Assembly (NCBI GenBank): GCA_947651395.1
Contig: CANSYW010000002.1
Coordinates: 62,001-126,000 of the forward strand
Length of the DNA stretch: 64,000 bases
Origin: an uncultured Pseudoflavonifractor sp.
GTDB lineage: Bacteria; Bacillota; Clostridia; Oscillospirales; Oscillospiraceae
Direction: 5' to 3'
This document shows positions 1 to 64,000 of the stretch, one piece after another (positions within the stretch are counted from its first letter, which is position 1; each line of letters starts with the position of its first letter). The translations under genes and the position numbers were made by a program. The notes beneath the pieces are model-generated. The model made no database searches. It was given only the letters and a program-made list of their open reading frames with translations, and was not told where the DNA came from.

Positions 1-483
1 TGGATCCCTCCTAGTTTTCCGAAGGCGCAGATAGAAGGCCAGATTGCTCAAAAGGAAGAAACCGCCCATAACGACCATTCCCGCCTTCCAGACCAGTTCC
101 AGTACCTGCTGCGCCGACAGCCTCCGGTACTGTACCGCCGTCTCGTCGGTCTCCACCACCCAGACCCGATCCTGGGTGGGCGTTATGGCCTGCTCCGGGG
201 CGGTATCGGGGGCGGTGGGGTGCTGGGACAGGGGCTGCCGGGCCACGGGGATGAACACCGGCCCCGGTGTGAAGCGCTCCGCCACCGCCGCCTGCACCGG
301 CCGGGCGGCGGTGAGCACTGAAAAGTCCGCCGCCGGCAGGCTCACCGGCACAAGCAGCCGTACCAGGACCAGACCCCACAGAGCGTACTGTACCCGTCGG
401 GACAAAACGCCCTTGAAGACCTGCCGGATGAGCAGCAGAGCCAGGATCAGGGCGGAAGAGCTAATGAGGATCTCCTTCATCAT
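1..483 (-). CDS. BlaR1/M56-family sensor peptidase-like membrane protein, partial (runs off left edge)
   Basis: Minus-strand reading from ATG at 483: MMKEILISSSALILALLLIRQVFKGVLSRRVQYALWGLVLVRLLVPVSLPAADFSVL..., typical M56 N-terminus; directly downstream of a BlaI-like gene. Confidence 0.75.
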   Translation of the reverse strand, partial: MMKEILISSSALILALLLIRQVFKGVLSRRVQYALWGLVLVRLLVPVSLPAADFSVLTAARPVQAAVAERFTPGPVFIPVARQPLSQHPTAPDTAPEQAITPTQDRVWVVETDETAVQYRRLSAQQVLELVWKAGMVVMGGFFLLSNLAFYLRLRKTRRDP

Positions 484-484
484 G

Positions 485-856
485 TCACTTCCCCTCCTTG
501 GCACTCTCCAGAATGGCGGTGAGCTCGTCGATATCCTGCCGGGTCAGGGCCTTGCTGTCCACCATGGCGCTCATCATCAGGCCCAGGCGGCCGCCGTAGA
601 CCTTCCCCAAAAAGCTCTCGGTCTCCTGGCGCGCGGCGTCCTGACGGCGGAGCAGGGGGGAGTACCCCTTGGGCGTCCTGCCGTCGTGGCGAACCGCCCC
701 CTTGTCCTCCAGCCGGGCGAGCATGGTGATGACGGTGTGCTTGCCCCAGCCCGTCTCAGGCTGCAGGGCGGCGGTGAGCTGGGTGATGGTCATGGGCGCG
801 TGCTCCCAGAGCCTGTTCATCAACTTCCACTCGCCGTCGGACAGATTCACTTTCAT
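485..856 (-). CDS. BlaI/MecI/CopY family transcriptional regulator
   Basis: LSDGEWKLMNRLWEHAPMTITQLTAALQPETGWGKHTVITMLARLEDKGAV winged-helix signature. Confidence 0.9.
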   Translation of the reverse strand: MKVNLSDGEWKLMNRLWEHAPMTITQLTAALQPETGWGKHTVITMLARLEDKGAVRHDGRTPKGYSPLLRRQDAARQETESFLGKVYGGRLGLMMSAMVDSKALTRQDIDELTAILESAKEGK

Positions 857-1024
857 AGGATCGACCTCCCTTGGGTAAACAAACGTCTACCTTCTATGAT
901 GATAATACCACGGGAGGTAGACGGATGTCAACCTAAATAAAGTGACAATACAGTTACAGTTTCCCCAGGGCGCAATAAACCCCCGGCAGTCCGGAGACTG
1001 CCGGGGGCTGTAAGCCTGCGGGAT

Positions 1025-2905
1025 TCAGATGGGCTTTGCCACAATCACCCGGATGCGTCCGCCCTCAATAGCGGCCTTGTCGTAGTATCCGGTGAGGGAG
1101 TGCCCGGTGCGGACACGATCCAGGCTGGACAGACGGTAGGTGTTGTTTTCCAGCACGTAGACCGCCGCCTGATCCCACATGGGGAAGGTGTCGCCGTTGG
1201 AGAAGGTGGCCACGGAGGCGTCCGCCCCGGTGAGCCGGGCGGAGCGCAGGGTCGTCATCTTTTCGGGGGAGGCCAGGCTGCCCTTTATCTGCACGGGGCC
1301 CTTGCTCAGATTCAGGATGCCGTTTTCCTTCACAAAGCCGTAGGTCTGCCCGCCGATGTCATATTGGTAGGCGCCGTAGAAGGTGCTGATAGAGCCGGGG
1401 ATGGGGGTGACGGTCTCGTTGACCTCGGTGAGCACGCCGTAAGCGCACAAATCGCCGGTGGCGTCGTCCAGGATGAGCACGTCCACCTCGCCGTTGGCGT
1501 TCTTCCGGCAGTAGCGCACATCGCCGCTTTCCAGGCTCATGCCCGCCAGGCGGCTGGGGTAGAGCTTCACCGCCGCGCCGGTGCCGTCGGTGTCCAGGAT
1601 CTCCACGTCCTCGGCGAATTTGGTGCTGCCGATCTGGGTGCCCGCGGCGTTGACCTTACCGGAGATGGAGCTGCCGGAGAGGCGGGAGACCTTGGCGTCG
1701 CCCCGGTCGGCCACCGCCACCTGCACCAGGTTCCCCGCCTTGAGGGAGGAGCCTGCGTCCAGGGGATAGGAGTAGGTTTGACCGTCGGTGGCGGCGATGA
1801 GGGCGGTCTTGGCGGTGTAGCTGTTGCCGCTCTGGTCGGTGTAGGCGGCGTCGGTCACCGCCTGCACCACGCCGTAGAGGGTGCCGCTGCCCGCGGCGGA
1901 GGAGGCCACCGCCGCCACCTGACCGTCCCGGCCCAGCAGGAGGGTCACCGTATCTCCGGTCTTATAGGCGCCCAGGTTGGACAGGGCGTAGGCCGCCTCG
2001 GCGGTCTCGATGGAGTAGGTCTTGCCCGCCACGGTGACAGCCTGGGGGCTGGCGGCGGAGGGGGAGACCGCCTGGTACAGGCCCGTCACCTTGTTGGAGT
2101 ACGCCCACAGGGTGCGCATGGAGGCGGAGTAGTAGATCACGTCATTGGGCTGGAGGGCGGCCAGGGTGGCCAGGGAGCCGCCCCGGTACACCGTGGCGGT
2201 GTCCACGTCAAAGTTGATCTTGCCGCGCCAGTCGCCCTCCATCACCACCGGGCCGTTCATGGCGGCGTTGATGAGTCCCACCCGGTCGATCTCCCCGGCG
2301 GCGGTGAGGGGATAGCCCAGAGAGGTCAGGTAGGGCGTTCCCGTCTTGGTGGCGGCGGTGAGCAGGTTGTAGAACAGGTACATGGCATCCTGCCGTGTCA
2401 TGGCACTGGTCTGGCCGATGGTGATACCCTCGTCCAGATCCTCTTTATAGTAGAGGGCCATCTGCCCCGCGGGCCAGGCCCCGGAGAAGTCGCTGTCGCT
2501 GTAGCCCAGCAGACGCACCGCCATGGTCACCCCCTCCTGGAGGGTGATGGAGCGGTCGGGCTCAAAATAGCCGTAGACGTTGCCGTTGACATACCCGGCG
2601 GCCACGGCGGCCTCCACATAAGGGGCCGCCCAGTGGGTGTAGGGGACATCGGGGTAGGGGGAGACCGTGGTGGTCGCGCCCACATTCTTTCCCCTGGGGG
2701 AGGCGGCGATGACCAGCTTGGTGAACTCCGCCCTCGTCACCTGGCGGGAGAGCATCAGATCGCCCTCCTCATTGCCCGTCATGATGTCCAGCGCGGCCAG
2801 AACCTGAGCCATGTCGGCGGTGGTGACCTGGGCGGCGTGGGCGGCGGGGAGGAGGCTGGCCGACAGGGCCAGGGAGAGCAGGATGGGTAAGATTCGTTTC
2901 TTCAT
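1025..2905 (-). CDS. S-layer homology (SLH) domain protein, secreted
   Basis: Signal peptide MKKRILPILLSLALSASLLPAAHA; SLH-like repeats (YPDVPYTHWAAPYVEAAVAAGYVNG). Confidence 0.85.
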   Translation of the reverse strand: MKKRILPILLSLALSASLLPAAHAAQVTTADMAQVLAALDIMTGNEEGDLMLSRQVTRAEFTKLVIAASPRGKNVGATTTVSPYPDVPYTHWAAPYVEAAVAAGYVNGNVYGYFEPDRSITLQEGVTMAVRLLGYSDSDFSGAWPAGQMALYYKEDLDEGITIGQTSAMTRQDAMYLFYNLLTAATKTGTPYLTSLGYPLTAAGEIDRVGLINAAMNGPVVMEGDWRGKINFDVDTATVYRGGSLATLAALQPNDVIYYSASMRTLWAYSNKVTGLYQAVSPSAASPQAVTVAGKTYSIETAEAAYALSNLGAYKTGDTVTLLLGRDGQVAAVASSAAGSGTLYGVVQAVTDAAYTDQSGNSYTAKTALIAATDGQTYSYPLDAGSSLKAGNLVQVAVADRGDAKVSRLSGSSISGKVNAAGTQIGSTKFAEDVEILDTDGTGAAVKLYPSRLAGMSLESGDVRYCRKNANGEVDVLILDDATGDLCAYGVLTEVNETVTPIPGSISTFYGAYQYDIGGQTYGFVKENGILNLSKGPVQIKGSLASPEKMTTLRSARLTGADASVATFSNGDTFPMWDQAAVYVLENNTYRLSSLDRVRTGHSLTGYYDKAAIEGGRIRVIVAKPI

Positions 2906-2920
2906 GGTAGATACTCCTTA

Positions 2921-4141
2921 TCAATCGTATCTCAGGGCGTCGATGGGGTTGAGTTTGGCCGCCTTGTTGGCGGGCAGATAGCCGAAGAGGATGCCGATGG
3001 CCACCGAGACCCCGAAGGCCACGGCGATCCCCTGAAGGGTGGGCATGGCCACGAATCCGTCATTGCCGGTGCCCAGCACCAGGGCGATGACATTGGTGAT
3101 CGCATTGGCCATGATGATGCCCAGCACGATGCCGATGCCGCCGCCGATGGCGGAGGTGGTGCCCGCCTCGATGATGAACTGGCTGCGGATATCCCGGCCC
3201 TTGGCCCCCAGAGATTTCCGGATGCCGATCTCCCGGGTGCGCTCGGTGACGGACACCAGCATGATGTTCATGATGCCGATGCCGCCCACCAGCAGGGAGA
3301 TGGCGGCGATGAGGGTGAGGATGGCCATGAGCAGGTTTACCATGGAGTCCATGGCGTCCATCATCTCCGCCGAGGTCAAGACTACGTAGTAGTCGGTGTC
3401 GTGGTAGGCCTTGAACAGGCGGTTTTCCACGATGCCCTTGGCCGCGGCGGCGGTGGAGCGGTCGGTGGAGGTGAACATATAAAGGACGTACCACTGGGAA
3501 CCGCCCAGCCGGTTGGCCTGGGTATAGGGGATATAGATGCAGTCGTCACTGCTGCCCTCTGAGCTGTCTCCGCTTTGGTCCAACACCCCCACCACGGTAA
3601 AGGGAGCTCCGGAGACAGTGAGGGTCTTGCCCAGGGCGTCCCCGCCGAAAGCCTCCTGCTCCAGGTAGGAGCCGATGACGCACACCGCCATCTCCCGCTC
3701 CACATCCACGTAGGACAGGAAGCGGCCTTTGCCCAGGGAGGAGCCGGTCATGATGGTGTTCTTGTTGACATTGTAGAAGGTCTCGCCCACGCCGTAGACG
3801 CTGGTGCGCTTAAACTCGTCGCTGCCCTGGCGGACGGTGCCCTGGATGCTGTTATAGGGGGTGACCCCGGAGAGGTACTGGGGGTACTTCTCCACCAGGG
3901 CGTACATATCGTCGGCCTTCACGTCCAAAGAGGAGCCGGTGAGATAGACCTGGGCCTGGACCAGGTTGGAGCCCATCTCCTCGAACTGGTCGTTCATGTA
4001 GTTCTGCATGCCGTTGCCCAGGGAGGTGATGATGATGACCGCCGCCACGCCGATGATGATGCCCAGCATGGTCAGCAGGGAGCGCATCTTGCTGGTCATC
4101 AGGCTCTTCACCGCCAGGCGGAAGGATTGTCCGAAGTTCAT
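2921..4141 (-). CDS. MacB/FtsX-type ABC transporter permease
   Basis: MLGIIIGVAAVIIITSLGNG N-terminus and C-terminal GGIGIMNIMLVSVTERTREIGIRKSLGA. Confidence 0.93.
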   Translation of the reverse strand: MNFGQSFRLAVKSLMTSKMRSLLTMLGIIIGVAAVIIITSLGNGMQNYMNDQFEEMGSNLVQAQVYLTGSSLDVKADDMYALVEKYPQYLSGVTPYNSIQGTVRQGSDEFKRTSVYGVGETFYNVNKNTIMTGSSLGKGRFLSYVDVEREMAVCVIGSYLEQEAFGGDALGKTLTVSGAPFTVVGVLDQSGDSSEGSSDDCIYIPYTQANRLGGSQWYVLYMFTSTDRSTAAAAKGIVENRLFKAYHDTDYYVVLTSAEMMDAMDSMVNLLMAILTLIAAISLLVGGIGIMNIMLVSVTERTREIGIRKSLGAKGRDIRSQFIIEAGTTSAIGGGIGIVLGIIMANAITNVIALVLGTGNDGFVAMPTLQGIAVAFGVSVAIGILFGYLPANKAAKLNPIDALRYD

Positions 4142-4914
4142 TCCCCCACCTCCTCGACCAGGAGGGCGGCAAAGCCGTCGTCTTCGTCGGCGGCCCCGGT
4201 CTCCTCGGGCTGTACCACAGCCTGGGGATCCTGGGAGTCCCCGTCGTAGATGATCCTGCCATCCTGAAGGCGTACGATGCGCTTGGCCTTCACGGCGATG
4301 GAGTTATCGTGGGTGATGAGGACTACGGTGTCCCCCTCGGCGTTGAGCTTCTGGAGGAAGGAGAGCACCTCCCGGCCGGTGCGGGAGTCCAGGGCTCCGG
4401 TGGGCTCATCGGCCAGGATCACCGAGGGGTTCCCCGCCAGGGCCCGGGCGATGGACACCCGCTGCTGCTGGCCGCCGGAGAGCTGAGAGGGCAGGTTCTT
4501 CCGCTTGTCGGCCAGACCCACCCGCTCCAGAGACCGGATGGCCCGTTCGTGGCGCTCCTCGGCGGAGACGCCGGCGTAGAGAAGGGGCAGCTCCACGTTT
4601 TCCTGCACGTTCAGCTTGGGGATGAGGTTGTACTGCTGGAAGATGAAGCCCAGCATTTTGTTGCGGATCTCCGCCTGCTGGTCGTCCTCCATGGTGGACA
4701 CATCGATGCCGCCCAGATGGTAAGTGCCGGAGGTGGGCACATCCAGACAGCCGATGATGTTCATGGCGGTACTTTTGCCGGAGCCGGACTGGCCCACGAT
4801 GGCCACGAATTCCCCCTGGTCGATGGTGAGATCCACCCCGTCCAGGGCGTGGACGGTCTCCTCGCCCATCTGGTAAATTTTGTAGATGTCTTTGAATTCG
4901 ATGAGGTGTTCCAT
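4138..4914 (-). CDS. MacB/LolD-type ABC transporter ATPase
   Basis: Walker [25 protein letters not shown], Walker [13 protein letters not shown]. Confidence 0.95.
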
Positions 4915-4917
4915 AGC

Positions 4918-6621
4918 TTACATCCCCATCATGGCGCTCATAAAGCTGGAGGCGGCGTTGGGGATAAAGACCACATCCCCCTCCTCCAATCCGGAGAGGA
5001 CCTCAATGTACTCATCGTTGTTCCGGCCCAGCTCCACCGGGCGCTGTTCCAGCTTGGTAAAGTCCGCCAGGCCGCCGTTCTCGTCCAGGGCGCCCTCTCC
5101 GGCCACCAGGACGTAGGGGATCTCGGAGCGCTGGATGGCGTCCACGGGGACGCAGAGGACGCTGCCTACCTCCTCCACGATGATGTTGGCCGAGACGCTC
5201 ATGCCGGGGAGAAGGCCCTCAGCGGCCAGGTCCTGGCCGTTGCCGTCCACTGCCACGGTGACGGGGTAGGAGGTGTTGCCGTTCTGGGTGGTGCCGTTGA
5301 TGTTCACCTTTTCCACCACGCCGGTAAACTCCTGTCCGTCCAGAGCGTCGGCAGTGAAGGTGACCCTCTGGCCCGCCTGGACCCGGACCACGTCCATCTC
5401 GGAGACGTTGATGTCAAAGGTGAGGCGGGACATATCATAAATGACCGCCAGGAAGGCGTTGGCTCCAGTGGAGGAGGCGGTGGAGGGGTCGTAGTTGTCC
5501 CCCTCCTTATAATTTTTCTCGATGACGGTGCCGGTGATGGGGGAGGTGATGGTGTAATCCTCCAGGCTGTCCTCGGCGCGCTGGAGGCTGTCCTGGGCGT
5601 TGCGCAGGGCCAGTTGGGCGTTGCGGAGCTGAATGGCGGCGGCGTCGATCTGATCCTGCATCTGGGTCTCCTTGAATTCGCCCACGACCTGGCCGTCGGC
5701 GACCCGGTCGCCCTCGTGGAGCGTCAGGGTCTCCAGCTCCCCGGAATACTTGGCAATGAGCTGCTTGCTCTCGCCGTAGGCGAACTGGCCGGAGGAGGCG
5801 CAGGTCACATCTCCCACGGCGGCGGAGCCCATGGAGCTGTCGGACAGGGCGCCGGGATTCTGGACGGTGATGGTCACATTGCGCACCAGGGCGCCGCCGG
5901 CGCCTACGGCGTCGGTGGCGGATATCTCGGTAATGGCGCCGTAGAGGATCTCGGCGGTGCCGGAGACGGTGACCGAGGCCGGCTGGCCCACATAGAACCC
6001 GGCGGCGCTCACCGAGTGGAAGGGCACCTCCAGCTTCATGTTGTCCCGATCCAGGATGTCGGCGACGGGGGTGCCCGCGCCCACGGTGTCGCCGGGATCC
6101 ACATAGACCTTGGTGACCACGCCGTTGGCGTTGGCCTTTACCTGCCGGTCTTCGGCGTTGTCATTGCGGGTGCGGACGAGGCTGTCGTAGTTGAGCTGGG
6201 CGGACTGCACCGAGAGCTGGGCCTGCTCCACGCCGGTGCGGGCCTGCTTGATGGCGTTCTCCACGTCGGAGGCGTCGATGGTGAACAGCACGTCGTCCTT
6301 CTCCACCGTGTCCCCCTCCTCAAAGGGGGCGGTGAGGATCTCCCCCTTGATGAGGGTGGTGGCCTTGTAGGAGTCGTTGGACTTGATGGTGCCCGGGCCG
6401 GTGACGGCCACGGTCAGGTCCTGCACCTGGGCCACGGCAGGCAGGTAGTTGCCTGCCGCACTCTGGATCCCGCCGGACATGCACCGGGACAGAACGAAGA
6501 GAATGACGGCCACGATCACCACAAGGATGACGAGCCGTTTGATCCACTTTTTCTTCTTTTTGGGAACCTGGAGCTTGGGAGCCTCCTTGACGGGAGTCTG
6601 GACATTGCTTTGGTCGGCCAT
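4918..6621 (-). CDS. HlyD/RND-type efflux periplasmic adaptor
   Basis: N-terminal TM, lipoyl-like and coiled-coil regions; operon with MacB-type ABC genes. Confidence 0.88.
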   Translation of the reverse strand: MADQSNVQTPVKEAPKLQVPKKKKKWIKRLVILVVIVAVILFVLSRCMSGGIQSAAGNYLPAVAQVQDLTVAVTGPGTIKSNDSYKATTLIKGEILTAPFEEGDTVEKDDVLFTIDASDVENAIKQARTGVEQAQLSVQSAQLNYDSLVRTRNDNAEDRQVKANANGVVTKVYVDPGDTVGAGTPVADILDRDNMKLEVPFHSVSAAGFYVGQPASVTVSGTAEILYGAITEISATDAVGAGGALVRNVTITVQNPGALSDSSMGSAAVGDVTCASSGQFAYGESKQLIAKYSGELETLTLHEGDRVADGQVVGEFKETQMQDQIDAAAIQLRNAQLALRNAQDSLQRAEDSLEDYTITSPITGTVIEKNYKEGDNYDPSTASSTGANAFLAVIYDMSRLTFDINVSEMDVVRVQAGQRVTFTADALDGQEFTGVVEKVNINGTTQNGNTSYPVTVAVDGNGQDLAAEGLLPGMSVSANIIVEEVGSVLCVPVDAIQRSEIPYVLVAGEGALDENGGLADFTKLEQRPVELGRNNDEYIEVLSGLEEGDVVFIPNAASSFMSAMMGM

Positions 6622-6907
6622 ATGTATGTTCTCCTTCCGGATCCATTCTTGGAGCTTGAATCAAGTTTGCAGTATAGCATGGTGAAAAGAAAAAAGTGTA
6701 AACACAAAGTTAAAATTCATTTAAGATGTGAAGACATTGCCGGGGCCGGGCGGAAAAAGAGGCCCGTTTTTCTCCGTGGGGCCCAGTATACGCCGGGTGA
6801 GAGGGAAAAGCAAATCCAAAGTTCTCCCCCGTGGGGAAATTTTCTCGCGGATGGGTATAAACGGTGTCGGAGGGGGCAACAATAGGCCCCGGAGGTGTTA
6901 AAACCAA

Positions 6908-7636
6908 ATGAAACGAACCATGCGAGACCGCGCGGGCGACTTCATGGCCGGGAAGGGCTTCTACATAGTCCTTCTCCTGTGCGTCGCCGCGCTGGGAGCT
7001 TCGGGCTATTATCTCTTTTCCGGTATGACAGACGATCCGGGACGGGCCGTGAGCGGCCCGGCCACGGTGGTGGTGACCCCCACCCCCGTTCCCCGACCCG
7101 TCACCACTCCGGCGTCCTCAGTGACGCCTCCCACCACCGCTGCCCCCACGCCTGTCCCCACGGCGCCCCCAGTGCCTGAGGCGACGGCCCCGGCGGTCCC
7201 GACTCCGGCCGCCACTGCCACCGCCAGCGTTTTTACCTGGCCGGTGAAGGGCGAGGTGCTGCAGGGCTATACCGGCCAGTCTCTGGCCTACAATGAGACC
7301 CTGCGGGACTGGCGGGTCCATCTGGCGGTGGATATCGCCGCCCCGGAGGGCACCCAGGTCATGGCCCCCGCCGGAGGAACGGTGACCGACATCTACACCG
7401 ACGACATGCTGGGCACCGTGGTGGAGATCCTCCACGCCGACAACGTGATCAGCGCCTGCGCCAACCTGGGCGAGATCACCAATGTAGAGATCGGTGATGT
7501 GGTGCGTACCGGCGATGTGATCGGAGCGGTGGGCGCCACCGCCATAGGGGAGATCAGTCAGGTTCCCCACCTGCATCTGGCTATGACCCATAACGGCATT
7601 GACGCCGACCCCCTGGACTATCTGCCCCGGAATTGA
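6908..7636 (+). CDS. M23-family peptidoglycan endopeptidase-like protein, membrane anchored with Pro/Thr linker
   Basis: VHLAVDIAAPEGTQVMAPAGGTVTDIYTDDMLGTVVEILH and VPHLHLAMTHNG. Confidence 0.85.
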   Translation: MKRTMRDRAGDFMAGKGFYIVLLLCVAALGASGYYLFSGMTDDPGRAVSGPATVVVTPTPVPRPVTTPASSVTPPTTAAPTPVPTAPPVPEATAPAVPTPAATATASVFTWPVKGEVLQGYTGQSLAYNETLRDWRVHLAVDIAAPEGTQVMAPAGGTVTDIYTDDMLGTVVEILHADNVISACANLGEITNVEIGDVVRTGDVIGAVGATAIGEISQVPHLHLAMTHNGIDADPLDYLPRN

Positions 7637-7935
7637 CGCCCGGGAGTATATTTAGATAAATATCTAAATGACAGTATAGAACGTGGGGAAGGAAAAGTCA
7701 AGGAAAACAAAACGCGGCCCGGAGAGAACTTCTCTCCGGGCCGCATTCTGCTTGCATGGATATCCCCCTTTCCTTTTGTTGCTTTCCGTGATATAATACC
7801 CCCGACTGGTTCCCCACCCAGTCCAACCGGCAGTGAGAAAGCCGTCCGGGGGCGCTGCGCCGTACCCCCGGGGAAGGGCCCGCTGCCGCTGTATGTGGCG
7901 CACATACTCTAAACAAAAAATGGAGGTAATTTGTT

Positions 7936-8463
7936 ATGCGCAAACTCAGCACCAGGGATCTGACCCTGGCGGCCATGGTGGCCGCCATCTACGCCGTGAT
8001 GGGCTATTTCGGCAACGTCTTCGGGCTCACCTTCGGGCCCATCCAGTTCCGCTTTGCCGAAGCCCTCACCGTGCTCCCCTTCCTGTTCCCGGCCACCGTG
8101 CCGGGGCTCTTTGCAGGCTGCGTCATTGTCAACCTGCTCTCCCCCTATGGGCCCCTGGATATCGTGGTGGGCTCAGCGGCCACTCTCATCGCCGCGGTGT
8201 GGACAAGCAGGCTGAAAAACAAGTGGCTGGCCCCGCTGCCCCCCGTCCTGTGCAACACGGTGCTGGTGGGCTTCACCATCGGCTGGGCGGAAGCGGGTGG
8301 CTTTACCGCCAAGCTTCCCATGGCCTGGCTGGTCAACGGCCTGAGTGTGGGGATCGGGGAATTGGGTGTGTGTTATGTGCTGGGCATGCTTCTGCTGGAG
8401 GCATTGCCCAGGAACGGCTATTTCCGCGCCATGATTCCGGAAAAACGGTTGTCGGTGCGATAA
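7936..8463 (+). CDS. queT: QueT family queuosine-precursor transporter
   Basis: RDLTLAAMVAAIYAVMGYFGNVFGLTFGPIQFRFAEALTVLPFLFP. Confidence 0.85.
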   Translation: MRKLSTRDLTLAAMVAAIYAVMGYFGNVFGLTFGPIQFRFAEALTVLPFLFPATVPGLFAGCVIVNLLSPYGPLDIVVGSAATLIAAVWTSRLKNKWLAPLPPVLCNTVLVGFTIGWAEAGGFTAKLPMAWLVNGLSVGIGELGVCYVLGMLLLEALPRNGYFRAMIPEKRLSVR

Positions 8464-8491
8464 AGATCTGTTTTACAAAGGAGGATATCCC

Positions 8492-9361
8492 ATGAAAGTC
8501 CGCAAAGCAGTCATTCCCGCCGCCGGGCTGGGGACCCGGATGCTGCCCGCCACCAAGACGGTGCCCAAGGAGATGCTCCCCATGGTGGATAAGCCGGTGC
8601 TGCAATACATCATTGAGGAGGCAGTGGAAGCCGGCATTGAGGATATCCTTATCGTCACCAACCGGGCCAAGTCCGCCATGGACGATTACTTCGACTACTA
8701 CCCCGAGCTGGAGCACCGGCTGGAGGCGGCGGGGAAGGAGAAGGAGCTGGAGGAGGTCAAGCGGGCTGCCGACCTGGCCAATATCTTCTATGTCCGGCAG
8801 AAGGAGACCAAGGGGCTGGGACACGCCATCTGGCGTGCCAGGCGTTTTGTGGGGGATGCGCCTTTCGCCGTATTGCTGGGGGACGACATCATGCGCTCCC
8901 CCAAACCGGTGATCGGCCAGCTCATCGACGCCGCTGAGGCGTATGACGCCTCGGTGATCGGTGTGCAGCAGGTCTCCGACGAGGTGGTGTCCAAATACGG
9001 CGTGATCAAGGCCCGGCCTCTGGCCGATCGGCTCTTTGCCGTTGAAGATATGCAGGAGAAGCCCACCCTGGCCGAGAAGTTTTCCAACTACGCCGTTCTG
9101 GGCCGCTATGTGCTGCGGCCCGACGTCTTTGATATTCTGGAGAACCAGACTCCGGGCTACGGTGGGGAGATCCAGCTCACCGACGGGCTGAAAAAGCTCT
9201 GTCCCGAAAATAAGCTCCTGGCGGTGGAGTTTGAGGGCCGGCGTTACGATACCGGAAACCTGAAGGGATTTTTGGAGGCCACCATCGATTACGCTCTGGA
9301 TCATCCGGAGACCGGGGCGTGGCTGAAGGAGTTCATCAGGGAAAAGGCCCGGGGCCTGTAA
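8492..9361 (+). CDS. galU: UTP--glucose-1-phosphate uridylyltransferase
   Basis: KAVIPAAGLGTRMLPATKTVPKEMLPMVDKPVLQYIIEEAVEAGIEDILIVT. Confidence 0.95.
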   Translation: MKVRKAVIPAAGLGTRMLPATKTVPKEMLPMVDKPVLQYIIEEAVEAGIEDILIVTNRAKSAMDDYFDYYPELEHRLEAAGKEKELEEVKRAADLANIFYVRQKETKGLGHAIWRARRFVGDAPFAVLLGDDIMRSPKPVIGQLIDAAEAYDASVIGVQQVSDEVVSKYGVIKARPLADRLFAVEDMQEKPTLAEKFSNYAVLGRYVLRPDVFDILENQTPGYGGEIQLTDGLKKLCPENKLLAVEFEGRRYDTGNLKGFLEATIDYALDHPETGAWLKEFIREKARGL

Positions 9362-9393
9362 TGGGCGGATGGGCGCGTCACCGCGCCGCAGGA

Positions 9394-9426
9394 GGGAGGT
9401 CTCGTGGGGAGACCTCCCCCTTTTTT
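9394..9426 (+). terminator. Rho-independent terminator after galU
   Basis: gggaggtctc gtg gggagacctccc followed by T6. Confidence 0.85.
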
Positions 9427-9577
9427 ACGTCCCAATGGGTGGAAGAGGATTTTTTTGCTTGACAAACCGGAAAAAACTTATATAATAATATAGCCTGTCT
9501 TTAATAAGGTTAAGGCAGAGCTCCTTGCTCCCGGCGAAGACCGGGGGCCACAAGACCATAAGGAGGTGCAAGAAAAA

Positions 9578-9874
9578 ATGGCAAAACTGAGTGCGAATTA
9601 CGAGGCGGTGTTTATCATCGACCCCCGTAAGAACGAGGAGGACACCGCCGCTCTGGTGGAGAAGTTCAAGGCCCTGGCCGAGAGCAACGCCACCCAGGTG
9701 GAGGTGGACGAGTGGGGCAAGCGTCGTCTGGCCTACCCCATCCAGGACCAGAACGAGGGCCACTATGTGCGGATCACCTTTACCGCCGAGCCCGCCTTCC
9801 CCGCCGAGCTGGATCGTATCTTCCGCATCACTGACGGCGTCATGCGTTCCATCATCGTCTGTCTGGACGAGTAA
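9578..9874 (+). CDS. rpsF: 30S ribosomal protein S6
   Basis: KLSANYEAVFIIDPRKNEEDTAALVEKFK...EVDEWGKRRLAYPI; start at ATG 9578 after AAGGAGG. Confidence 0.94.
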   Translation: MAKLSANYEAVFIIDPRKNEEDTAALVEKFKALAESNATQVEVDEWGKRRLAYPIQDQNEGHYVRITFTAEPAFPAELDRIFRITDGVMRSIIVCLDE

Positions 9875-9886
9875 GGAGGAAGGGAC

Positions 9887-10363
9887 ATGCTCAATCGCAT
9901 CGTCCTCATGGGACGACTGGTGGCCGATCCTGAGCTGCGCACCACGCCTGCCGGGGTCACAGTAGCCACCTTCCGCGTCGCCTGCGACCGGGATTTCCGC
10001 AACAAGCAGACCGGCGAGCGGGAGACCGACTTCATCAATGTGGTGGTCTGGCGTCAGACCGCTGAGTTCGTCAGCCGCTACTTCGCCAAGGGCCGTATGG
10101 CCGTTGTGGAGGGCCGGCTTCAGATCCGCAACTATACCGACCGGGACGGCAACAAGCGCACCGCCGCCGAGGTGGTGGCCGACAGCGTCTACTTTGGGGA
10201 TTCTTCCCGTCGGGAAGGCGAGGGCGGCTTTGCCCCCTCCGCTTACGGCGCTCCCTCGGGGAGCTTCGGCGCCCCCCAGCAGCCGGCCGGCGGCTATGCC
10301 GCCCCCGCCGGCGACGACCAGTTTGCCGAGCTGGCCGACCCGGACGGCGACCTGCCGTTTTAA
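9887..10363 (+). CDS. ssb: single-stranded DNA-binding protein
   Basis: MLNRIVLMGRLVADPELRTTPAGVTVATFRVACDRDF and acidic C-terminal tail DPDGDLPF. Confidence 0.96.
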   Translation: MLNRIVLMGRLVADPELRTTPAGVTVATFRVACDRDFRNKQTGERETDFINVVVWRQTAEFVSRYFAKGRMAVVEGRLQIRNYTDRDGNKRTAAEVVADSVYFGDSSRREGEGGFAPSAYGAPSGSFGAPQQPAGGYAAPAGDDQFAELADPDGDLPF

Positions 10364-10403
10364 GTCACGGCAACTATTTTAATCAAAAAGGAGGTCTATC
10401 CTC

Positions 10404-10649
10404 ATGGCTATGGAAAATCGTGAGCAGCGTCCCCGCGGCCGGAAGCGCCGCAAGGTGTGCACCTTCTGCGTAGACAAGGTGGAGCACATCGACTATAAGG
10501 ATTCCGCCAAGCTCAAGCGTTTTCTGTCCGAGCGCAGCAAGATCCTGCCTCGCCGGACCACCGGCACCTGCGCCATGCATCAGCGTCAGCTGACCGTGGC
10601 GGTGAAGCGGGCCCGTCAGATCGCCCTGCTGCCCTACGTGACCGACTGA
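10404..10649 (+). CDS. rpsR: 30S ribosomal protein S18
   Basis: [61 protein letters not shown]. Confidence 0.96.
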
Positions 10650-10660
10650 ACAGAGCATCA

Positions 10661-10697
10661 AAAGAGCCGTGGACGAAAGTCCACGGCTCTTTTTTTG
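10661..10697 (+). terminator. Rho-independent terminator after rpsR
   Basis: aaaagagccgtggac gaaa gtccacggctcttttttt. Confidence 0.9.
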
Positions 10698-10709
10698 TTT
10701 CAGAAGGTC

Positions 10710-12029
10710 TCAGCGGTCTGAGGGGACGACCTTGATGCGCTTGCGGAAGGGGGCGGGCAGATATTCGTCGGAATCCTCGGTGACAGCCTGCATTCTGGCC
10801 CGGACCTGGAAGATACAGTCCTCCCGCTCTGCCCGGCCCATGATCACGTCTTCAGCGAAGGCGTGGCAGGAGGGGGCGCCGCAGGAGCCGCACAACAGTC
10901 CAGGCAGCTGCCGCTCCAAATCGTGAATGGCGGCCATCTTTTCCATGGCGGTGGTGCGGTCGGGATCCAGCAGGTAGGCGGGGGTAAACTCCAGCTCCTT
11001 GTCCGCCTGGATCAGGGCGTCGTCTCCCACCTCGGCGTCATAGTCGCAGGGGGCGTCGGGCAGCTCCCGGATGAGATGGCGCAGGCGCATGGTGGCCACA
11101 AAGGGATCCTCCACTGTCAGGCAGCCGCCCACACACCCTTGGGTGCAGGCGCACAGCTCCACAAAGTCCACGTCCGGCACCCGCTCATCCTCAATGGCCT
11201 CCAGAATGCGGATGACGCTGGACATGCCGTCCACTGCCATAAACCGCTCCGAGGTGCCCCGGGCGCTGGCCTCTCCGCCGCAGAAGGCCCAGCGGACCCC
11301 CGCCTTTCCGGCCTGGGGTGAGCTCAGGGGCTGGGAGAGCTTTTGCATGGGGGAGAGCAGACGTAAGTAGAGATCCCGGATGGAGAAGGCCCCGTCCAGC
11401 ACCGGCTGCTGCAGATCGTCGGGGGAGTGGGCGGCGGTGACCTGAGCCGAGCAGGGGACGATGGCGAACACGCCGATCTGCTCGGACAGGAGCCCCGTCT
11501 CCGCCATGGCCTTCTTTCGGGCCATTATGGCGGAGAGCTCCATGGGGGTGATGGTGGGGGTGATGTGCTCCAGCAGCTGAGGAAAGCGGATCCGGATGAG
11601 CCGCAGAGCCGCCGGACAGGCGGAGGAGATCACGGGACGCTTTTTTCCCTTGTCCTCCTCAGGGTGCTTGCGGGCGTAGTCGGACAGCAGTCCGGAGCCT
11701 TTGGCGGTCTCATAGACCGCATCAAAGCCCAGTTCCAAAAGACCGTCCAGGATCCGGCCGATCCCGTCCAGATTCTGGAACTGGCCGTAGAGGGCGGGGT
11801 CGGGCAGGGCCACGGTATACTGAAATTCCTCCAGGCAGGAGAAGGGATCGCTGCGGGCCTTGATGGCCTTGTGGGGGCAGGAGCGAATGCACTCGCCGCA
11901 GTCCACACACCGCTCGGTGAGGATGGTGGCTTTGCCCCGCCGCACCCGGATGGCCTGGGTGGGACAGATCTTCATGCAGGTGGTGCAGCCCCGGCATTTT
12001 GCGTATTCAATTGTGACGGAATGCTGCAC
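10710..12029 (-). CDS. [Fe-Fe] hydrogenase large-subunit-like 4Fe-4S protein (sensory type)
   Basis: Two ferredoxin motifs CRGCTTCMKICP and CVDCGECIRSCP; H-cluster-like SSACPA, VPCSAQ, CACTQGCVGG; C-terminal Fe-S motif CGSCGAPSCHAFAED. Confidence 0.82.
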   Translation of the reverse strand: MQHSVTIEYAKCRGCTTCMKICPTQAIRVRRGKATILTERCVDCGECIRSCPHKAIKARSDPFSCLEEFQYTVALPDPALYGQFQNLDGIGRILDGLLELGFDAVYETAKGSGLLSDYARKHPEEDKGKKRPVISSACPAALRLIRIRFPQLLEHITPTITPMELSAIMARKKAMAETGLLSEQIGVFAIVPCSAQVTAAHSPDDLQQPVLDGAFSIRDLYLRLLSPMQKLSQPLSSPQAGKAGVRWAFCGGEASARGTSERFMAVDGMSSVIRILEAIEDERVPDVDFVELCACTQGCVGGCLTVEDPFVATMRLRHLIRELPDAPCDYDAEVGDDALIQADKELEFTPAYLLDPDRTTAMEKMAAIHDLERQLPGLLCGSCGAPSCHAFAEDVIMGRAEREDCIFQVRARMQAVTEDSDEYLPAPFRKRIKVVPSDR

Positions 12030-12040
12030 AGTCGCTCACC

Positions 12041-12460
12041 TCAAATTTTGATCTTAATGGTGACGGTGGTACCCTTGCCCACCTGGGTGTCGATGTCCAT
12101 CTCGTCGGAATAGCGCTTCATGTTGGGCAGGCCCATTCCCGCGCCGAAGCCCAGATCCCGGGCCATGTCCCCGGCGGTGGAATAGCCCTCCTGCATGGCC
12201 CGATCCACGTCGGGGATACCGGGGCCGTGATCGATCATGCGGATGAGGATCTCGTCCATCCCCACATCCACCTCCGCCTGGCCGCCGTCGGCGTGAATGA
12301 CCATATTGATCTCGCCCTCATACATGCAGATGGAGGCCCGGCGGATCACGTCGGGAGGAAGTCCCAGCTTTTTCAGGGTGAGCTTCATCTTACTGGAGGC
12401 CTCGCCGGCCTCAATGAGATCGCCGCCCTCTACAGGATAGACCAGTTTGACCGCGTCCAT
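12041..12460 (-). CDS. RsbW/histidine-kinase-like ATP-binding protein
   Basis: MIDHGPGIPDVDRAMQEGYSTAGDMARDLGFGAGMGLPNMKRYSDEMDI (HATPase_c G-boxes). Confidence 0.82.
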   Translation of the reverse strand: MDAVKLVYPVEGGDLIEAGEASSKMKLTLKKLGLPPDVIRRASICMYEGEINMVIHADGGQAEVDVGMDEILIRMIDHGPGIPDVDRAMQEGYSTAGDMARDLGFGAGMGLPNMKRYSDEMDIDTQVGKGTTVTIKIKI

Positions 12461-12462
12461 TT

Positions 12463-12807
12463 TTACTCCTCCCCTCTCAGTCCCGCGGCATAGAGCTTGC
12501 CGCAGGCGTCATACATGCGCATGGACGTACACATAATGGACATATCCCGCTCCCGGGCCAGCTCCAGAAGTCCCTCGTCCGGCCGCTTGCCCCGGACGAA
12601 GGCCACGCACTTCATGTCCATCATGTCGGCGGTGCGGATGACCTGGGGATTGACAAGACCGGTGAGGAGCAGGGCCTGATTTTTTACATAGGCCAGCACA
12701 TCACTCATAAAGTCACTGCCGCAGGCGGAAAACACATCCCGGTCCAGCGCATCCTCCCCATAGAGGACCTCGGCGTGCAGGATATCCCGCACCTCAGAAA
12801 GTTTCAT
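12463..12807 (-). CDS. DRTGG-domain protein
   Basis: ACGSDFMSDVLAYVKNQALLLTGLVNPQVIRTADMMDMKCVAFVRGKRP. Confidence 0.7.
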   Translation of the reverse strand: MKLSEVRDILHAEVLYGEDALDRDVFSACGSDFMSDVLAYVKNQALLLTGLVNPQVIRTADMMDMKCVAFVRGKRPDEGLLELARERDMSIMCTSMRMYDACGKLYAAGLRGEE

Positions 12808-13029
12808 TGCTTTTTCCTCCCAAAAACTAAACTTGCGATTCTATATTTTCTATTGTAGCACGCCTGACCCCGCTTGTAAAGAAAGTTGTTCTATTTTTCA
12901 CAAAGTTTTTTCCGGAAAAGTCCCTCCTTTTGCACGCCCTTTGCCTTGACGAACGGGCCGGGAATGAGTATAATGAACTTTAATCCGCTAAAGAACCCTA
13001 TATAGCGTAAAATAAGGAGGTCATTCAGA

Positions 13030-14112
13030 ATGAAAGATCGCGTTTACAACTTCTCTGCCGGTCCTTCCATGCTGCCTCTGGCCGCGCTGGAGCGGGCGGG
13101 CGCCGAGATCACCAACTATCGGGCCTCCGGCATGTCAGTGATGGAGATGAGCCACCGCTCCAAGGCGTTCCAGCAGATCTTTGACGATACCCAGGCCAAG
13201 CTGCGCAGGCTGCTGAACATCCCGGAGGGCTACAAGGTGCTCTTTCTTCAGGGGGGAGCCTCCGGCCAGTTCTCCATGGTGCCCCTGAACCTCATCGGAG
13301 CCACGGGGAAGGCGGACTACGCCGTCACCGGCAACTTCTCCAATGTGGCCTATAAGGAGGCCAAAAAGTATGGGGAGATCTCCGTTGCCGCCTCCAGCGC
13401 GGAGAAAAACCACACCTTTATCCCCGCCCAATCGGAGCTGAAGCTGGATCCCCAGGCCTCCTATTTCTATTACTGTGCCAACAACACCATCTATGGCACC
13501 GAGTGGCAGTATATTCCCGACACCGGAAAAGTGCCTTTGGTGTGCGATATGTCCTCCGATATCCTCTCCCGTCCTGTGGACGTGAGCAAATACGGCCTGA
13601 TTTTTGCCGGGGCCCAGAAGAACATGGCCCCCGCGGGGCTGACGGTGGTCATCATCAAGGAGTCCCTGGCCGGCCATGAGCTGCCCTTCACCCCTCTGAT
13701 GATGAACTACAAGACCATGATCGACAAGGATTCCATGTACAACACACCCCCCTGCTGGTGCATCTATATGCTGGGGCTGGTGCTGGATTGGCTGGAGGAG
13801 CAGGGCGGCGTGGAAGGTATGGAGCGCATCAAGCACAGCAAGGCCCAGACCCTCTATGACGTCATCGACTCCTCCCGGTTGTTTACCTGCCCGGTGGAGC
13901 CCGGCTCCCGCTCCGATATGAACGTGGTCTTCCGCACCGGCAGCGAGGAGCTGGACGCCAGGTTCGTCGCCGCGTCCACCGCCGCCGGCTTTACCAATCT
14001 GAAGGGGCACCGCTCGGTGGGCGGCATGCGGGCCAGCATCTATAACGCCATGCCTGTGGAGGGCGTGGAGAAGCTGGCGGAGTTCATCCGCAAATTCGAC
14101 AAAGAGAACTGA
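13030..14112 (+). CDS. serC: phosphoserine aminotransferase
   Basis: VYNFSAGPSMLPLAALERA, MEMSHRSKAFQQIFDDTQAKLRRLL, GAQKNMAPAGLTVVI. Confidence 0.95.
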   Translation: MKDRVYNFSAGPSMLPLAALERAGAEITNYRASGMSVMEMSHRSKAFQQIFDDTQAKLRRLLNIPEGYKVLFLQGGASGQFSMVPLNLIGATGKADYAVTGNFSNVAYKEAKKYGEISVAASSAEKNHTFIPAQSELKLDPQASYFYYCANNTIYGTEWQYIPDTGKVPLVCDMSSDILSRPVDVSKYGLIFAGAQKNMAPAGLTVVIIKESLAGHELPFTPLMMNYKTMIDKDSMYNTPPCWCIYMLGLVLDWLEEQGGVEGMERIKHSKAQTLYDVIDSSRLFTCPVEPGSRSDMNVVFRTGSEELDARFVAASTAAGFTNLKGHRSVGGMRASIYNAMPVEGVEKLAEFIRKFDKEN

Positions 14113-14174
14113 AAGCCTCTCCCCCGCGGGGGGAAGCGCAAGCTCATATACTCAACCTGACAGGAGGGATCCCC

Positions 14175-15344
14175 GTGTTCCGTATCAAGACCCTGAATAA
14201 AATTTCCCCCGCCGGCCTCAGCCAGCTGGACAAGGCCCGCTATACCGTCTCCGACGGCGAGGAGAATGAGGACGGCGTGCTGGTCCGCTCGGCGGACATG
14301 CAGGACTATGTTTTTCCCGACGCCCTCCGGGCCATTGCCCGGGCGGGGGCGGGCACCAACAATATCCCCGTGGAGCGCTGCTCCCAGGCGGGGATCGTGG
14401 TGTTCAATACCCCCGGCGCCAACGCCAACGCGGTGAAGGAGCTGGTGATATGCGCCCTGCTGCTGGCCTCCCGGGGCATTGCGGCGGGCTCCAAGTGGAT
14501 CGACAGCCAGATCACCGCCGGAGTGAACATCGAGGACGTGGTGGAGAAGGGGAAGAGCCAGTTCGTGGGCCCCGAGCTCATGGGTAAGACGTTGGGGGTC
14601 ATCGGGTTGGGCGCCATCGGCGTTCAGGTGGCCAACATCGCCACCAAGCTGGGCATGACGGTTTACGGCTACGATCCCTACCTCTCGGTGGACGCCGCGC
14701 TCTCCCTGTCCCGGATGGTCCATGTCACGGGCGAGGTGGAGACCATCTATAAAAACTGCGACTACATCACCATTCACGTCCCCCAGAACAAGGAGACCAA
14801 GGGGATGATCAACGAGGACGCCATCCACATGATGAAGGGTGGGGTGCGCATCGTCAATCTGGCCCGGGGAGGCCTGGTGAACGAGGACGATATGATCGCC
14901 GCCCTGGGAAGCGGTAAGGTGGCCGCCTACGTCGCCGACTTCCCCACCAATAAGCTGGCGGGGGCACGGAACGTGACCCTCATCCCCCACCTGGGGGCCT
15001 CCACCCCGGAGAGTGAGGAGAACTGCGCGGTCATGGCCGCCCAGGAGCTGCGGGATTACCTGGAAAACGGCGACATCCGCAACAGCGTCAATCTGCCCAC
15101 TCTGGTGCAGCCCTGGTCGGGCATCGCCCGGCTGTGCGTCATCCACGCCAACAGCCCCGGTATGCTGGCCAGGATCACCGCCGTCCTCTCCGCTGAGGGG
15201 GTCAACGTGGAGAACCTGACCAACAAGTCCAAGGGGGAGTACGCCTACACCGTGGTGGATATCGGCAGCCGCATTGGGGAGAAAGAGGTGGAGGGCATCC
15301 GCGCCATCGACGGCGTTCTCCGGGTGCGGTACCTGACCCATTAA
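14175..15344 (+). CDS. serA: D-3-phosphoglycerate dehydrogenase with C-terminal ACT-like domain
   Basis: GAGTNNIPVERCSQAGIVVFNTPGANANAVKEL, LGVIGLGAIGVQVANIA, adjacent to serC. Confidence 0.93.
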   Translation: MFRIKTLNKISPAGLSQLDKARYTVSDGEENEDGVLVRSADMQDYVFPDALRAIARAGAGTNNIPVERCSQAGIVVFNTPGANANAVKELVICALLLASRGIAAGSKWIDSQITAGVNIEDVVEKGKSQFVGPELMGKTLGVIGLGAIGVQVANIATKLGMTVYGYDPYLSVDAALSLSRMVHVTGEVETIYKNCDYITIHVPQNKETKGMINEDAIHMMKGGVRIVNLARGGLVNEDDMIAALGSGKVAAYVADFPTNKLAGARNVTLIPHLGASTPESEENCAVMAAQELRDYLENGDIRNSVNLPTLVQPWSGIARLCVIHANSPGMLARITAVLSAEGVNVENLTNKSKGEYAYTVVDIGSRIGEKEVEGIRAIDGVLRVRYLTH

Positions 15345-15360
15345 AAGAAGGAAAGACAGA

Positions 15361-15403
15361 AAAAAGCGGCCGGCGATCAGATCGCCGGCCGCTTTCTCTT
15401 TTT
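15361..15403. terminator. bidirectional Rho-independent terminator
   Basis: aaaaagcggccggcgat cag atcgccggccgctttctcttttt between convergent genes. Confidence 0.85.
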
Positions 15404-15409
15404 CAAGGG

Positions 15410-16981
15410 TCATTGGGTCTGGATATAAATGCCTGTTTCCGCCGACCAGCCCACGGTGAAGCCCAAGGCGGCTCCCAGATCCCGAAACCTGAAATAGGTG
15501 CTCCCGCCCCCATGCGTGTCGGTGATCACAAAGGAATCCAAGACCACCTCTTGGCCGTTTACCTTTACCGGATCGGTTTGGACGGTGTAGTATGCCATGC
15601 CCGAGCGGGAGCTGGACAGCTCAGAACCGTTGGGGGAGTACCGCTTTCCGGGGGCGAGGGAGATGGAACCGTCCCACTCTACCTCAAATTGCGCGGCGGT
15701 GCCGTTTAGGATGATAGCCAGATCCCGCAGCTTGATATAGTTGGTGTCGTTTCCATTCTCATCCTTCAAAGCGTAGCAGGGGAATTGAACGGCCGAACCG
15801 TCCACCAGCACAGCTTGGGAGGAGGCGTAGGCCATGTCGGGGGCGGCGTTGGGCGGGATGGTGAAGAGCTGAACGGGAAGGGGCTGGTACGGGCTGGTAC
15901 GGTCGTCGGAGACTGTTCCGGCAAAGCCGTTTCCAAGCTGTCCTCTGTCATTGAGTCCCCATACCCACAGGGAGGAGTCTATTTTGCGGGCGATGGCGAA
16001 AAATTCTCCGGCAGTCACCTCGTCCACATCGGCCATGATCTGGGTGGGGAGAGGAACATAGTCCTCTCCGCCGGTCCCGGCCTCTCCGAAGATATTGGAG
16101 CCGCAGACCCAAAGGCTGTTGTCCTCCTTGATGATATAGCTGGTGGTGTTGGCCGCCGCCACGTCCCGGACCCCCTCCATGACCTGCGCGGGGCGGGAGC
16201 AGTAGCCTTGGTCGAAGCAGTCCACCTTGTCGTAATGCTCCTCAAAGAGAAGCCCGCCCGCGATTCCCCAAGCCCACAGGGTGCCGTCCTCCCGCACCGC
16301 CAGAGCGTGGATATTGCCCAGAGCCATTTTGGTTACTTTGTCCAGTACCCAAACAGGCTCCTCCCGGTAAACGTCGAGCCACCCTGAGTCGGGGCTTTCC
16401 CGGCCGTTTCCCAGCACGCTGAACGCGTCGTCTCCCCAAGCCCAGAGGCTTCCGTCCTTCCGGAGAGCGAAGACTGTGGAGGAGTCCGCGAGAAAATCGG
16501 CGACCTCATCAAACAGGGGGACCATTTGAAGGGTCTCCCCGTCAATGGGGACTCCGCCGGGGGAGAGGGTCCCTGAATGGTTGCTTCCCCAGCCGTAAAG
16601 GGCGCCATCCTCGGTAAGCACATAGCCGCAGTCCGCAAGGTAGTCATACTCCGCCTTCACGGCCCCGGTCATCCATTCTATTCCCCCTCCGGAAAATCCC
16701 TCGGAGAAAAAGAGAAGGGTCCCGTCGGTGCGGACCAGCATAGAGGGAACACCGGAGGAGGCTTGGGCGGTACAGCCTTTTCCCTCTACGACCCGGTGGG
16801 GAAGCCCATCCTCATATCCAAAATCCCAGACAGAGCCGCTGTCGTCAATGTAGGTGGTCCGGTTATAATTGGCGTTGAGGCGGGGAGAACTGTCTCCTGC
16901 CCCCAGAGCTGCCGGAGAAAAGAGGCTGAACATGACCAAGGTCAAAAATAACGCCGGAACAGACTTTTTCACGGGAATCAT
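15410..16981 (-). CDS. secreted RCC1-repeat protein with C-terminal copper-amine-oxidase-N-like (stalk) domain
   Basis: Repeated LWAWGxxxxGxLGNG motifs (GSLWAWGDDAFSVLGNG, SLWVWGLNDRGQLGNG); C-terminal YIKLRDLAIILNGT...FRFRDLGAALGFTVGW. Confidence 0.78.
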   Translation of the reverse strand: MIPVKKSVPALFLTLVMFSLFSPAALGAGDSSPRLNANYNRTTYIDDSGSVWDFGYEDGLPHRVVEGKGCTAQASSGVPSMLVRTDGTLLFFSEGFSGGGIEWMTGAVKAEYDYLADCGYVLTEDGALYGWGSNHSGTLSPGGVPIDGETLQMVPLFDEVADFLADSSTVFALRKDGSLWAWGDDAFSVLGNGRESPDSGWLDVYREEPVWVLDKVTKMALGNIHALAVREDGTLWAWGIAGGLLFEEHYDKVDCFDQGYCSRPAQVMEGVRDVAAANTTSYIIKEDNSLWVCGSNIFGEAGTGGEDYVPLPTQIMADVDEVTAGEFFAIARKIDSSLWVWGLNDRGQLGNGFAGTVSDDRTSPYQPLPVQLFTIPPNAAPDMAYASSQAVLVDGSAVQFPCYALKDENGNDTNYIKLRDLAIILNGTAAQFEVEWDGSISLAPGKRYSPNGSELSSSRSGMAYYTVQTDPVKVNGQEVVLDSFVITDTHGGGSTYFRFRDLGAALGFTVGWSAETGIYIQTQ

Positions 16982-17149
16982 CCCTTCCTTATTCCTATAA
17001 AGGGCGATTTTCTATATTATATCAGGAAGATCCTTTCCCTACAAGGGGGCCGCCCACAAAAATTCCCTCTTGACAACTGTATGTATCACATATATACTGT
17101 ATATGTTCAATAGATACAGTATCTACAAAAAGCAGATGGGAGTGACCAC

Positions 17150-17524
17150 ATGGATATCATCATCCGAAATACGGGGGAGACCCCCATCTACGACCAGATC
17201 ACCCGGCAGGTCAAAACATTGATCCTCACCGGGGCTCTCGGCGAGGGAGCGCTTTTACCCTCCATGCGGGCTCTGGCCAGAGATCTGCGCATTAGCGTCA
17301 TCACTACCAAGCGGGCCTATGAGGAGCTGGAGCGGGAGGGCTTCATCACCACCGTCCCGGGCAAGGGATGCTTTGTGGCCCCCAGAAATCTGGAGCTGGT
17401 GAGGGAAAACGCCCTGCGCCAGGTGGAGGAGCATCTGCAAAGGGCGGTGGACGCCGCCAAGATGGGCGGGATCCCCCGGGACGAGGTGCGCCAGACACTG
17501 GATATCCTATACGAGGAGGAATAA
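17150..17524 (+). CDS. GntR family regulator (YtrA-type)
   Basis: TPIYDQITRQVKTLILTGALGEGALLPSMRALARDLRISVITTKRAYEELEREGFI. Confidence 0.93.
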   Translation: MDIIIRNTGETPIYDQITRQVKTLILTGALGEGALLPSMRALARDLRISVITTKRAYEELEREGFITTVPGKGCFVAPRNLELVRENALRQVEEHLQRAVDAAKMGGIPRDEVRQTLDILYEEE

Positions 17525-17531
17525 ATGAACG

Positions 17532-18371
17532 ATGAAATACGCCGTTGAAATCAAAAATCTCACCAAGGACTTTGGCTCCTTTGCCCTGCGGGACGTATCC
17601 CTGGCCATCCCCGGGGGCACCATCCTGGGGCTCATCGGGGAAAACGGGGCGGGCAAGTCCACCCTCATCAAGTGCCTGCTGGGCATCCTGCACCCCGACG
17701 GGGGAGAGGTGGAGCTGCTGGAGGGGGCGGGGCTGGCCGGAGTGGGCTACGTCCCTGACGAGTGCCCCTTCTCCGACCAGCTGAAGGTGCGTCAGGTAGG
17801 GGCCTTCTGCGCCGGGATGTTCCCCGGCTGGGAGAGCGGGCTGTTCGAACACTATCTGGAAAAATTTGAGCTCCCCGCCGGAAAGAAGGTAAAGGAGCTC
17901 TCCCGGGGCATGAAGATGAAGCTCGCCATTGCCGCCGCCCTCAGCCACCGGCCGAACCTCCTGGTGCTGGACGAGGCCACCTCCGGCCTTGACCCGGTGG
18001 TGCGCGACGAGATCTTGGACGAGTTCCTGGCCTTTATCCAGGACGAGGAGCACGCCATCCTCATCTCCAGCCATATCACCAGCGACCTGGAGAAGATCTG
18101 CGACTATGTGACCTATCTCCACAAGGGCCGGGTCACCATCTCGGGGGCCAAGGACGAGCTGCTTGCCACCTATGGCAAGCTCTCCTGCTCCAGGGCGGAG
18201 CTGGCCGGGATCGACTCCATCCTTCTGGTGGGCAAGCGGGAGGGGGAGTTCGGCTGCCAGGCTCTCATCAACGACCGCCGGGCCTTCCAGGCGGTGTGGC
18301 CCCAGCTGCCCCTGGAGGCGCCCACACTGGAGGACCTGATGATCTTTACCACAAGGGGGGACAGGACATGA
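17532..18371 (+). CDS. ABC transporter ATP-binding protein
   Basis: LIGENGAGKSTLIKCLLGIL, LSRGMKMKLAIAAAL, LLVLDEATSGLDP. Confidence 0.95.
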   Translation: MKYAVEIKNLTKDFGSFALRDVSLAIPGGTILGLIGENGAGKSTLIKCLLGILHPDGGEVELLEGAGLAGVGYVPDECPFSDQLKVRQVGAFCAGMFPGWESGLFEHYLEKFELPAGKKVKELSRGMKMKLAIAAALSHRPNLLVLDEATSGLDPVVRDEILDEFLAFIQDEEHAILISSHITSDLEKICDYVTYLHKGRVTISGAKDELLATYGKLSCSRAELAGIDSILLVGKREGEFGCQALINDRRAFQAVWPQLPLEAPTLEDLMIFTTRGDRT

Positions 18372-18976
18372 CCGGCTTTTTGAAGCGGGACTTTTATCTC
18401 ATCAGCAATAACATCCGTTTTTACATTCTCATTATCGCGGCCTTTGCCGCCCTGTCGGTCTTTACCGATTTCAATTCTGGTTTTTATGTCTTCTATATAC
18501 TCATTTTTGGCATGTCCAGCATCCTGGGCCTGTTCAGCTACGACGATTTCAACCACTGGACGGCCTACGCCGCCGTGGAGAAGGGCCGCCGGGACATGGT
18601 GAACGCCCGGTACCTCCTCACTGTCCTGGTGGCGGCGGGGATGACGGCGCTGCAGCTCCTCCTGAGCCTGCTGGGAAGGGAGGAGAACAGCCTGCCCGTG
18701 GCGGCGGTCTACGGCGGGGTGTTCCTCCTCTACGCCGCCATTGCCCTGCCCGTCAGCTACCGCTTCGGCGGCACCAAAAGCCGGACGGTGATGGTGGTCA
18801 TCATCGCCCTTTTGGCCGGCGGCGTCGGCGTGGGGAGCTCGATCCTGACTATCTCCGGCACCCTGGGCCGGCTGCGCCTGCCGCCGGTGACCCTGCTGCT
18901 GCCGCTGCTGGGACTGGCCGCCCTGGCCGTCTCCTACCAGATCTCCTGCCGCATCATGGCGAAAAAGGAGCTTTGA
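18368..18976 (+). CDS. ABC-2 type permease-like membrane protein
   Basis: Multi-TM protein overlapping the upstream ATPase stop (ATGA). Confidence 0.85.
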   Translation: MTGFLKRDFYLISNNIRFYILIIAAFAALSVFTDFNSGFYVFYILIFGMSSILGLFSYDDFNHWTAYAAVEKGRRDMVNARYLLTVLVAAGMTALQLLLSLLGREENSLPVAAVYGGVFLLYAAIALPVSYRFGGTKSRTVMVVIIALLAGGVGVGSSILTISGTLGRLRLPPVTLLLPLLGLAALAVSYQISCRIMAKKEL

Positions 18977-19018
18977 GCCTGGGAGCTCTCCGGCGGGATA
19001 TGGCCCTTCTGCGTCAAC

Positions 19019-19058
19019 AAAAAACCGGGTCTGCCCCTTGGGGCAGACCCGGTTTTTT
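19019..19058. terminator. Rho-independent terminator
   Basis: aaaaaccgggtctgcccc ttg gggcagacccggtttttt. Confidence 0.88.
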
Positions 19059-19070
19059 GATTCGTTTCTG

Positions 19071-20297
19071 TCAGCCGCCCATGGTCATACCAGACCCCAG
19101 GCCGTCCTTTTCCAGCATCCGCTCCAGCACTTCCACGTCGGTGGCGATGTCCATGGCGTCGGTCTGGAAGAGCTGATCCAACTGTTTCTCAAAGCCCTCC
19201 ACCACCTTGTCCATCATGTCCTCGATGCGCTTTTTGGAGGCGGTGATGTTGTCCCCCTCCACCCCCTGGGCGTCCAGCTGGGCATAGGTCTTCAAAAGCT
19301 TGAGGGTGGTGGGCAGGTAGTAGTTCAAAAACTGTCGCAGCTCCCCGGCCTTGGCGGGATTCTGCCGCTGATAGTCCAGGATCTTTTTGGTGATCTCTCC
19401 GATACGGTCGATCTTCCGGGTCATCTCCTCTCCGGGAATGGCGTCGTTGACGGCCTTGATCTCCCGGAGGATGGCGTCGTCATCCTCGACCTCCTTTTTC
19501 ACCTCGGCTTTGGAAGGCTGGGCCTCGGCCTGGGGCGTGGGCTCATAGCCCTGGTCGGTGAGCACCAGCCGTCCGCTGGCCCGGTCAATATAGCCCATGG
19601 GGAGGATGCCATCGGAGAGCATCTTCTGAATGTCGGCGATCACCCGCTTCTCGCTGACGCCGGCGGCCCCTGCCAGATCAGAGAGGAACACCGAGTTCTT
19701 CCGGCCGATGACCCCCATATAGAGCCGCTGACGACGGGACAGCCTGGTCTTGCTGATACCGTGCCCCAGGAGAAACAGCCAGGCGCAGAGAAAACCAAAG
19801 ATGGGAAACCACTCGTCGGCGTAGAGAAGCAGGCCGTAGCGCAGGGCCTCGATAAACTCCACGGCAAAGCCGATGCCGAAGATAAAGCTCATAACGCCGC
19901 CAAGAACGGTCATGGCCTTGCCGTCCTTGATCTTTTTCCCCCAACTCTTCTTCGGGCCGGGGGCCTGCTTGGGGGGCTGCGCGGTCCGGCCGTAGCTGTA
20001 TGTATAGCCGGTCTTCTGCTGGCCGGGGGCGGCGGAGCCCACTCCGGAACCCGTTTTGACCTGCCCCTGACCCTGGCGCTGGCCCTGGCCGGTGGCGGTA
20101 TAGTTATAGGTATAGCCCGTCCCGGTGGTTTGGCCCTGCCGGGGCTGGGCGCCGGTATTCAGCTTGTCCGTGGGGATACGTACGCCCCCCAGATTGAGAA
20201 ACAGCAGTACCATACCGATGGGCCAGAAAAAAATAAAGCCCAGAATGATGGCCCACCAGGGGATCTCGGAGCCCTGCCTGTTGTCCATGGAGAACAT
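19071..20297 (-). CDS. XpaC-like (5-bromo-4-chloroindolyl phosphate hydrolysis family) membrane protein
   Basis: C-terminal RQFLNYYLPTTLKLLKTYAQLD...MMDKVVEGFEKQLDQLFQTDAMDIATDVEVLERMLEKDGL. Confidence 0.78.
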   Translation of the reverse strand: MFSMDNRQGSEIPWWAIILGFIFFWPIGMVLLFLNLGGVRIPTDKLNTGAQPRQGQTTGTGYTYNYTATGQGQRQGQGQVKTGSGVGSAAPGQQKTGYTYSYGRTAQPPKQAPGPKKSWGKKIKDGKAMTVLGGVMSFIFGIGFAVEFIEALRYGLLLYADEWFPIFGFLCAWLFLLGHGISKTRLSRRQRLYMGVIGRKNSVFLSDLAGAAGVSEKRVIADIQKMLSDGILPMGYIDRASGRLVLTDQGYEPTPQAEAQPSKAEVKKEVEDDDAILREIKAVNDAIPGEEMTRKIDRIGEITKKILDYQRQNPAKAGELRQFLNYYLPTTLKLLKTYAQLDAQGVEGDNITASKKRIEDMMDKVVEGFEKQLDQLFQTDAMDIATDVEVLERMLEKDGLGSGMTMGG

Positions 20298-20471
20298 CTC
20301 CTCACTGAAATTACATACTTTTTTGATTCTTACATATCATACAACGATTTCAACTGCTTGTAAAGGAAAAATGGAGGGCGCTGTAACCGTTCTGTTATTG
20401 ATTTTTAGCGTGAACTGGCCTATAATTGTTCTGTATATTGTGTATAAGGTTTGGTATTGGAGTGATCGGGT

Positions 20472-22373
20472 GTGGAAGGAAAGGATAAGGGCGGCAAGCG
20501 GGTGGCTCCCGGGGTGGGCGGCGGCGGAAAAAAGGCCGCCGTCATTCTGGGGATCGTCGCCGCCGTGCTGCTGGCGGGCTATGTGGGGCTGTGCGCTTAT
20601 GCCAGCCGGGATGTGCTTTGGCCCAACAGCTTTGTGATGGGAGTGGATATCTCCGGCATGGGCTATGCCGAGGCGGCGGAAAAGCTGGCCGTGCAGCTGC
20701 CCGGACAGCTTGCGGGCAAGAAGGTCACCCTGCGGGAGCCGCAGACCGGCACCACGGTGGAGCTGCCCTGCGACGGGCTGATGGAGCCGGCGGGGACGGA
20801 CATTGTGGCCTATATCAATGATAAGGGGAACTTTTTCGTCAGCGGAGGTCGGTTTCTGGCCGCCCTGTTCTCCGGCGGCAGTTCCGAGGGGATCCCCTCT
20901 CTGGCCTATACCCCCGACGGCCAGGAGCGGGTGAGCGCCGCGCTGCGGGAGTTGACCCGGGAGCTGGGGATCGACGGCAACGAGACCACCTGGACGGTGA
21001 CCGATACGGCGCTGATGCTGGAAAAGGGAGTCACCGGCCGGATGGTGGACGGGGCCAAGGTCCGTCAGGACATTGCCTTCGCCGTCAGCGGCACGGGACC
21101 CGCCGAGGTGGAGATCGCCATCATTGAGGCCCCGCCCGCCGAGCCCGACTTTGAGGCCATCCGCCTCCAGGTCTACGCGGAGGCGGCGGACGCGTATCTG
21201 GACAGGGAGAGCCAGGAGATCGTTCCCTCGGTCACCGGAAAGAATTTTGATCCGGCGGCGGCTCAGGCGGCGCTGGCGGCCACGGCGGAGGGCAGGATGT
21301 GCCGCTTTCCGCTGGAGCTTACGGTGCCCGAGGTCACCACGGAGAGCCTTACCGAGTCTCTCTTCCGGGACACGCTGGGCTCCGCCGCCACGAGAGTCAC
21401 CGGCACCTCCGACCGAAAGATGAACGTGGGAGTGGCCGCCGCCTTTCTGGACGGGAAGATCCTCTTCCCTGGGGAGGAGTTTTCCTTTAACCAGGCCTGC
21501 TCCCCCTATTCCATGGCCAACGGCTACGGGAAGGCCACCGCTTACGTCAACGGTCTGTCCAAGGACACGGTGGCCGGCGGGATCTGTCAGGCCAGCTCCA
21601 CGCTGTACTGGGCCAGCCTGATGGCCAATATGGAGACGGTGGAGCGCTATGCCCACCGGTATGAGCCCAGCTATGTCAAGGGCGGGCTGGACACCACGGT
21701 CTACGGGGACTATGGCGAGGAGGGGAGCCTGGACTTCCGCTTCAAAAACAGCACTGAACACCCCGTTAAGCTGGAAGCCTATATGGACAACAAGAATTAC
21801 CTCTATGTGAATATTTACGGCACAGACACCACCGGCGTCCATGGGGAGCCCTACTCCACCAACCGGGTGCTCCTCCAAGCCTACCAGACCATCTATGAAC
21901 CCAACGACACGATCCCCCAGGGCACCACGCGGAAGGATCCGGAGCGTACCGGCTACAACGCCGTGAGTTGGGACACCTATCAGAAGCTGGTGGACGCCGA
22001 GGGGAATGTTGTCTCTGAGACCAAGCTCTACACCAGCAAATATAAGGTGCGCAATGCCGTGGTGCTCTACAATCCCGTCGATATTGCCCTGTGGGGGATC
22101 GACCCCAACACAGGGCTTCAGACACTGGATCCCGTGGTACCGCCCACGGCTGATCCCGGGGATGTCACAGTGACGTCGCCTCCGGTGGAGACCGGTCTGG
22201 TGCCCCCTCCCGAGGAGACCGGCGTGATCCCGCCTCCCGGGGAGACCGAAACGGTGCCCCCCGCCACGCCGACGCCGCCCCCCGGGGAAACCGTCCCCGT
22301 CCTGCCGGTACCCACCGCCGTTCCCGTACCCGATCCCGGCCCCGGCGAGGCCATTCTTCCTCCGGGGGCATAA
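20472..22373 (+). CDS. VanW-family protein with peptidoglycan-binding-like repeats and Pro-rich C-terminus
   Basis: EEFSFNQACSPYSMANGYGKATAYVNGLSKDTVAGGICQASSTLYWASLMAN; GTG start. Confidence 0.88.
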   Translation: MEGKDKGGKRVAPGVGGGGKKAAVILGIVAAVLLAGYVGLCAYASRDVLWPNSFVMGVDISGMGYAEAAEKLAVQLPGQLAGKKVTLREPQTGTTVELPCDGLMEPAGTDIVAYINDKGNFFVSGGRFLAALFSGGSSEGIPSLAYTPDGQERVSAALRELTRELGIDGNETTWTVTDTALMLEKGVTGRMVDGAKVRQDIAFAVSGTGPAEVEIAIIEAPPAEPDFEAIRLQVYAEAADAYLDRESQEIVPSVTGKNFDPAAAQAALAATAEGRMCRFPLELTVPEVTTESLTESLFRDTLGSAATRVTGTSDRKMNVGVAAAFLDGKILFPGEEFSFNQACSPYSMANGYGKATAYVNGLSKDTVAGGICQASSTLYWASLMANMETVERYAHRYEPSYVKGGLDTTVYGDYGEEGSLDFRFKNSTEHPVKLEAYMDNKNYLYVNIYGTDTTGVHGEPYSTNRVLLQAYQTIYEPNDTIPQGTTRKDPERTGYNAVSWDTYQKLVDAEGNVVSETKLYTSKYKVRNAVVLYNPVDIALWGIDPNTGLQTLDPVVPPTADPGDVTVTSPPVETGLVPPPEETGVIPPPGETETVPPATPTPPPGETVPVLPVPTAVPVPDPGPGEAILPPGA

Positions 22374-22436
22374 GAGAGATACCTGGGCTGTTGAAAAGAC
22401 CTTTTGACAGCCTCAGCGACCAAGGAGGCTCCGGAC

Positions 22437-23111
22437 ATGTTTCAGGGCTTTACCAAAGAGACCATAGACTTCCTGTGGGGCATCCGCTTCAACAACGAGA
22501 AAAGTTGGTTTGAAGCCCACAAGGAGGAGTACAAGACCTGCCTGGAGGCGCCCATGCGCGCACTGGCCCAGGAGCTCTATCAGGGTATGGATGAAAAATA
22601 CGGGGAGCTGGGCCTGGTGAGCAGGGTGTGCCGGATCTACCGGGACGCCCGGAGGCTCCACGGCCGCGGCCCTTACAAGGATCATCTGTGGCTCACTGTC
22701 TCCCAGCCCGCCGAGCGCTGGAGCTGTCTGCCCACCTTCTGGTTTGAACTGACCCCGGAGGGGTACAGCTTTGGCCTGGGGTACTGGATGGCCAAGGCCT
22801 CCACCATGGCCAGGCTGCGGGCCCGGATGGATCGTAAGCCCGGGGAGATGGAAACACTGGTGCGGGGGCTGGAGAAGCAGACAGATTTCAGCCTTGAGGG
22901 GGAGGACTTTAAAAAGCCCAGGCAGGCGCCCAGTCAGCTGCTTATGCCCTGGTACAACAAAAAGGGAGGCTTTTCCCTGAGCTGTGACCGGAGCCACGAT
23001 GAGCTGATCTTTTCTCCCGATCTGCCCGGGCACATTTTGGAGCGCTGGGAGAAGCTGGTCCCTCTGTTTCGTTACCTCGCCACCCTGGACGGTGATCCCG
23101 ATCCCAGGTGA
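22437..23111 (+). CDS. DUF2461 / TIGR02453 family protein
   Basis: FTKETIDFLWGIRFNNEKSWFEAHKEEYKTCLEAPMRALAQEL. Confidence 0.85.
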   Translation: MFQGFTKETIDFLWGIRFNNEKSWFEAHKEEYKTCLEAPMRALAQELYQGMDEKYGELGLVSRVCRIYRDARRLHGRGPYKDHLWLTVSQPAERWSCLPTFWFELTPEGYSFGLGYWMAKASTMARLRARMDRKPGEMETLVRGLEKQTDFSLEGEDFKKPRQAPSQLLMPWYNKKGGFSLSCDRSHDELIFSPDLPGHILERWEKLVPLFRYLATLDGDPDPR

Positions 23112-23148
23112 GTCGCTTTATAAGAACAGACCAATTATCTGAGAGAAC

Positions 23149-23200
23149 AAAAAGGGGCACGCCGCAGACCTCATCAGGTCTGCGGCGTGCCCTTTTTATT
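23149..23200. terminator. Rho-independent terminator
   Basis: aaaaaggggcacgccgcagacc tcat caggtctgcggcgtgccctttttattt. Confidence 0.88.
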
Positions 23201-23229
23201 TATAGAGTGATGCTTTGCGCCGGGAGAGC

Positions 23230-24411
23230 TTAGCCGTTAATGGCGGCGCTCTTTTCGGCAGCTTCCTTCTTGTGGATGCGGTAGATGGACACCAGCAAGG
23301 GCAGAACGATGGTGGGCAGAGCGACCTTACCCAGCAGGGTGTAGCCCTTTTGCACAATGGCGATCAGGCCGATGTTGGAGATGATCCAGCACACCAGGAG
23401 GTAACCGCCGGAGAGAATGAAGAACTTGACCTTTCCGCTGATCTTTTCGCTCTTCCACAGGGTGACCCAGCGATTGGAGAAGTTGAAGGTAAAGCTGGGC
23501 GCGGTGGAGACCACGGAGAAGACCACGACGACCCAGTACACGGCGGTGAGAGCCTTGGGCAGGTTCTGCTGGCAGATGGTGAGGATGGGGGCGCTGTCCG
23601 CGGACAGTTCGGGGATGTAGGGCAGGGTGATGATCCCGGTCAACAGGAACAGCAGGGTCACCATCACGCCGATCATTACGCCGGAGCCGACGACGTCCTT
23701 CTTGTTGCGCAGACGGTCGCCGTAGTTGCTCAGGGTAGCGCCCCAGGTGCTGGTGGTCAGGCAGTAGGAGATGAACATGGAGGTGTGGGCGGCTACAGTG
23801 GTCAGGCCCCAGTCAGGCCCTTCGTTAAAGTTGCCGATGCGCTCCATCAGCACGTCGCCCTTGATGCTCACAACGGCGATGAGGATCGCCACAAGGGACA
23901 CGGTCAGGGTGACGGTCATCACTCCGTTGAACTTACGAAGGAAGCCGGCGCCGTTGACCGTCAACAAAGCAAATATGAGCACTCCGGCGATGCTGGCCAC
24001 GGCGCTCGGCACGCCGAACAGGGAATTCATGAGCTGGGCAAACAGCGCAATGGTGGCGCTTACGGTGACCATGCCGAACAGGGTGGTGTAGATATCAAAG
24101 AACACAGTGACGACCGTTTTGGCCACCGGATTGGCGTCGGGCTTATGCTGGCCCCACAGAGCCAGATAAAAGCTGTTGTAGTTTGAGGCTTTATAGGAGC
24201 GGGCCACGTTCAGGCCGATTGTGCAGAAGAAGGACATGATCACACAGAAGAGCAACAGCCAGACCAACGCCCAACCGCCGCCCAGAGGCACGATGTACTG
24301 GGTGGCGTATACGCCGGAGGCCATATTGGCGCCGCAGTAGGTGCCGAACATGAGGGCACCCAGGCCAAACCAAATCTGAAATGTCTGCCATGCGCTGGAT
24401 TTCTTTTCCAT
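23230..24411 (-). CDS. YkvI-like APC-superfamily membrane transporter
   Basis: Multi-TM; WFGLGALMFGTYCGANMASGVYATQYIVPLGGGWALV; start at MEKKSSAWQT. Confidence 0.75.
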   Translation of the reverse strand: MEKKSSAWQTFQIWFGLGALMFGTYCGANMASGVYATQYIVPLGGGWALVWLLLFCVIMSFFCTIGLNVARSYKASNYNSFYLALWGQHKPDANPVAKTVVTVFFDIYTTLFGMVTVSATIALFAQLMNSLFGVPSAVASIAGVLIFALLTVNGAGFLRKFNGVMTVTLTVSLVAILIAVVSIKGDVLMERIGNFNEGPDWGLTTVAAHTSMFISYCLTTSTWGATLSNYGDRLRNKKDVVGSGVMIGVMVTLLFLLTGIITLPYIPELSADSAPILTICQQNLPKALTAVYWVVVVFSVVSTAPSFTFNFSNRWVTLWKSEKISGKVKFFILSGGYLLVCWIISNIGLIAIVQKGYTLLGKVALPTIVLPLLVSIYRIHKKEAAEKSAAING

Positions 24412-24564
24412 GAAAAGGACTCCTTTCCTATCTCTTCTCTTGAACTCTTTGATCCCGGTCATTGGTGTCCTGCCGGGATCGGCTCCGAGTGCGGGATATT
24501 TACATAGCTGCCGTAGGGTTGTCGATCCATTCCGCGGCCCGGGTTTTCGTATGTTCTATGTATT

Positions 24565-25590
24565 TTACTTGTGGGCGACAGCGTATTCCTCGGCGGCCTC
24601 CCGCACCCAGTTGAGCCGGTCGTCGTCGATATCGTTGGGGACGGTGCAGTCGGCGCCAATGACAACGCCCACCTGGCCCATGCCGTCCAGCAGCTCCCAA
24701 ACGGCCTTCTTCAGCTCCTCCCTGGAGCCGTCGTAGATGATGCCGTCCTGGGGGAAGCCGCCGATGACGGCCTTGCCGTGGAAGAGCTTCTTGGCCTCGG
24801 CCATCGTGGTGCCCTCGGCGTTGACCGCTACGCTGTAGGCGGCGGCGTCATAGTCGGTGTAGAGACTCAGGTCGTTGCCGTGGCCGTGGTAGCCGCAGAT
24901 ATGAAGGATGTGCATATCCCGGATCCTCTTGGCCTCAGCCAGGACAAACTTCTCGCTGGGCGCCACGTAGTTCTGGTGGAACTCCCTGGAGAAGAAGTTG
25001 GCCTGGTTGGCACAGCTGAAGTAGATGCCGTCCGCGCCGCACTCGGTGAGCAGGATCTTGTTCAGATCGGCGATGCCCTGGGACATGCGCATCAGGCAAT
25101 CGGCCACAGCCTGGGGATCCTCTTCCATCAGCTTGCACATCAGGGGCTCTTCGGCGCCGGCCACGGGAAGATCGTCGCTGGTCATCAGGGCGTTGCGCAG
25201 GATCCAGGCGGCGGAGAAAACAGTGACATAGATGGGAGCGTCGCACTTGCCGCGGTAGATGTCCACTACCCGCTTGGTCAGGTCGATCTGGGCCTTGGCG
25301 TACTCGCTGTCCATGGACATGGGCTGGATCCTGGCCAGGTCGGCGGCGCACTTGACGAAGGACACATCCAAAGGCATCATCATCAGGGTGTCGTTCATGA
25401 TCTTGATGACGTCGGGATTGAACTTCTCCAGCGCGGGCTTGTGGCCCTCAATGTTCCGCTCAATGGCGCCGGGGACAGTCAGTCCCTTGTTCCACTCCTC
25501 AACAGGGGTGAAGTGGTGGAAAAAGGCCACAGGGACACGATCCACCGGTTTGTTGGACAATACACATTCCAGCCGCTCTCTTTTCGTCAT
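24565..25590 (-). CDS. uroporphyrinogen decarboxylase-fold protein (MtaA/CmuA-like methyltransferase)
   Basis: MTKRERLECVLSNKPVDRVPVAFFHHF; metal-ligand-like HICG and GADC. Confidence 0.82.
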   Translation of the reverse strand: MTKRERLECVLSNKPVDRVPVAFFHHFTPVEEWNKGLTVPGAIERNIEGHKPALEKFNPDVIKIMNDTLMMMPLDVSFVKCAADLARIQPMSMDSEYAKAQIDLTKRVVDIYRGKCDAPIYVTVFSAAWILRNALMTSDDLPVAGAEEPLMCKLMEEDPQAVADCLMRMSQGIADLNKILLTECGADGIYFSCANQANFFSREFHQNYVAPSEKFVLAEAKRIRDMHILHICGYHGHGNDLSLYTDYDAAAYSVAVNAEGTTMAEAKKLFHGKAVIGGFPQDGIIYDGSREELKKAVWELLDGMGQVGVVIGADCTVPNDIDDDRLNWVREAAEEYAVAHK

Positions 25591-25729
25591 ACTACATTCT
25601 CCTTTCTGATTTCAGTGGTTCACTTGACAATATCGCCATATTCAGGGTATCATAAGAATATATTTTCGTATAATATATAAAATTCTCCGGGTTATTCCCA
25701 AAGGCGATAACCTGCGGGGAGGTACGGAT

Positions 25730-26680
25730 ATGAAAATCGCGTCATTGGAATATCTGATCGTTTTGGCAGAGTCCCACTCCATTAACGAGGCGGCGCAGAA
25801 GCTGTACATTGCCCAGTCCAGCCTGACAAAGGCCCTTCAATGTATGGAGCGGGAGCTGGGGTTCCAGCTTTTTGTCCGGAGCAAGGAGGGGATCAGACTG
25901 ACCGAGGCCGGGCGGCAGATCCTGCCGGAGGCCCGTATGATGTTGGAGAACTACAGGCGCTGGCTGACCCTGGGCAAGGGACGTGTCCTCCACTCCTTAA
26001 ACGTCTATTCCCATGTTTCTTTTCCCAACTTCCTTTTGCCGGATGTGCTTCTGAAATTTAAGCAGCTCCATCCGGAGCTGACCGTCAACTGTACCAGCAG
26101 CGCCGCCCCTGAGCTGTATATTTCCCGTAGTACGGAAAACCCTGCCGTTGCCATCTTTCCCTATGCCCATGGAGAGAAATATCAAAGGTTGATCAAGCAG
26201 CAGGGGAACCGCCCTGTCGTGCTCTTTCAGGGAGAGTATACCTGCCTGGTCAACCGGAACAATCCCCTGGCGCAAAAGAAGGGGATCTTTATCAAGGATC
26301 TGCAGGAGTGTTATCTGGTGCTTCCCGAGATAGACATTCCCCAAGGGCATACCAACCTTCTGACTCCGCTGCTGGACGGGATCATAAATACCTGTCAGAG
26401 CCACCGCGTTCTCCAGGTGGAGTCGGTCAGCAGTGTCATCGACATGGTCTCCAGAAGCTCCGAGGCCTACGCCTTATCCTATTCCCCGGCCCTGTACCGA
26501 TATGAGTCGGTGGCCCAAAAGAAGCTTGTATCCATCCCCTTTCTGGATGTGAATACCCGGAGCGATTACTGCGTGTTCTATTCGAGACAGGCATATGATG
26601 AATATCCTTTGCTCAAGGAGTTTATTCAGGCCATTCAGATGGAGGCAAATCAATTTTTGGCTCAATGTCCCCCGGATTAG
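25730..26680 (+). CDS. LysR family transcriptional regulator
   Basis: ASLEYLIVLAESHSINEAAQKLYIAQSSLTKALQCMERELGFQLFVRSKEGIRLTEAG. Confidence 0.94.
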   Translation: MKIASLEYLIVLAESHSINEAAQKLYIAQSSLTKALQCMERELGFQLFVRSKEGIRLTEAGRQILPEARMMLENYRRWLTLGKGRVLHSLNVYSHVSFPNFLLPDVLLKFKQLHPELTVNCTSSAAPELYISRSTENPAVAIFPYAHGEKYQRLIKQQGNRPVVLFQGEYTCLVNRNNPLAQKKGIFIKDLQECYLVLPEIDIPQGHTNLLTPLLDGIINTCQSHRVLQVESVSSVIDMVSRSSEAYALSYSPALYRYESVAQKKLVSIPFLDVNTRSDYCVFYSRQAYDEYPLLKEFIQAIQMEANQFLAQCPPD

Positions 26681-26734
26681 AGGTTACATACGAGTATGTG
26701 ATGGAAAGATCTTCCTCTGCGTGTCTGCCAAACT

Positions 26735-27544
26735 TTGACCGGAAATAAACACCCGCTTCTACACATACTGACCTTGAACATGGTCGGGAGGGAAGTGGGT
26801 GTTTTGCGTTATCGTATCCAGCGCGTTTTCGGGAGGCTGAGCGCCTTTTCGCGCGCCTTGCTCTTGCTTTTGGCGGCGGCGGGACTGCTGCTTACAGGCG
26901 GGAGGGTCACACGGGCTCTGCCTGCCTTCGCACCCCAAAGTCAGCCGCTCATCGCCCTCACCTTTGACGACGGTCCCCGCCGCTCCACCACCACCCAACT
27001 ATTGGACGGCCTGGCTCAGCGTGGGGTCCCTGCCACCTTTTTTCTCATCGGTGAGCTGGTTCCCGACAACGAGGATATCGTGGCCCGGATGGAGGCGGAG
27101 GGTCATCAGGTGGGGATCCACACTTGGGATCATGTCTCTCTTACCGGGCTCAACGCCAGGGATTTTTACTCTCAGGTGGAGCGGACCGGCACTCTTTTGT
27201 ACCAGATCCTGGGGCATGGAGGGTTTGCTCTTCGGCCTCCCTACGGCATGGTGGACAACGGGGTAAAAAAACGGGCGGGAGCGCCCATCATCCTCTGGTC
27301 GGTGGATCCCACCGACTGGGACGATAAGAATACCCAGCGTATTGTGGAGCAGGTGGTCTCCCAGGCACAGGACGGGGATATTATTCTTCTCCATGACATT
27401 TATCCCACCTCTGTGGAGGCCGCACTTCAGATCGTGGACGCCCTTCACGCCAAAGGCTTTCTCTTTGTCACAGTAGAGGAACTGGCCCGGCAGCGCCAGG
27501 TGCCCCTGGAGCCCGGGGAGGTCTACTGTGATTTTCGTCCGTAA
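26735..27544 (+). CDS. polysaccharide deacetylase (NodB-like)
   Basis: PLIALTFDDGPRRSTTTQLLDGLAQRGVPATFFLIGE and GHQVGIHTWDH; start uncertain (ATG 26735 or downstream). Confidence 0.92.
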   Translation: MTGNKHPLLHILTLNMVGREVGVLRYRIQRVFGRLSAFSRALLLLLAAAGLLLTGGRVTRALPAFAPQSQPLIALTFDDGPRRSTTTQLLDGLAQRGVPATFFLIGELVPDNEDIVARMEAEGHQVGIHTWDHVSLTGLNARDFYSQVERTGTLLYQILGHGGFALRPPYGMVDNGVKKRAGAPIILWSVDPTDWDDKNTQRIVEQVVSQAQDGDIILLHDIYPTSVEAALQIVDALHAKGFLFVTVEELARQRQVPLEPGEVYCDFRP

Positions 27545-27625
27545 TTACAAAATAGTCACAGTGAAAAGTGAAAAATGTAGTATTTCCAAGGGACGAGGGG
27601 CCACAGTAGGCGAGGAAAAGGGCCT

Positions 27626-27649
27626 GTTTTCCCTTTAGTTTTCCCTTTA
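27626..27649 (+). repeat. candidate att direct repeat, left
   Basis: gttttccctttagttttcccttta, identical to 35198-35221. Confidence 0.7.
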
Positions 27650-27835
27650 CAGCTTTTGGGGAGGGTGTTTGCGGGCCTCTTTTGATGTCCGAATCGGAAA
27701 CCGGCGACGGCCACCAGGCGGAGCTTGCCCGGGCCGCGGCGGCCCGCCCGCTCGGTGGGGATCTTCTTGGCGCCGGTCACCGGGCCCAGCTGGGGAGCTG
27801 GCCGGGGTGATCTCCGGGCCCACAACATAGAAAAA

Positions 27836-27860
27836 CCGAGCGGGAGGGTGTCCCGCTCGG
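27836..27860 (-). terminator. hairpin/terminator-like structure downstream of integrase
   Basis: ccgagcggga gggtg tcccgctcgg, with flanking A5 (T5 on minus strand). Confidence 0.7.
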
Positions 27861-27893
27861 TGGTGTGGCCTTTATGGGGGGCGGCTGGGTCGC

Positions 27894-29063
27894 TCAGAGG
27901 CCCAGGACGCCGGTTATATACTGTTCCATATGCTGGGCGCTGTCCCGCTTCATCTGCTCCGTGACGTGGCCGTAAACGTCCAGGGTGAAGGCGGCGGTGG
28001 CGTGGCCCAGGTTGCCCTGTATGGTCTTGATGTCGTCCCCGGCCCGGAGGGCGGCCACGGCGTAAGAGTGGCGGAGATCGTGGAAGCGGGCGTCGGGGCG
28101 GCCTATGGAGGCGGCCATCCGCTTGAACTGGCTGTAGGCGGTGTAGGGTGGGATATAGTGGCCTATGGCGTCGGTAAAGACAAAGCCGCCGTCCTCCCAC
28201 AGCTCCCCGGCCTTCAAGCGCTGCTTGGCCTGCTCTGTCCGGTGGCGCTTGAGCATGGACATGATCCAGGGGGCGGGGGCTACGGTGCGCCCCTTTCCGC
28301 TCTTGGGAGACTGGAGAGTGTATTCCTCTGCACCAGGGAGGCGCTGGAGCTGCTTATTGACGGTGATGACGCCGCTTTTGAAGTCCACGGCGTCCCAGGT
28401 GAGGCCCACGATCTCACTTTTCCGCATACCGGTAAAGAGGGCGAGGGTGAACAAGGCCTCCAGGCGGTGGCCCTTGATGGCCTGTAAAAAAGCCTTTGTC
28501 TCCGCTTCGTCGAGGGGGCGCAGCTCGGTCTTCTCGATGCGGGGGAGGGTACAGGCGTCGGCGGGGTTAAAGCGGAGATAGCCCAGCTTCACGGCCTGCT
28601 GAAGGGCGTGGTGAAGCACGGCGTGAACCACGTGGACGCTGCGGGGACTGAGGCCCAGAGAAAGGCCGTTATAGAGGCGCTGGATGGTGTGGGCACTGAG
28701 AGCGTCCAGCTTCACCGCCCCAAGGGCGGGACGGAGGTACAGGTCTATACGCTGCTGATAGGAGGCCGCCGTCTTCTTCTTGACGCCGCCCAGGTAGTCA
28801 CGGGCCCAGATGTCCAGCCACTCGCCCACGGTGAGCTTGCAGGGGGCTTTATAGGTGCCCTCGTCCAGGGCGGCCACGGCGGCGGTGAGCTTCCGGGCGA
28901 CTTCGGCTTGGGTTTGGCCGGTGAAGCTGCGCTGGATCTGTCTGCCGGTGCCGGGATCCCGGCCCACGGTGACACGGGCCTCCCAATAGGTGTATGGCTT
29001 TCCCTTCCGGGTGACGGTCTTCTTGCGGATGGTGCCGGTGCCGGAGGCCGCTCTTCTGGGCAT
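27894..29063 (-). CDS. int: site-specific tyrosine recombinase / integrase
   Basis: TGMRKSEIVGLTWDAVDF ... FHDLRHSYAVAALRAGDDIKTIQGNLGHATAAFTLDVYGHV (R-H-R-H-Y); start at MPRRAASGTGTIRKKTV. Confidence 0.95.
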   Translation of the reverse strand: MPRRAASGTGTIRKKTVTRKGKPYTYWEARVTVGRDPGTGRQIQRSFTGQTQAEVARKLTAAVAALDEGTYKAPCKLTVGEWLDIWARDYLGGVKKKTAASYQQRIDLYLRPALGAVKLDALSAHTIQRLYNGLSLGLSPRSVHVVHAVLHHALQQAVKLGYLRFNPADACTLPRIEKTELRPLDEAETKAFLQAIKGHRLEALFTLALFTGMRKSEIVGLTWDAVDFKSGVITVNKQLQRLPGAEEYTLQSPKSGKGRTVAPAPWIMSMLKRHRTEQAKQRLKAGELWEDGGFVFTDAIGHYIPPYTAYSQFKRMAASIGRPDARFHDLRHSYAVAALRAGDDIKTIQGNLGHATAAFTLDVYGHVTEQMKRDSAQHMEQYITGVLGL

Positions 29064-29201
29064 GGAAATCCTTCCTTTCCTCTTGCCCTCCCGGCGCTCC
29101 TGTGGTACAATAAGAGCGCAAAGGGGCCTTGGTTTTAGCTGACTGTGGTCTTTTGCATCTACGCCGCTCCCGGAGGTCGCAACTCCGGGGGCGGTTTTTT
29201 G

Positions 29202-29230
29202 TTGCCATTTGTCGGGCGCTGTGGTATGAT
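29202..29230 (+). promoter_or_regulatory. predicted toxin mRNA promoter
   Basis: TTGCCA (29202-29207) - 17 nt - TATGAT (29225-29230). Confidence 0.65.
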
Positions 29231-29325
29231 GGCCGTGGCGCTGCCCGTATACGGTAGGCGGTTGGCCCTCTTCATCTTGGAGGGGGCAGCTTCTTGGCCT
29301 CCTCCACTGAGAGGAGGCGGTGCCC

Positions 29326-29409
29326 ATGCTTACATACTCAGAGCTGTTCCAGTTCTGCCTTGTGGTCATCGGCATTATCGGCTTGTTTTTTCAGGCAAAA
29401 AAGAAGTAA
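29326..29409 (+). CDS. putative holin-like type I toxin peptide (27 aa, not in supplied ORF list)
   Basis: MLTYSELFQFCLVVIGIIGLFFQAKKK; GGAGG SD at 29313-29317; one TM and Lys tail like TxpA/BsrG/holin-like toxin peptides. Confidence 0.72.
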   Translation: MLTYSELFQFCLVVIGIIGLFFQAKKK

Positions 29410-29486
29410 CCGCCCATGCTTTCCCGGCTGGCGGTTACTTCGTAACTAACAGAGGGGGCTGACCGTCTACCGGCAGCGCCCTTTCT
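29397..29486 (-). ncRNA. predicted cis-antisense antitoxin RNA (RatA-like) overlapping toxin 3' end
   Basis: Minus-strand consensus promoter TTGACA-17-TATAAT (29521-29493); perfect 12-bp hairpin gaagtaaccgcc/ggcggttacttc followed by T6 on the minus strand. Confidence 0.68.
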
Positions 29487-29677
29487 ATGGTCATTATAAC
29501 CGTCCGGGGCTATGTTGTCAATGTGAAGTTTCCTGATTCCTTCTCATTCCTTCTGATTTCTTACCTGTTTCTTCTCATTTCTTCCCTTCCCGCTTTCGAG
29601 CGGGAGGGGCTTTTTTATGCCCCGGCAAATGCCCAAACGCTTGGGGATTTGGCGGCGTCACCACCACCGGGGGCGGT

Positions 29678-30172
29678 TCAGCCTGCGCCGGTACCAGAGG
29701 AAGGGGATGAGCTTCCCGCCGCTTTTTTCCCGGCCAGGAGCTGGGCCCGGTAAGCCTCCACCTCCCGCTCGATGGCGGCCAGATCATCGGGAGGGGCGGG
29801 GGTGGCCGCCGCCTGCTGGGCGGCGAGCTCAGACGCCATTTTCTCCAGCAGCTCCCAGCCGTCTTCATTGAGACGGGAGAGCATGGAGACAAAGCGGCGC
29901 TTGAAGCTGTCCGGCTGGCCCGCAAGGGCACGGTCAACAAAGGCGGTGATCTCCTGATCTCTGGAGGTAGGGGAGAACATTTCCCCCTCCCCGGTGCGTA
30001 GCCACGATTCACTGACGCCAAATTCCCGGCAGATGGCGAAGATGGTCTGGTTAGACGTATTCCTCCCGCCCTCGATGAGGGCTATTGTATTTTGTTTCAT
30101 ACTGATACGGGAACCAAATTCCGCTTGCGTAAGGCCCAGGGCTTTCCGCAGTTTTTTTATACGCTCATTCAA
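29678..30172 (-). CDS. XRE-family (cI-like) repressor
   Basis: RIKKLRKALGLTQAEFGSRISMKQNTIALIEGGRNTSNQTIFAICREFGVSESWLRTGEGEMF. Confidence 0.92.
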   Translation of the reverse strand: MNERIKKLRKALGLTQAEFGSRISMKQNTIALIEGGRNTSNQTIFAICREFGVSESWLRTGEGEMFSPTSRDQEITAFVDRALAGQPDSFKRRFVSMLSRLNEDGWELLEKMASELAAQQAAATPAPPDDLAAIEREVEAYRAQLLAGKKAAGSSSPSSGTGAG

Positions 30173-30255
30173 TGGGTTAACCTCCTTTCTGCGATAATAA
30201 TATCACAGAAATATCCTCACGTCAATAATAAAATCGCAAAATAAGTAAAAAGGGG

Positions 30256-30317
30256 TTGACAATATAGATTTTACAATGTATGATTATCCTGTAATCTATG
30301 CGCTACATTGTAAAATC
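30256..30317 (+). promoter_or_regulatory. rightward element promoter with paired operator-like palindromes
   Basis: TTGACA (30256-30261) - 17 - TATGAT (30279-30284); perfect 14-bp inverted repeat gattttacaatgta (30267-30280) / tacattgtaaaatc (30304-30317). Confidence 0.72.
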
Positions 30318-30342
30318 ATCCCGAGCGGGAGGAGGTGAGCAC

Positions 30343-30489
30343 ATGACCGAGAAGGAAAAGACGATGGCCAAGCGGCTGGAGGAGTCCATGCCCAAGCTGA
30401 CCGGGGAGGCTATGGCAGCTATGGCCGCCTATGGCGAGGGTATGGCGGCGGGGCTGGAGCTGGCCCAAAAGGCCCAGGCGGGACAGTGA
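30343..30489 (+). CDS. small element protein of unknown function
   Basis: MTEKEKTMAKRLEESMPKLTGEAMAAMAAYGEGMAAGLELAQKAQAGQ; GGAGG RBS upstream; first gene after the promoter. Confidence 0.6.
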   Translation: MTEKEKTMAKRLEESMPKLTGEAMAAMAAYGEGMAAGLELAQKAQAGQ

Positions 30490-30646
30490 GGGGCCCGGAG
30501 AAGGGCGGCGGGGCATTTATCCCGCCCCGTCTGCTGGAGGGGCTGACGTTCCATGAAGGGCCGGTGAAATTTACCGGGCCGGTGTCCGAATTGGACACCA
30601 GGACCGGGCGGGAAGGCCCGCTCGACGGGGAAGGAGGTGAAAGGGG

Positions 30647-30946
30647 ATGGACTTTGACTTGATCTCCGCTCTGTTCAGCGCCGGGATGGGCTTCGTGGCC
30701 CCGGAGCTGCTGGAGTTGGGCAAGGAGACCGGCGCAAAGCAGAAGGCGGATCAGGCAGCGCTTGACGCGCTGAATGCGCTGAAGATATCTGATACCGACC
30801 AAGAGCGGCTTGTGGATATCTTCGTACATGCGGGCTTTGAGGCCCAGCGGTGCGGGTTTATCAATGGCTTCCGGCTGGGCGTCCGCCTGATGGCGGAGGT
30901 ATACGGAAACGACAAAAAGAAGGAGGAAACGGCATGTTCTATGTAA
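30647..30946 (+). CDS. small element protein of unknown function
   Basis: MDFDLISALFSAGMGFVAPELLELGKETGAKQKADQ...; good RBS aaggaggtgaaagg. Confidence 0.65.
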   Translation: MDFDLISALFSAGMGFVAPELLELGKETGAKQKADQAALDALNALKISDTDQERLVDIFVHAGFEAQRCGFINGFRLGVRLMAEVYGNDKKKEETACSM

Positions 30947-31164
30947 AGTACAAGGGCGAGGAGCTTCAGATCAGGAAGGACACGGTATATAACAAGTGCC
31001 CCCGGTGCGGGAAGGAGGTCAAGGTGGACTTAGACGACCTGGCCGCCGGGATGGAGCGGGGAGCAAGCCTGCTGAAGAGCGGCGTCTACTGCGACGTTTG
31101 CGGGGAGCTGGCAAAGGCAGAGCTGGCGGAGGGACGGCCAATGACGGAGGAGGAAATGCCGTGA
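30934..31164 (+). CDS. small zinc-ribbon-like protein
   Basis: MFYVKYKGEELQIRKDTVYNKCPRCGKEVKVDLDDLAAGMERGASLLKSGVYCDVCGEL. Confidence 0.65.
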   Translation: MFYVKYKGEELQIRKDTVYNKCPRCGKEVKVDLDDLAAGMERGASLLKSGVYCDVCGELAKAELAEGRPMTEEEMP

Positions 31165-31379
31165 GCGGAAAGAAAGCCGTTGAGGTGCCACCGTGGGAAA
31201 AGCTGGCCTTGAACGTCCCGGAGGCGGCGGCCCTGCTGGGGCTGTCAGAGGCGGCGGTCTATAACCTGGTACATACCGAGGGCTTCCCGGCTATTCAGCC
31301 GGGGGGCGGGAAGTGGATCATCAACCGGGCACGGCTTCAGGACTGGCTGGACAAGCAGCTTCTGGGGGCGGAGATATGA
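31161..31379 (+). CDS. excisionase-like helix-turn-helix DNA-binding protein
   Basis: LNVPEAAALLGLSEAAVYNLVHTEGFPAIQPGGGKWIINRARLQDWLDKQLLG; GTG start overlapping upstream gene. Confidence 0.8.
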   Translation: MSGKKAVEVPPWEKLALNVPEAAALLGLSEAAVYNLVHTEGFPAIQPGGGKWIINRARLQDWLDKQLLGAEI

Positions 31380-31804
31380 GGGACGGGGTGATCTTCGCCC
31401 TGTGTCTGGGGGCGGCGATATGCGCGGACAGCTTGCCGGTGTCCCTGCTGCTGGCTGTGGCGGCGCTGCTGCTATCCTTCCGGGCGGACAGGCCCAGGAA
31501 GGCCAAAAAGAGACCCGCCGAGCGGGCGGGGAAAGGAGCAAGGGCAATGAGCTATTATCGTACATGTCCCCATTGCGGGGCGCATCTGGATCCCGGCGAG
31601 CTGTGCGACTGCCGAGCCGTCAGCGACAAAGGAGCGCTACGGATCGGGCGTGCCCCTGGCGGGTACTGCCGGGATGTCAGAGGGCAAAAAGAGAGCCGCC
31701 CCGGTGCTACGAACACCAGAGGCGGCGAGGTCGGAAAAGCAACTGCCAAGCGGCTTATTCCTGCCTCTATTTTAGGCTATGCCTGGGGAGGTTGTCAAGG
31801 GTGA
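31376..31804 (+). CDS. small TM plus zinc-ribbon protein, possibly translated as two products (internal start ATG 31546)
   Basis: MRDGVIFALCLGAAICADSLPVSLLLAVAALLLSF then MSYYRTCPHCGAHLDPGELCDC. Confidence 0.5.
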   Translation: MRDGVIFALCLGAAICADSLPVSLLLAVAALLLSFRADRPRKAKKRPAERAGKGARAMSYYRTCPHCGAHLDPGELCDCRAVSDKGALRIGRAPGGYCRDVRGQKESRPGATNTRGGEVGKATAKRLIPASILGYAWGGCQG

Positions 31805-32286
31805 ATTATCAAGGGATCGTTGACCGCCTTCGTCAGAATGAAGATCATTTCATCCGTGTGGGGGACAGCTGGCCCGGCCACGATGGGCCCGCCGTGTCAC
31901 TCTATCCGAATTTGGCCGCCGAGCTGGTGGCGCGGGAATGGCAGATCACCACGCCGTCAAATGCCGCCGGAGTCTCACGGGAGAAAATGACAAGGGTGAT
32001 CGAGGACGGGGCAGAGCTGGAGGAAGAACGGTTGGAAGCGATTGCCCGGCGCATGGAGATCACTATGGGGTATCTCAAGGCGCCTATGCTGGCCTATGTT
32101 GACCCAACCACCAAGAAGGGACGGCGCAAGCGGGCGGTTTTGAAACGGCTGCTTCAGCGGTCAGACACCTTTCAGGGGATCCACACATTCAATGCGCAGG
32201 ACACCCTTGCGGAACTAAAGCGGGGGCAGTGCGTTACCTATGCGGCGTGGAGCTGGGCCTGCTGTTCCACTCAATGGGAAGCGTAG
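31801..32286 (+). CDS. helix-turn-helix-like protein of unknown function
   Basis: VNYQGIVDRLRQNEDHFIRVGDSW...TTPSNAAGVSREKMTRVIEDGAELEEERLEAIARRMEITMGYLKAP; GTG start overlapping upstream stop. Confidence 0.6.
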   Translation: MNYQGIVDRLRQNEDHFIRVGDSWPGHDGPAVSLYPNLAAELVAREWQITTPSNAAGVSREKMTRVIEDGAELEEERLEAIARRMEITMGYLKAPMLAYVDPTTKKGRRKRAVLKRLLQRSDTFQGIHTFNAQDTLAELKRGQCVTYAAWSWACCSTQWEA

Positions 32287-32298
32287 GGGGTGGGAAAG

Positions 32299-32928
32299 AT
32301 GAGCAGCAACACGCCGGAATATAGCCGGGCCTATTATCAGGCCCACAGGGAAAAGACCGTCGAGCGGGTGAGGGCCTGGAGGCAGGCAAACCCGGAGAAG
32401 GTGCGGGAGGCGGCCCGGAAGAGCGTCAGGAAGTGGAGGGACGCCCACCCGGAGGAGGCAGCAAAAAAAGACGCGGCGAACTACCGGCGGCGGGCCATGG
32501 ACAAGGTGAAGCGGATCCTGGAGGCGAACTTCACCGGGGGCGGCTACCTCCTCACCCTGGACTTTACCGGGCTGAGTTTCCGGCCCGCCCGCTCGGTGAT
32601 GCGGTCAGAGGCAGAGCGGATGATCCGGAGGCTGAGAGCTGACGACAGGGGAGCGGGGGAGGAACTGCGGTACATATACGCCGCCGATCTGGCGGAGGGG
32701 CCGGTGGTGCGCCTGCTGGTCAATGAGGGCGGGCTGGACTTCGCCCAGGGCCCGGAGGGGGCCCTTGACCGGGTGGCGCGGCTGTGGCAGGTCGGCGGGG
32801 TGCATATCGTCCATGCGGACAGGGCCAACGGCTGGGGCGGGCTGCTGGAGCTTCTGACGCCGGGCACGGCGGCGGGTGGCCGGAGCTGGACACGCTCCCG
32901 CAATATGCGGGAACCGATGGAAGACTGA
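32299..32928 (+). CDS. degenerate HUH Rep-like protein (predicted catalytically inactive) with basic N-terminal extension
   Basis: Aligns with the downstream Rep: LRYIYAADLAEGPVVRLLVN versus LRYIYVTEDKHGEGRLHHHLILN; SWTRSRNMREP versus MWTPSRNLKKP. Confidence 0.7.
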   Translation: MSSNTPEYSRAYYQAHREKTVERVRAWRQANPEKVREAARKSVRKWRDAHPEEAAKKDAANYRRRAMDKVKRILEANFTGGGYLLTLDFTGLSFRPARSVMRSEAERMIRRLRADDRGAGEELRYIYAADLAEGPVVRLLVNEGGLDFAQGPEGALDRVARLWQVGGVHIVHADRANGWGGLLELLTPGTAAGGRSWTRSRNMREPMED

Positions 32929-32992
32929 AGAGCTGGGGCGGGGACAACACCCGCCCCGGCTTTGCCGTATCTATACGAGAGGACGGGGAAGC

Positions 32993-33727
32993 GTGGCAAA
33001 ACGGAAGAAGACTATCATATCGGGGCCTATTGTGGAAGCGGTGATCTACACGCCACCGGAGCCCAGGGACGGCCCCAGGGCGCGGGCGGAGAAGTCCAGA
33101 ATGACCACGGCGGCCCAGAAGGCGATCAATGACAACTGCGCCAGGCGGAGGCTGTCACGGCTGATCTCCACAAACTTCACATGGCGGGATCTCGTTGCCA
33201 CGCTGACATACCGGGACGGAAGCTTACCGGCCAACCGCAAGGAGGCGCGGAAGCTGATGCGGGCCTTCCTGCGGAAGCTGAGAGAGGTCAGGCGGCGGCG
33301 GGGCGTCGATCTCAGATATATCTACGTCACAGAGGACAAGCACGGGGAAGGGCGCCTCCACCATCATCTGATCCTCAACGCCACGGGGGAGGACGTGGAA
33401 GAGCTGCGGAGCCTGTGGAGCTATGGGGACATTGTAGACGTCCAGTATGTAGGCAAGCACGACTTTGACGGCTGGGCGGTCTATCTGAGCAAGGAGGCGG
33501 GAGACCGGCCCAACGGGGCCCAGATGTGGACGCCTTCCCGGAACCTGAAGAAGCCCATTGTGAAATATGAGTATGTGCCCAGCGACACCACCTTGACGCC
33601 TCCACCCGGAGCCCTTCCCCTTGACCGGAAGGAGGGAGGAGGCTTATACGGGAGCTTCTGCTATATCCGTTACCGTCTGCGGGATAACGGGGGCGGCGGA
33701 GGCTTCCCGATGTACCTTGACAACTGA
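32993..33727 (+). CDS. rolling-circle replication initiator-like protein (HUH endonuclease, ORF2/G2P-like)
   Basis: HUH motif GRLHHHLILN, YLSKEA Tyr-x-x-Lys motif, LRYIYVTE; GTG start. Confidence 0.8.
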   Translation: MAKRKKTIISGPIVEAVIYTPPEPRDGPRARAEKSRMTTAAQKAINDNCARRRLSRLISTNFTWRDLVATLTYRDGSLPANRKEARKLMRAFLRKLREVRRRRGVDLRYIYVTEDKHGEGRLHHHLILNATGEDVEELRSLWSYGDIVDVQYVGKHDFDGWAVYLSKEAGDRPNGAQMWTPSRNLKKPIVKYEYVPSDTTLTPPPGALPLDRKEGGGLYGSFCYIRYRLRDNGGGGGFPMYLDN

Positions 33728-33869
33728 ACACCGAGCGGGAGAAGGAGAGAAGGCCCCCTCCTATCAGGCTTGTACGTGACTATATCTTTGGAACACGCCC
33801 GGAGAAAATGAGGAAAACGGCGGACAGCCAGGAAGAAAACATGGTAAAATCAGAGCAACAGGAAAGGCG

Positions 33870-34127
33870 GTGGTCAACATGCCGTTGATGATCCAGACAA
33901 AGGCCGACGAGACCGGGAAGGAGTGGCTGAGATGCCCGTTTTGCAGGCGGAAACTGCTACGGCTGGAAGAGGACAGCGAGGCCCGAGGCGTCGGGCTGTG
34001 GTGCGTGCGCTGTAAATGCGAGCTGGAAATGGACGTTACGCCCGGTGAGAATGGGCATGAAGTCACAGTCAAACGGGCCTTGCGGAGGGTGGAAAGGGAG
34101 GCTTTTTGTTCGGATTTTGGGGGGTGA
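33870..34127 (+). CDS. cysteine-rich KTR-like zinc-ribbon protein
   Basis: KEWLRCPFCRRKLLRLEEDSEARGVGLWCVRCKCELEMDV, similar to KTR-type small proteins common on clostridial mobile elements. Confidence 0.72.
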   Translation: MVNMPLMIQTKADETGKEWLRCPFCRRKLLRLEEDSEARGVGLWCVRCKCELEMDVTPGENGHEVTVKRALRRVEREAFCSDFGG

Positions 34128-34435
34128 AACTGCCAGGAGGCTACGTGTCGCCCGTGTGCCCGTGTGCTTGCGCTATGCGGGCGAGGAATGGGGCCAAGCC
34201 CAACGGCGGCAAGGGCTACACCCCTCTTCAAAAAGTTTGAAGGCGAGGGTTGAAAAGACCCCGTTGCCCCTCGCGTGTGAGAAAAATTCCCACATCACGC
34301 CCCGGAAAGGCGGGAAAATCCGGGGAATTTTTACCGGGCTTTCGGGCTGTGGGCCGGGAACGCTTGGGCGTGCGAACAAGACACCACGCGCCCACGCGGG
34401 CGCGGCCCCTACGGGGCAGACCCCTCCCCCCCGGT

Positions 34436-35142
34436 CGAAAAGTTTAGACTTTGGGCCGGGAGACCGCATAGCCCCCTTCGTGAGAGATTTTTTCCCCAAA
34501 TGGCGGAAAGGGCGAGGGTGTCTGATTTGGACACCGGCGACAGCGACCGGGCGGAGCTTACCCAGGCCGCAGCGGCCCGCCCGCTCGGTGGTGATCTCCT
34601 TGGCGTCGGTCACCGGCCCGCCGCCTGGATCCTGACGACGGCCACCGGCCCAGCTGGGGAGCTGGCCGGGGTGATCCCCGCGTCCAGGGCGGCGCTGAAG
34701 GCGGCAGGGAGGCCGACCATCGACCGGGGCCCTGTGGATGGCCCTACGGCCTCGCCCACGCCCTTCCGGGGGAGGAGCAGGCCCACCAAGCACCGGGAGC
34801 ACGTAGACACCAACCGGCCCGCCACGGCCACGCTGGCCGCCCACTGGGCCCAGCTGACGCCGCCACCGGCGACGGTCACCGGGCGGAGCTTACCCAGGCC
34901 GCAGCGGCCCGCCCGCTCGGTGGTGATCTCCTTGGCGTCGGTCACCGGCCCGCCGCCTGGATCCTGACGACGGCCACCGGCCCAGCTGGGGAGCTGGCCG
35001 GGGTGATCCCCGCGTCCAGGGCGGCGCTGAAGGCGGCAGGGAGGCCCGGAGGGGCAGACCCATCCCACCGGGTCAAAAAAGTTTAGACTTTGGGCCGGGA
35101 GACCGCATAGCCCCCTTCGTGAGAGATTTTTTCCCCATATGG
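34436..35142. repeat. GC-rich terminal repeat region with two nested direct repeats
   Basis: gtttagactttgggccgggagaccgcatagcccccttcgtgagagattttttcccca at ~34441 and ~35081; ~165-bp block starting cgggcggagcttacccaggccgc at ~34549 and ~34880, apparently identical. Confidence 0.85.
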
Positions 35143-35197
35143 ATGAAAAAATGGGAGTGTCCCCAAGCTGGGACGCTCCTATTTTTTGAGACCAAAA

Positions 35198-35221
35198 GTT
35201 TTCCCTTTAGTTTTCCCTTTA
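35198..35221 (+). repeat. candidate att direct repeat, right
   Basis: gttttccctttagttttcccttta, identical to 27626-27649. Confidence 0.7.
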
Positions 35222-35437
35222 GCGCTTCAAAAAAAGCCCGCAGAAAAGTGGAAGGAATTAGAAGGAAATGCGGGAAAACGTTGGGAAATAAGGAAAAAGG
35301 TTAAAGACCGGGAAGAACTGGGCGAATTACAAAATAATAACAGTTGCGCCAAGAACATTGACGATGCCGCCCGAAACGTGTAAAATAAGGGGTACCCTTG
35401 TTGAGCAAAGGTAGAAATCCGAAACGGAGGGAACGCC

Positions 35438-36484
35438 ATGGCACGGCGCGGCACAAAGAACGACCTTGTCAAATGCGAATACTGCGGAGAGATGTACTCC
35501 GTCACTTATAAGCACTGCCCCTTCTGCAATGAGGACGGCACCGGACGTTGGGACGATCCGGAGACCCGGGAAGAGGAGTACTACAACAACAGAGGGGGAC
35601 ATACCGGCGGCAAGCGTCTGGCCGGCGGCAGCCGGCGGGGCGGCGGGCCCGGAGTGGGCGCCGTGATCGGCGGGATCGTCTCCCTGGCGCTGATCATCGC
35701 GGCGGTGTGTATCGTCATCTCTCTGGCCAAGTCCTTCCTAGGGGAGAAGAAGCCCCCCCAGCCCGCGGAGAGCACCCTTCCCACGGCATCGGCCGACATA
35801 GTGCCCTCCGCCGATCCGGTGACGCCCACCGGGGAGCCCGTGATCCCCAGCGCCGATCCCACGGTACCCTCCGCCGAGCCGGTAGTACCCTCCGCTCCTC
35901 CGGCCCCTCAGGTGACCACTCCCTCGGTGGATCTGATCGCGCCCACCAGCTTTAAGCTGAGCAAATCGGACATCACCCTGGATCATGTGGGGGAGGTCTA
36001 CAAATTTAAAGTTACTTACGCCCCCGACGGCGCCAGGGGGGATATCTCCTGGAAGTCCAGCAATCCCAACGTGGCCTCCATCTCCTGGGACGGCACGGTG
36101 ACAGCGGTCTCCTCCGGTACCGTCACCATCACCGCCACGGTGGTGGGCGCGGGGGAGAAGAGCTGTATCGTGCGCTGCAACTTTAAGGAAGGCGGCGGCA
36201 CCACCACGACAACGACCACTACCACCGATCCCGCCCCCTCTTCGGCCCCCAGCGGTTCCAATCTGAAGCTGAGCCGATCTGACTTTACCCTGTCCTCTGT
36301 GGGGGACAGCTGGCGGCTGGTGGTATCGGGTACCAGCTCCGCCGTGACCTGGGCCTCCACCAAACCCGAGGTGGCCACCGTCTCCGGCGACGGCACCGTC
36401 ACCGCCGTGAGCAAGGGCACCTGCAAGGTCACCGCCACCGTGGACGGCGTCACCCTGGAGTGCATCGTGCGCTGCACCTTCTGA
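35438..36484 (+). CDS. zinc-ribbon/TM protein with two Ig-like (Big_2) domains
   Basis: CEYCGEMYSVTYKHCPFCNEDG, one TM, then two ITWKSSNPNVASISWDGTVTAVSSGTVTITA-type repeats. Confidence 0.85.
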   Translation: MARRGTKNDLVKCEYCGEMYSVTYKHCPFCNEDGTGRWDDPETREEEYYNNRGGHTGGKRLAGGSRRGGGPGVGAVIGGIVSLALIIAAVCIVISLAKSFLGEKKPPQPAESTLPTASADIVPSADPVTPTGEPVIPSADPTVPSAEPVVPSAPPAPQVTTPSVDLIAPTSFKLSKSDITLDHVGEVYKFKVTYAPDGARGDISWKSSNPNVASISWDGTVTAVSSGTVTITATVVGAGEKSCIVRCNFKEGGGTTTTTTTTTDPAPSSAPSGSNLKLSRSDFTLSSVGDSWRLVVSGTSSAVTWASTKPEVATVSGDGTVTAVSKGTCKVTATVDGVTLECIVRCTF

Positions 36485-36500
36485 ACAGTACATCAAGCGA

Positions 36501-36540
36501 AAAAAGCTCCGGCCCTCCGTAAGGGGGCCGGAGCTTTTTT
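36501..36540 (+). terminator. Rho-independent terminator
   Basis: aaaaaagctccggccc tccgtaa gggggccggagctttttt. Confidence 0.87.
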
Positions 36541-36753
36541 GTGCGAATGAGGCAAAATGACGGCGGGGTGACATAAAACCGGCGGTTATCTGTGTATCTT
36601 GCTCAAAAAATGGAATTTTCACAAATAACAGCAGTTTTGTCCAGTGGATATTCAGACTTGCGTTTTGTAAAATATAGTCATAGCACCTGCCGAAGCTGTC
36701 TCTTGTTTTGGCGAAAACCACGACCTGCATTTTTGTAAGGAGGAGTACATCGT

Positions 36754-38172
36754 ATGAAAAAGCGTATTCTCGCGTTGACCCTGTCCCTGGCCATGACGGC
36801 CGGTCTGCTCGCCGGCTGCGGCGGCGACAACAATCCCCCGGCGGAGAGTAAGGCGGCCGATCCCGCCCCGGCTCAGTCCCAGGCGGCCGATCCCGCTCCC
36901 GCCACCCCCGACACCTCCAACATGAGCGAGGTGCAGAAGATCATTGCCGAGGCCGAGACCATGAGCTGGGAAGACCTGGCCAAAAAGGCCATTGAGGAGT
37001 CCAACGGCAAGACCTTCTTCGGCGTGGGCAACTCCAGCCGCGGCAAGTCTGCCCTGCCCCTGTTCATCGAGGCTCTGCAGGCCATCGACTCGGGCTACAA
37101 CATGGAGTTCGAGTGGCAGCAGCCCAAGAACAACAAGATCTTCGACCAGCTCACCGCCGACTCCCTGAAGCCTGAGGGCACCTTCGCCATGACCCTCATC
37201 CAGGACGGCAACCAGATCGAGAGCAAGATGGTGCAGACCGGCATCCTGGATACCTTTATCCCCAAGGAGTGGGCCGAGGCCAACGGCACCACCGCCGACG
37301 CCTATGACGGCTTCCTGCCCCTGCAGACCCTGAACAAGGTCTTTATGTACAACAACACCGGCTCCAAGACCTACGACAACTGCTGGGACTTCGTGGCCGA
37401 GGGCGAGCACGGCCTGTACATGGATATCGACTCCGAGATCGTGGGCAAGAACTTCCTGTACATGCTTACCGAGGATACTTACGCCGGCTGGCTCAAGGAG
37501 GCCTTTGACGCCCTGAGCGCTGAGGAGCAGGCCTACTTCCAGCCCGTCATCAATGAGATGAAGTCCGAGGCCGAGGATCTGGGCCTGGGCGCCAACGGCG
37601 CTTATGCTCTGGCCTGGATCAAGCTGTGGGTGGAGTCCTACAACGCCCAGACCGACGACGGCCCCATCTGCAACACCCTGGTGGACAAATCCGCCACCGA
37701 TCAGTTCGGCCTGCTGGTGTACTCCAAGCTGCGCTCCGTGGAGGAGTCCAGCTCCGTATCCGTCAACAACATCAACGTGGCGGCCTATGACGACGGCTAC
37801 ACCGGCATCGGCGGCTACGGCTACTGCCACTACCTCTTTGTCACCGACAACAGCCCCCTGCCCTGGACTGCCTGCGCCTTCATCCGCTACATGACCTGCG
37901 ATGTGGACGGCTTCTCCGCCTGGGGCAAGGACATGGGCGGCTACTCCTCCAACCCCACCGTGGCCGAGGGCACCGAGGCTAAGTACGGCCACTCCAAGGG
38001 CGGCATGGCTGAGGACGGCACCACCGTTCAGTTCGAGGCCAAGAACGACCGTGGCTACGACTGGTGGACCGGCGAGGGCAAGCTGGTTCTGGAGGATCCC
38101 GAGTACTGCGCCGACGTGGCCTTTACCGTGGGCTCCTGGATCGAGATGCTGACCAAGTATTCCGCGGGCTGA
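36754..38172 (+). CDS. ABC transporter extracellular solute-binding lipoprotein (paralog 1)
   Basis: Lipobox LLAGCGGDNN, linker AADPAPAQSQAADPAPATPD; upstream of permease/ATPase genes. Confidence 0.88.
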   Translation: MKKRILALTLSLAMTAGLLAGCGGDNNPPAESKAADPAPAQSQAADPAPATPDTSNMSEVQKIIAEAETMSWEDLAKKAIEESNGKTFFGVGNSSRGKSALPLFIEALQAIDSGYNMEFEWQQPKNNKIFDQLTADSLKPEGTFAMTLIQDGNQIESKMVQTGILDTFIPKEWAEANGTTADAYDGFLPLQTLNKVFMYNNTGSKTYDNCWDFVAEGEHGLYMDIDSEIVGKNFLYMLTEDTYAGWLKEAFDALSAEEQAYFQPVINEMKSEAEDLGLGANGAYALAWIKLWVESYNAQTDDGPICNTLVDKSATDQFGLLVYSKLRSVEESSSVSVNNINVAAYDDGYTGIGGYGYCHYLFVTDNSPLPWTACAFIRYMTCDVDGFSAWGKDMGGYSSNPTVAEGTEAKYGHSKGGMAEDGTTVQFEAKNDRGYDWWTGEGKLVLEDPEYCADVAFTVGSWIEMLTKYSAG

Positions 38173-38238
38173 TTTAAGCATAGCCTATCTGCCCCGGCAC
38201 GATTTCGTGCCGGGGCAGTAGCTAAAAGGGGAATTTTC

Positions 38239-38850
38239 ATGATCAAAAATGTAATTTTTGACGTGGGCGGCGTGCTCATGGACTTTGACACTGGAGCCCT
38301 GTGCCGGGCGCTGACCGAGAACGAGGCGGACGCCCAGCTCCTCGACGCGGAGACCTTTGGTCACCCGGACTGGATCTCTTTGGATCGGGGCGTGCCGGAG
38401 ACGGCGGTGCTGGCTGGGTTTCAGTCGCACCTGCCCCAGCGCCTGCATGCCGCCGCCGCCGAGCTGCTCAAGCGTTGGGATGAGTGGCTGACGCCGGAGA
38501 AGGATATCAATGCTCTGGCTTTGGAGCTGGATGCCATGGGGATCCAGGTGTATATCCTTTCCAACACCTCTCCGGAGTTTTACCGCTTCAGCAAACGGAT
38601 CCCGGCCTGGCCGGTGGTGAAGGGCTGCATCCTCTCCTTTGAGGAGAAGCTCCTGAAGCCTGATCCGGAGATCTACCGCCGCCTGTTGTCCAGGTTCGGA
38701 CTGGCTCCGGGGGAAAGCTTCTTTGTGGATGACAACCATTTGAATATCGAGGCTGCCAAGTGGTGCGGCCTGAAAGGGGAGCTCTACCGGCACGATATCG
38801 TGCGCCTGCGGGCGAGCCTGCGGGCCGAAGGGGTAGAGGTAAAACCCTGA
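38239..38850 (+). CDS. HAD-family hydrolase
   Basis: MIKNVIFDVGGVLMDFD, YILSNTSPEFY, KPDPEIYRRLLSRFGLAPGESFFVDDN. Confidence 0.92.
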   Translation: MIKNVIFDVGGVLMDFDTGALCRALTENEADAQLLDAETFGHPDWISLDRGVPETAVLAGFQSHLPQRLHAAAAELLKRWDEWLTPEKDINALALELDAMGIQVYILSNTSPEFYRFSKRIPAWPVVKGCILSFEEKLLKPDPEIYRRLLSRFGLAPGESFFVDDNHLNIEAAKWCGLKGELYRHDIVRLRASLRAEGVEVKP

Positions 38851-38895
38851 AACATAGCAAAGAACTGCTTTTAATAACAGAAGGGAGATCATATG

Positions 38896-40317
38896 GTTAT
38901 GACTGGGTTTAAACGTATTTTATCCGGTTCCCTGGCGCTGAGCCTGTGCCTGTCTCTGGCCGGCTGCGGCGGCAACAACAATCCCCCGGCGGAGAGTAAG
39001 GCGGCCGATCCCGCCCCGGCTCAGTCCCAGGCGGCCGATCCCGCCCCCGCCACGCCGGACACCTCCAATATGAGCGAGGTGGAGAAGATCATCGCCGAGG
39101 CTGAGACCATGACGCTGGAGGAGCTGGCGAAGAAGGCCATTGAGGAGTCCAACGGCAAGACCTTCCATGCCGTGGGCAACTCCAGCCGCACTCCCACCGC
39201 CATTACCAACTTTATTGCCTACCTCCAGACCATCGAGCCCAGCTATACGCTGGAGGAGGACTGGCAGACCCCCAAGAACAATAAGATCTTCGATCAGCTC
39301 ACCGCCGACTCTCTGAAGGACACCGGCACCTTTGCCATGACCCTCATTCAGGACGGCAACCAGATCGAGAGCAAGATGGTGCAGACCGGCATCCTGGATA
39401 CCTTTATCCCCAAGGAGTGGGCCGAGGCCAACGGCACCACCGCCGACGCCTATGACGGCTTCCTGCCCCTGCAGACCCTGAACAAGGTCTTTATGTACAA
39501 CAACACCGGCTCCAAGACCTACGACAACTGCTGGGACTTCGTGGCCGAGGGCGAGCACGGCCTGTACATGGACATCGACTCTGAGATCGTGGGCAAGAAC
39601 TTCCTCTATATGCTGACCCGGGACGACTATGCCGCCTGGCTCAAAGAGGCGTATGAGGCGCTTTCTGCCGAGGAGCAGGCTTACTTCACGCCCGTCATTG
39701 ACGAGATGGCCGCAGACGCCGCCGACCTGGGCCTTGGCCCCGACGGAAAGTATGCCCTGGCCTGGATCAAGCTGTGGGTGGAGTCCTACAACGCTCAGAC
39801 CGACGACGGCCCCATCTGCAACATCCTGGTGGATAAATCCGCCGCCGACCAGTTCGGCCTGCTGGTCTACTCCAAGCTGCGCAGCGTGGAGGAGTCCGCC
39901 TCCATTTCCAAGAACAACATCAATGTGGCCGCCTATCAGGACGGCTATCAGGGCATCGGCGGCTACGGCTACTGCCACTACCTCTTTGTCACCGATAACA
40001 GCCCCCTGCCCTGGACTGCCTGCGCGCTCATCGCCTTTATTACCGAGACCGTGGACGGCTACTCCGCCTGGGGCAAGGACATGGGCGGCTACTCCTCCAA
40101 CCCCAAGTTGGCCGCTGAGATCGAAGAGGTCTACCACCACTCCAAGGGCGGCATGGCAGAGGACGGCGTCACCGTCGAATTCCCCGCCAAGAATGACCGC
40201 GGCTACGACTGGTGGTCTACGGAGGGCAAGCTGGTTCTGGAGGATCCCGAGTACTGCGCCAATGTGGCCTTTACCGTGGGCTCCTGGATCGAGATGCTGA
40301 CCAAGTACGCCGCCTGA
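38896..40317 (+). CDS. ABC transporter extracellular solute-binding lipoprotein (paralog 2)
   Basis: Lipobox SLAGCGGNNN; extended near-identity to paralog 1. Start approximate (VMTGF/MTGF). Confidence 0.87.
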   Translation, partial: VMTGFKRILSGSLALSLCLSLAGCGGNNNPPAESKAADPAPAQSQAADPAPATPDTSNMSEVEKIIAEAETMTLEELAKKAIEESNGKTFHAVGNSSRTPTAITNFIAYLQTIEPSYTLEEDWQTPKNNKIFDQLTADSLKDTGTFAMTLIQDGNQIESKMVQTGILDTFIPKEWAEANGTTADAYDGFLPLQTLNKVFMYNNTGSKTYDNCWDFVAEGEHGLYMDIDSEIVGKNFLYMLTRDDYAAWLKEAYEALSAEEQAYFTPVIDEMAADAADLGLGPDGKYALAWIKLWVESYNAQTDDGPICNILVDKSAADQFGLLVYSKLRSVEESASISKNNINVAAYQDGYQGIGGYGYCHYLFVTDNSPLPWTACALIAFITETVDGYSAWGKDMGGYSSNPKLAAEIEEVYHHSKGGMAEDGVTVEFPAKNDRGYDWWSTEGKLVLEDPEYCANVAFTVGSWIEMLTKYAA

Positions 40318-40383
40318 GCGGCCCCGATCCTTCTTCCCGTTTGTGACCAGCCCAAGGACAGGGCTGTGGTGAAACAATAGCGG

Positions 40384-40432
40384 AAAAGGCGCCCCCGGGG
40401 CGGTGTACCTGCCGCGCCGGGGGCGCCTTTTA
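40384..40432 (+). terminator. Rho-independent terminator-like hairpin
   Basis: aaaaggcgcccccggggcgg...ccgcgccgggggcgcctttta. Confidence 0.7.
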
Positions 40433-40467
40433 TCCCAAGTCCTCCATTCTCAAGAGAGGAGCTGCCT

Positions 40468-42297
40468 ATGAACCAAAACACCCTGACGGCCAGCCCGTCC
40501 ACCATCTGGCTCAACAAGATCAAGACCTTTTTCTCCAAGCCCTACAATGTGATATTGCTGCTGTTCGGCATTGTGGTGACCGTGTCCACCATCGCCCCCA
40601 TCGTGGCCATCATTCAGGATACCTTTAAGATCCACCCCGGCACCATTGACCAGCACCTCACCGGCATGGCCTCGGGCTATACGGCGGTGAACTACATCGA
40701 TCTCTTCACCAGCAAGATGGCCAAGGCCAACCTGTGGACGCCCCTTCTGAACACCGTCTGGCTGGCGGTGGGCACCTGTATCGTGGCCATCCTCTTCGGC
40801 GGCGTGTTTGCCTTCCTCATCACCCGCACCAACCTGGCCTGGCGGAAGTATCTGAGCTCTATCTTCATCTTCCCCTACATCATGCCCCAGTGGACCCTGG
40901 CGGTGGTGTGGCAGAACCTCTTCAACTCCAACGCCGTCACCGGTACCTCCAACGGCCTGCTGGCCAGTCTGTTCGGCATCAACATGCCCATCTGGTGGTG
41001 CAAGGGCCTGTTTCCCAGCCTGATGGTGTTGGGCCTTCACTATGCCCCCTTCGCCTACATCCTCATCGGCGGCATCTTCCGGAATATGGACGCCAACCTG
41101 GAGGAGGCGGCCACCATTCTGGACACCCCCCGGTGGAAGATCGCCTTCCGGGTGACCCTGCCCATGGTGAAGCCCGCCATCCTCTCCACGGTGCTGCTGG
41201 TGTTCGGCTCGGCTATGGGCTCCTACCCGGTGCCCCACTATCTGGGCCTGACCACCCTCAGCACCAAGTACGTGTCCATGAACTCCAAGTACACCGGCGA
41301 GGCCAGTATCCTGGCCATCATCATGATGCTCTTTGGCGTGGCTATTATGATGCTCAACCAGAGGAGCCTGAAGAGCCGGAAGAGCTACACCACGGTCACC
41401 GGCAAGTCGGGCCAGATCTCCAAGGTGAATCTGGGCAAGGTGGGGCGGTATGTCATCGCTCTGGCGCTGGTGGTGGTGACCTTCTTCACCTCCATCTTCC
41501 CCATCGTCTCCTTTGCCTTTGAGACCTTCCTGCCCAACCCCGGCGACTACTCCTTCCTCTATACAGGGGACACCTCCAACCTCACCACCAAGTGGTGGAC
41601 CACCGACGAGAACGTCACGGAGAACGGCATGTACGGCCAGAAGGGTATCCTTCACAACGAGACCATCTGGAGGGCCTTCCGGGGCACTATGCTGGTGAGT
41701 GTGGCCTGCGCCCTCATCGCGGGCACCATCGGCACTCTCATCGGCTACGCGGTGAGCAAGAACCGACGAGGGCGATGGGCCAGCTATGTGTACAATATGG
41801 CCTTCCTGCCATATCTGATGCCCTCCATCGCCGTGGGCGCCGCCTTCTTTATCCTGTTTTCCAACCAGCATATCAATCTTTTCAATACATACACCCTGCT
41901 CATCATCACCGGCGTTATCAAGTATATCCCCTTTGCCAGCCGAACCAGCCTGAACTCCATGCTCCAGCTCTCCGGGGAGATCGAGGAGGCCGCCATCATC
42001 CAGAACGTGCCCTGGATCAAGCGGATGATCCACATCATCATCCCCATCCAGAAGTCCTCCATCATCTCGGGCTATATGCTCCCCTTCATGACCTGCCTTC
42101 GTGAGCTGAGCCTGTTCCTGCTGCTTTGTACCCAGGGCTTCATCCTCTCCACCACCCTGGATTACTTCGATGAGATGGGTCTTTACGCCTTCTCCAGTGG
42201 TATCAATCTCATCCTCATCATCACCATTCTTGTGTTCAACACCCTCGTCAACAAGCTCACCGGAGCCAGTCTGGACGAGGGGATAGGAGGTAACTGA
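40468..42297 (+). CDS. fused two-domain ABC importer permease (FbpB-like)
   Basis: 609 aa with two binding-protein-dependent permease halves (LEEAATILDTPRWKIAFRVTLPMVKPAIL; EEAAIIQNVPWIKRMIHIIIPIQKSSII). Confidence 0.9.
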   Translation: MNQNTLTASPSTIWLNKIKTFFSKPYNVILLLFGIVVTVSTIAPIVAIIQDTFKIHPGTIDQHLTGMASGYTAVNYIDLFTSKMAKANLWTPLLNTVWLAVGTCIVAILFGGVFAFLITRTNLAWRKYLSSIFIFPYIMPQWTLAVVWQNLFNSNAVTGTSNGLLASLFGINMPIWWCKGLFPSLMVLGLHYAPFAYILIGGIFRNMDANLEEAATILDTPRWKIAFRVTLPMVKPAILSTVLLVFGSAMGSYPVPHYLGLTTLSTKYVSMNSKYTGEASILAIIMMLFGVAIMMLNQRSLKSRKSYTTVTGKSGQISKVNLGKVGRYVIALALVVVTFFTSIFPIVSFAFETFLPNPGDYSFLYTGDTSNLTTKWWTTDENVTENGMYGQKGILHNETIWRAFRGTMLVSVACALIAGTIGTLIGYAVSKNRRGRWASYVYNMAFLPYLMPSIAVGAAFFILFSNQHINLFNTYTLLIITGVIKYIPFASRTSLNSMLQLSGEIEEAAIIQNVPWIKRMIHIIIPIQKSSIISGYMLPFMTCLRELSLFLLLCTQGFILSTTLDYFDEMGLYAFSSGINLILIITILVFNTLVNKLTGASLDEGIGGN

Positions 42298-42298
42298 T

Positions 42299-43945
42299 AT
42301 GCCGAAGATCGAACTGACCCATGTGACCAAGCGGTGGGATAAGTTCTACGCCGTGGACGATCTGAACCTGACCATTGAGGACAACGCCTTTGTCACCCTT
42401 CTGGGCCCCTCGGGCTGCGGCAAGACCACCACCCTGCGGATGATCGCCGGCCTGGAGACCCCCACCTCGGGCCGTATCACCATCGGCGACAAGGTGGTCT
42501 TCGACTCCGCCGCCGGGATCAACGTGCCCCCCAATAAGCGGAAGGTGGGCTTCCTGTTCCAGAACTACGCCCTGTGGCCCAATATGACGGTCTATCAGAA
42601 CATCTCCTTCGGCCTGACCAATATCAGGGAGGAGCTGCCCAGGATCGACCTGGAGGCCCGGAAGACCGCCGCCCTTATCCGCGCCCTGAAGCGACCCGAC
42701 GATGTGGTGAAAACCATCCAGGAGTGCGTGGACAAAAAGGGCAAGCTGGATGAGAACAAGGCCCACATCAAGCTCATCGACCGGTATGAGATCTCCATCT
42801 ACACCGCCAAGGAGCTCATGGGCTACAAGCTCCACGAGTCCATGGAGCCCGCCACCATCGCCGCCGCCAAGCTGGCCGAGCTGGAGAAGGCCCTGGCCGC
42901 CGCCAAGCAGAAGTGCGAGGCCGAGGGCTGCGCCTTCTCGGAGGACTACACCTATCTGAAAAACGGCAAGCCTGTCACCTCGGTGCGGAAGCTGTCTAAG
43001 GAGGAGATCGACCTGTCGGTGCGCCGGGTGGCCCGGATCGTGAAGATCGGCATGTTCATGGACCGCTACCCCGCCGAGCTCTCCGGCGGCCAGCAGCAGC
43101 GGGTGGCCATCGCCCGTACCCTGGCCCCCGAGCCCGCGGTGCTGTTCATGGATGAGCCCCTCTCCAATCTGGACGCCAAGCTCCGGCTGGAGATGCGCTC
43201 TGAGCTCCAGCGCCTCCACCTGGAGACCGGCTCCACCTTCGTCTACGTCACCCACGACCAGATGGAGGCCATGACCCTGGCCACCAGGATCTGTCTCATT
43301 GAAAACGGCGTGCTCCAGCAGTATGACGCCCCCCTGGACGTCTACGGCCAGCCCAACAACACCTTTGTGGCCGACTTCGTGGGCAACCCCGCCATCAACT
43401 TTATCGAGGCCAGGGGCACCCAGGGCGCCGACGGCTCTCTGGCCCTCACCTTCTTTGACGGCGTCCGGGCCGCCTTTGCTCCCAAGGCCCCCATCAGCCT
43501 GGCGGAGTGGTACGCCCAGGCCGACGCACAGGACGAGGCCAGGCGGCAGCTCATGGCGGAAAAGGCCACCCAGAAGGGCTACGTGGAGAAGGGGAACAAG
43601 GACACGGTGTTCCGCTATCATGTGGCAAAGGTGGACGAGGAGGAGGACTTCGGCGACGAGGTGGAGCTCACCGACGAGGATCTCGTCATCGGCGTGCGCC
43701 CTGAGTTCCTGCGCATCTCGGAGGACGGGGCCCTGGAGGGAGAGATCTACTCCGCCATGCCCACCGGCATGGAGACCACCGTCAAGGTTCGGGTGGGAGA
43801 ATTCCTCCTTACCGGCGTGGTCTTTGGCGGCGTGCTCTACCAGATCGGGCAGAAGGTCCGTCTGGACTTCCGGGGAGAGGACATCATCCTCTTCAGCCGC
43901 CGCAACGGCCGCCTGATCACCCAGGGCCGGCTCACCATCGGGTAA
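42299..43945 (+). CDS. ABC importer ATPase with large insertion between Q-loop and signature motif
   Basis: [71 protein letters not shown]. Confidence 0.92.
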   Translation: MPKIELTHVTKRWDKFYAVDDLNLTIEDNAFVTLLGPSGCGKTTTLRMIAGLETPTSGRITIGDKVVFDSAAGINVPPNKRKVGFLFQNYALWPNMTVYQNISFGLTNIREELPRIDLEARKTAALIRALKRPDDVVKTIQECVDKKGKLDENKAHIKLIDRYEISIYTAKELMGYKLHESMEPATIAAAKLAELEKALAAAKQKCEAEGCAFSEDYTYLKNGKPVTSVRKLSKEEIDLSVRRVARIVKIGMFMDRYPAELSGGQQQRVAIARTLAPEPAVLFMDEPLSNLDAKLRLEMRSELQRLHLETGSTFVYVTHDQMEAMTLATRICLIENGVLQQYDAPLDVYGQPNNTFVADFVGNPAINFIEARGTQGADGSLALTFFDGVRAAFAPKAPISLAEWYAQADAQDEARRQLMAEKATQKGYVEKGNKDTVFRYHVAKVDEEEDFGDEVELTDEDLVIGVRPEFLRISEDGALEGEIYSAMPTGMETTVKVRVGEFLLTGVVFGGVLYQIGQKVRLDFRGEDIILFSRRNGRLITQGRLTIG

Positions 43946-43960
43946 AATAAAACAGACGTG

Positions 43961-43998
43961 AAAAAGAGACGGCTGCCTGGGCAGCCGTCTCTTTTTTT
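43961..43998. terminator. bidirectional terminator
   Basis: aaaaagagacggctgccc gggcagccgtctcttttttt between convergent genes. Confidence 0.87.
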
Positions 43999-45475
43999 AC
44001 AGCGCAACGGTCTTTGTGGCCACCGCCTCCCGGAAGGCGGCGTCGTGCTCCACGAAGATCATGGTGGGGGAAAACGTCTGGATGAGCGCTTCGATCTGCA
44101 TGCGGGAGTAGAGGTCGATAAAGTTCAGTGGCTCGTCCCAGACATAGAGATGGGCCTGTTGGCACAGGCTCCGGGCAATGAGGACCTTTTTCTTCTGTCC
44201 CGCGGAAAAGTCTTTCATGTCCTTTTCAAACTGGACCCGGTCAAAGTCCATCTTCCGCAAAATGGTCTTGAAGAGACTCTCGTCGATGCCCGCCTCCTCC
44301 GCCAGCTTCGACAGGGAGCCCCGCAGGTGCCCAGTGTCCTGAGGCACATAGGACAGGACAAGGCCGGAGGCGCGTTCCAGCCGCCCGGTGTGGGGGATGT
44401 CCTCCTCCATGAGGAGCTTCAGAAGACTGCTCTTTCCGCTGCCGTTGCGGCCGGCCAGGGCGATCCGGTCTCCCCGGCACACCTCAAAGGAGGCCGGAGA
44501 ACGGGGATCGGTGCCGGGGTAGCAAACCTGGATCCGGTCAAAAACGGCCAGCCGCCGGGCGTGGTGGGACAGGGGGGAGAGCTTCAGACTCTGGGCGGTC
44601 TCCCGGTTTTGCAGAAGGCTTTCCTTTTCCGCCAGGGCCTTTTCCTGGCGGGCCTCAATGGTCTTGGAGCGCTTCATCATCTTGGCCGCCTTGTGGCCGA
44701 TATAGCCCCTGTCGGGCCGCAGGCCGGAATTCCGGGTGCCGGTTTTGGCGCTCTCCACCTGATCCGACCAGTCGGAGGTCCGGCGGGCCGCCTCTCTGAG
44801 CCGCTTCACATCCTTCTGAAGCCGCTGGCTCTGGGCCTCCTCAAAGTCCTGCCGCCGCTGAAAGTCCTCCAGCCAGGCGGAGAAGCTGCCGGCCCGCACC
44901 TCGATATTCGTCCGGTTCAGGGAGAGGATATGATCCACGCAGCCGTCCAAAAACCGCCGGTCGTGGGAGACCAGGATGAAGCTCTTCTTCCGCCGCAGGT
45001 AGGCGGCCACCAGGGCCCGGGCCCCGGCATCCAGGTGGTTGGTGGGCTCGTCGATCAGAAGGAAATGCCCCGGATTCAGAAAGAGGGCGGCCAGCAGGGC
45101 CTTGGTCTGTTCTCCGTTGGACAGGGTGGAGAAGGGGCGGTAAAAGGCCTCGGCCTCCACCTCCAGAAGAGACAGCTCCCGGAGGAGCTCCCACTCCTGG
45201 GCCTGGGGACAGATCTCCTCCAGCACCTCCCAGGTGGGGCGCTCCCTGTTGGAGACGGGGTAGGGGAAGTAGTCAAACTCCACCGAGGCGGAGAGCTGCC
45301 CGGCGTATTCGTATTGGCCGGTCAACAGCTTCAAAAAGGTGGTTTTTCCCCGGCCGTTGCGGCCCACGAAGCCCAGCTTCCAGTTGGTATCCAGCTGGAG
45401 ATCCACATGGTCAAAGATCAGGTCAAAGCTTCCGGGGTAGGAGAAGGTAAGCCCCTGCGCTCTTATCATAGACAT
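43997..45475 (-). CDS. ABC-F family ATPase (antibiotic-resistance-like ribosome protection)
   Basis: Two ATPase domains without TM: GRNGRGKTTFLKLLTGQ, LSNGEQTKALLAALFLNPGHFLLIDEPTNHLD, GRNGSGKSSLLKLLM, FSAGQKKKVLIARSLCQQAHLYVWDEPLNFID. Confidence 0.9.
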   Translation of the reverse strand: MSMIRAQGLTFSYPGSFDLIFDHVDLQLDTNWKLGFVGRNGRGKTTFLKLLTGQYEYAGQLSASVEFDYFPYPVSNRERPTWEVLEEICPQAQEWELLRELSLLEVEAEAFYRPFSTLSNGEQTKALLAALFLNPGHFLLIDEPTNHLDAGARALVAAYLRRKKSFILVSHDRRFLDGCVDHILSLNRTNIEVRAGSFSAWLEDFQRRQDFEEAQSQRLQKDVKRLREAARRTSDWSDQVESAKTGTRNSGLRPDRGYIGHKAAKMMKRSKTIEARQEKALAEKESLLQNRETAQSLKLSPLSHHARRLAVFDRIQVCYPGTDPRSPASFEVCRGDRIALAGRNGSGKSSLLKLLMEEDIPHTGRLERASGLVLSYVPQDTGHLRGSLSKLAEEAGIDESLFKTILRKMDFDRVQFEKDMKDFSAGQKKKVLIARSLCQQAHLYVWDEPLNFIDLYSRMQIEALIQTFSPTMIFVEHDAAFREAVATKTVAL

Positions 45476-45504
45476 ATATACACGCCTCCTTTGCGTCGAC
45501 GTCT

Positions 45505-45547
45505 TCAGAAAAAACAAGAGCCGCGGGAAACTACGTTCCCACGGCTC
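45505..45547 (-). terminator. leader intrinsic terminator (attenuator candidate) upstream of ABC-F gene
   Basis: Minus strand: gagccgtgggaac gtag tttcccgcggctc ttgtttttt. Confidence 0.78.
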
Positions 45548-45672
45548 GTTTCAGCGCAGACATCCCGGGCCCCGCGGAGGGGCTGGGCTGTTGGTGAGGG
45601 GAGGACGTATCGATTTCCCGCAATGGGCGCAAGGATACCCTGAAGACCGCGGTATCACTGTGCGTTCCGTTT

Positions 45673-45693
45673 TCAGCAGGAAATCATGCGCAT
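45673..45693 (-). CDS. candidate leader peptide MRMISC for ABC-F attenuation
   Basis: Minus strand: aaggggtgggaag ATG CGC ATG ATT TCC TGC TGA, within the leader of a predicted promoter (TTGCTT-16-TATACT, 45752-45725). Confidence 0.5.
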   Translation of the reverse strand: MRMISC

Positions 45694-45770
45694 CTTCCCA
45701 CCCCTTTCTTTGTTCTTATGAGACAGTATAGCAGATATTGAAGAAAAAGCAAGGGCCTTTTGACTGAAAC

Positions 45771-46370
45771 TCAGGGGCGCAGAGCCATCATTAACCGGCC
45801 CACCAGCTTCCGGGTGGCGCCATATAGATCATAGTTACCCTTTTTGGTGCACCAGTTGTAAATGAGGCCCCGAACGCAGATCATCAGATAGTCCGCCAGC
45901 TCGGCGGCGTCGGCGCCGTGGCCGGAGAACTCTCCGCGATCCAGTCCGTCCTGCAGCACGTCGATGAGCACCCCCACCATGCCTCCCGTGGGGTCCCGGT
46001 TGAACCAGGGGTTGTCCGGGTTATAGAGCAGACGGGTCATCTTCATGTCGGTGAGCTCGCTGCTGTAGCGGGCGTAGTGATAGAAAAAGCAATCGACCCG
46101 CTGCGCGGCGGTTGGCTGGGTGAGCAGCCGGGAGACCGTCTCATTGAAGTAGTGGTCAGCCACCTGATAGGTCTCGTAGAAGACCTCCATTTTGGTGGCG
46201 TAGTAGTTATAAAAAGTACCTACAGAGACATTGGCACGGCGGACGATGTCCCGGATGGTGATCTGTTCAAAGTCCATTTCAGACAAAAGCTCTGCCGCCG
46301 CGTTGAAGATGTTCAGCTTGGTCTGCTGAGACTTGGCGCGGCCCTTTGTCCTGACCGGTCCGTCGTTCAC
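45771..46370 (-). CDS. TetR family transcriptional regulator
   Basis: ILNAAAELL-type start (IFNAAAELLSEMDFEQITIRDIVRRANVSVGTFYNYYATKMEVFYE). Confidence 0.93.
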   Translation of the reverse strand: MNDGPVRTKGRAKSQQTKLNIFNAAAELLSEMDFEQITIRDIVRRANVSVGTFYNYYATKMEVFYETYQVADHYFNETVSRLLTQPTAAQRVDCFFYHYARYSSELTDMKMTRLLYNPDNPWFNRDPTGGMVGVLIDVLQDGLDRGEFSGHGADAAELADYLMICVRGLIYNWCTKKGNYDLYGATRKLVGRLMMALRP

Positions 46371-46663
46371 AGGGCGCCCCCTCCTTTTTGTCTATTGAAG
46401 TTAAAGCAATTATACAGGAAAAAGGCGGGGCTGGCAAGACCGGACGGTTCAGCTATTCGCACAAATCAAGTCTTTGATTTTAAGCGCTTCAAACAAAAAT
46501 GAACGAGTTCAGATTTTTGTGTTGACGATGAGAAGGACAGCGTGATAAACTGTAATTGAACAAATTCACTTTTTATCGGTTGTTGACGTTAAAATCACCC
46601 TTATGTTATAATATGCAAAAGAAGCTGATGTGCTTGTATGACAACCTGAAAGGAGAAACGACC

Positions 46664-48289
46664 ATGGCGAAGTTTATCACAGCGAAAGAGGCGGCGGAGC
46701 TCATTCCTGACGGAGCGACGGTGGGACTTGCCGGCATGGGTCTTTCCGGCTGGGCGGAGGAGATCGCCTGCGCCATCCGTGACCGGTACCAGGAGACAGG
46801 ACATCCCAAGGGCCTGCACCTGAAGCAGGGCAGTGCCATGGGCGACTGGGGCTACGGCAACCAGTTCGTGGGTTGGAACCGCTCCCGCCGGGAGGGAGGC
46901 CCCGATACCGAGCACGGCAACCGGGGAGCCACCCGGTTTGGTGAGGCGGGTCCCGGGCTCATCGCCAAGTGGACCAGTGCGCATGTGGGCAGTGCCTTCA
47001 CCCTGTGCGACCAGGCCCGGAAGAACGAGCTGGAGAGCTACTGCCTGCCCCAGGGGGTCATCATCAACCTCTGGCGGGAGATCGGCGCGGGCAGGCCTGG
47101 TCTGCTGACCAAGGTGGGCCTGGGCACCTTTGTGGATCCCCGGGTAGAGGGGGGGCGTATGAATGAGTGTGCCAAGGACGAGTTGGTGAAGGTGGTCAAC
47201 TTCGAGGGGGAGGAGTACCTGTTCTACCCCGCCTTCAAGTGTGACGTGGCTCTGCTCCGGGGCACCATCGCCGATGAGAACGGCAACATCTCCTTTGCCC
47301 GGGAGAGTGTGATCAACGAGGGCTTTGCCGTGGCTAACGCGGTGAAGAACTCGGGAGGTATCGTCATCGTCCAGGTGGAGTACCTGGCCAAGAAGGAGAC
47401 CCTGCCCGCCAAGGAGATCAAGATCCCCGGCAAGCTGGTGGATTATGTGGTGCAGGCCCAGGATCCCAAGTCCTGCTGGCAGGCGGAGGGCGACTACTGG
47501 GAGCCCGCCTTCTCCGGCGAGATCCGCAAGCCCCTGACCTCCATTGAGCCCCTGCCCTTTGACGAGCGGAAGGTGATCTGCCGCCGCTGCGCCATGGAGC
47601 TGAAGAAGGGAGATCTGATCAACCTGGGGGTGGGCATGCCCGCCGACATTGCCAAGGTGGTCAATGAGGAGGGGCTGACCGAGGAGGTCACCATGTCCAC
47701 CGAGAGCGGCATGGTGGGCGGCGTCCCCTCCGCCTTGCCCAGCTTTGGCTCCGCCTATAATCCCGAGGCCATCATCACCCCCAATGAGATGTTCGACCTC
47801 ATCAGCGGCGGCGGACTGAGCATGACCTGCCTGGGCATCGGCGAGGTGGATAAGGACGGCAACAACAACGTCAGCCGGATGGGCTCCCGTCTCACCGGCC
47901 CCGGCGGCTTTATCGACATTAGCTCCACCACCCCCAAGGTCATCTTTGCCGGCACCCTGGTGGGCAAGGCCAAGGTGAAGGTGGGCGACGGCAAGCTGGA
48001 GATCCTGGAGGAGGGCACCATCAAGAAGTTTGTGGACAAGGTGGGGCAGATCACCTTCTCCGGCCAATACGCACCCGACGACCAGGAGGTCCTCTATGTC
48101 ACCGAGCGGGCGGTGTTCAAGCTCATCGACCACAAGCTTACCCTCATTGAGATCGCGCCCGGCATCGACCTGGAGCGGGACGTGATCGCCCAGATGGGCT
48201 TCCGGCCGGAGATCGCCCCCGATCTCAAGGTCATGGATCCGGCTATCTTCCGGGAAAAGTGGGGCGGTCTTGCCGCCACTTTGAAATAA
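46664..48289 (+). CDS. family I acyl-CoA:acetate/propionate CoA-transferase
   Basis: AKEAAELIPDGATVGLAGMGLSGWAEEIACAIRDRY...; C-terminal GDLINLGVGMPADIAKVVNEEG, TMSTESGMVGG. Confidence 0.88.
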   Translation: MAKFITAKEAAELIPDGATVGLAGMGLSGWAEEIACAIRDRYQETGHPKGLHLKQGSAMGDWGYGNQFVGWNRSRREGGPDTEHGNRGATRFGEAGPGLIAKWTSAHVGSAFTLCDQARKNELESYCLPQGVIINLWREIGAGRPGLLTKVGLGTFVDPRVEGGRMNECAKDELVKVVNFEGEEYLFYPAFKCDVALLRGTIADENGNISFARESVINEGFAVANAVKNSGGIVIVQVEYLAKKETLPAKEIKIPGKLVDYVVQAQDPKSCWQAEGDYWEPAFSGEIRKPLTSIEPLPFDERKVICRRCAMELKKGDLINLGVGMPADIAKVVNEEGLTEEVTMSTESGMVGGVPSALPSFGSAYNPEAIITPNEMFDLISGGGLSMTCLGIGEVDKDGNNNVSRMGSRLTGPGGFIDISSTTPKVIFAGTLVGKAKVKVGDGKLEILEEGTIKKFVDKVGQITFSGQYAPDDQEVLYVTERAVFKLIDHKLTLIEIAPGIDLERDVIAQMGFRPEIAPDLKVMDPAIFREKWGGLAATLK

Positions 48290-48329
48290 ACAGGACGTCT
48301 CTAAAATATCATGTCAGGAGGAATTTGTT

Positions 48330-49472
48330 ATGAGCAACCCTTTCTTCAACGAAGACCATGAATCCATCCGCGAGATGGCCCGGGACTTTGCCAACAAGAC
48401 CCTGGCCCCCATCGCCGCCGAGGTGGACAAGACCGAGCACTTTCCCTTGGAAGTGGCCAAGCAGATGGCCGACCTGGGCTTCCTGGGCCTGAAGATCCCC
48501 GAGGAGTACGGCGGCCTGGGCCTGGATATGCGCTCCTATGTGTGTGTTATGGAGGAGATCGCCAGGAAGTGCGCCACCGCCACCCTGTTCATCTCCTCCG
48601 CCAACTCCCTGTCCACCGCCCCCATCGTTATCTCCGGCACTCCGGAGCAGAAGGAGAAGTACCTGCCCGGCGTGGTAGCCGGGGAGGAGTTTATCGCCTT
48701 CGGCCTCACTGAGCCCAACGCCGGCTCCGACGCCGCCAGCCTGACCACCAAGGCGGTGAAAGACGGGGACGACTATATCCTCAACGGCCGCAAGTGCTTT
48801 ATCACCATGGCCCCCATGGCCAATTACACCATTGTCTATGCCAAGACCGATCCCGAAAAGGGGGCCAAGGGCATCACCTGCTTTATGGTGGACATGTCCC
48901 TGCCCGGGGTGTCCTGCGGCAAGCACGAGGAGAAGATGGGCCAGCGGGGCGTGCCTGTGAGCGACGTGGTGCTGGAGGATGTGCGGGTGAGCAAGGACTG
49001 CGTCATCGGCGAGGTGGATCTGGGCTTTATCAACGCCATGAAGACCCTGTCCGTGGGTCGTGTGGGCGTGGCCTCCATGTGTCTGGGCATGGCTGCCGAG
49101 GCCATTGAACTGGCCGTGGAGCACACCAAGAACCGGGTGCAGTTCGGCAAACCTCTGTGCAAGCACCAGGCTATTGCCTTTATGCTGGCCGATATGGAGA
49201 CCAAGCTCAACGCCGCCCGGGGTCTGGTATACAACGCCGCCTGGCTTATGGACAACGGCGTGAAGGCCGACAAGGAGGCCTCCATGGCCAAATACTTTGC
49301 CGCCGAGGCCGCCATCGACATCATCAACAAGTCCCTCCAGCTCCACGGCGGCTACGGCTATTCCCGGGAGTATGCGATCGAGCGGCTCTACCGGGATATC
49401 CGGGTATGCTCCATCTATGAGGGCTCCTCTCAGGTCCAGCAGATCGTCATCTCCGGCCAGATGCTCAAGTGA
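48330..49472 (+). CDS. acyl-CoA dehydrogenase
   Basis: FGLTEPNAGSDAASLTTKAV, CFITMAPMANYTIV, LQLHGGYGYSREYAIERLYRDIRVCSIYEGSSQVQQIVI. Confidence 0.95.
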   Translation: MSNPFFNEDHESIREMARDFANKTLAPIAAEVDKTEHFPLEVAKQMADLGFLGLKIPEEYGGLGLDMRSYVCVMEEIARKCATATLFISSANSLSTAPIVISGTPEQKEKYLPGVVAGEEFIAFGLTEPNAGSDAASLTTKAVKDGDDYILNGRKCFITMAPMANYTIVYAKTDPEKGAKGITCFMVDMSLPGVSCGKHEEKMGQRGVPVSDVVLEDVRVSKDCVIGEVDLGFINAMKTLSVGRVGVASMCLGMAAEAIELAVEHTKNRVQFGKPLCKHQAIAFMLADMETKLNAARGLVYNAAWLMDNGVKADKEASMAKYFAAEAAIDIINKSLQLHGGYGYSREYAIERLYRDIRVCSIYEGSSQVQQIVISGQMLK

Positions 49473-49571
49473 CCGGAGCACAACAAGACTGAATCAAAAA
49501 GACGCCAACGGGAGCGCCGCCGTGAAAGGCGGGGCTCCCGTTGGCATATGGAGGAAAGGAACGCGAAACCT

Positions 49572-50249
49572 ATGAGAAAAAGCACTTCGGCCCAGTGGGT
49601 CATCCGGATCCTCATCTATATCCTGGGCCTGTTCTCTTTGGCGATGGGGGTGGCCGTATCCGCCAATTCCGATCTGGGTATCTCCCCGGTCAACTCTCTG
49701 CCCTACGTGATCAGCGCCGTCGTCCGGCGGGATCCCGGCACCTGTGTGACCCTGGTCTTCTGCTTCTACATCCTGCTCCAGATCATTATCCTGCGCAGGG
49801 AGTTCAAGCCCGTCAATCTCTTTCAGATCGCTTTTTCCACCGTCTTCGGCTACTTTGTGAACTTCACCAAGGATCTGGTGGGGGACTGGGCCCTGCCCGG
49901 CTATCCCGGCAAACTGGTGATGCTGTGCATCAGCATTGTCCTGATCGCCGTTGGCGTGGTGCTCTATGTGGAGGTGGAACTGGTGCCCATGCCCATGGAG
50001 GGCCTGTCCCTGTGTATCGCCCAGAAGACGGGGGTGGCCTTCCACAATATGAAGATCATCATCGATTGTCTGGTGGTGGTCGTGGGCGTGGTTCTGTCGT
50101 TCCTGTTTCTGCATAAGCTGGCCTATATCCGGGAGGGGACCGTGATCACCGCCATCGTCACAGGCAAGGTCATGGCGCTGGTGAAAAAGCCCCTTTCCCC
50201 CTTGATCCAAAAGGTTTGTTTCGGCGCGGAGAGTGCCCTCGGGGACTGA
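49572..50249 (+). CDS. YczE/YitT-like integral membrane protein
   Basis: LGLFSLAMGVAVSANSDLGISPVNSLPYVIS. Confidence 0.78.
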   Translation: MRKSTSAQWVIRILIYILGLFSLAMGVAVSANSDLGISPVNSLPYVISAVVRRDPGTCVTLVFCFYILLQIIILRREFKPVNLFQIAFSTVFGYFVNFTKDLVGDWALPGYPGKLVMLCISIVLIAVGVVLYVEVELVPMPMEGLSLCIAQKTGVAFHNMKIIIDCLVVVVGVVLSFLFLHKLAYIREGTVITAIVTGKVMALVKKPLSPLIQKVCFGAESALGD

Positions 50250-50396
50250 TATGGGGCCAAAAATCGTTGCAAAAAAGGAAACTGATAAGTACAAGATCGG
50301 CAACAAAAATCTGTGAAAACTATTGCAAAATCCGCAAAAAGGTTATATGATAGGAACTGCGAGTTTCCACAAAATTCGGACAGGAGGAAAAGAAGC

Positions 50397-51200
50397 ATGA
50401 ACATTCTCGTCTGCGTCAAGCAGGTGCCGGATACGACTGAGATCAAGATCGATCCGGTCAAAAACACCCTCATTCGTGACGGTGTTCCCAGCATCCTCAA
50501 TCCCTTTGACGGGTACGCCCTGGAGGCGGCAGCTCGCATCAAGGACAAGGATCCCGACGCCAAGATCGTGGCGGTCACCATGGGCCCCCCCCAGGCCGTG
50601 GCCGTTCTGAAGGAGTGTCTGGCTATCGCCGCTGATAAGGCGTATCTGGTCTCCGGACGGACCTTTGGCGGTTCCGATACTCTGGCTACCAGCTACATTC
50701 TCTCCAGCGCTGTGAAGAAGATCGAGGAGACCGAGGGCAAGTTTGACGCCATCTTCTGCGGCAAGCAGGCCATTGACGGTGACACCGCTCAGGTGGGGCC
50801 TGAGATGGCGGAGCATCTGGGCTATCCCCAGGTTACATACGGCCTGGAGGCCGAGGTGGACGGCGACGGCCTGAAGGTCATCAAGGAGATGGAGGACGGC
50901 AAGGCCGTCATGGGCGTCAAGTTCCCCTGCGTGGTCACCTTTACCAAGCCCGCCTGGGATCCCCGCTATCCCACCATCAAGCGGAAGATGGCCGCCAACC
51001 GGGCTGAGATCCCCACCCTGGACGACACCATGTTCCCCGAGATGGACACCACCCGCATCGGTCTGAAGGGCTCTCCCACCCACGTGAAGAAGACCTTTGT
51101 GCCCCAGAAGAAGTCCGGCGGCGTGAAGATCCAGGAGGCCGACAACGAGACCGGCGCCAAGAAGCTCTTCGAGCTGCTCAGCGGCGCCAGCATTATTTAA
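50397..51200 (+). CDS. etfB: electron transfer flavoprotein beta subunit
   Basis: MNILVCVKQVPDTTEIKIDPVKNTLIRDGVPSILNPFDGYALEAA. Confidence 0.95.
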   Translation: MNILVCVKQVPDTTEIKIDPVKNTLIRDGVPSILNPFDGYALEAAARIKDKDPDAKIVAVTMGPPQAVAVLKECLAIAADKAYLVSGRTFGGSDTLATSYILSSAVKKIEETEGKFDAIFCGKQAIDGDTAQVGPEMAEHLGYPQVTYGLEAEVDGDGLKVIKEMEDGKAVMGVKFPCVVTFTKPAWDPRYPTIKRKMAANRAEIPTLDDTMFPEMDTTRIGLKGSPTHVKKTFVPQKKSGGVKIQEADNETGAKKLFELLSGASII

Positions 51201-51216
51201 AGGGAGGGGACGTACA

Positions 51217-52221
51217 ATGGAAGCCAAGACCAAAGACCTGTGGGTATTTGTTGAGACCAACGAGGACGGCACCGCCAAGAACGTTGGTATTGAGCTCCTG
51301 AGCCCCGGCAAGATGATGGCCGGCAAGCAGGGCGGATCGCTGGTGGCCGTGGTGATCGGCTCCGGTGTGGACGCCGCCGTCAATGACGCCGCCACCCATG
51401 GCGCCGACAAGGTGATCGTGGTGGACGGCCCCGAGTACAAGCAGTACAGCACCGACGCCTATGCCATCGCTCTGTGCACCCTGGTGGAGAAGTACGGCCC
51501 CACCAGCATGATGATCGGCGCCACCAACAACGGCCGTGACCTGGGCCCCCGGGTGTCCTGCCGCCTGAACACCGGCCTTACCGCCGACTGCACCGCGCTG
51601 GACATCGACGAGGAGAGCGGAAACGTGGCCTGGACCCGTCCCGCCTTTGGCGGCAACCTGATGGCCACCATTCTCTGCCCCGATCACCGGCCCCAGATCG
51701 GCACCGTCCGTCCCGGCGTGTTCAAGAAGGGCGAAGTCACTGCCGCCAATGCGGAGATCGTCAGGGAAGACATCCATGTGGACGCCAAGGACATCCGCAC
51801 CCAGCTTCTGGAGCTCATCCAGGACGTGGACGGCGAGAAGGTGGACCTGGAGGGCGCCGAGATCATCGTCTCCGGCGGCCGTGGCGTGGGCGGCCCTGAG
51901 GGCTTTGCCCCCGTGAAGGCCTTGGCTGAGGTCCTGGGCGCCACCGTGGGCGCTTCCCGCGCCGCCGTGGACGCCGGCTGGATCGCCCACAGCCACCAGG
52001 TGGGCCAGACCGGCAAGACCGTTGGCCCCAAGCTGTACATCGCCTGCGGCATCTCCGGCGCCATTCAGCATCTGGCCGGTATGTCCGGTTCCGACTGCAT
52101 TGTGGCCATCAACAAGGATCCCGACGCCCCCATCTTCGATGTGGCCGACTACGGCGTGGTGGGCAACCTCTTTGAGGTGCTCCCCGTCCTCACCGAGGAG
52201 ATCAAGAAGGCCCGGGCCTGA
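51217..52221 (+). CDS. etfA: electron transfer flavoprotein alpha subunit
   Basis: IVSGGRGVGGPEGFAPVKALAEVLGATVGASRAAVDAGWIAHSHQVGQTGKTVGPKLYIACGISGAIQHLAGM. Confidence 0.96.
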   Translation: MEAKTKDLWVFVETNEDGTAKNVGIELLSPGKMMAGKQGGSLVAVVIGSGVDAAVNDAATHGADKVIVVDGPEYKQYSTDAYAIALCTLVEKYGPTSMMIGATNNGRDLGPRVSCRLNTGLTADCTALDIDEESGNVAWTRPAFGGNLMATILCPDHRPQIGTVRPGVFKKGEVTAANAEIVREDIHVDAKDIRTQLLELIQDVDGEKVDLEGAEIIVSGGRGVGGPEGFAPVKALAEVLGATVGASRAAVDAGWIAHSHQVGQTGKTVGPKLYIACGISGAIQHLAGMSGSDCIVAINKDPDAPIFDVADYGVVGNLFEVLPVLTEEIKKARA

Positions 52222-52342
52222 TCCATCCGTTTGTCTCTATGACTCTTGCGCCGCCCTCCCCCTTCCATAGAGAGCGGCGCAAGGTCATATTTAGACATTG
52301 TCTAAAACTTCACAAATAGTCGATCAAAAGGAGGAAAATGGT

Positions 52343-53485
<1,143 letters not shown>

Positions 53486-53518
53486 GGGGTTTCCTCACAA
53501 AAATAAGAAAGATACGGC

Positions 53519-53550
53519 AAGGCCCGGTTCCTGATGGAACCGGGCCTTTT
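53519..53550. terminator. Rho-independent terminator
   Basis: aaggcccggttcc tgat ggaaccgggcctttt. Confidence 0.82.
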
Positions 53551-53576
53551 CGCACTCTTTTTCAGGAGGACCTCCG

Positions 53577-55232
53577 TCAAACGGATCCCCCCGCCCCCTG
53601 GTTTCCCTTTTCTGCCTCTTCGGCGCGGTTGCGCTTGAGCAGGAGAATGTCCTCCTTGCGGTAGCGGCGCATGTATTCCAGTACATGATAGCTGAACAGC
53701 AGCCGCTCTCGGAGGGCGGGATTGTCCAGACTCTGGCCCATTACATCCTCGATCTTTTTTACCTTGTAGAGCATGGTGTTGCGGTGGATGTAGAGAGCCT
53801 TGGCGGCCTCGGCGGCGTTTCGTTCACAGCACAGATAGGTGTAGAGTACATCGGTGAGGTTTCCGCCGGTCTTGTTGTCGTACATCACCAGGGAGATCAG
53901 GGAGGGGTGGCACAGATGGACGATGTTCCGGCTACCCAGATACTGCCGGGCGGATTGCTCGGCCATCTCGACGATCTGGTACATGCTGTAGTCTTCATAG
54001 AAGTAGACGCGCCCTTCCGGATCCATGGTCATACCCAGCTGAAGGGCGCTTTTGGTCTGGTGGTACATAGGGGGCAGGGAGGTGAGAAACTCGGAAAAAT
54101 TGCCGATGGCGGCATGGCCGTCATGCTGTGACAGGATCTGCTCCAGGGCCTCCCGGTCAAAGCGCAGGCGCACTCCCCGGTTCATCTTGCGGATAATGAG
54201 CAGGATATCCCCACGGTAGGTAGTAATGTTGCTGAAGGGAAAAATACGCTCCAGCTGGCTGATGACATAGTTCCAGGGGATGCTGGAGCGATCCTGGGTG
54301 CCGCCGAAGGATATCAGCATCACGTGGTAATAACGGTGAACCGCCAGCCGGATCTGCTTGAGCCGCTGCTCCAGCTCCTCGGGGTCTGTGAGGCGGAACT
54401 CAATGAGATCGGCGGCCAGAGCTCCGAAGTCGGCGTTGCTGCTGTAGTCCACACTTTTGTTGCTGAACATGTATTGGGAGATGTAGTCGGCCACCACCTG
54501 GGACAAATCGGTACAGCAGGGATCCGGTTCACCCCCGGGGAGGATGAGGATAAGCCGGGCGGCAATGAGATCCCGAAAACGCACCACCCGGACAATGGTG
54601 TAATTTCCGCTTTCGCCATACCGATATTCTATATGATCCTGATTTTTTCCGCCCACCAGTGGGGTCTGACGACGGATGGACTGGATGGTGTCATAGGTCT
54701 GGTATCCGTTTTCCCGCAGCTCGTCGGCGGTGGGGTCGTGGACGTCGGGGTGGTAGACCGAGGCGATGTGCTTGAAGCCGGTGTTGACCAACAGAAGTGT
54801 AGCCCGGAAGGGGGGAGCGGCCCTCCGGAGGAGTTCCTGGAGTCCGGCGTTGGTGTAGACCGCGTCGTGAAGGGCGTTATCCCAGCTCCAAAAGGCGTGA
54901 ATGTGCTCATGGATCCGATTGTAGAGAGGCAGCAGGGGCAGGGAGGTCTCCAGCAGCCAAAGCTGATCGGGGATGGAAAGTTCCTCCAGGGCGGGACAGC
55001 TACCAGCGCAGATAACGCACATGGGCGAGCGGGGGAAAAGGCCCTGCCGCAGACATTGCTCCACGACCCCGGCCTCTCCCACATAAAGACACTCAGAACG
55101 CAGGGCCTCGGCTCCATTGCGCTCCATCAGCTTGATGCCGCCGTGGAGATCTGGGGCCTCGCCGCCGGGATGGAAGCGAAGGATCACATCGCCCAGCCAG
55201 CAGCGGAGCATGGAAGGGGTGTACATACCCAT
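53577..55232 (-). CDS. PucR/CdaR-type transcriptional regulator
   Basis: C-terminal LTDVLYTYLCCERNAAEAAKALYIHRNTMLYKVKKIEDVMGQSLDNPALRERLLFSYHVLEYM (HTH_30). Confidence 0.9.
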   Translation of the reverse strand: MGMYTPSMLRCWLGDVILRFHPGGEAPDLHGGIKLMERNGAEALRSECLYVGEAGVVEQCLRQGLFPRSPMCVICAGSCPALEELSIPDQLWLLETSLPLLPLYNRIHEHIHAFWSWDNALHDAVYTNAGLQELLRRAAPPFRATLLLVNTGFKHIASVYHPDVHDPTADELRENGYQTYDTIQSIRRQTPLVGGKNQDHIEYRYGESGNYTIVRVVRFRDLIAARLILILPGGEPDPCCTDLSQVVADYISQYMFSNKSVDYSSNADFGALAADLIEFRLTDPEELEQRLKQIRLAVHRYYHVMLISFGGTQDRSSIPWNYVISQLERIFPFSNITTYRGDILLIIRKMNRGVRLRFDREALEQILSQHDGHAAIGNFSEFLTSLPPMYHQTKSALQLGMTMDPEGRVYFYEDYSMYQIVEMAEQSARQYLGSRNIVHLCHPSLISLVMYDNKTGGNLTDVLYTYLCCERNAAEAAKALYIHRNTMLYKVKKIEDVMGQSLDNPALRERLLFSYHVLEYMRRYRKEDILLLKRNRAEEAEKGNQGAGGSV

Positions 55233-55673
55233 AGAAGCTCACCTCACAGACAGGATATGTGCTTTTAGCACAAAGCGGAAAGAAAAACTTGTGGGCGCGG
55301 GCACAAAGAGTGGGGGAAACTCTCCATAAGGATACCAGACGGCGGAAAATAAAGCAAGGGTTTGACAGAAAGAAAAAGAAGATGGGCGAAAATAATATAC
55401 AAAATACACAAAAAGAAAAGATAAAACTGTATATGTGCGAAGCGCACAAAAGACGAAGGCCTTTTTGGGCGGCGCATACCTATAAAGAACGGTTCGACTT
55501 ATGTTAAAGTATTCACATAGCACGTGGAGTGGCAGGCGGACGGCGGGGTCAGAGGGACGGAATAGACCCTGCCGGAGACAATGGAAGGGAGGAATGTGTG
55601 ACAACGATAGAGCGTTCTCTGTATGAAGTGTTCTGACATAAAAGCAATAGAGAAGAAAAGGAGAAAAACTAGT

Positions 55674-57044
55674 ATGGATATGCTTACTGTTGTCGGCTTT
55701 ATCCTGGTCATCGCCATGGTGGCCCTGGTCATTTGGGGGAAATGGGCGCTGCCCCCCATTTTGATCCTGTTGTCTACAATCGCCGTGTTTATCCTGGGAC
55801 TCTCCGGGTGTCTTGTGCCTCCCAAGGCTGAGGCTCCCGCAGTCATGGATGTACTTACCTGTCTGAAGGCCCTTCAGGGGTATCTGGGCACAGGTCTGAA
55901 TCAGGTGCTGAACACTGCTGCTCTGTTTACCTTTGCTGTGGTGTTCTTCAACGTACTGGGCGACGCCGGTGTGTTCGATATGATCGTGGATAAGATCCTT
56001 GGCGTTATCGGCAATTCCATCAGCCTGGTTCTTCTGGTGACCTGCCTGCTTACCTCCATTTCCCACCTGGATGGTTCTGGTGCTACCACTTGGCTCATCA
56101 CTGCCCCCACTATGCTGCCTATTTTCAAGAGAATGAAAGTGTCGCCTGTTATTATGATGGCGTACATCGCCCTGGTTTCCGGTGTAGAGAATATGCTCCC
56201 CTGGACCTCGGCTCTGGCTCGTGTGGCCTCCTCGACAGGACTGGAGCCCCGTGAGATCTGGATGCAGATGCTTCCGGCTCAGATCGTCGGGTTGATCTTG
56301 CTCTATGCGTCTGTTTTTGTGGTTGGCCCTCTGCTGAAGAAAAAGGGCGCTGGCATGAGCGATGCTGAGTTTGCGCAGATGAAGCTGGAGATGAAGACCG
56401 GTAAGGGAGAGTCGGTCCTTCCGGTCAGCAAGGGCGTCAAGATTTTTGACCTGTGCTTCCTGGTCGTTCTGGTCATTTGTCTGCTTATGGGTTGGATCAA
56501 CACCAACGTGGCCTTTATGATCGGTCTGTCTATTGCCCTGCTGGTCAACTGCAAGGACGCCAAGGAGATGACTTCTCAGATCAAGAAGCACGGCGCCAAC
56601 GCTCTGAACATGGTCATGATCATTTTCTCCATCGGCATGCTCTGCGGCGTACTCAAGGACACGGGTATGATGAACGCTATGACCAACTTCCTCATCGGTC
56701 TGCTGCCTGATTCCATGGGCAAGCACCTGGCCTTTATTGTGGGTATCGTGGCCGTGCCTCTCTCGATGGCTATTGGGTCGGATGCCCTTTACCTGGTTGC
56801 CGCTCCGATTTTCGGAAACATGGCGATCGCCTTTGGCGGCACTATGATGCAGGGTGCTGTTGCTTGTGCTATCGGCGCCTGCGTGGCGGTTAACCTCTGC
56901 CTGGTGGCTCCCACTCCCTACCTGGCCCTGGGTCTGTGCGGCGTGGAAATGAAGGACAACTTGAAATATTGTTTCCTTCCCACCTGGGTGCTTGGTATAT
57001 TGCTAATCATTGTGTGTGGGTTTACTGGAGCAGTCCCCTTCTAA
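55674..57044 (+). CDS. CitMHS-like multi-TM transporter
   Basis: MDMLTVVGFILVIAMVALVIWGKWALPPILILL; SISHLDGSGATTWLITAPTMLPIFKRMKVSP. Confidence 0.78.
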   Translation: MDMLTVVGFILVIAMVALVIWGKWALPPILILLSTIAVFILGLSGCLVPPKAEAPAVMDVLTCLKALQGYLGTGLNQVLNTAALFTFAVVFFNVLGDAGVFDMIVDKILGVIGNSISLVLLVTCLLTSISHLDGSGATTWLITAPTMLPIFKRMKVSPVIMMAYIALVSGVENMLPWTSALARVASSTGLEPREIWMQMLPAQIVGLILLYASVFVVGPLLKKKGAGMSDAEFAQMKLEMKTGKGESVLPVSKGVKIFDLCFLVVLVICLLMGWINTNVAFMIGLSIALLVNCKDAKEMTSQIKKHGANALNMVMIIFSIGMLCGVLKDTGMMNAMTNFLIGLLPDSMGKHLAFIVGIVAVPLSMAIGSDALYLVAAPIFGNMAIAFGGTMMQGAVACAIGACVAVNLCLVAPTPYLALGLCGVEMKDNLKYCFLPTWVLGILLIIVCGFTGAVPF

Positions 57045-57174
57045 GTTTGCGTTGAATAGCTGAAAATCAATTAATAATGCCCACCGCCCAGGTGTGTTTT
57101 GTCTGACAAGCAGGCGGACCGAGTTGCTGGGCGGTGGGCTGATTTTAACGATAGGAAAGGAAGTGACGGCCTCC

Positions 57175-58341
57175 ATGAGTATTCGTCCCTGCGCCCTGAG
57201 GAGCGAGGCATTTTGTACCCTGAAAGAGGCGTATGATCAGCGTGACGCCCAGGCCCTCAAGTGGCGCAAGCAAGGGAAAAAGGTAATTGGAAAGCTGGGC
57301 TTCGACGTCCCCGATGAGCTGCTTTTGGCGGCGGGAATGTTTCCGGTGCAGGTCTGCGCCGATGCCGGAAAGCCGCTGGCGGAGGCGAATAAGTATCTGG
57401 AAAACGCCTTTGAGTCCGTGGTGCGCGCCCAGTTTGAAAAGCTGGTAGACGGCACCTATGGTGAACTGCTGGACGGGCTTGCTATTTCCAATTCCAACGA
57501 CACCATCATCCGCATTTTCTACTACCTGCGGGAGATCCACCGGGTGGAGCCGGAGAAAAACGTCCCTCCCGTCACCTTTATTGACTGGACCTTTACCCGC
57601 AGCCGCCTGTGGCAGAACCGTTGCGAGTTCGTCATTGAGCTGTTTAAGCAGCAGGTGGAGCAATGGGCGGGCAGAACGGTGAGCGATGATGAGATTCGCG
57701 CCGCGGGCAAGCTGATGAACGAGAACCGGGCAGCCCTCCGGGCCATGGCGGCTCTTCGACATGGGGAGGAGGTCCGTATCAACGGCAGCGAGGCCCTCAC
57801 CATCATCGGCGCCGGGCTGTTTATGGATAAGGAAGAGCATACCGAGCTGGTTCGCCGGGTGGTGGAGGACGCCAAGGCTTGGGCTCCTGTCACCGGAAAA
57901 CGAGTGTTCTACAGCGGAGCAAACCATGAGGACACCGCCCTGTATGAAAAGCTGGAGGAGCTGGGCCTTGTGGTGGTGGGAGAGGATACCGACTGGGGTG
58001 ACCGCTCCTATGAACGGGACATGGATCTCTCCTGTCCTGTCATTCGCGGGATCGTCGACCGATATTTTCTTCGCACACCTACCGTGGAAAAATCCCGGGT
58101 GGCCCAAAGCGTGGAGATCCTCTCCGGGCAGGTGGAGGCCACCGGCGCCCAAGGGGTGATCTTCTACACCAACGCCTATGCCGAGGTGGCCACCTTCAAT
58201 ATGCCGGAGCAGAGGAAAATGCTGGAGGGCAGGGGCATAAAGCATATGACTTTCAGCAGGATGACCTATCCTCTCCGCAAAAACGAGGGGCTTGACGAAA
58301 AGCTGGCGGAGTTTGCCGCGGAAATGAAGGGAGGCGAGTGA
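57175..58341 (+). CDS. 2-hydroxyacyl-CoA dehydratase / benzoyl-CoA reductase family subunit (divergent)
   Basis: VIGKLGFDVPDELLLAAGMFPVQVCAD...VVVGEDTDWGDRSYERDMD. Confidence 0.82.
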   Translation: MSIRPCALRSEAFCTLKEAYDQRDAQALKWRKQGKKVIGKLGFDVPDELLLAAGMFPVQVCADAGKPLAEANKYLENAFESVVRAQFEKLVDGTYGELLDGLAISNSNDTIIRIFYYLREIHRVEPEKNVPPVTFIDWTFTRSRLWQNRCEFVIELFKQQVEQWAGRTVSDDEIRAAGKLMNENRAALRAMAALRHGEEVRINGSEALTIIGAGLFMDKEEHTELVRRVVEDAKAWAPVTGKRVFYSGANHEDTALYEKLEELGLVVVGEDTDWGDRSYERDMDLSCPVIRGIVDRYFLRTPTVEKSRVAQSVEILSGQVEATGAQGVIFYTNAYAEVATFNMPEQRKMLEGRGIKHMTFSRMTYPLRKNEGLDEKLAEFAAEMKGGE

Positions 58342-59708
58342 GCATGGCAGAGGAGAAAAAACCGGCCTCCAGATCCGCGGCGGTAAAGAAGCTGGCGGCC
58401 ACCAAGGCGGCGGGAGAATACCAGAAGAAATGGTTCCTTGAAATGCGGGAACGGGTGGAGCGAGAGGGCTGCGACTTTGCCATTCTCAACGCCGACGTGC
58501 CCATGGAGATATTTCGGGCCATGGACATCCCCTTTGTGGTGAATCAATGGTGGTCCGCCATCTGCGGCGCCAAGCGGAAGACCAAGCGGTATTTTGAGCT
58601 GATGCGGGAAAACGGCTATCGACCGGATCTTGACAGCTACTGTGCCATGGCCCTTGCGGAGAGCTACGATCCCGACGACAAAAAGCTGGACGAGGAGGGC
58701 AATCCCATCGGCCCCTGGGGGGGGCTGCCCAGGATCTCCATCAGCATTACCCGGGCCACCAGTGACAGCCTGGTCAAGATCTACGATCTTTTGGCCCGCA
58801 ACCACGGCGGAGAGCTCTATGTGATGGGCAACACCATCGCCCGCAAGACGCCCCTCAATTGGTATGAGCTTGCCGCTGACCGCTGGGAGGAGATCTACGA
58901 CAGTGACCGCCTGGACGCAGCGGTGGAGGATCTCAAGGAGCTCATCCGCTGGCTGGAGAGGAAAACGGGCAGGCGGTTTGATATGAACAAGCTGCAAGAG
59001 GTCATGGACCTGGTCAATGAGCAGGAGGGCTGGTACAAAAAGATACGGGATCTTATCGCTCAATGTCACCCCGTGCCTGTCACGGTGGTGGACACCATCA
59101 ACGCCGTGATGCAGGCCCAGTGGCAGCGGGGGACCCGCTGGGCCGCCGACCATGCCCGGGGACTTTATGAGGAGATCAAGGTCCTTGTGGACAAGGGCGA
59201 GGCGGCGGTGCCCAATGAGAAGCTGCGTATGATGTGGCTGGGCCGGGGCATGTGGCAGGACTTTGCCTTCTATCAGCGCTTTGAGGAAAAGTATGGGGCG
59301 GTGTTCATGTGGTCCATGTATCTGGCCATGGGCGCCGACGCCTATACCAGGAACCATGTGGAAAAGGATCCCCTGCGCGCTCTGACAGCCCGGTTTGTGG
59401 GCATGGAGGACTTTTTGCACATGCCGCCCTGGAACAGCTCCTGGTTTATCCAGCAGGCCAGGCAGAACGATATTGACGGCGTAGTATATATGATCCCCGA
59501 CAACGACGTTATCGCGCTGGAGGGCAGCTATTTCATCATCAGGAATCTGGAGGATGCGGGCATCCCTGTGCTTAGCTTCCAGGCAGACCCGGTCAATGTG
59601 GGGAAATGGAACGCCGAGACCATGACCGGCATGGTAGAGGAATTCATAGAGCAAAGAGTAATACCAAATAGAGAGAAAATTAATAAAAAATCCCCATCTG
59701 TACAATAA
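58338..59708 (+). CDS. 2-hydroxyacyl-CoA dehydratase / benzoyl-CoA reductase family subunit (second subunit)
   Basis: FAILNADVPMEIFRAMDIPFVVNQWWSAICGAKRKTKRYFELMRENGYRPDLDSYC; ATGA overlap with previous gene. Confidence 0.82.
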   Translation: MSMAEEKKPASRSAAVKKLAATKAAGEYQKKWFLEMRERVEREGCDFAILNADVPMEIFRAMDIPFVVNQWWSAICGAKRKTKRYFELMRENGYRPDLDSYCAMALAESYDPDDKKLDEEGNPIGPWGGLPRISISITRATSDSLVKIYDLLARNHGGELYVMGNTIARKTPLNWYELAADRWEEIYDSDRLDAAVEDLKELIRWLERKTGRRFDMNKLQEVMDLVNEQEGWYKKIRDLIAQCHPVPVTVVDTINAVMQAQWQRGTRWAADHARGLYEEIKVLVDKGEAAVPNEKLRMMWLGRGMWQDFAFYQRFEEKYGAVFMWSMYLAMGADAYTRNHVEKDPLRALTARFVGMEDFLHMPPWNSSWFIQQARQNDIDGVVYMIPDNDVIALEGSYFIIRNLEDAGIPVLSFQADPVNVGKWNAETMTGMVEEFIEQRVIPNREKINKKSPSVQ

Positions 59709-59782
59709 AAAATCGAATTTTTTTCGGCTGAACATATTCACAAATTGGTTGAGATGTATTATAATAACAGGAGGTCATCCAT

Positions 59783-61003
59783 ATGTCTTGTAAAGGTCCC
59801 CTTTCCGGTTACCGTGTTCTTGATATGACCCAGTTTGAGTCCGGCACCGTCTGCACCGAGACCCTGGCCTGGCTGGGGGCTGAGGTGCTGAAGGTGGAGC
59901 GGCCCGTCAAGGGTGAATTGGGCCGCTACTCTCAGGCCAACCCCGGGGTGGACAGCTACGGCTTTGTAGTCATGAACATGAACAAGAAGTCCATTACCTG
60001 CGACGCCAAGTCTCCCGAAGGCCTTGCTCTGTTGGAGAAGCTGATGAAGGTGTGCGATGTGGTGGTGGAGAACATGGGCCCCGGCTCCATGGATAAGCTG
60101 GGTCTGACCTACGACCGCTGCAAGGAGCTCAACCCGAAGATCATCTATGCCAGCCTGAAGGGGTTTGATCAGACGGGGCCCTATAAGGATTATCCCGCCT
60201 TCGATCCCATCGCTACCCACACCGGCGTTATGGTCTCCGCCACCGGTCTGCCGGAGCAGCCCATCAAGTGCGGCGTCTCCGTGGCTGATTCAGGCACCGG
60301 TATGACCCTGGCCATGAGTATCATTGCCGCTCTGCTCCAGCGGGAGCGGGAGGGCATCGGTCAGCGGGTGGACGTGGCCATGCAGGACTTTATGATCTGT
60401 CTCAGCCGTTCTCAATGGGAGCCTTTCCTCAACAAGGGCAAGCCCAACCGCCGGGTGGCCAACGGCATGCCTCTGGAGGATGTGGCCCCCTCGGACACCT
60501 ATCCCTGCAAGCCTTTTGGTCTCAACGACTATGTGCATATCTACTGCTCCCGCCATCCCGGCAGCAAGCAGTGGGATAACCTGTGCGACGTCATCGGACG
60601 GCCCGACCTGAAGCAGGATGTGTGCCCTGAGATGGCCACACCCACCAGCCGTTTTGTCCACCGGGACATTTGTGACGGCGCCATTAAGGACTGGCTGAAG
60701 AATTACACCAAGTTTGAGGCGATGGACATCCTCTGTAAGGCCGACATCCCCGCCGGAGCCTTGTTGGACTGCGAGGACATTACCAACGATCCTCAGTATC
60801 AGGAGCGGGGTATCATTGTAGAGGTGGAGCATCCCCAGCGGGGCAAGTTCAAGATCCCCGGCTTTGCTCCCAAGATGAGCGCCGTCAAGGTAGAGTACGA
60901 GTGCAGCCCGGAGCTGGGCGGCAGCAATGAGGAGGTCTACGGCAAGCTGTTGGGCCTCTCTGCGGAAGAGCGTTCCGCACTGAAGGAAAAGAAGGTCATC
61001 TGA
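59783..61003 (+). CDS. CaiB/BaiF family (class III) CoA-transferase
   Basis: PLSGYRVLDMTQFESGTVCTETLAWLGAEVLKVERPVKGELGRY; VVVENMGPGSMDKLGLTYD; YASLKGFDQTGPYKDYPAFD. Confidence 0.95.
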   Translation: MSCKGPLSGYRVLDMTQFESGTVCTETLAWLGAEVLKVERPVKGELGRYSQANPGVDSYGFVVMNMNKKSITCDAKSPEGLALLEKLMKVCDVVVENMGPGSMDKLGLTYDRCKELNPKIIYASLKGFDQTGPYKDYPAFDPIATHTGVMVSATGLPEQPIKCGVSVADSGTGMTLAMSIIAALLQREREGIGQRVDVAMQDFMICLSRSQWEPFLNKGKPNRRVANGMPLEDVAPSDTYPCKPFGLNDYVHIYCSRHPGSKQWDNLCDVIGRPDLKQDVCPEMATPTSRFVHRDICDGAIKDWLKNYTKFEAMDILCKADIPAGALLDCEDITNDPQYQERGIIVEVEHPQRGKFKIPGFAPKMSAVKVEYECSPELGGSNEEVYGKLLGLSAEERSALKEKKVI

Positions 61004-61093
61004 TCAAGGCTGCTCCGGCACGTCGCCGCCCTGCTCTGTGGGGCGGCGGCGTGCCGACGCTTATACATTGATTTTTCCGCGAGAAAAAGAGGA

Positions 61094-62692
61094 GTGGAGC
61101 ATATGCTGCCTTTGGAAGAACTGACGGTGGGACAATTGCTCAGAAGGACGGCCCGGCGCTTGCCCGAACGACCTGCCATGGAGTATGGGGACAGAACATG
61201 GAGCTATCGGGAATTTGACGCCCAGGTGGATCTGTGGGCCCGCCGGCTTCTTGGCCTGGGGATCCGCAAGGGAGAACGGGTGGGCCTGTGGTGCGAGATG
61301 GAGCCCCGCGCCGTTTTCCTCATGTACGCGCTGGTTCGCATCGGGGCGGTGTGCGCCATGTTCAACACCAGCCTTCGGCGGCCCGAGCTCAGATCTCTGC
61401 TGGAGCGCACCCGGATCTCCACCCTCCTTTATGGTGGGGGTTATAAGGAGTTGGACTATCCTGAAATATGCCGGGGACTGGAAGAGGAGTTGCCCTGTCT
61501 GGAGCGTATGTATTACGTCAGCGAGGCGCCCCGGTCCGGCTATCCTGCTTTGGAGGAGATCCTGCCGGCCACCCCGGCGGAGCTGGAGTGGGCGGAGGAG
61601 GTGGTGCGCCCGGAGGACACTGCCTTTATCCTCTACACCAGCGGCACCACCAGCGCCCCCAAGGCGGTGATGGGCAGCCACTTCAGCCGGGCCAACAGCG
61701 GAGTGCTCCAGGCCCATGATCTGGGGGCCACCCAGGACGACCGGTTCTGCGTGGGCATGCCCATGTTCCACTGCTTTTGTCTGTCGGTGAATATCCTGGC
61801 GGCCTGCGCCGTGGGGGCCTGCCTCTGCCTGCCGGCGGGTCGGCGGACGGGAGAACTGCTGGAGACCATTACCAGGCGGCGGTGTACGGTGTTCAGCAGC
61901 GTGCCTGCCCTGTTCCACGCCATCCTCTGCCGGGAGGACTTTGACCGCTGGGATCTGTCCTGCCTGCGTACCGGCTTTATCGGCGGCAGCCTTTATCCCG
62001 CCGCCCTTTTCCGGGAGATCGACGAGCGCTTCGGGGAGAACTTTACCCTGCTGTCCAGCCTGGGCCAGACTGAGGCCACCGCGGGGCTTACCACCTCCTT
62101 TTTGGGTGACACGCTGGAGGTGCGCAGCGAGACCGTGGGCCACTTTATGGATCATGTGGAGGGGAAGATCGCCGATATTGAGACCGGTGCGGCCCTCCCT
62201 CCGGGACGGTCGGGGGAGATTTGCGTGCGGGGCTATCTGGTGATGCAGGGCTACTACGGCCAGGGTGAGGAGACCGCCAGGGCCATCGATCCGGAGGGCT
62301 GGCTCCACACCGGGGACATGGGCTGTATGGACGAGAAGGGAAATATCCGCATGACGGGTCGGCTCAAGGAGCTCATTATCCGGGGGGGCGAGAACATCAG
62401 CCCCGCGGAGGTGGAGAATGTTGCCGCGGAGTGGCCGAACATCAGCATGTGCAAGGCGGTGGGCGTTCCGGACGGGCACTACGGGGAGGAGATCTGTCTG
62501 TGTGTCATCCCCCGGGAGAGGGGAGACTGGGACGAGGAGGCCTTCCGGGAATGGCTCAGACCTCGGCTGGCCGCCTTTAAGCTTCCGAGATACATTTTAC
62601 TGCTGGAGGAGTTCCCCCGGACGGTCACCGGAAAGATCCGGCCCGCCGAGCTCCGGGCTCTGGCCGTGGAGCGGCTGGGTCTGGATCGATAG
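61094..62692 (+). CDS. acyl-CoA synthetase (AMP-forming, CaiC-like)
   Basis: FILYTSGTTSAPKAVMGSH, GEICVRGYLVMQGYYG, GWLHTGDMGCMDEKGNIRMTGRLKELIIRGGENISPAEVE. Confidence 0.95.
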   Translation: MEHMLPLEELTVGQLLRRTARRLPERPAMEYGDRTWSYREFDAQVDLWARRLLGLGIRKGERVGLWCEMEPRAVFLMYALVRIGAVCAMFNTSLRRPELRSLLERTRISTLLYGGGYKELDYPEICRGLEEELPCLERMYYVSEAPRSGYPALEEILPATPAELEWAEEVVRPEDTAFILYTSGTTSAPKAVMGSHFSRANSGVLQAHDLGATQDDRFCVGMPMFHCFCLSVNILAACAVGACLCLPAGRRTGELLETITRRRCTVFSSVPALFHAILCREDFDRWDLSCLRTGFIGGSLYPAALFREIDERFGENFTLLSSLGQTEATAGLTTSFLGDTLEVRSETVGHFMDHVEGKIADIETGAALPPGRSGEICVRGYLVMQGYYGQGEETARAIDPEGWLHTGDMGCMDEKGNIRMTGRLKELIIRGGENISPAEVENVAAEWPNISMCKAVGVPDGHYGEEICLCVIPRERGDWDEEAFREWLRPRLAAFKLPRYILLLEEFPRTVTGKIRPAELRALAVERLGLDR

Positions 62693-62754
62693 AGCAAAGG
62701 AACGCCGTGGGCCAGGGGTGGTCCACGGCGTTCTGAGAGAAGGGAGGACAGCCT

Positions 62755-64000
62755 GTGGGACTGTTTGTCAGGGATCGGGATTTTTATAAAAAGATATTGA
62801 CCATCGGAGGCCCTATTGCCGCCCAGCAGGTCATCACCGTGGGTGTGAACATGATGGACACGGTGATGCTGGGCCAGCTCAACGAGACCGCCATCTCCGC
62901 CAGCGCCGCCGCTACGCAGGCCCATACCCTGTTCCACTTTATGGCTATGGGGATGGGCATGGGGGCCAGTGTGCTCATTGCCCGGTACTGGGGTGCGGGG
63001 GAGATGCCCAGCCTGCGCAAAAGCCTGAGCCTGATGTACCGCTGCTGTATCCTTATCGCGGCCCTCTTTACTCTGACGGTGGCCCTGGCCCCACACTGGG
63101 TCATGTCTCTTCTGACCCCGTCGGAGGCGGTGATCGCGGAGGGGATCCGGTATCTTCGCTGGGCCCTGCCCTGCTTCTTCTTGGCGGGCTTTTCCCTGAC
63201 CACCACGGTGGTTTTGCGGAACCTGGGGAAGATGCATGTGCCTATGTTGGTGTCTGTAGGAGCCTTCTTTATCAATATCTTTTTCAACTGGGTCTTCATC
63301 TTCGGGAAGCTGGGAGCCCCGGAGATGGGTGTGGCTGGGGCGGCCCTGGGCACCCTGATCAGCCGGAGCTTTGAATTTCTTGTCATTTGCGGGTATTTCT
63401 TTTTTTATGATAAGGTGGCTCACTTTCGGCTGCGGGATATCCTGGCCCCCTGTGGAGATCTGCTGCCGGAATTTCTGCGCATCTCCCTGCCGGTGATGAT
63501 CAGCGATACCCTTTTGGGCCTGGGCAGCAGCGTGAGCATGTCCATTGTGGGCCATATCAGCGACGCCTTTATGTCGGCCAACACCATCACCAATGTCACC
63601 CAGCAGATCACCACCGTCTTTACCGCTGGGCTGGGGCAGTCGGCGGTCATTATCACCGGCAACACTCTTGGACGGGGGGAACGGGAGAAGGCCCAGGCCC
63701 AGGGGGTCACCTTCACCCTTTTGGGCTTTCTGCTGGGGGCGGCGTGCGGTGGGATCATCCTGCTCATCAGCCCCGGGGTGGTGGGAAGCTACAAGATCAC
63801 CCCGGAGACCTATGCCATCGCCATGGAGCTTATGCGGGCGGTGGCGTGTATCGTGGTGTTTATGGCCCCCGCCTCCATCCTCACCAAGGGAGTCCTTCGG
63901 GGGGGCGGAGACACCCGCTTCCTCATGATCGCAGACGTGTTTTTCCTCTGGGCGGTGAGCGTGCCCCTGGGCTACTGCGCGGGGCATTTGTGGCACTGGA
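62755..64000 (+). CDS. MATE family efflux transporter, partial (runs off right edge)
   Basis: GTG start: VGLFVRDRDFYKKILTIGGPIAAQQVITVGVNMMDTVMLGQLNETAISASAAATQAHTLFHFMAMGMGMGASVLIARYWGAGE. Confidence 0.9.
   Translation, partial: MGLFVRDRDFYKKILTIGGPIAAQQVITVGVNMMDTVMLGQLNETAISASAAATQAHTLFHFMAMGMGMGASVLIARYWGAGEMPSLRKSLSLMYRCCILIAALFTLTVALAPHWVMSLLTPSEAVIAEGIRYLRWALPCFFLAGFSLTTTVVLRNLGKMHVPMLVSVGAFFINIFFNWVFIFGKLGAPEMGVAGAALGTLISRSFEFLVICGYFFFYDKVAHFRLRDILAPCGDLLPEFLRISLPVMISDTLLGLGSSVSMSIVGHISDAFMSANTITNVTQQITTVFTAGLGQSAVIITGNTLGRGEREKAQAQGVTFTLLGFLLGAACGGIILLISPGVVGSYKITPETYAIAMELMRAVACIVVFMAPASILTKGVLRGGGDTRFLMIADVFFLWAVSVPLGYCAGHLWHW

Follow-up and report, generated by a model that had tools for sequence, protein, structure and literature searches.

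A Separate Gene for a Catalytically Dead HUH Rep Beside a Live Rep in Small Integrative Elements of Oscillospiraceae

The Rep pair within its integrative element

The window, by which we mean the whole 64,000-nucleotide stretch of Pseudoflavonifractor DNA that was analyzed, holds two separate Rep genes in tandem, with the gene for a catalytically dead protein upstream of the gene for a live one. Both genes belong to a 7.8-kb integrative element, a small mobile element of gut bacteria, that also carries an integrase, an XRE regulator, small early ORFs, and a zinc ribbon. The features are as follows.

27543–27562, unstranded: attL, AATTACAAAATAGTCACAGT, a 20-nt direct repeat with attR
27627–27649, plus strand: sub-terminal repeat TTTTCCCTTTAGTTTTCCCTTTA, left end, a possible integrase arm site
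27894–29375, minus strand: tyrosine integrase, start uncertain (Pfam Phage_integrase, 6e-22)
29678–30172, minus strand: XRE/HTH_3 repressor-like regulator (Pfam HTH_3, 4e-11)
30298–32286, plus strand: small early ORFs (ORF list)
30647–30946, plus strand: DUF6809-like ORF among the early ORFs (below the Pfam cut-off)
around 31170–31379, plus strand: excisionase-like HTH ORF among the early ORFs (by eye)
32299–32928, plus strand: catalytically dead HUH Rep paralog, 209 aa, ATG start (PHROG 3584, AlphaFold2 model, residue table)
32934–32958, plus strand: strong hairpin between the dead and live genes, core GGGGCGGG-GACAACA-CCCGCCCC (ssDNA fold z = −5.9)
32993–33727, plus strand: live HUH Rep (ORF2/G2P family), 244 aa, GTG start (PF23343, PHROG 3584)
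33870–34127, plus strand: small zinc-ribbon ORF (Cys_rich_KTR, 3e-4, below the cut-off)
35199–35221, plus strand: sub-terminal repeat TTTTCCCTTTAGTTTTCCCTTTA, right end, a possible integrase arm site
35325–35344, unstranded: attR, AATTACAAAATAATAACAGT, a 20-nt direct repeat with attL

The element is integrative, with a tyrosine integrase, att direct repeats, and an empty site. The two att copies are identical at 18 of 20 nt, and in a congener (G117) that has the empty site both flanks join at one copy of the att sequence. A different repeat, TTTTCCCTTTA, was first taken for the att core and then discarded, since the empty site puts att at AATTACAAAATA. The ORF list of the element, some of whose small ORFs were scanned against PHROGs, showed no capsid, terminase, or tail genes. 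The zinc-ribbon ORF follows the live Rep in most relatives, as judged from profile matches in other elements. Near the right end lies a 183-bp direct repeat, 98% identical between its copies (34532–34714 and 34864–35046), and a related 101-bp stretch occurs near the left end (27686–27786).

A second element with the same gene order resides in the same genome (L005, on contig C3). It is bounded by a 24-nt repeat (L005 positions 3039–3062 and 10139–10162), the left copy of which, by eye, ends a tRNA-Leu gene. The live Reps of the two elements are 53% identical and the dead Reps 32% (BLASTP). Despite their different att sites, the two elements have in common a sub-terminal repeat, TTTTCCCTTTMGTTTTCCCTTTR, at both ends of each. 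It takes the form of a tandem TTTTCCCTTT, at 27627–27649 and 35199–35221 in the window and at 3120–3142 and 10011–10033 in L005, and possibly marks integrase arm sites.

Shared descent, lost catalytic residues, and predicted fold

The first-pass annotation had taken the two adjacent ORFs for diverged paralogs, at coordinates that proved right, and similarity searches agree. BLASTP aligns the proteins at 26% identity (E = 6e-8), and both match PHROG 3584, "replication initiation protein" (1e-13 for the dead Rep, 8e-58 for the live Rep). Of the two window proteins, only the live one matches Pfam REP_ORF2-G2P (PF23343, E = 4e-13); both are homologs of the initiators in these families. Judged by sequence, the live protein is an intact HUH Rep of the ORF2/G2P type with predicted nicking activity, and the dead protein belongs to the HUH Rep superfamily by descent. 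The motifs originally quoted for the downstream protein, GRLHHHLILN and YLSK, are correct, and its catalytic residues are H123-H124-H125, Y164, and K167. The upstream protein had been described as lacking both metal histidines and the nucleophile; the columns aligned to H123-H124-H125 and Y164 indeed contain V136-V137-R138 and L185. With neither metal histidine and no nucleophilic tyrosine, this protein falls outside the definition of an HUH endonuclease.

The dead Rep of the window begins with a basic repeat of about 15 residues (residues 9–60; window 32323–32480), followed by the HUH-fold domain. This N-terminal extension had been presented as a feature of the protein; it is real in the window copy, but it is element-specific, amounting to about one unit in the dead Rep of the second element and to none in other dead Reps. 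The repeat is also present in a protein from another genome (locus L070, about 6430–6900), where it precedes an apparent XRE-type HTH, and it has weak PHROG matches to HNH endonucleases. Possibly it is a movable DNA-binding module.

The same loss recurs among relatives. In a residue table of 16 dead Reps (two from L068, with the frameshifted L096 copy set aside), the first metal histidine is kept in none, the nucleophilic tyrosine in none, and the motif glutamate in one, and the second metal position is histidine in 1, arginine in 11, and tyrosine in 4. Structural residues are retained (W and L in 16/16, F and S in 15/16), and the live Reps of the paired elements keep all catalytic residues (16/16). 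Three groups can be told apart. In group A the dead gene is upstream of its live partner, with a hydrophobic residue (Thr in L005) at the first metal position and Arg at the second. The other two groups are found downstream: B (L085, L086) reads A-H-Y, and C (L100, L101, L123) reads V-L-H or K-V-Y. Since the second metal position is Arg or Tyr in 15 of 16 dead Reps, one might ask whether the changed site performs some other chemistry. The three different replacement patterns speak against such a noncanonical enzyme, as does the lack of any conserved alternative nucleophile among the residues seen, and we consider it highly improbable.

A branch with 99/93 support splits the 16 dead Reps from a side of 52 live-only sequences. 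Relations among the dead groups, possibly including a single origin, are unsure owing to long branches. Distances among dead Reps are correlated with those among live Reps (Mantel r = 0.70, p = 1e-4; reduced set, r = 0.57, p = 0.007). Pfam, PHROGs, and NCBIfam all lack a family dedicated to the dead branch; among 13 dead Reps, 9 match PHROG 3584 and 2 match Pfam PF23343.

Structure prediction bears on whether the upstream protein retains the HUH fold, a point on which the first reading would have stood or fallen. From an alignment of dead Reps alone (13 rows, zero live Reps), AlphaFold2 gave a dead Rep model with pLDDT 83 and pTM 0.65; the live Rep model has pLDDT 85 and pTM 0.79. The order of strands and helices is identical in the two models (dead: E82-88, H98-115, E125-130, E136-142, H148-162, E168-173, H179-186; live: E67-73, H82-102, E109-113, E123-128, H132-141, E145-152, H157-166). 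An N-terminal beta-hairpin and extra C-terminal strands forming a sheet are present in the live model and missing from the dead one; these missing parts may carry DNA binding or dimerization. The window dead Rep model also has basic N-terminal helices. A BFVD search with the dead model returned 42 matches with E ≤ 0.001, of which the named top ones are ORF2/G2P or phage replication proteins; the best are ORF2/G2P Reps (E = 4e-7 and weaker, TM about 0.5). The PDB fold search yielded zero matches at E ≤ 0.001 for dead and live models alike, so this library, unlike the viral BFVD, does not discriminate, because an undoubted live Rep scores equally weakly in it; the PDB sequence search gave no relevant match. 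The dead Rep is thus predicted, from its model and the BFVD matches, to adopt the HUH fold.

Distribution of the pair and selection on the dead gene

Live-Rep relatives were gathered from family genomes, genome contigs (49 loci), and viral contigs (80 loci); the search for dead-Rep relatives covered 397 genomes of the order. With each source counted once, live/dead pairs occur at 16 loci, mostly in Oscillospiraceae (the window, L005, L068, L085, L086, L089, L090, L093 to L098, L100, L101, and L123), or at 13 after merging dead genes at least 93% identical (L090/L095, L085/L086, L101/L123). The records name Pseudoflavonifractor, Flavonifractor, Oscillibacter, Agathobaculum, Intestinibacillus, and uncultured Oscillospiraceae/Clostridiales as hosts. 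The pairing is conserved in homologous elements, where the dead gene may lie upstream of, overlap, or lie downstream of the live gene. Among the best matches of a collection seeded with Rep profiles, with doubtful matches followed up, no lone dead Rep without a live Rep nearby was found. The window dead Rep had no match in a phage or a plasmid collection, and that of An901 (L097) had none in the phage collection. Locus L068 has a triple array of two tandem dead Reps followed by one live Rep (8263–9262). On two viral contigs, a tandem Rep pair has both HUH motifs intact (L167, 7474–8750; L168, 2952–4228), possibly a picture of the stage that preceded the loss of catalysis.

Of the 21 sampled loci of the Rep clade in which an integrase adjoins the Rep module, 16 have a dead Rep, compared with none of 22 other Rep loci (Fisher p = 8e-8, for a post hoc grouping uncorrected for relatedness). 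The 22 are loci with no integrase match in the fetched flank, some flanks being short; two of them (L102, L103) adjoin, by eye, phage structural or packaging genes. The counts cover the clade proper; more distant Reps (L124–L130, L132, L133), all single and one of them (L124) with an integrase, were set aside. An overlooked dead Rep was sought in integrase elements L087, L088, L091, L092, and L099, and nothing convincing turned up. In 5 of the 21 integrase elements, then, a dead Rep could not be detected, and not every such element needs one. In three of these (L087, L091, L092), a sigma-factor-like ORF, identified by eye, adjoins the live Rep.

These counts bear on the idea that the dead Rep is an obligate partner, one half of an asymmetric initiator whose live subunit does the cutting and whose dead subunit only binds the DNA. 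Co-inheritance and correlated divergence of the two proteins would fit such a complex, as would the elements in which the two genes overlap or the live one follows the dead one directly, and the Arg found at the second metal site in 11 of 16 dead Reps could bind phosphate there. However, the five integrase elements and the other Rep loci manage without a dead Rep, and the N- and C-terminal parts of the live Rep are absent from the dead protein, which makes an obligate partnership unlikely in our judgment. Similarly doubtful is the proposal of a dedicated class of stand-alone dead HUH initiators that carry Arg at the metal site and serve mixed live/dead initiators as a subunit, either required or regulatory; such a class would have arisen once in small Oscillospirales integrative elements and been co-inherited with the live Rep since.

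The alternative that the dead gene is a decaying duplicate without function can be weighed against its rates of change. Its dN/dS is 0.24 for An44/An386a and for An44/An85, 0.29 for An82/An507, 0.33 for An901/An100, and 0.11 for both L085/L086 and L101/L123, with other comparisons at 0.20–0.43; the two highest listed values, 0.62 and 0.64, belong to window/L005 and the two L068 copies. Live genes range from 0.05 to 0.30. Because most dead-gene comparisons fall at 0.11–0.43, the dead genes are mostly under purifying selection and are less constrained than the live genes. Decay would account for the faster evolution of the dead gene and for the frameshift in one MAG copy (SUG478, L096), but frames are open in nearly all copies, the gene is retained across strongly diverged elements, and it is catalytic, not structural, residues that are consistently lost. 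We give decay very little credence. Conservation and dN/dS together reject a one-off pseudogene, and the proposal that an intact dead Rep is retained beside a live one, rather than persisting as a random remnant, holds in many related elements.

Possible roles of the dead Rep

Because related elements in many species keep the live and dead genes together, the dead copy appears to have a job, probably the control of the live Rep. In most of the pairs that were folded, the DNA just before the live gene forms a strong hairpin. The intergenic DNA of the window is conserved in the second element, and hairpins precede the live gene in the window and in L005 (z = −3.0), L095 (−4.2), L097 (−2.5), L085 (−3.0), and L100 (−4.9), all as ssDNA folds; no strong hairpin occurs there in L098 (−1.1) or in L087 (−0.3), which has no dead Rep. 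A nested hairpin is recognizable in the alignment of L090, L093, L095, L096, L097, and L068, with paired changes in L068 noted by eye. No one hairpin loop common to all elements was found. These hairpins are candidate origins or regulatory structures. GGGCCTATTATCAGGCCC, a palindrome within the stretch of the dead gene that encodes the N-terminus, was also considered as an origin and dropped, being broken in the second copy.

Hairpins between or just before the genes, along with the basic N-terminal helices of the window dead Rep, could indicate a transcriptional autoregulator, that is, a repressor or antiterminator that binds DNA at the promoter or the hairpin preceding the live rep gene. The hairpins could equally be origins, however; L098 has no strong one there, and the elements already possess an XRE repressor. 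This role seems to us improbable, marginally more so than the obligate partnership.

The reading we favor, with about even confidence, is that the dead Rep is a pseudoenzyme, an old initiator duplicate that kept the HUH scaffold, lost nicking, and now limits rolling-circle initiation as a brake. Common descent, a predicted HUH fold, catalytic loss, conservation, purifying selection, and linkage to an intact Rep in an integrative element are its computed components. After excision, the live Rep would nick the origin, perhaps the hairpin just upstream of its own gene. The dead Rep, sharing target DNA or a dimer surface with the live Rep, would bind the same DNA or the live Rep itself without cutting, and initiation would thereby be limited. 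It could thus serve as a trans-acting copy-number brake, and perhaps also as a barrier to a second related element. A brake is favored by the inhibition of replication that comparable second or spent Rep forms exert (pIGRK RepR′, pT181 RepC/RepC*) and by the existence of related elements that lack the dead copy. Against this reading weigh the five integrase elements with no detected dead Rep, the N- and C-terminal parts missing from the dead proteins, the variable position of the dead gene, and its dN/dS, which exceeds that of live Reps.

Several known systems resemble this arrangement in part. In filamentous phages, gpX, an in-frame product of the Rep gene (gpII), limits replication; gpX is a C-terminal fragment from the same gene as gpII, whereas the dead Rep is a paralog. 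The Klebsiella plasmid pIGRK likewise has two related Rep proteins from one replicon, RepR being needed for initiation and RepR′ acting as a negative regulator, but RepR′ is made in frame from the same gene as an N-terminally truncated form, whereas the dead Rep is encoded separately, as a strongly diverged paralog whose catalytic residues have been replaced (PMC6854812). In pT181, a Rep dimer with one spent subunit (RepC/RepC*) cannot re-initiate, a prerequisite for copy control; the proposed brake would be functionally similar, but RepC* arises by covalent attachment of an oligonucleotide and belongs to the Rep_trans family, whereas the dead Rep has its own gene and comes from another Rep family (PMC5703833, PMC4797284). 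Polyomavirus and papillomavirus initiators retain the HUH fold for origin recognition and have lost the catalytic motifs, but their dead HUH domain is helicase-fused and the sole initiator, whereas the dead Rep is encoded on its own, next to a live HUH Rep (PMC6668415). In the open-licence literature, we found no description of a separate, conserved gene for a dead Rep paralog. The first-pass remark that no described system of this form was known stands, in that literature, for a dead Rep encoded as its own gene and must be narrowed elsewhere, since antagonistic Rep pairs from one gene (pIGRK) and dead HUH origin-binding domains were already known.

Elements that replicate by rolling circle must prevent their initiator from firing again, and the described solutions that we found modify or truncate the same protein. 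If our reading is correct, a separate dead initiator maintained by selection would be a genetically encoded brake, or a subunit, across many mobile elements. It would also be a bacterial counterpart of the dead HUH origin-binding domains found in small DNA tumor viruses, and would explain a set of proteins that are mostly unnamed in current family libraries.
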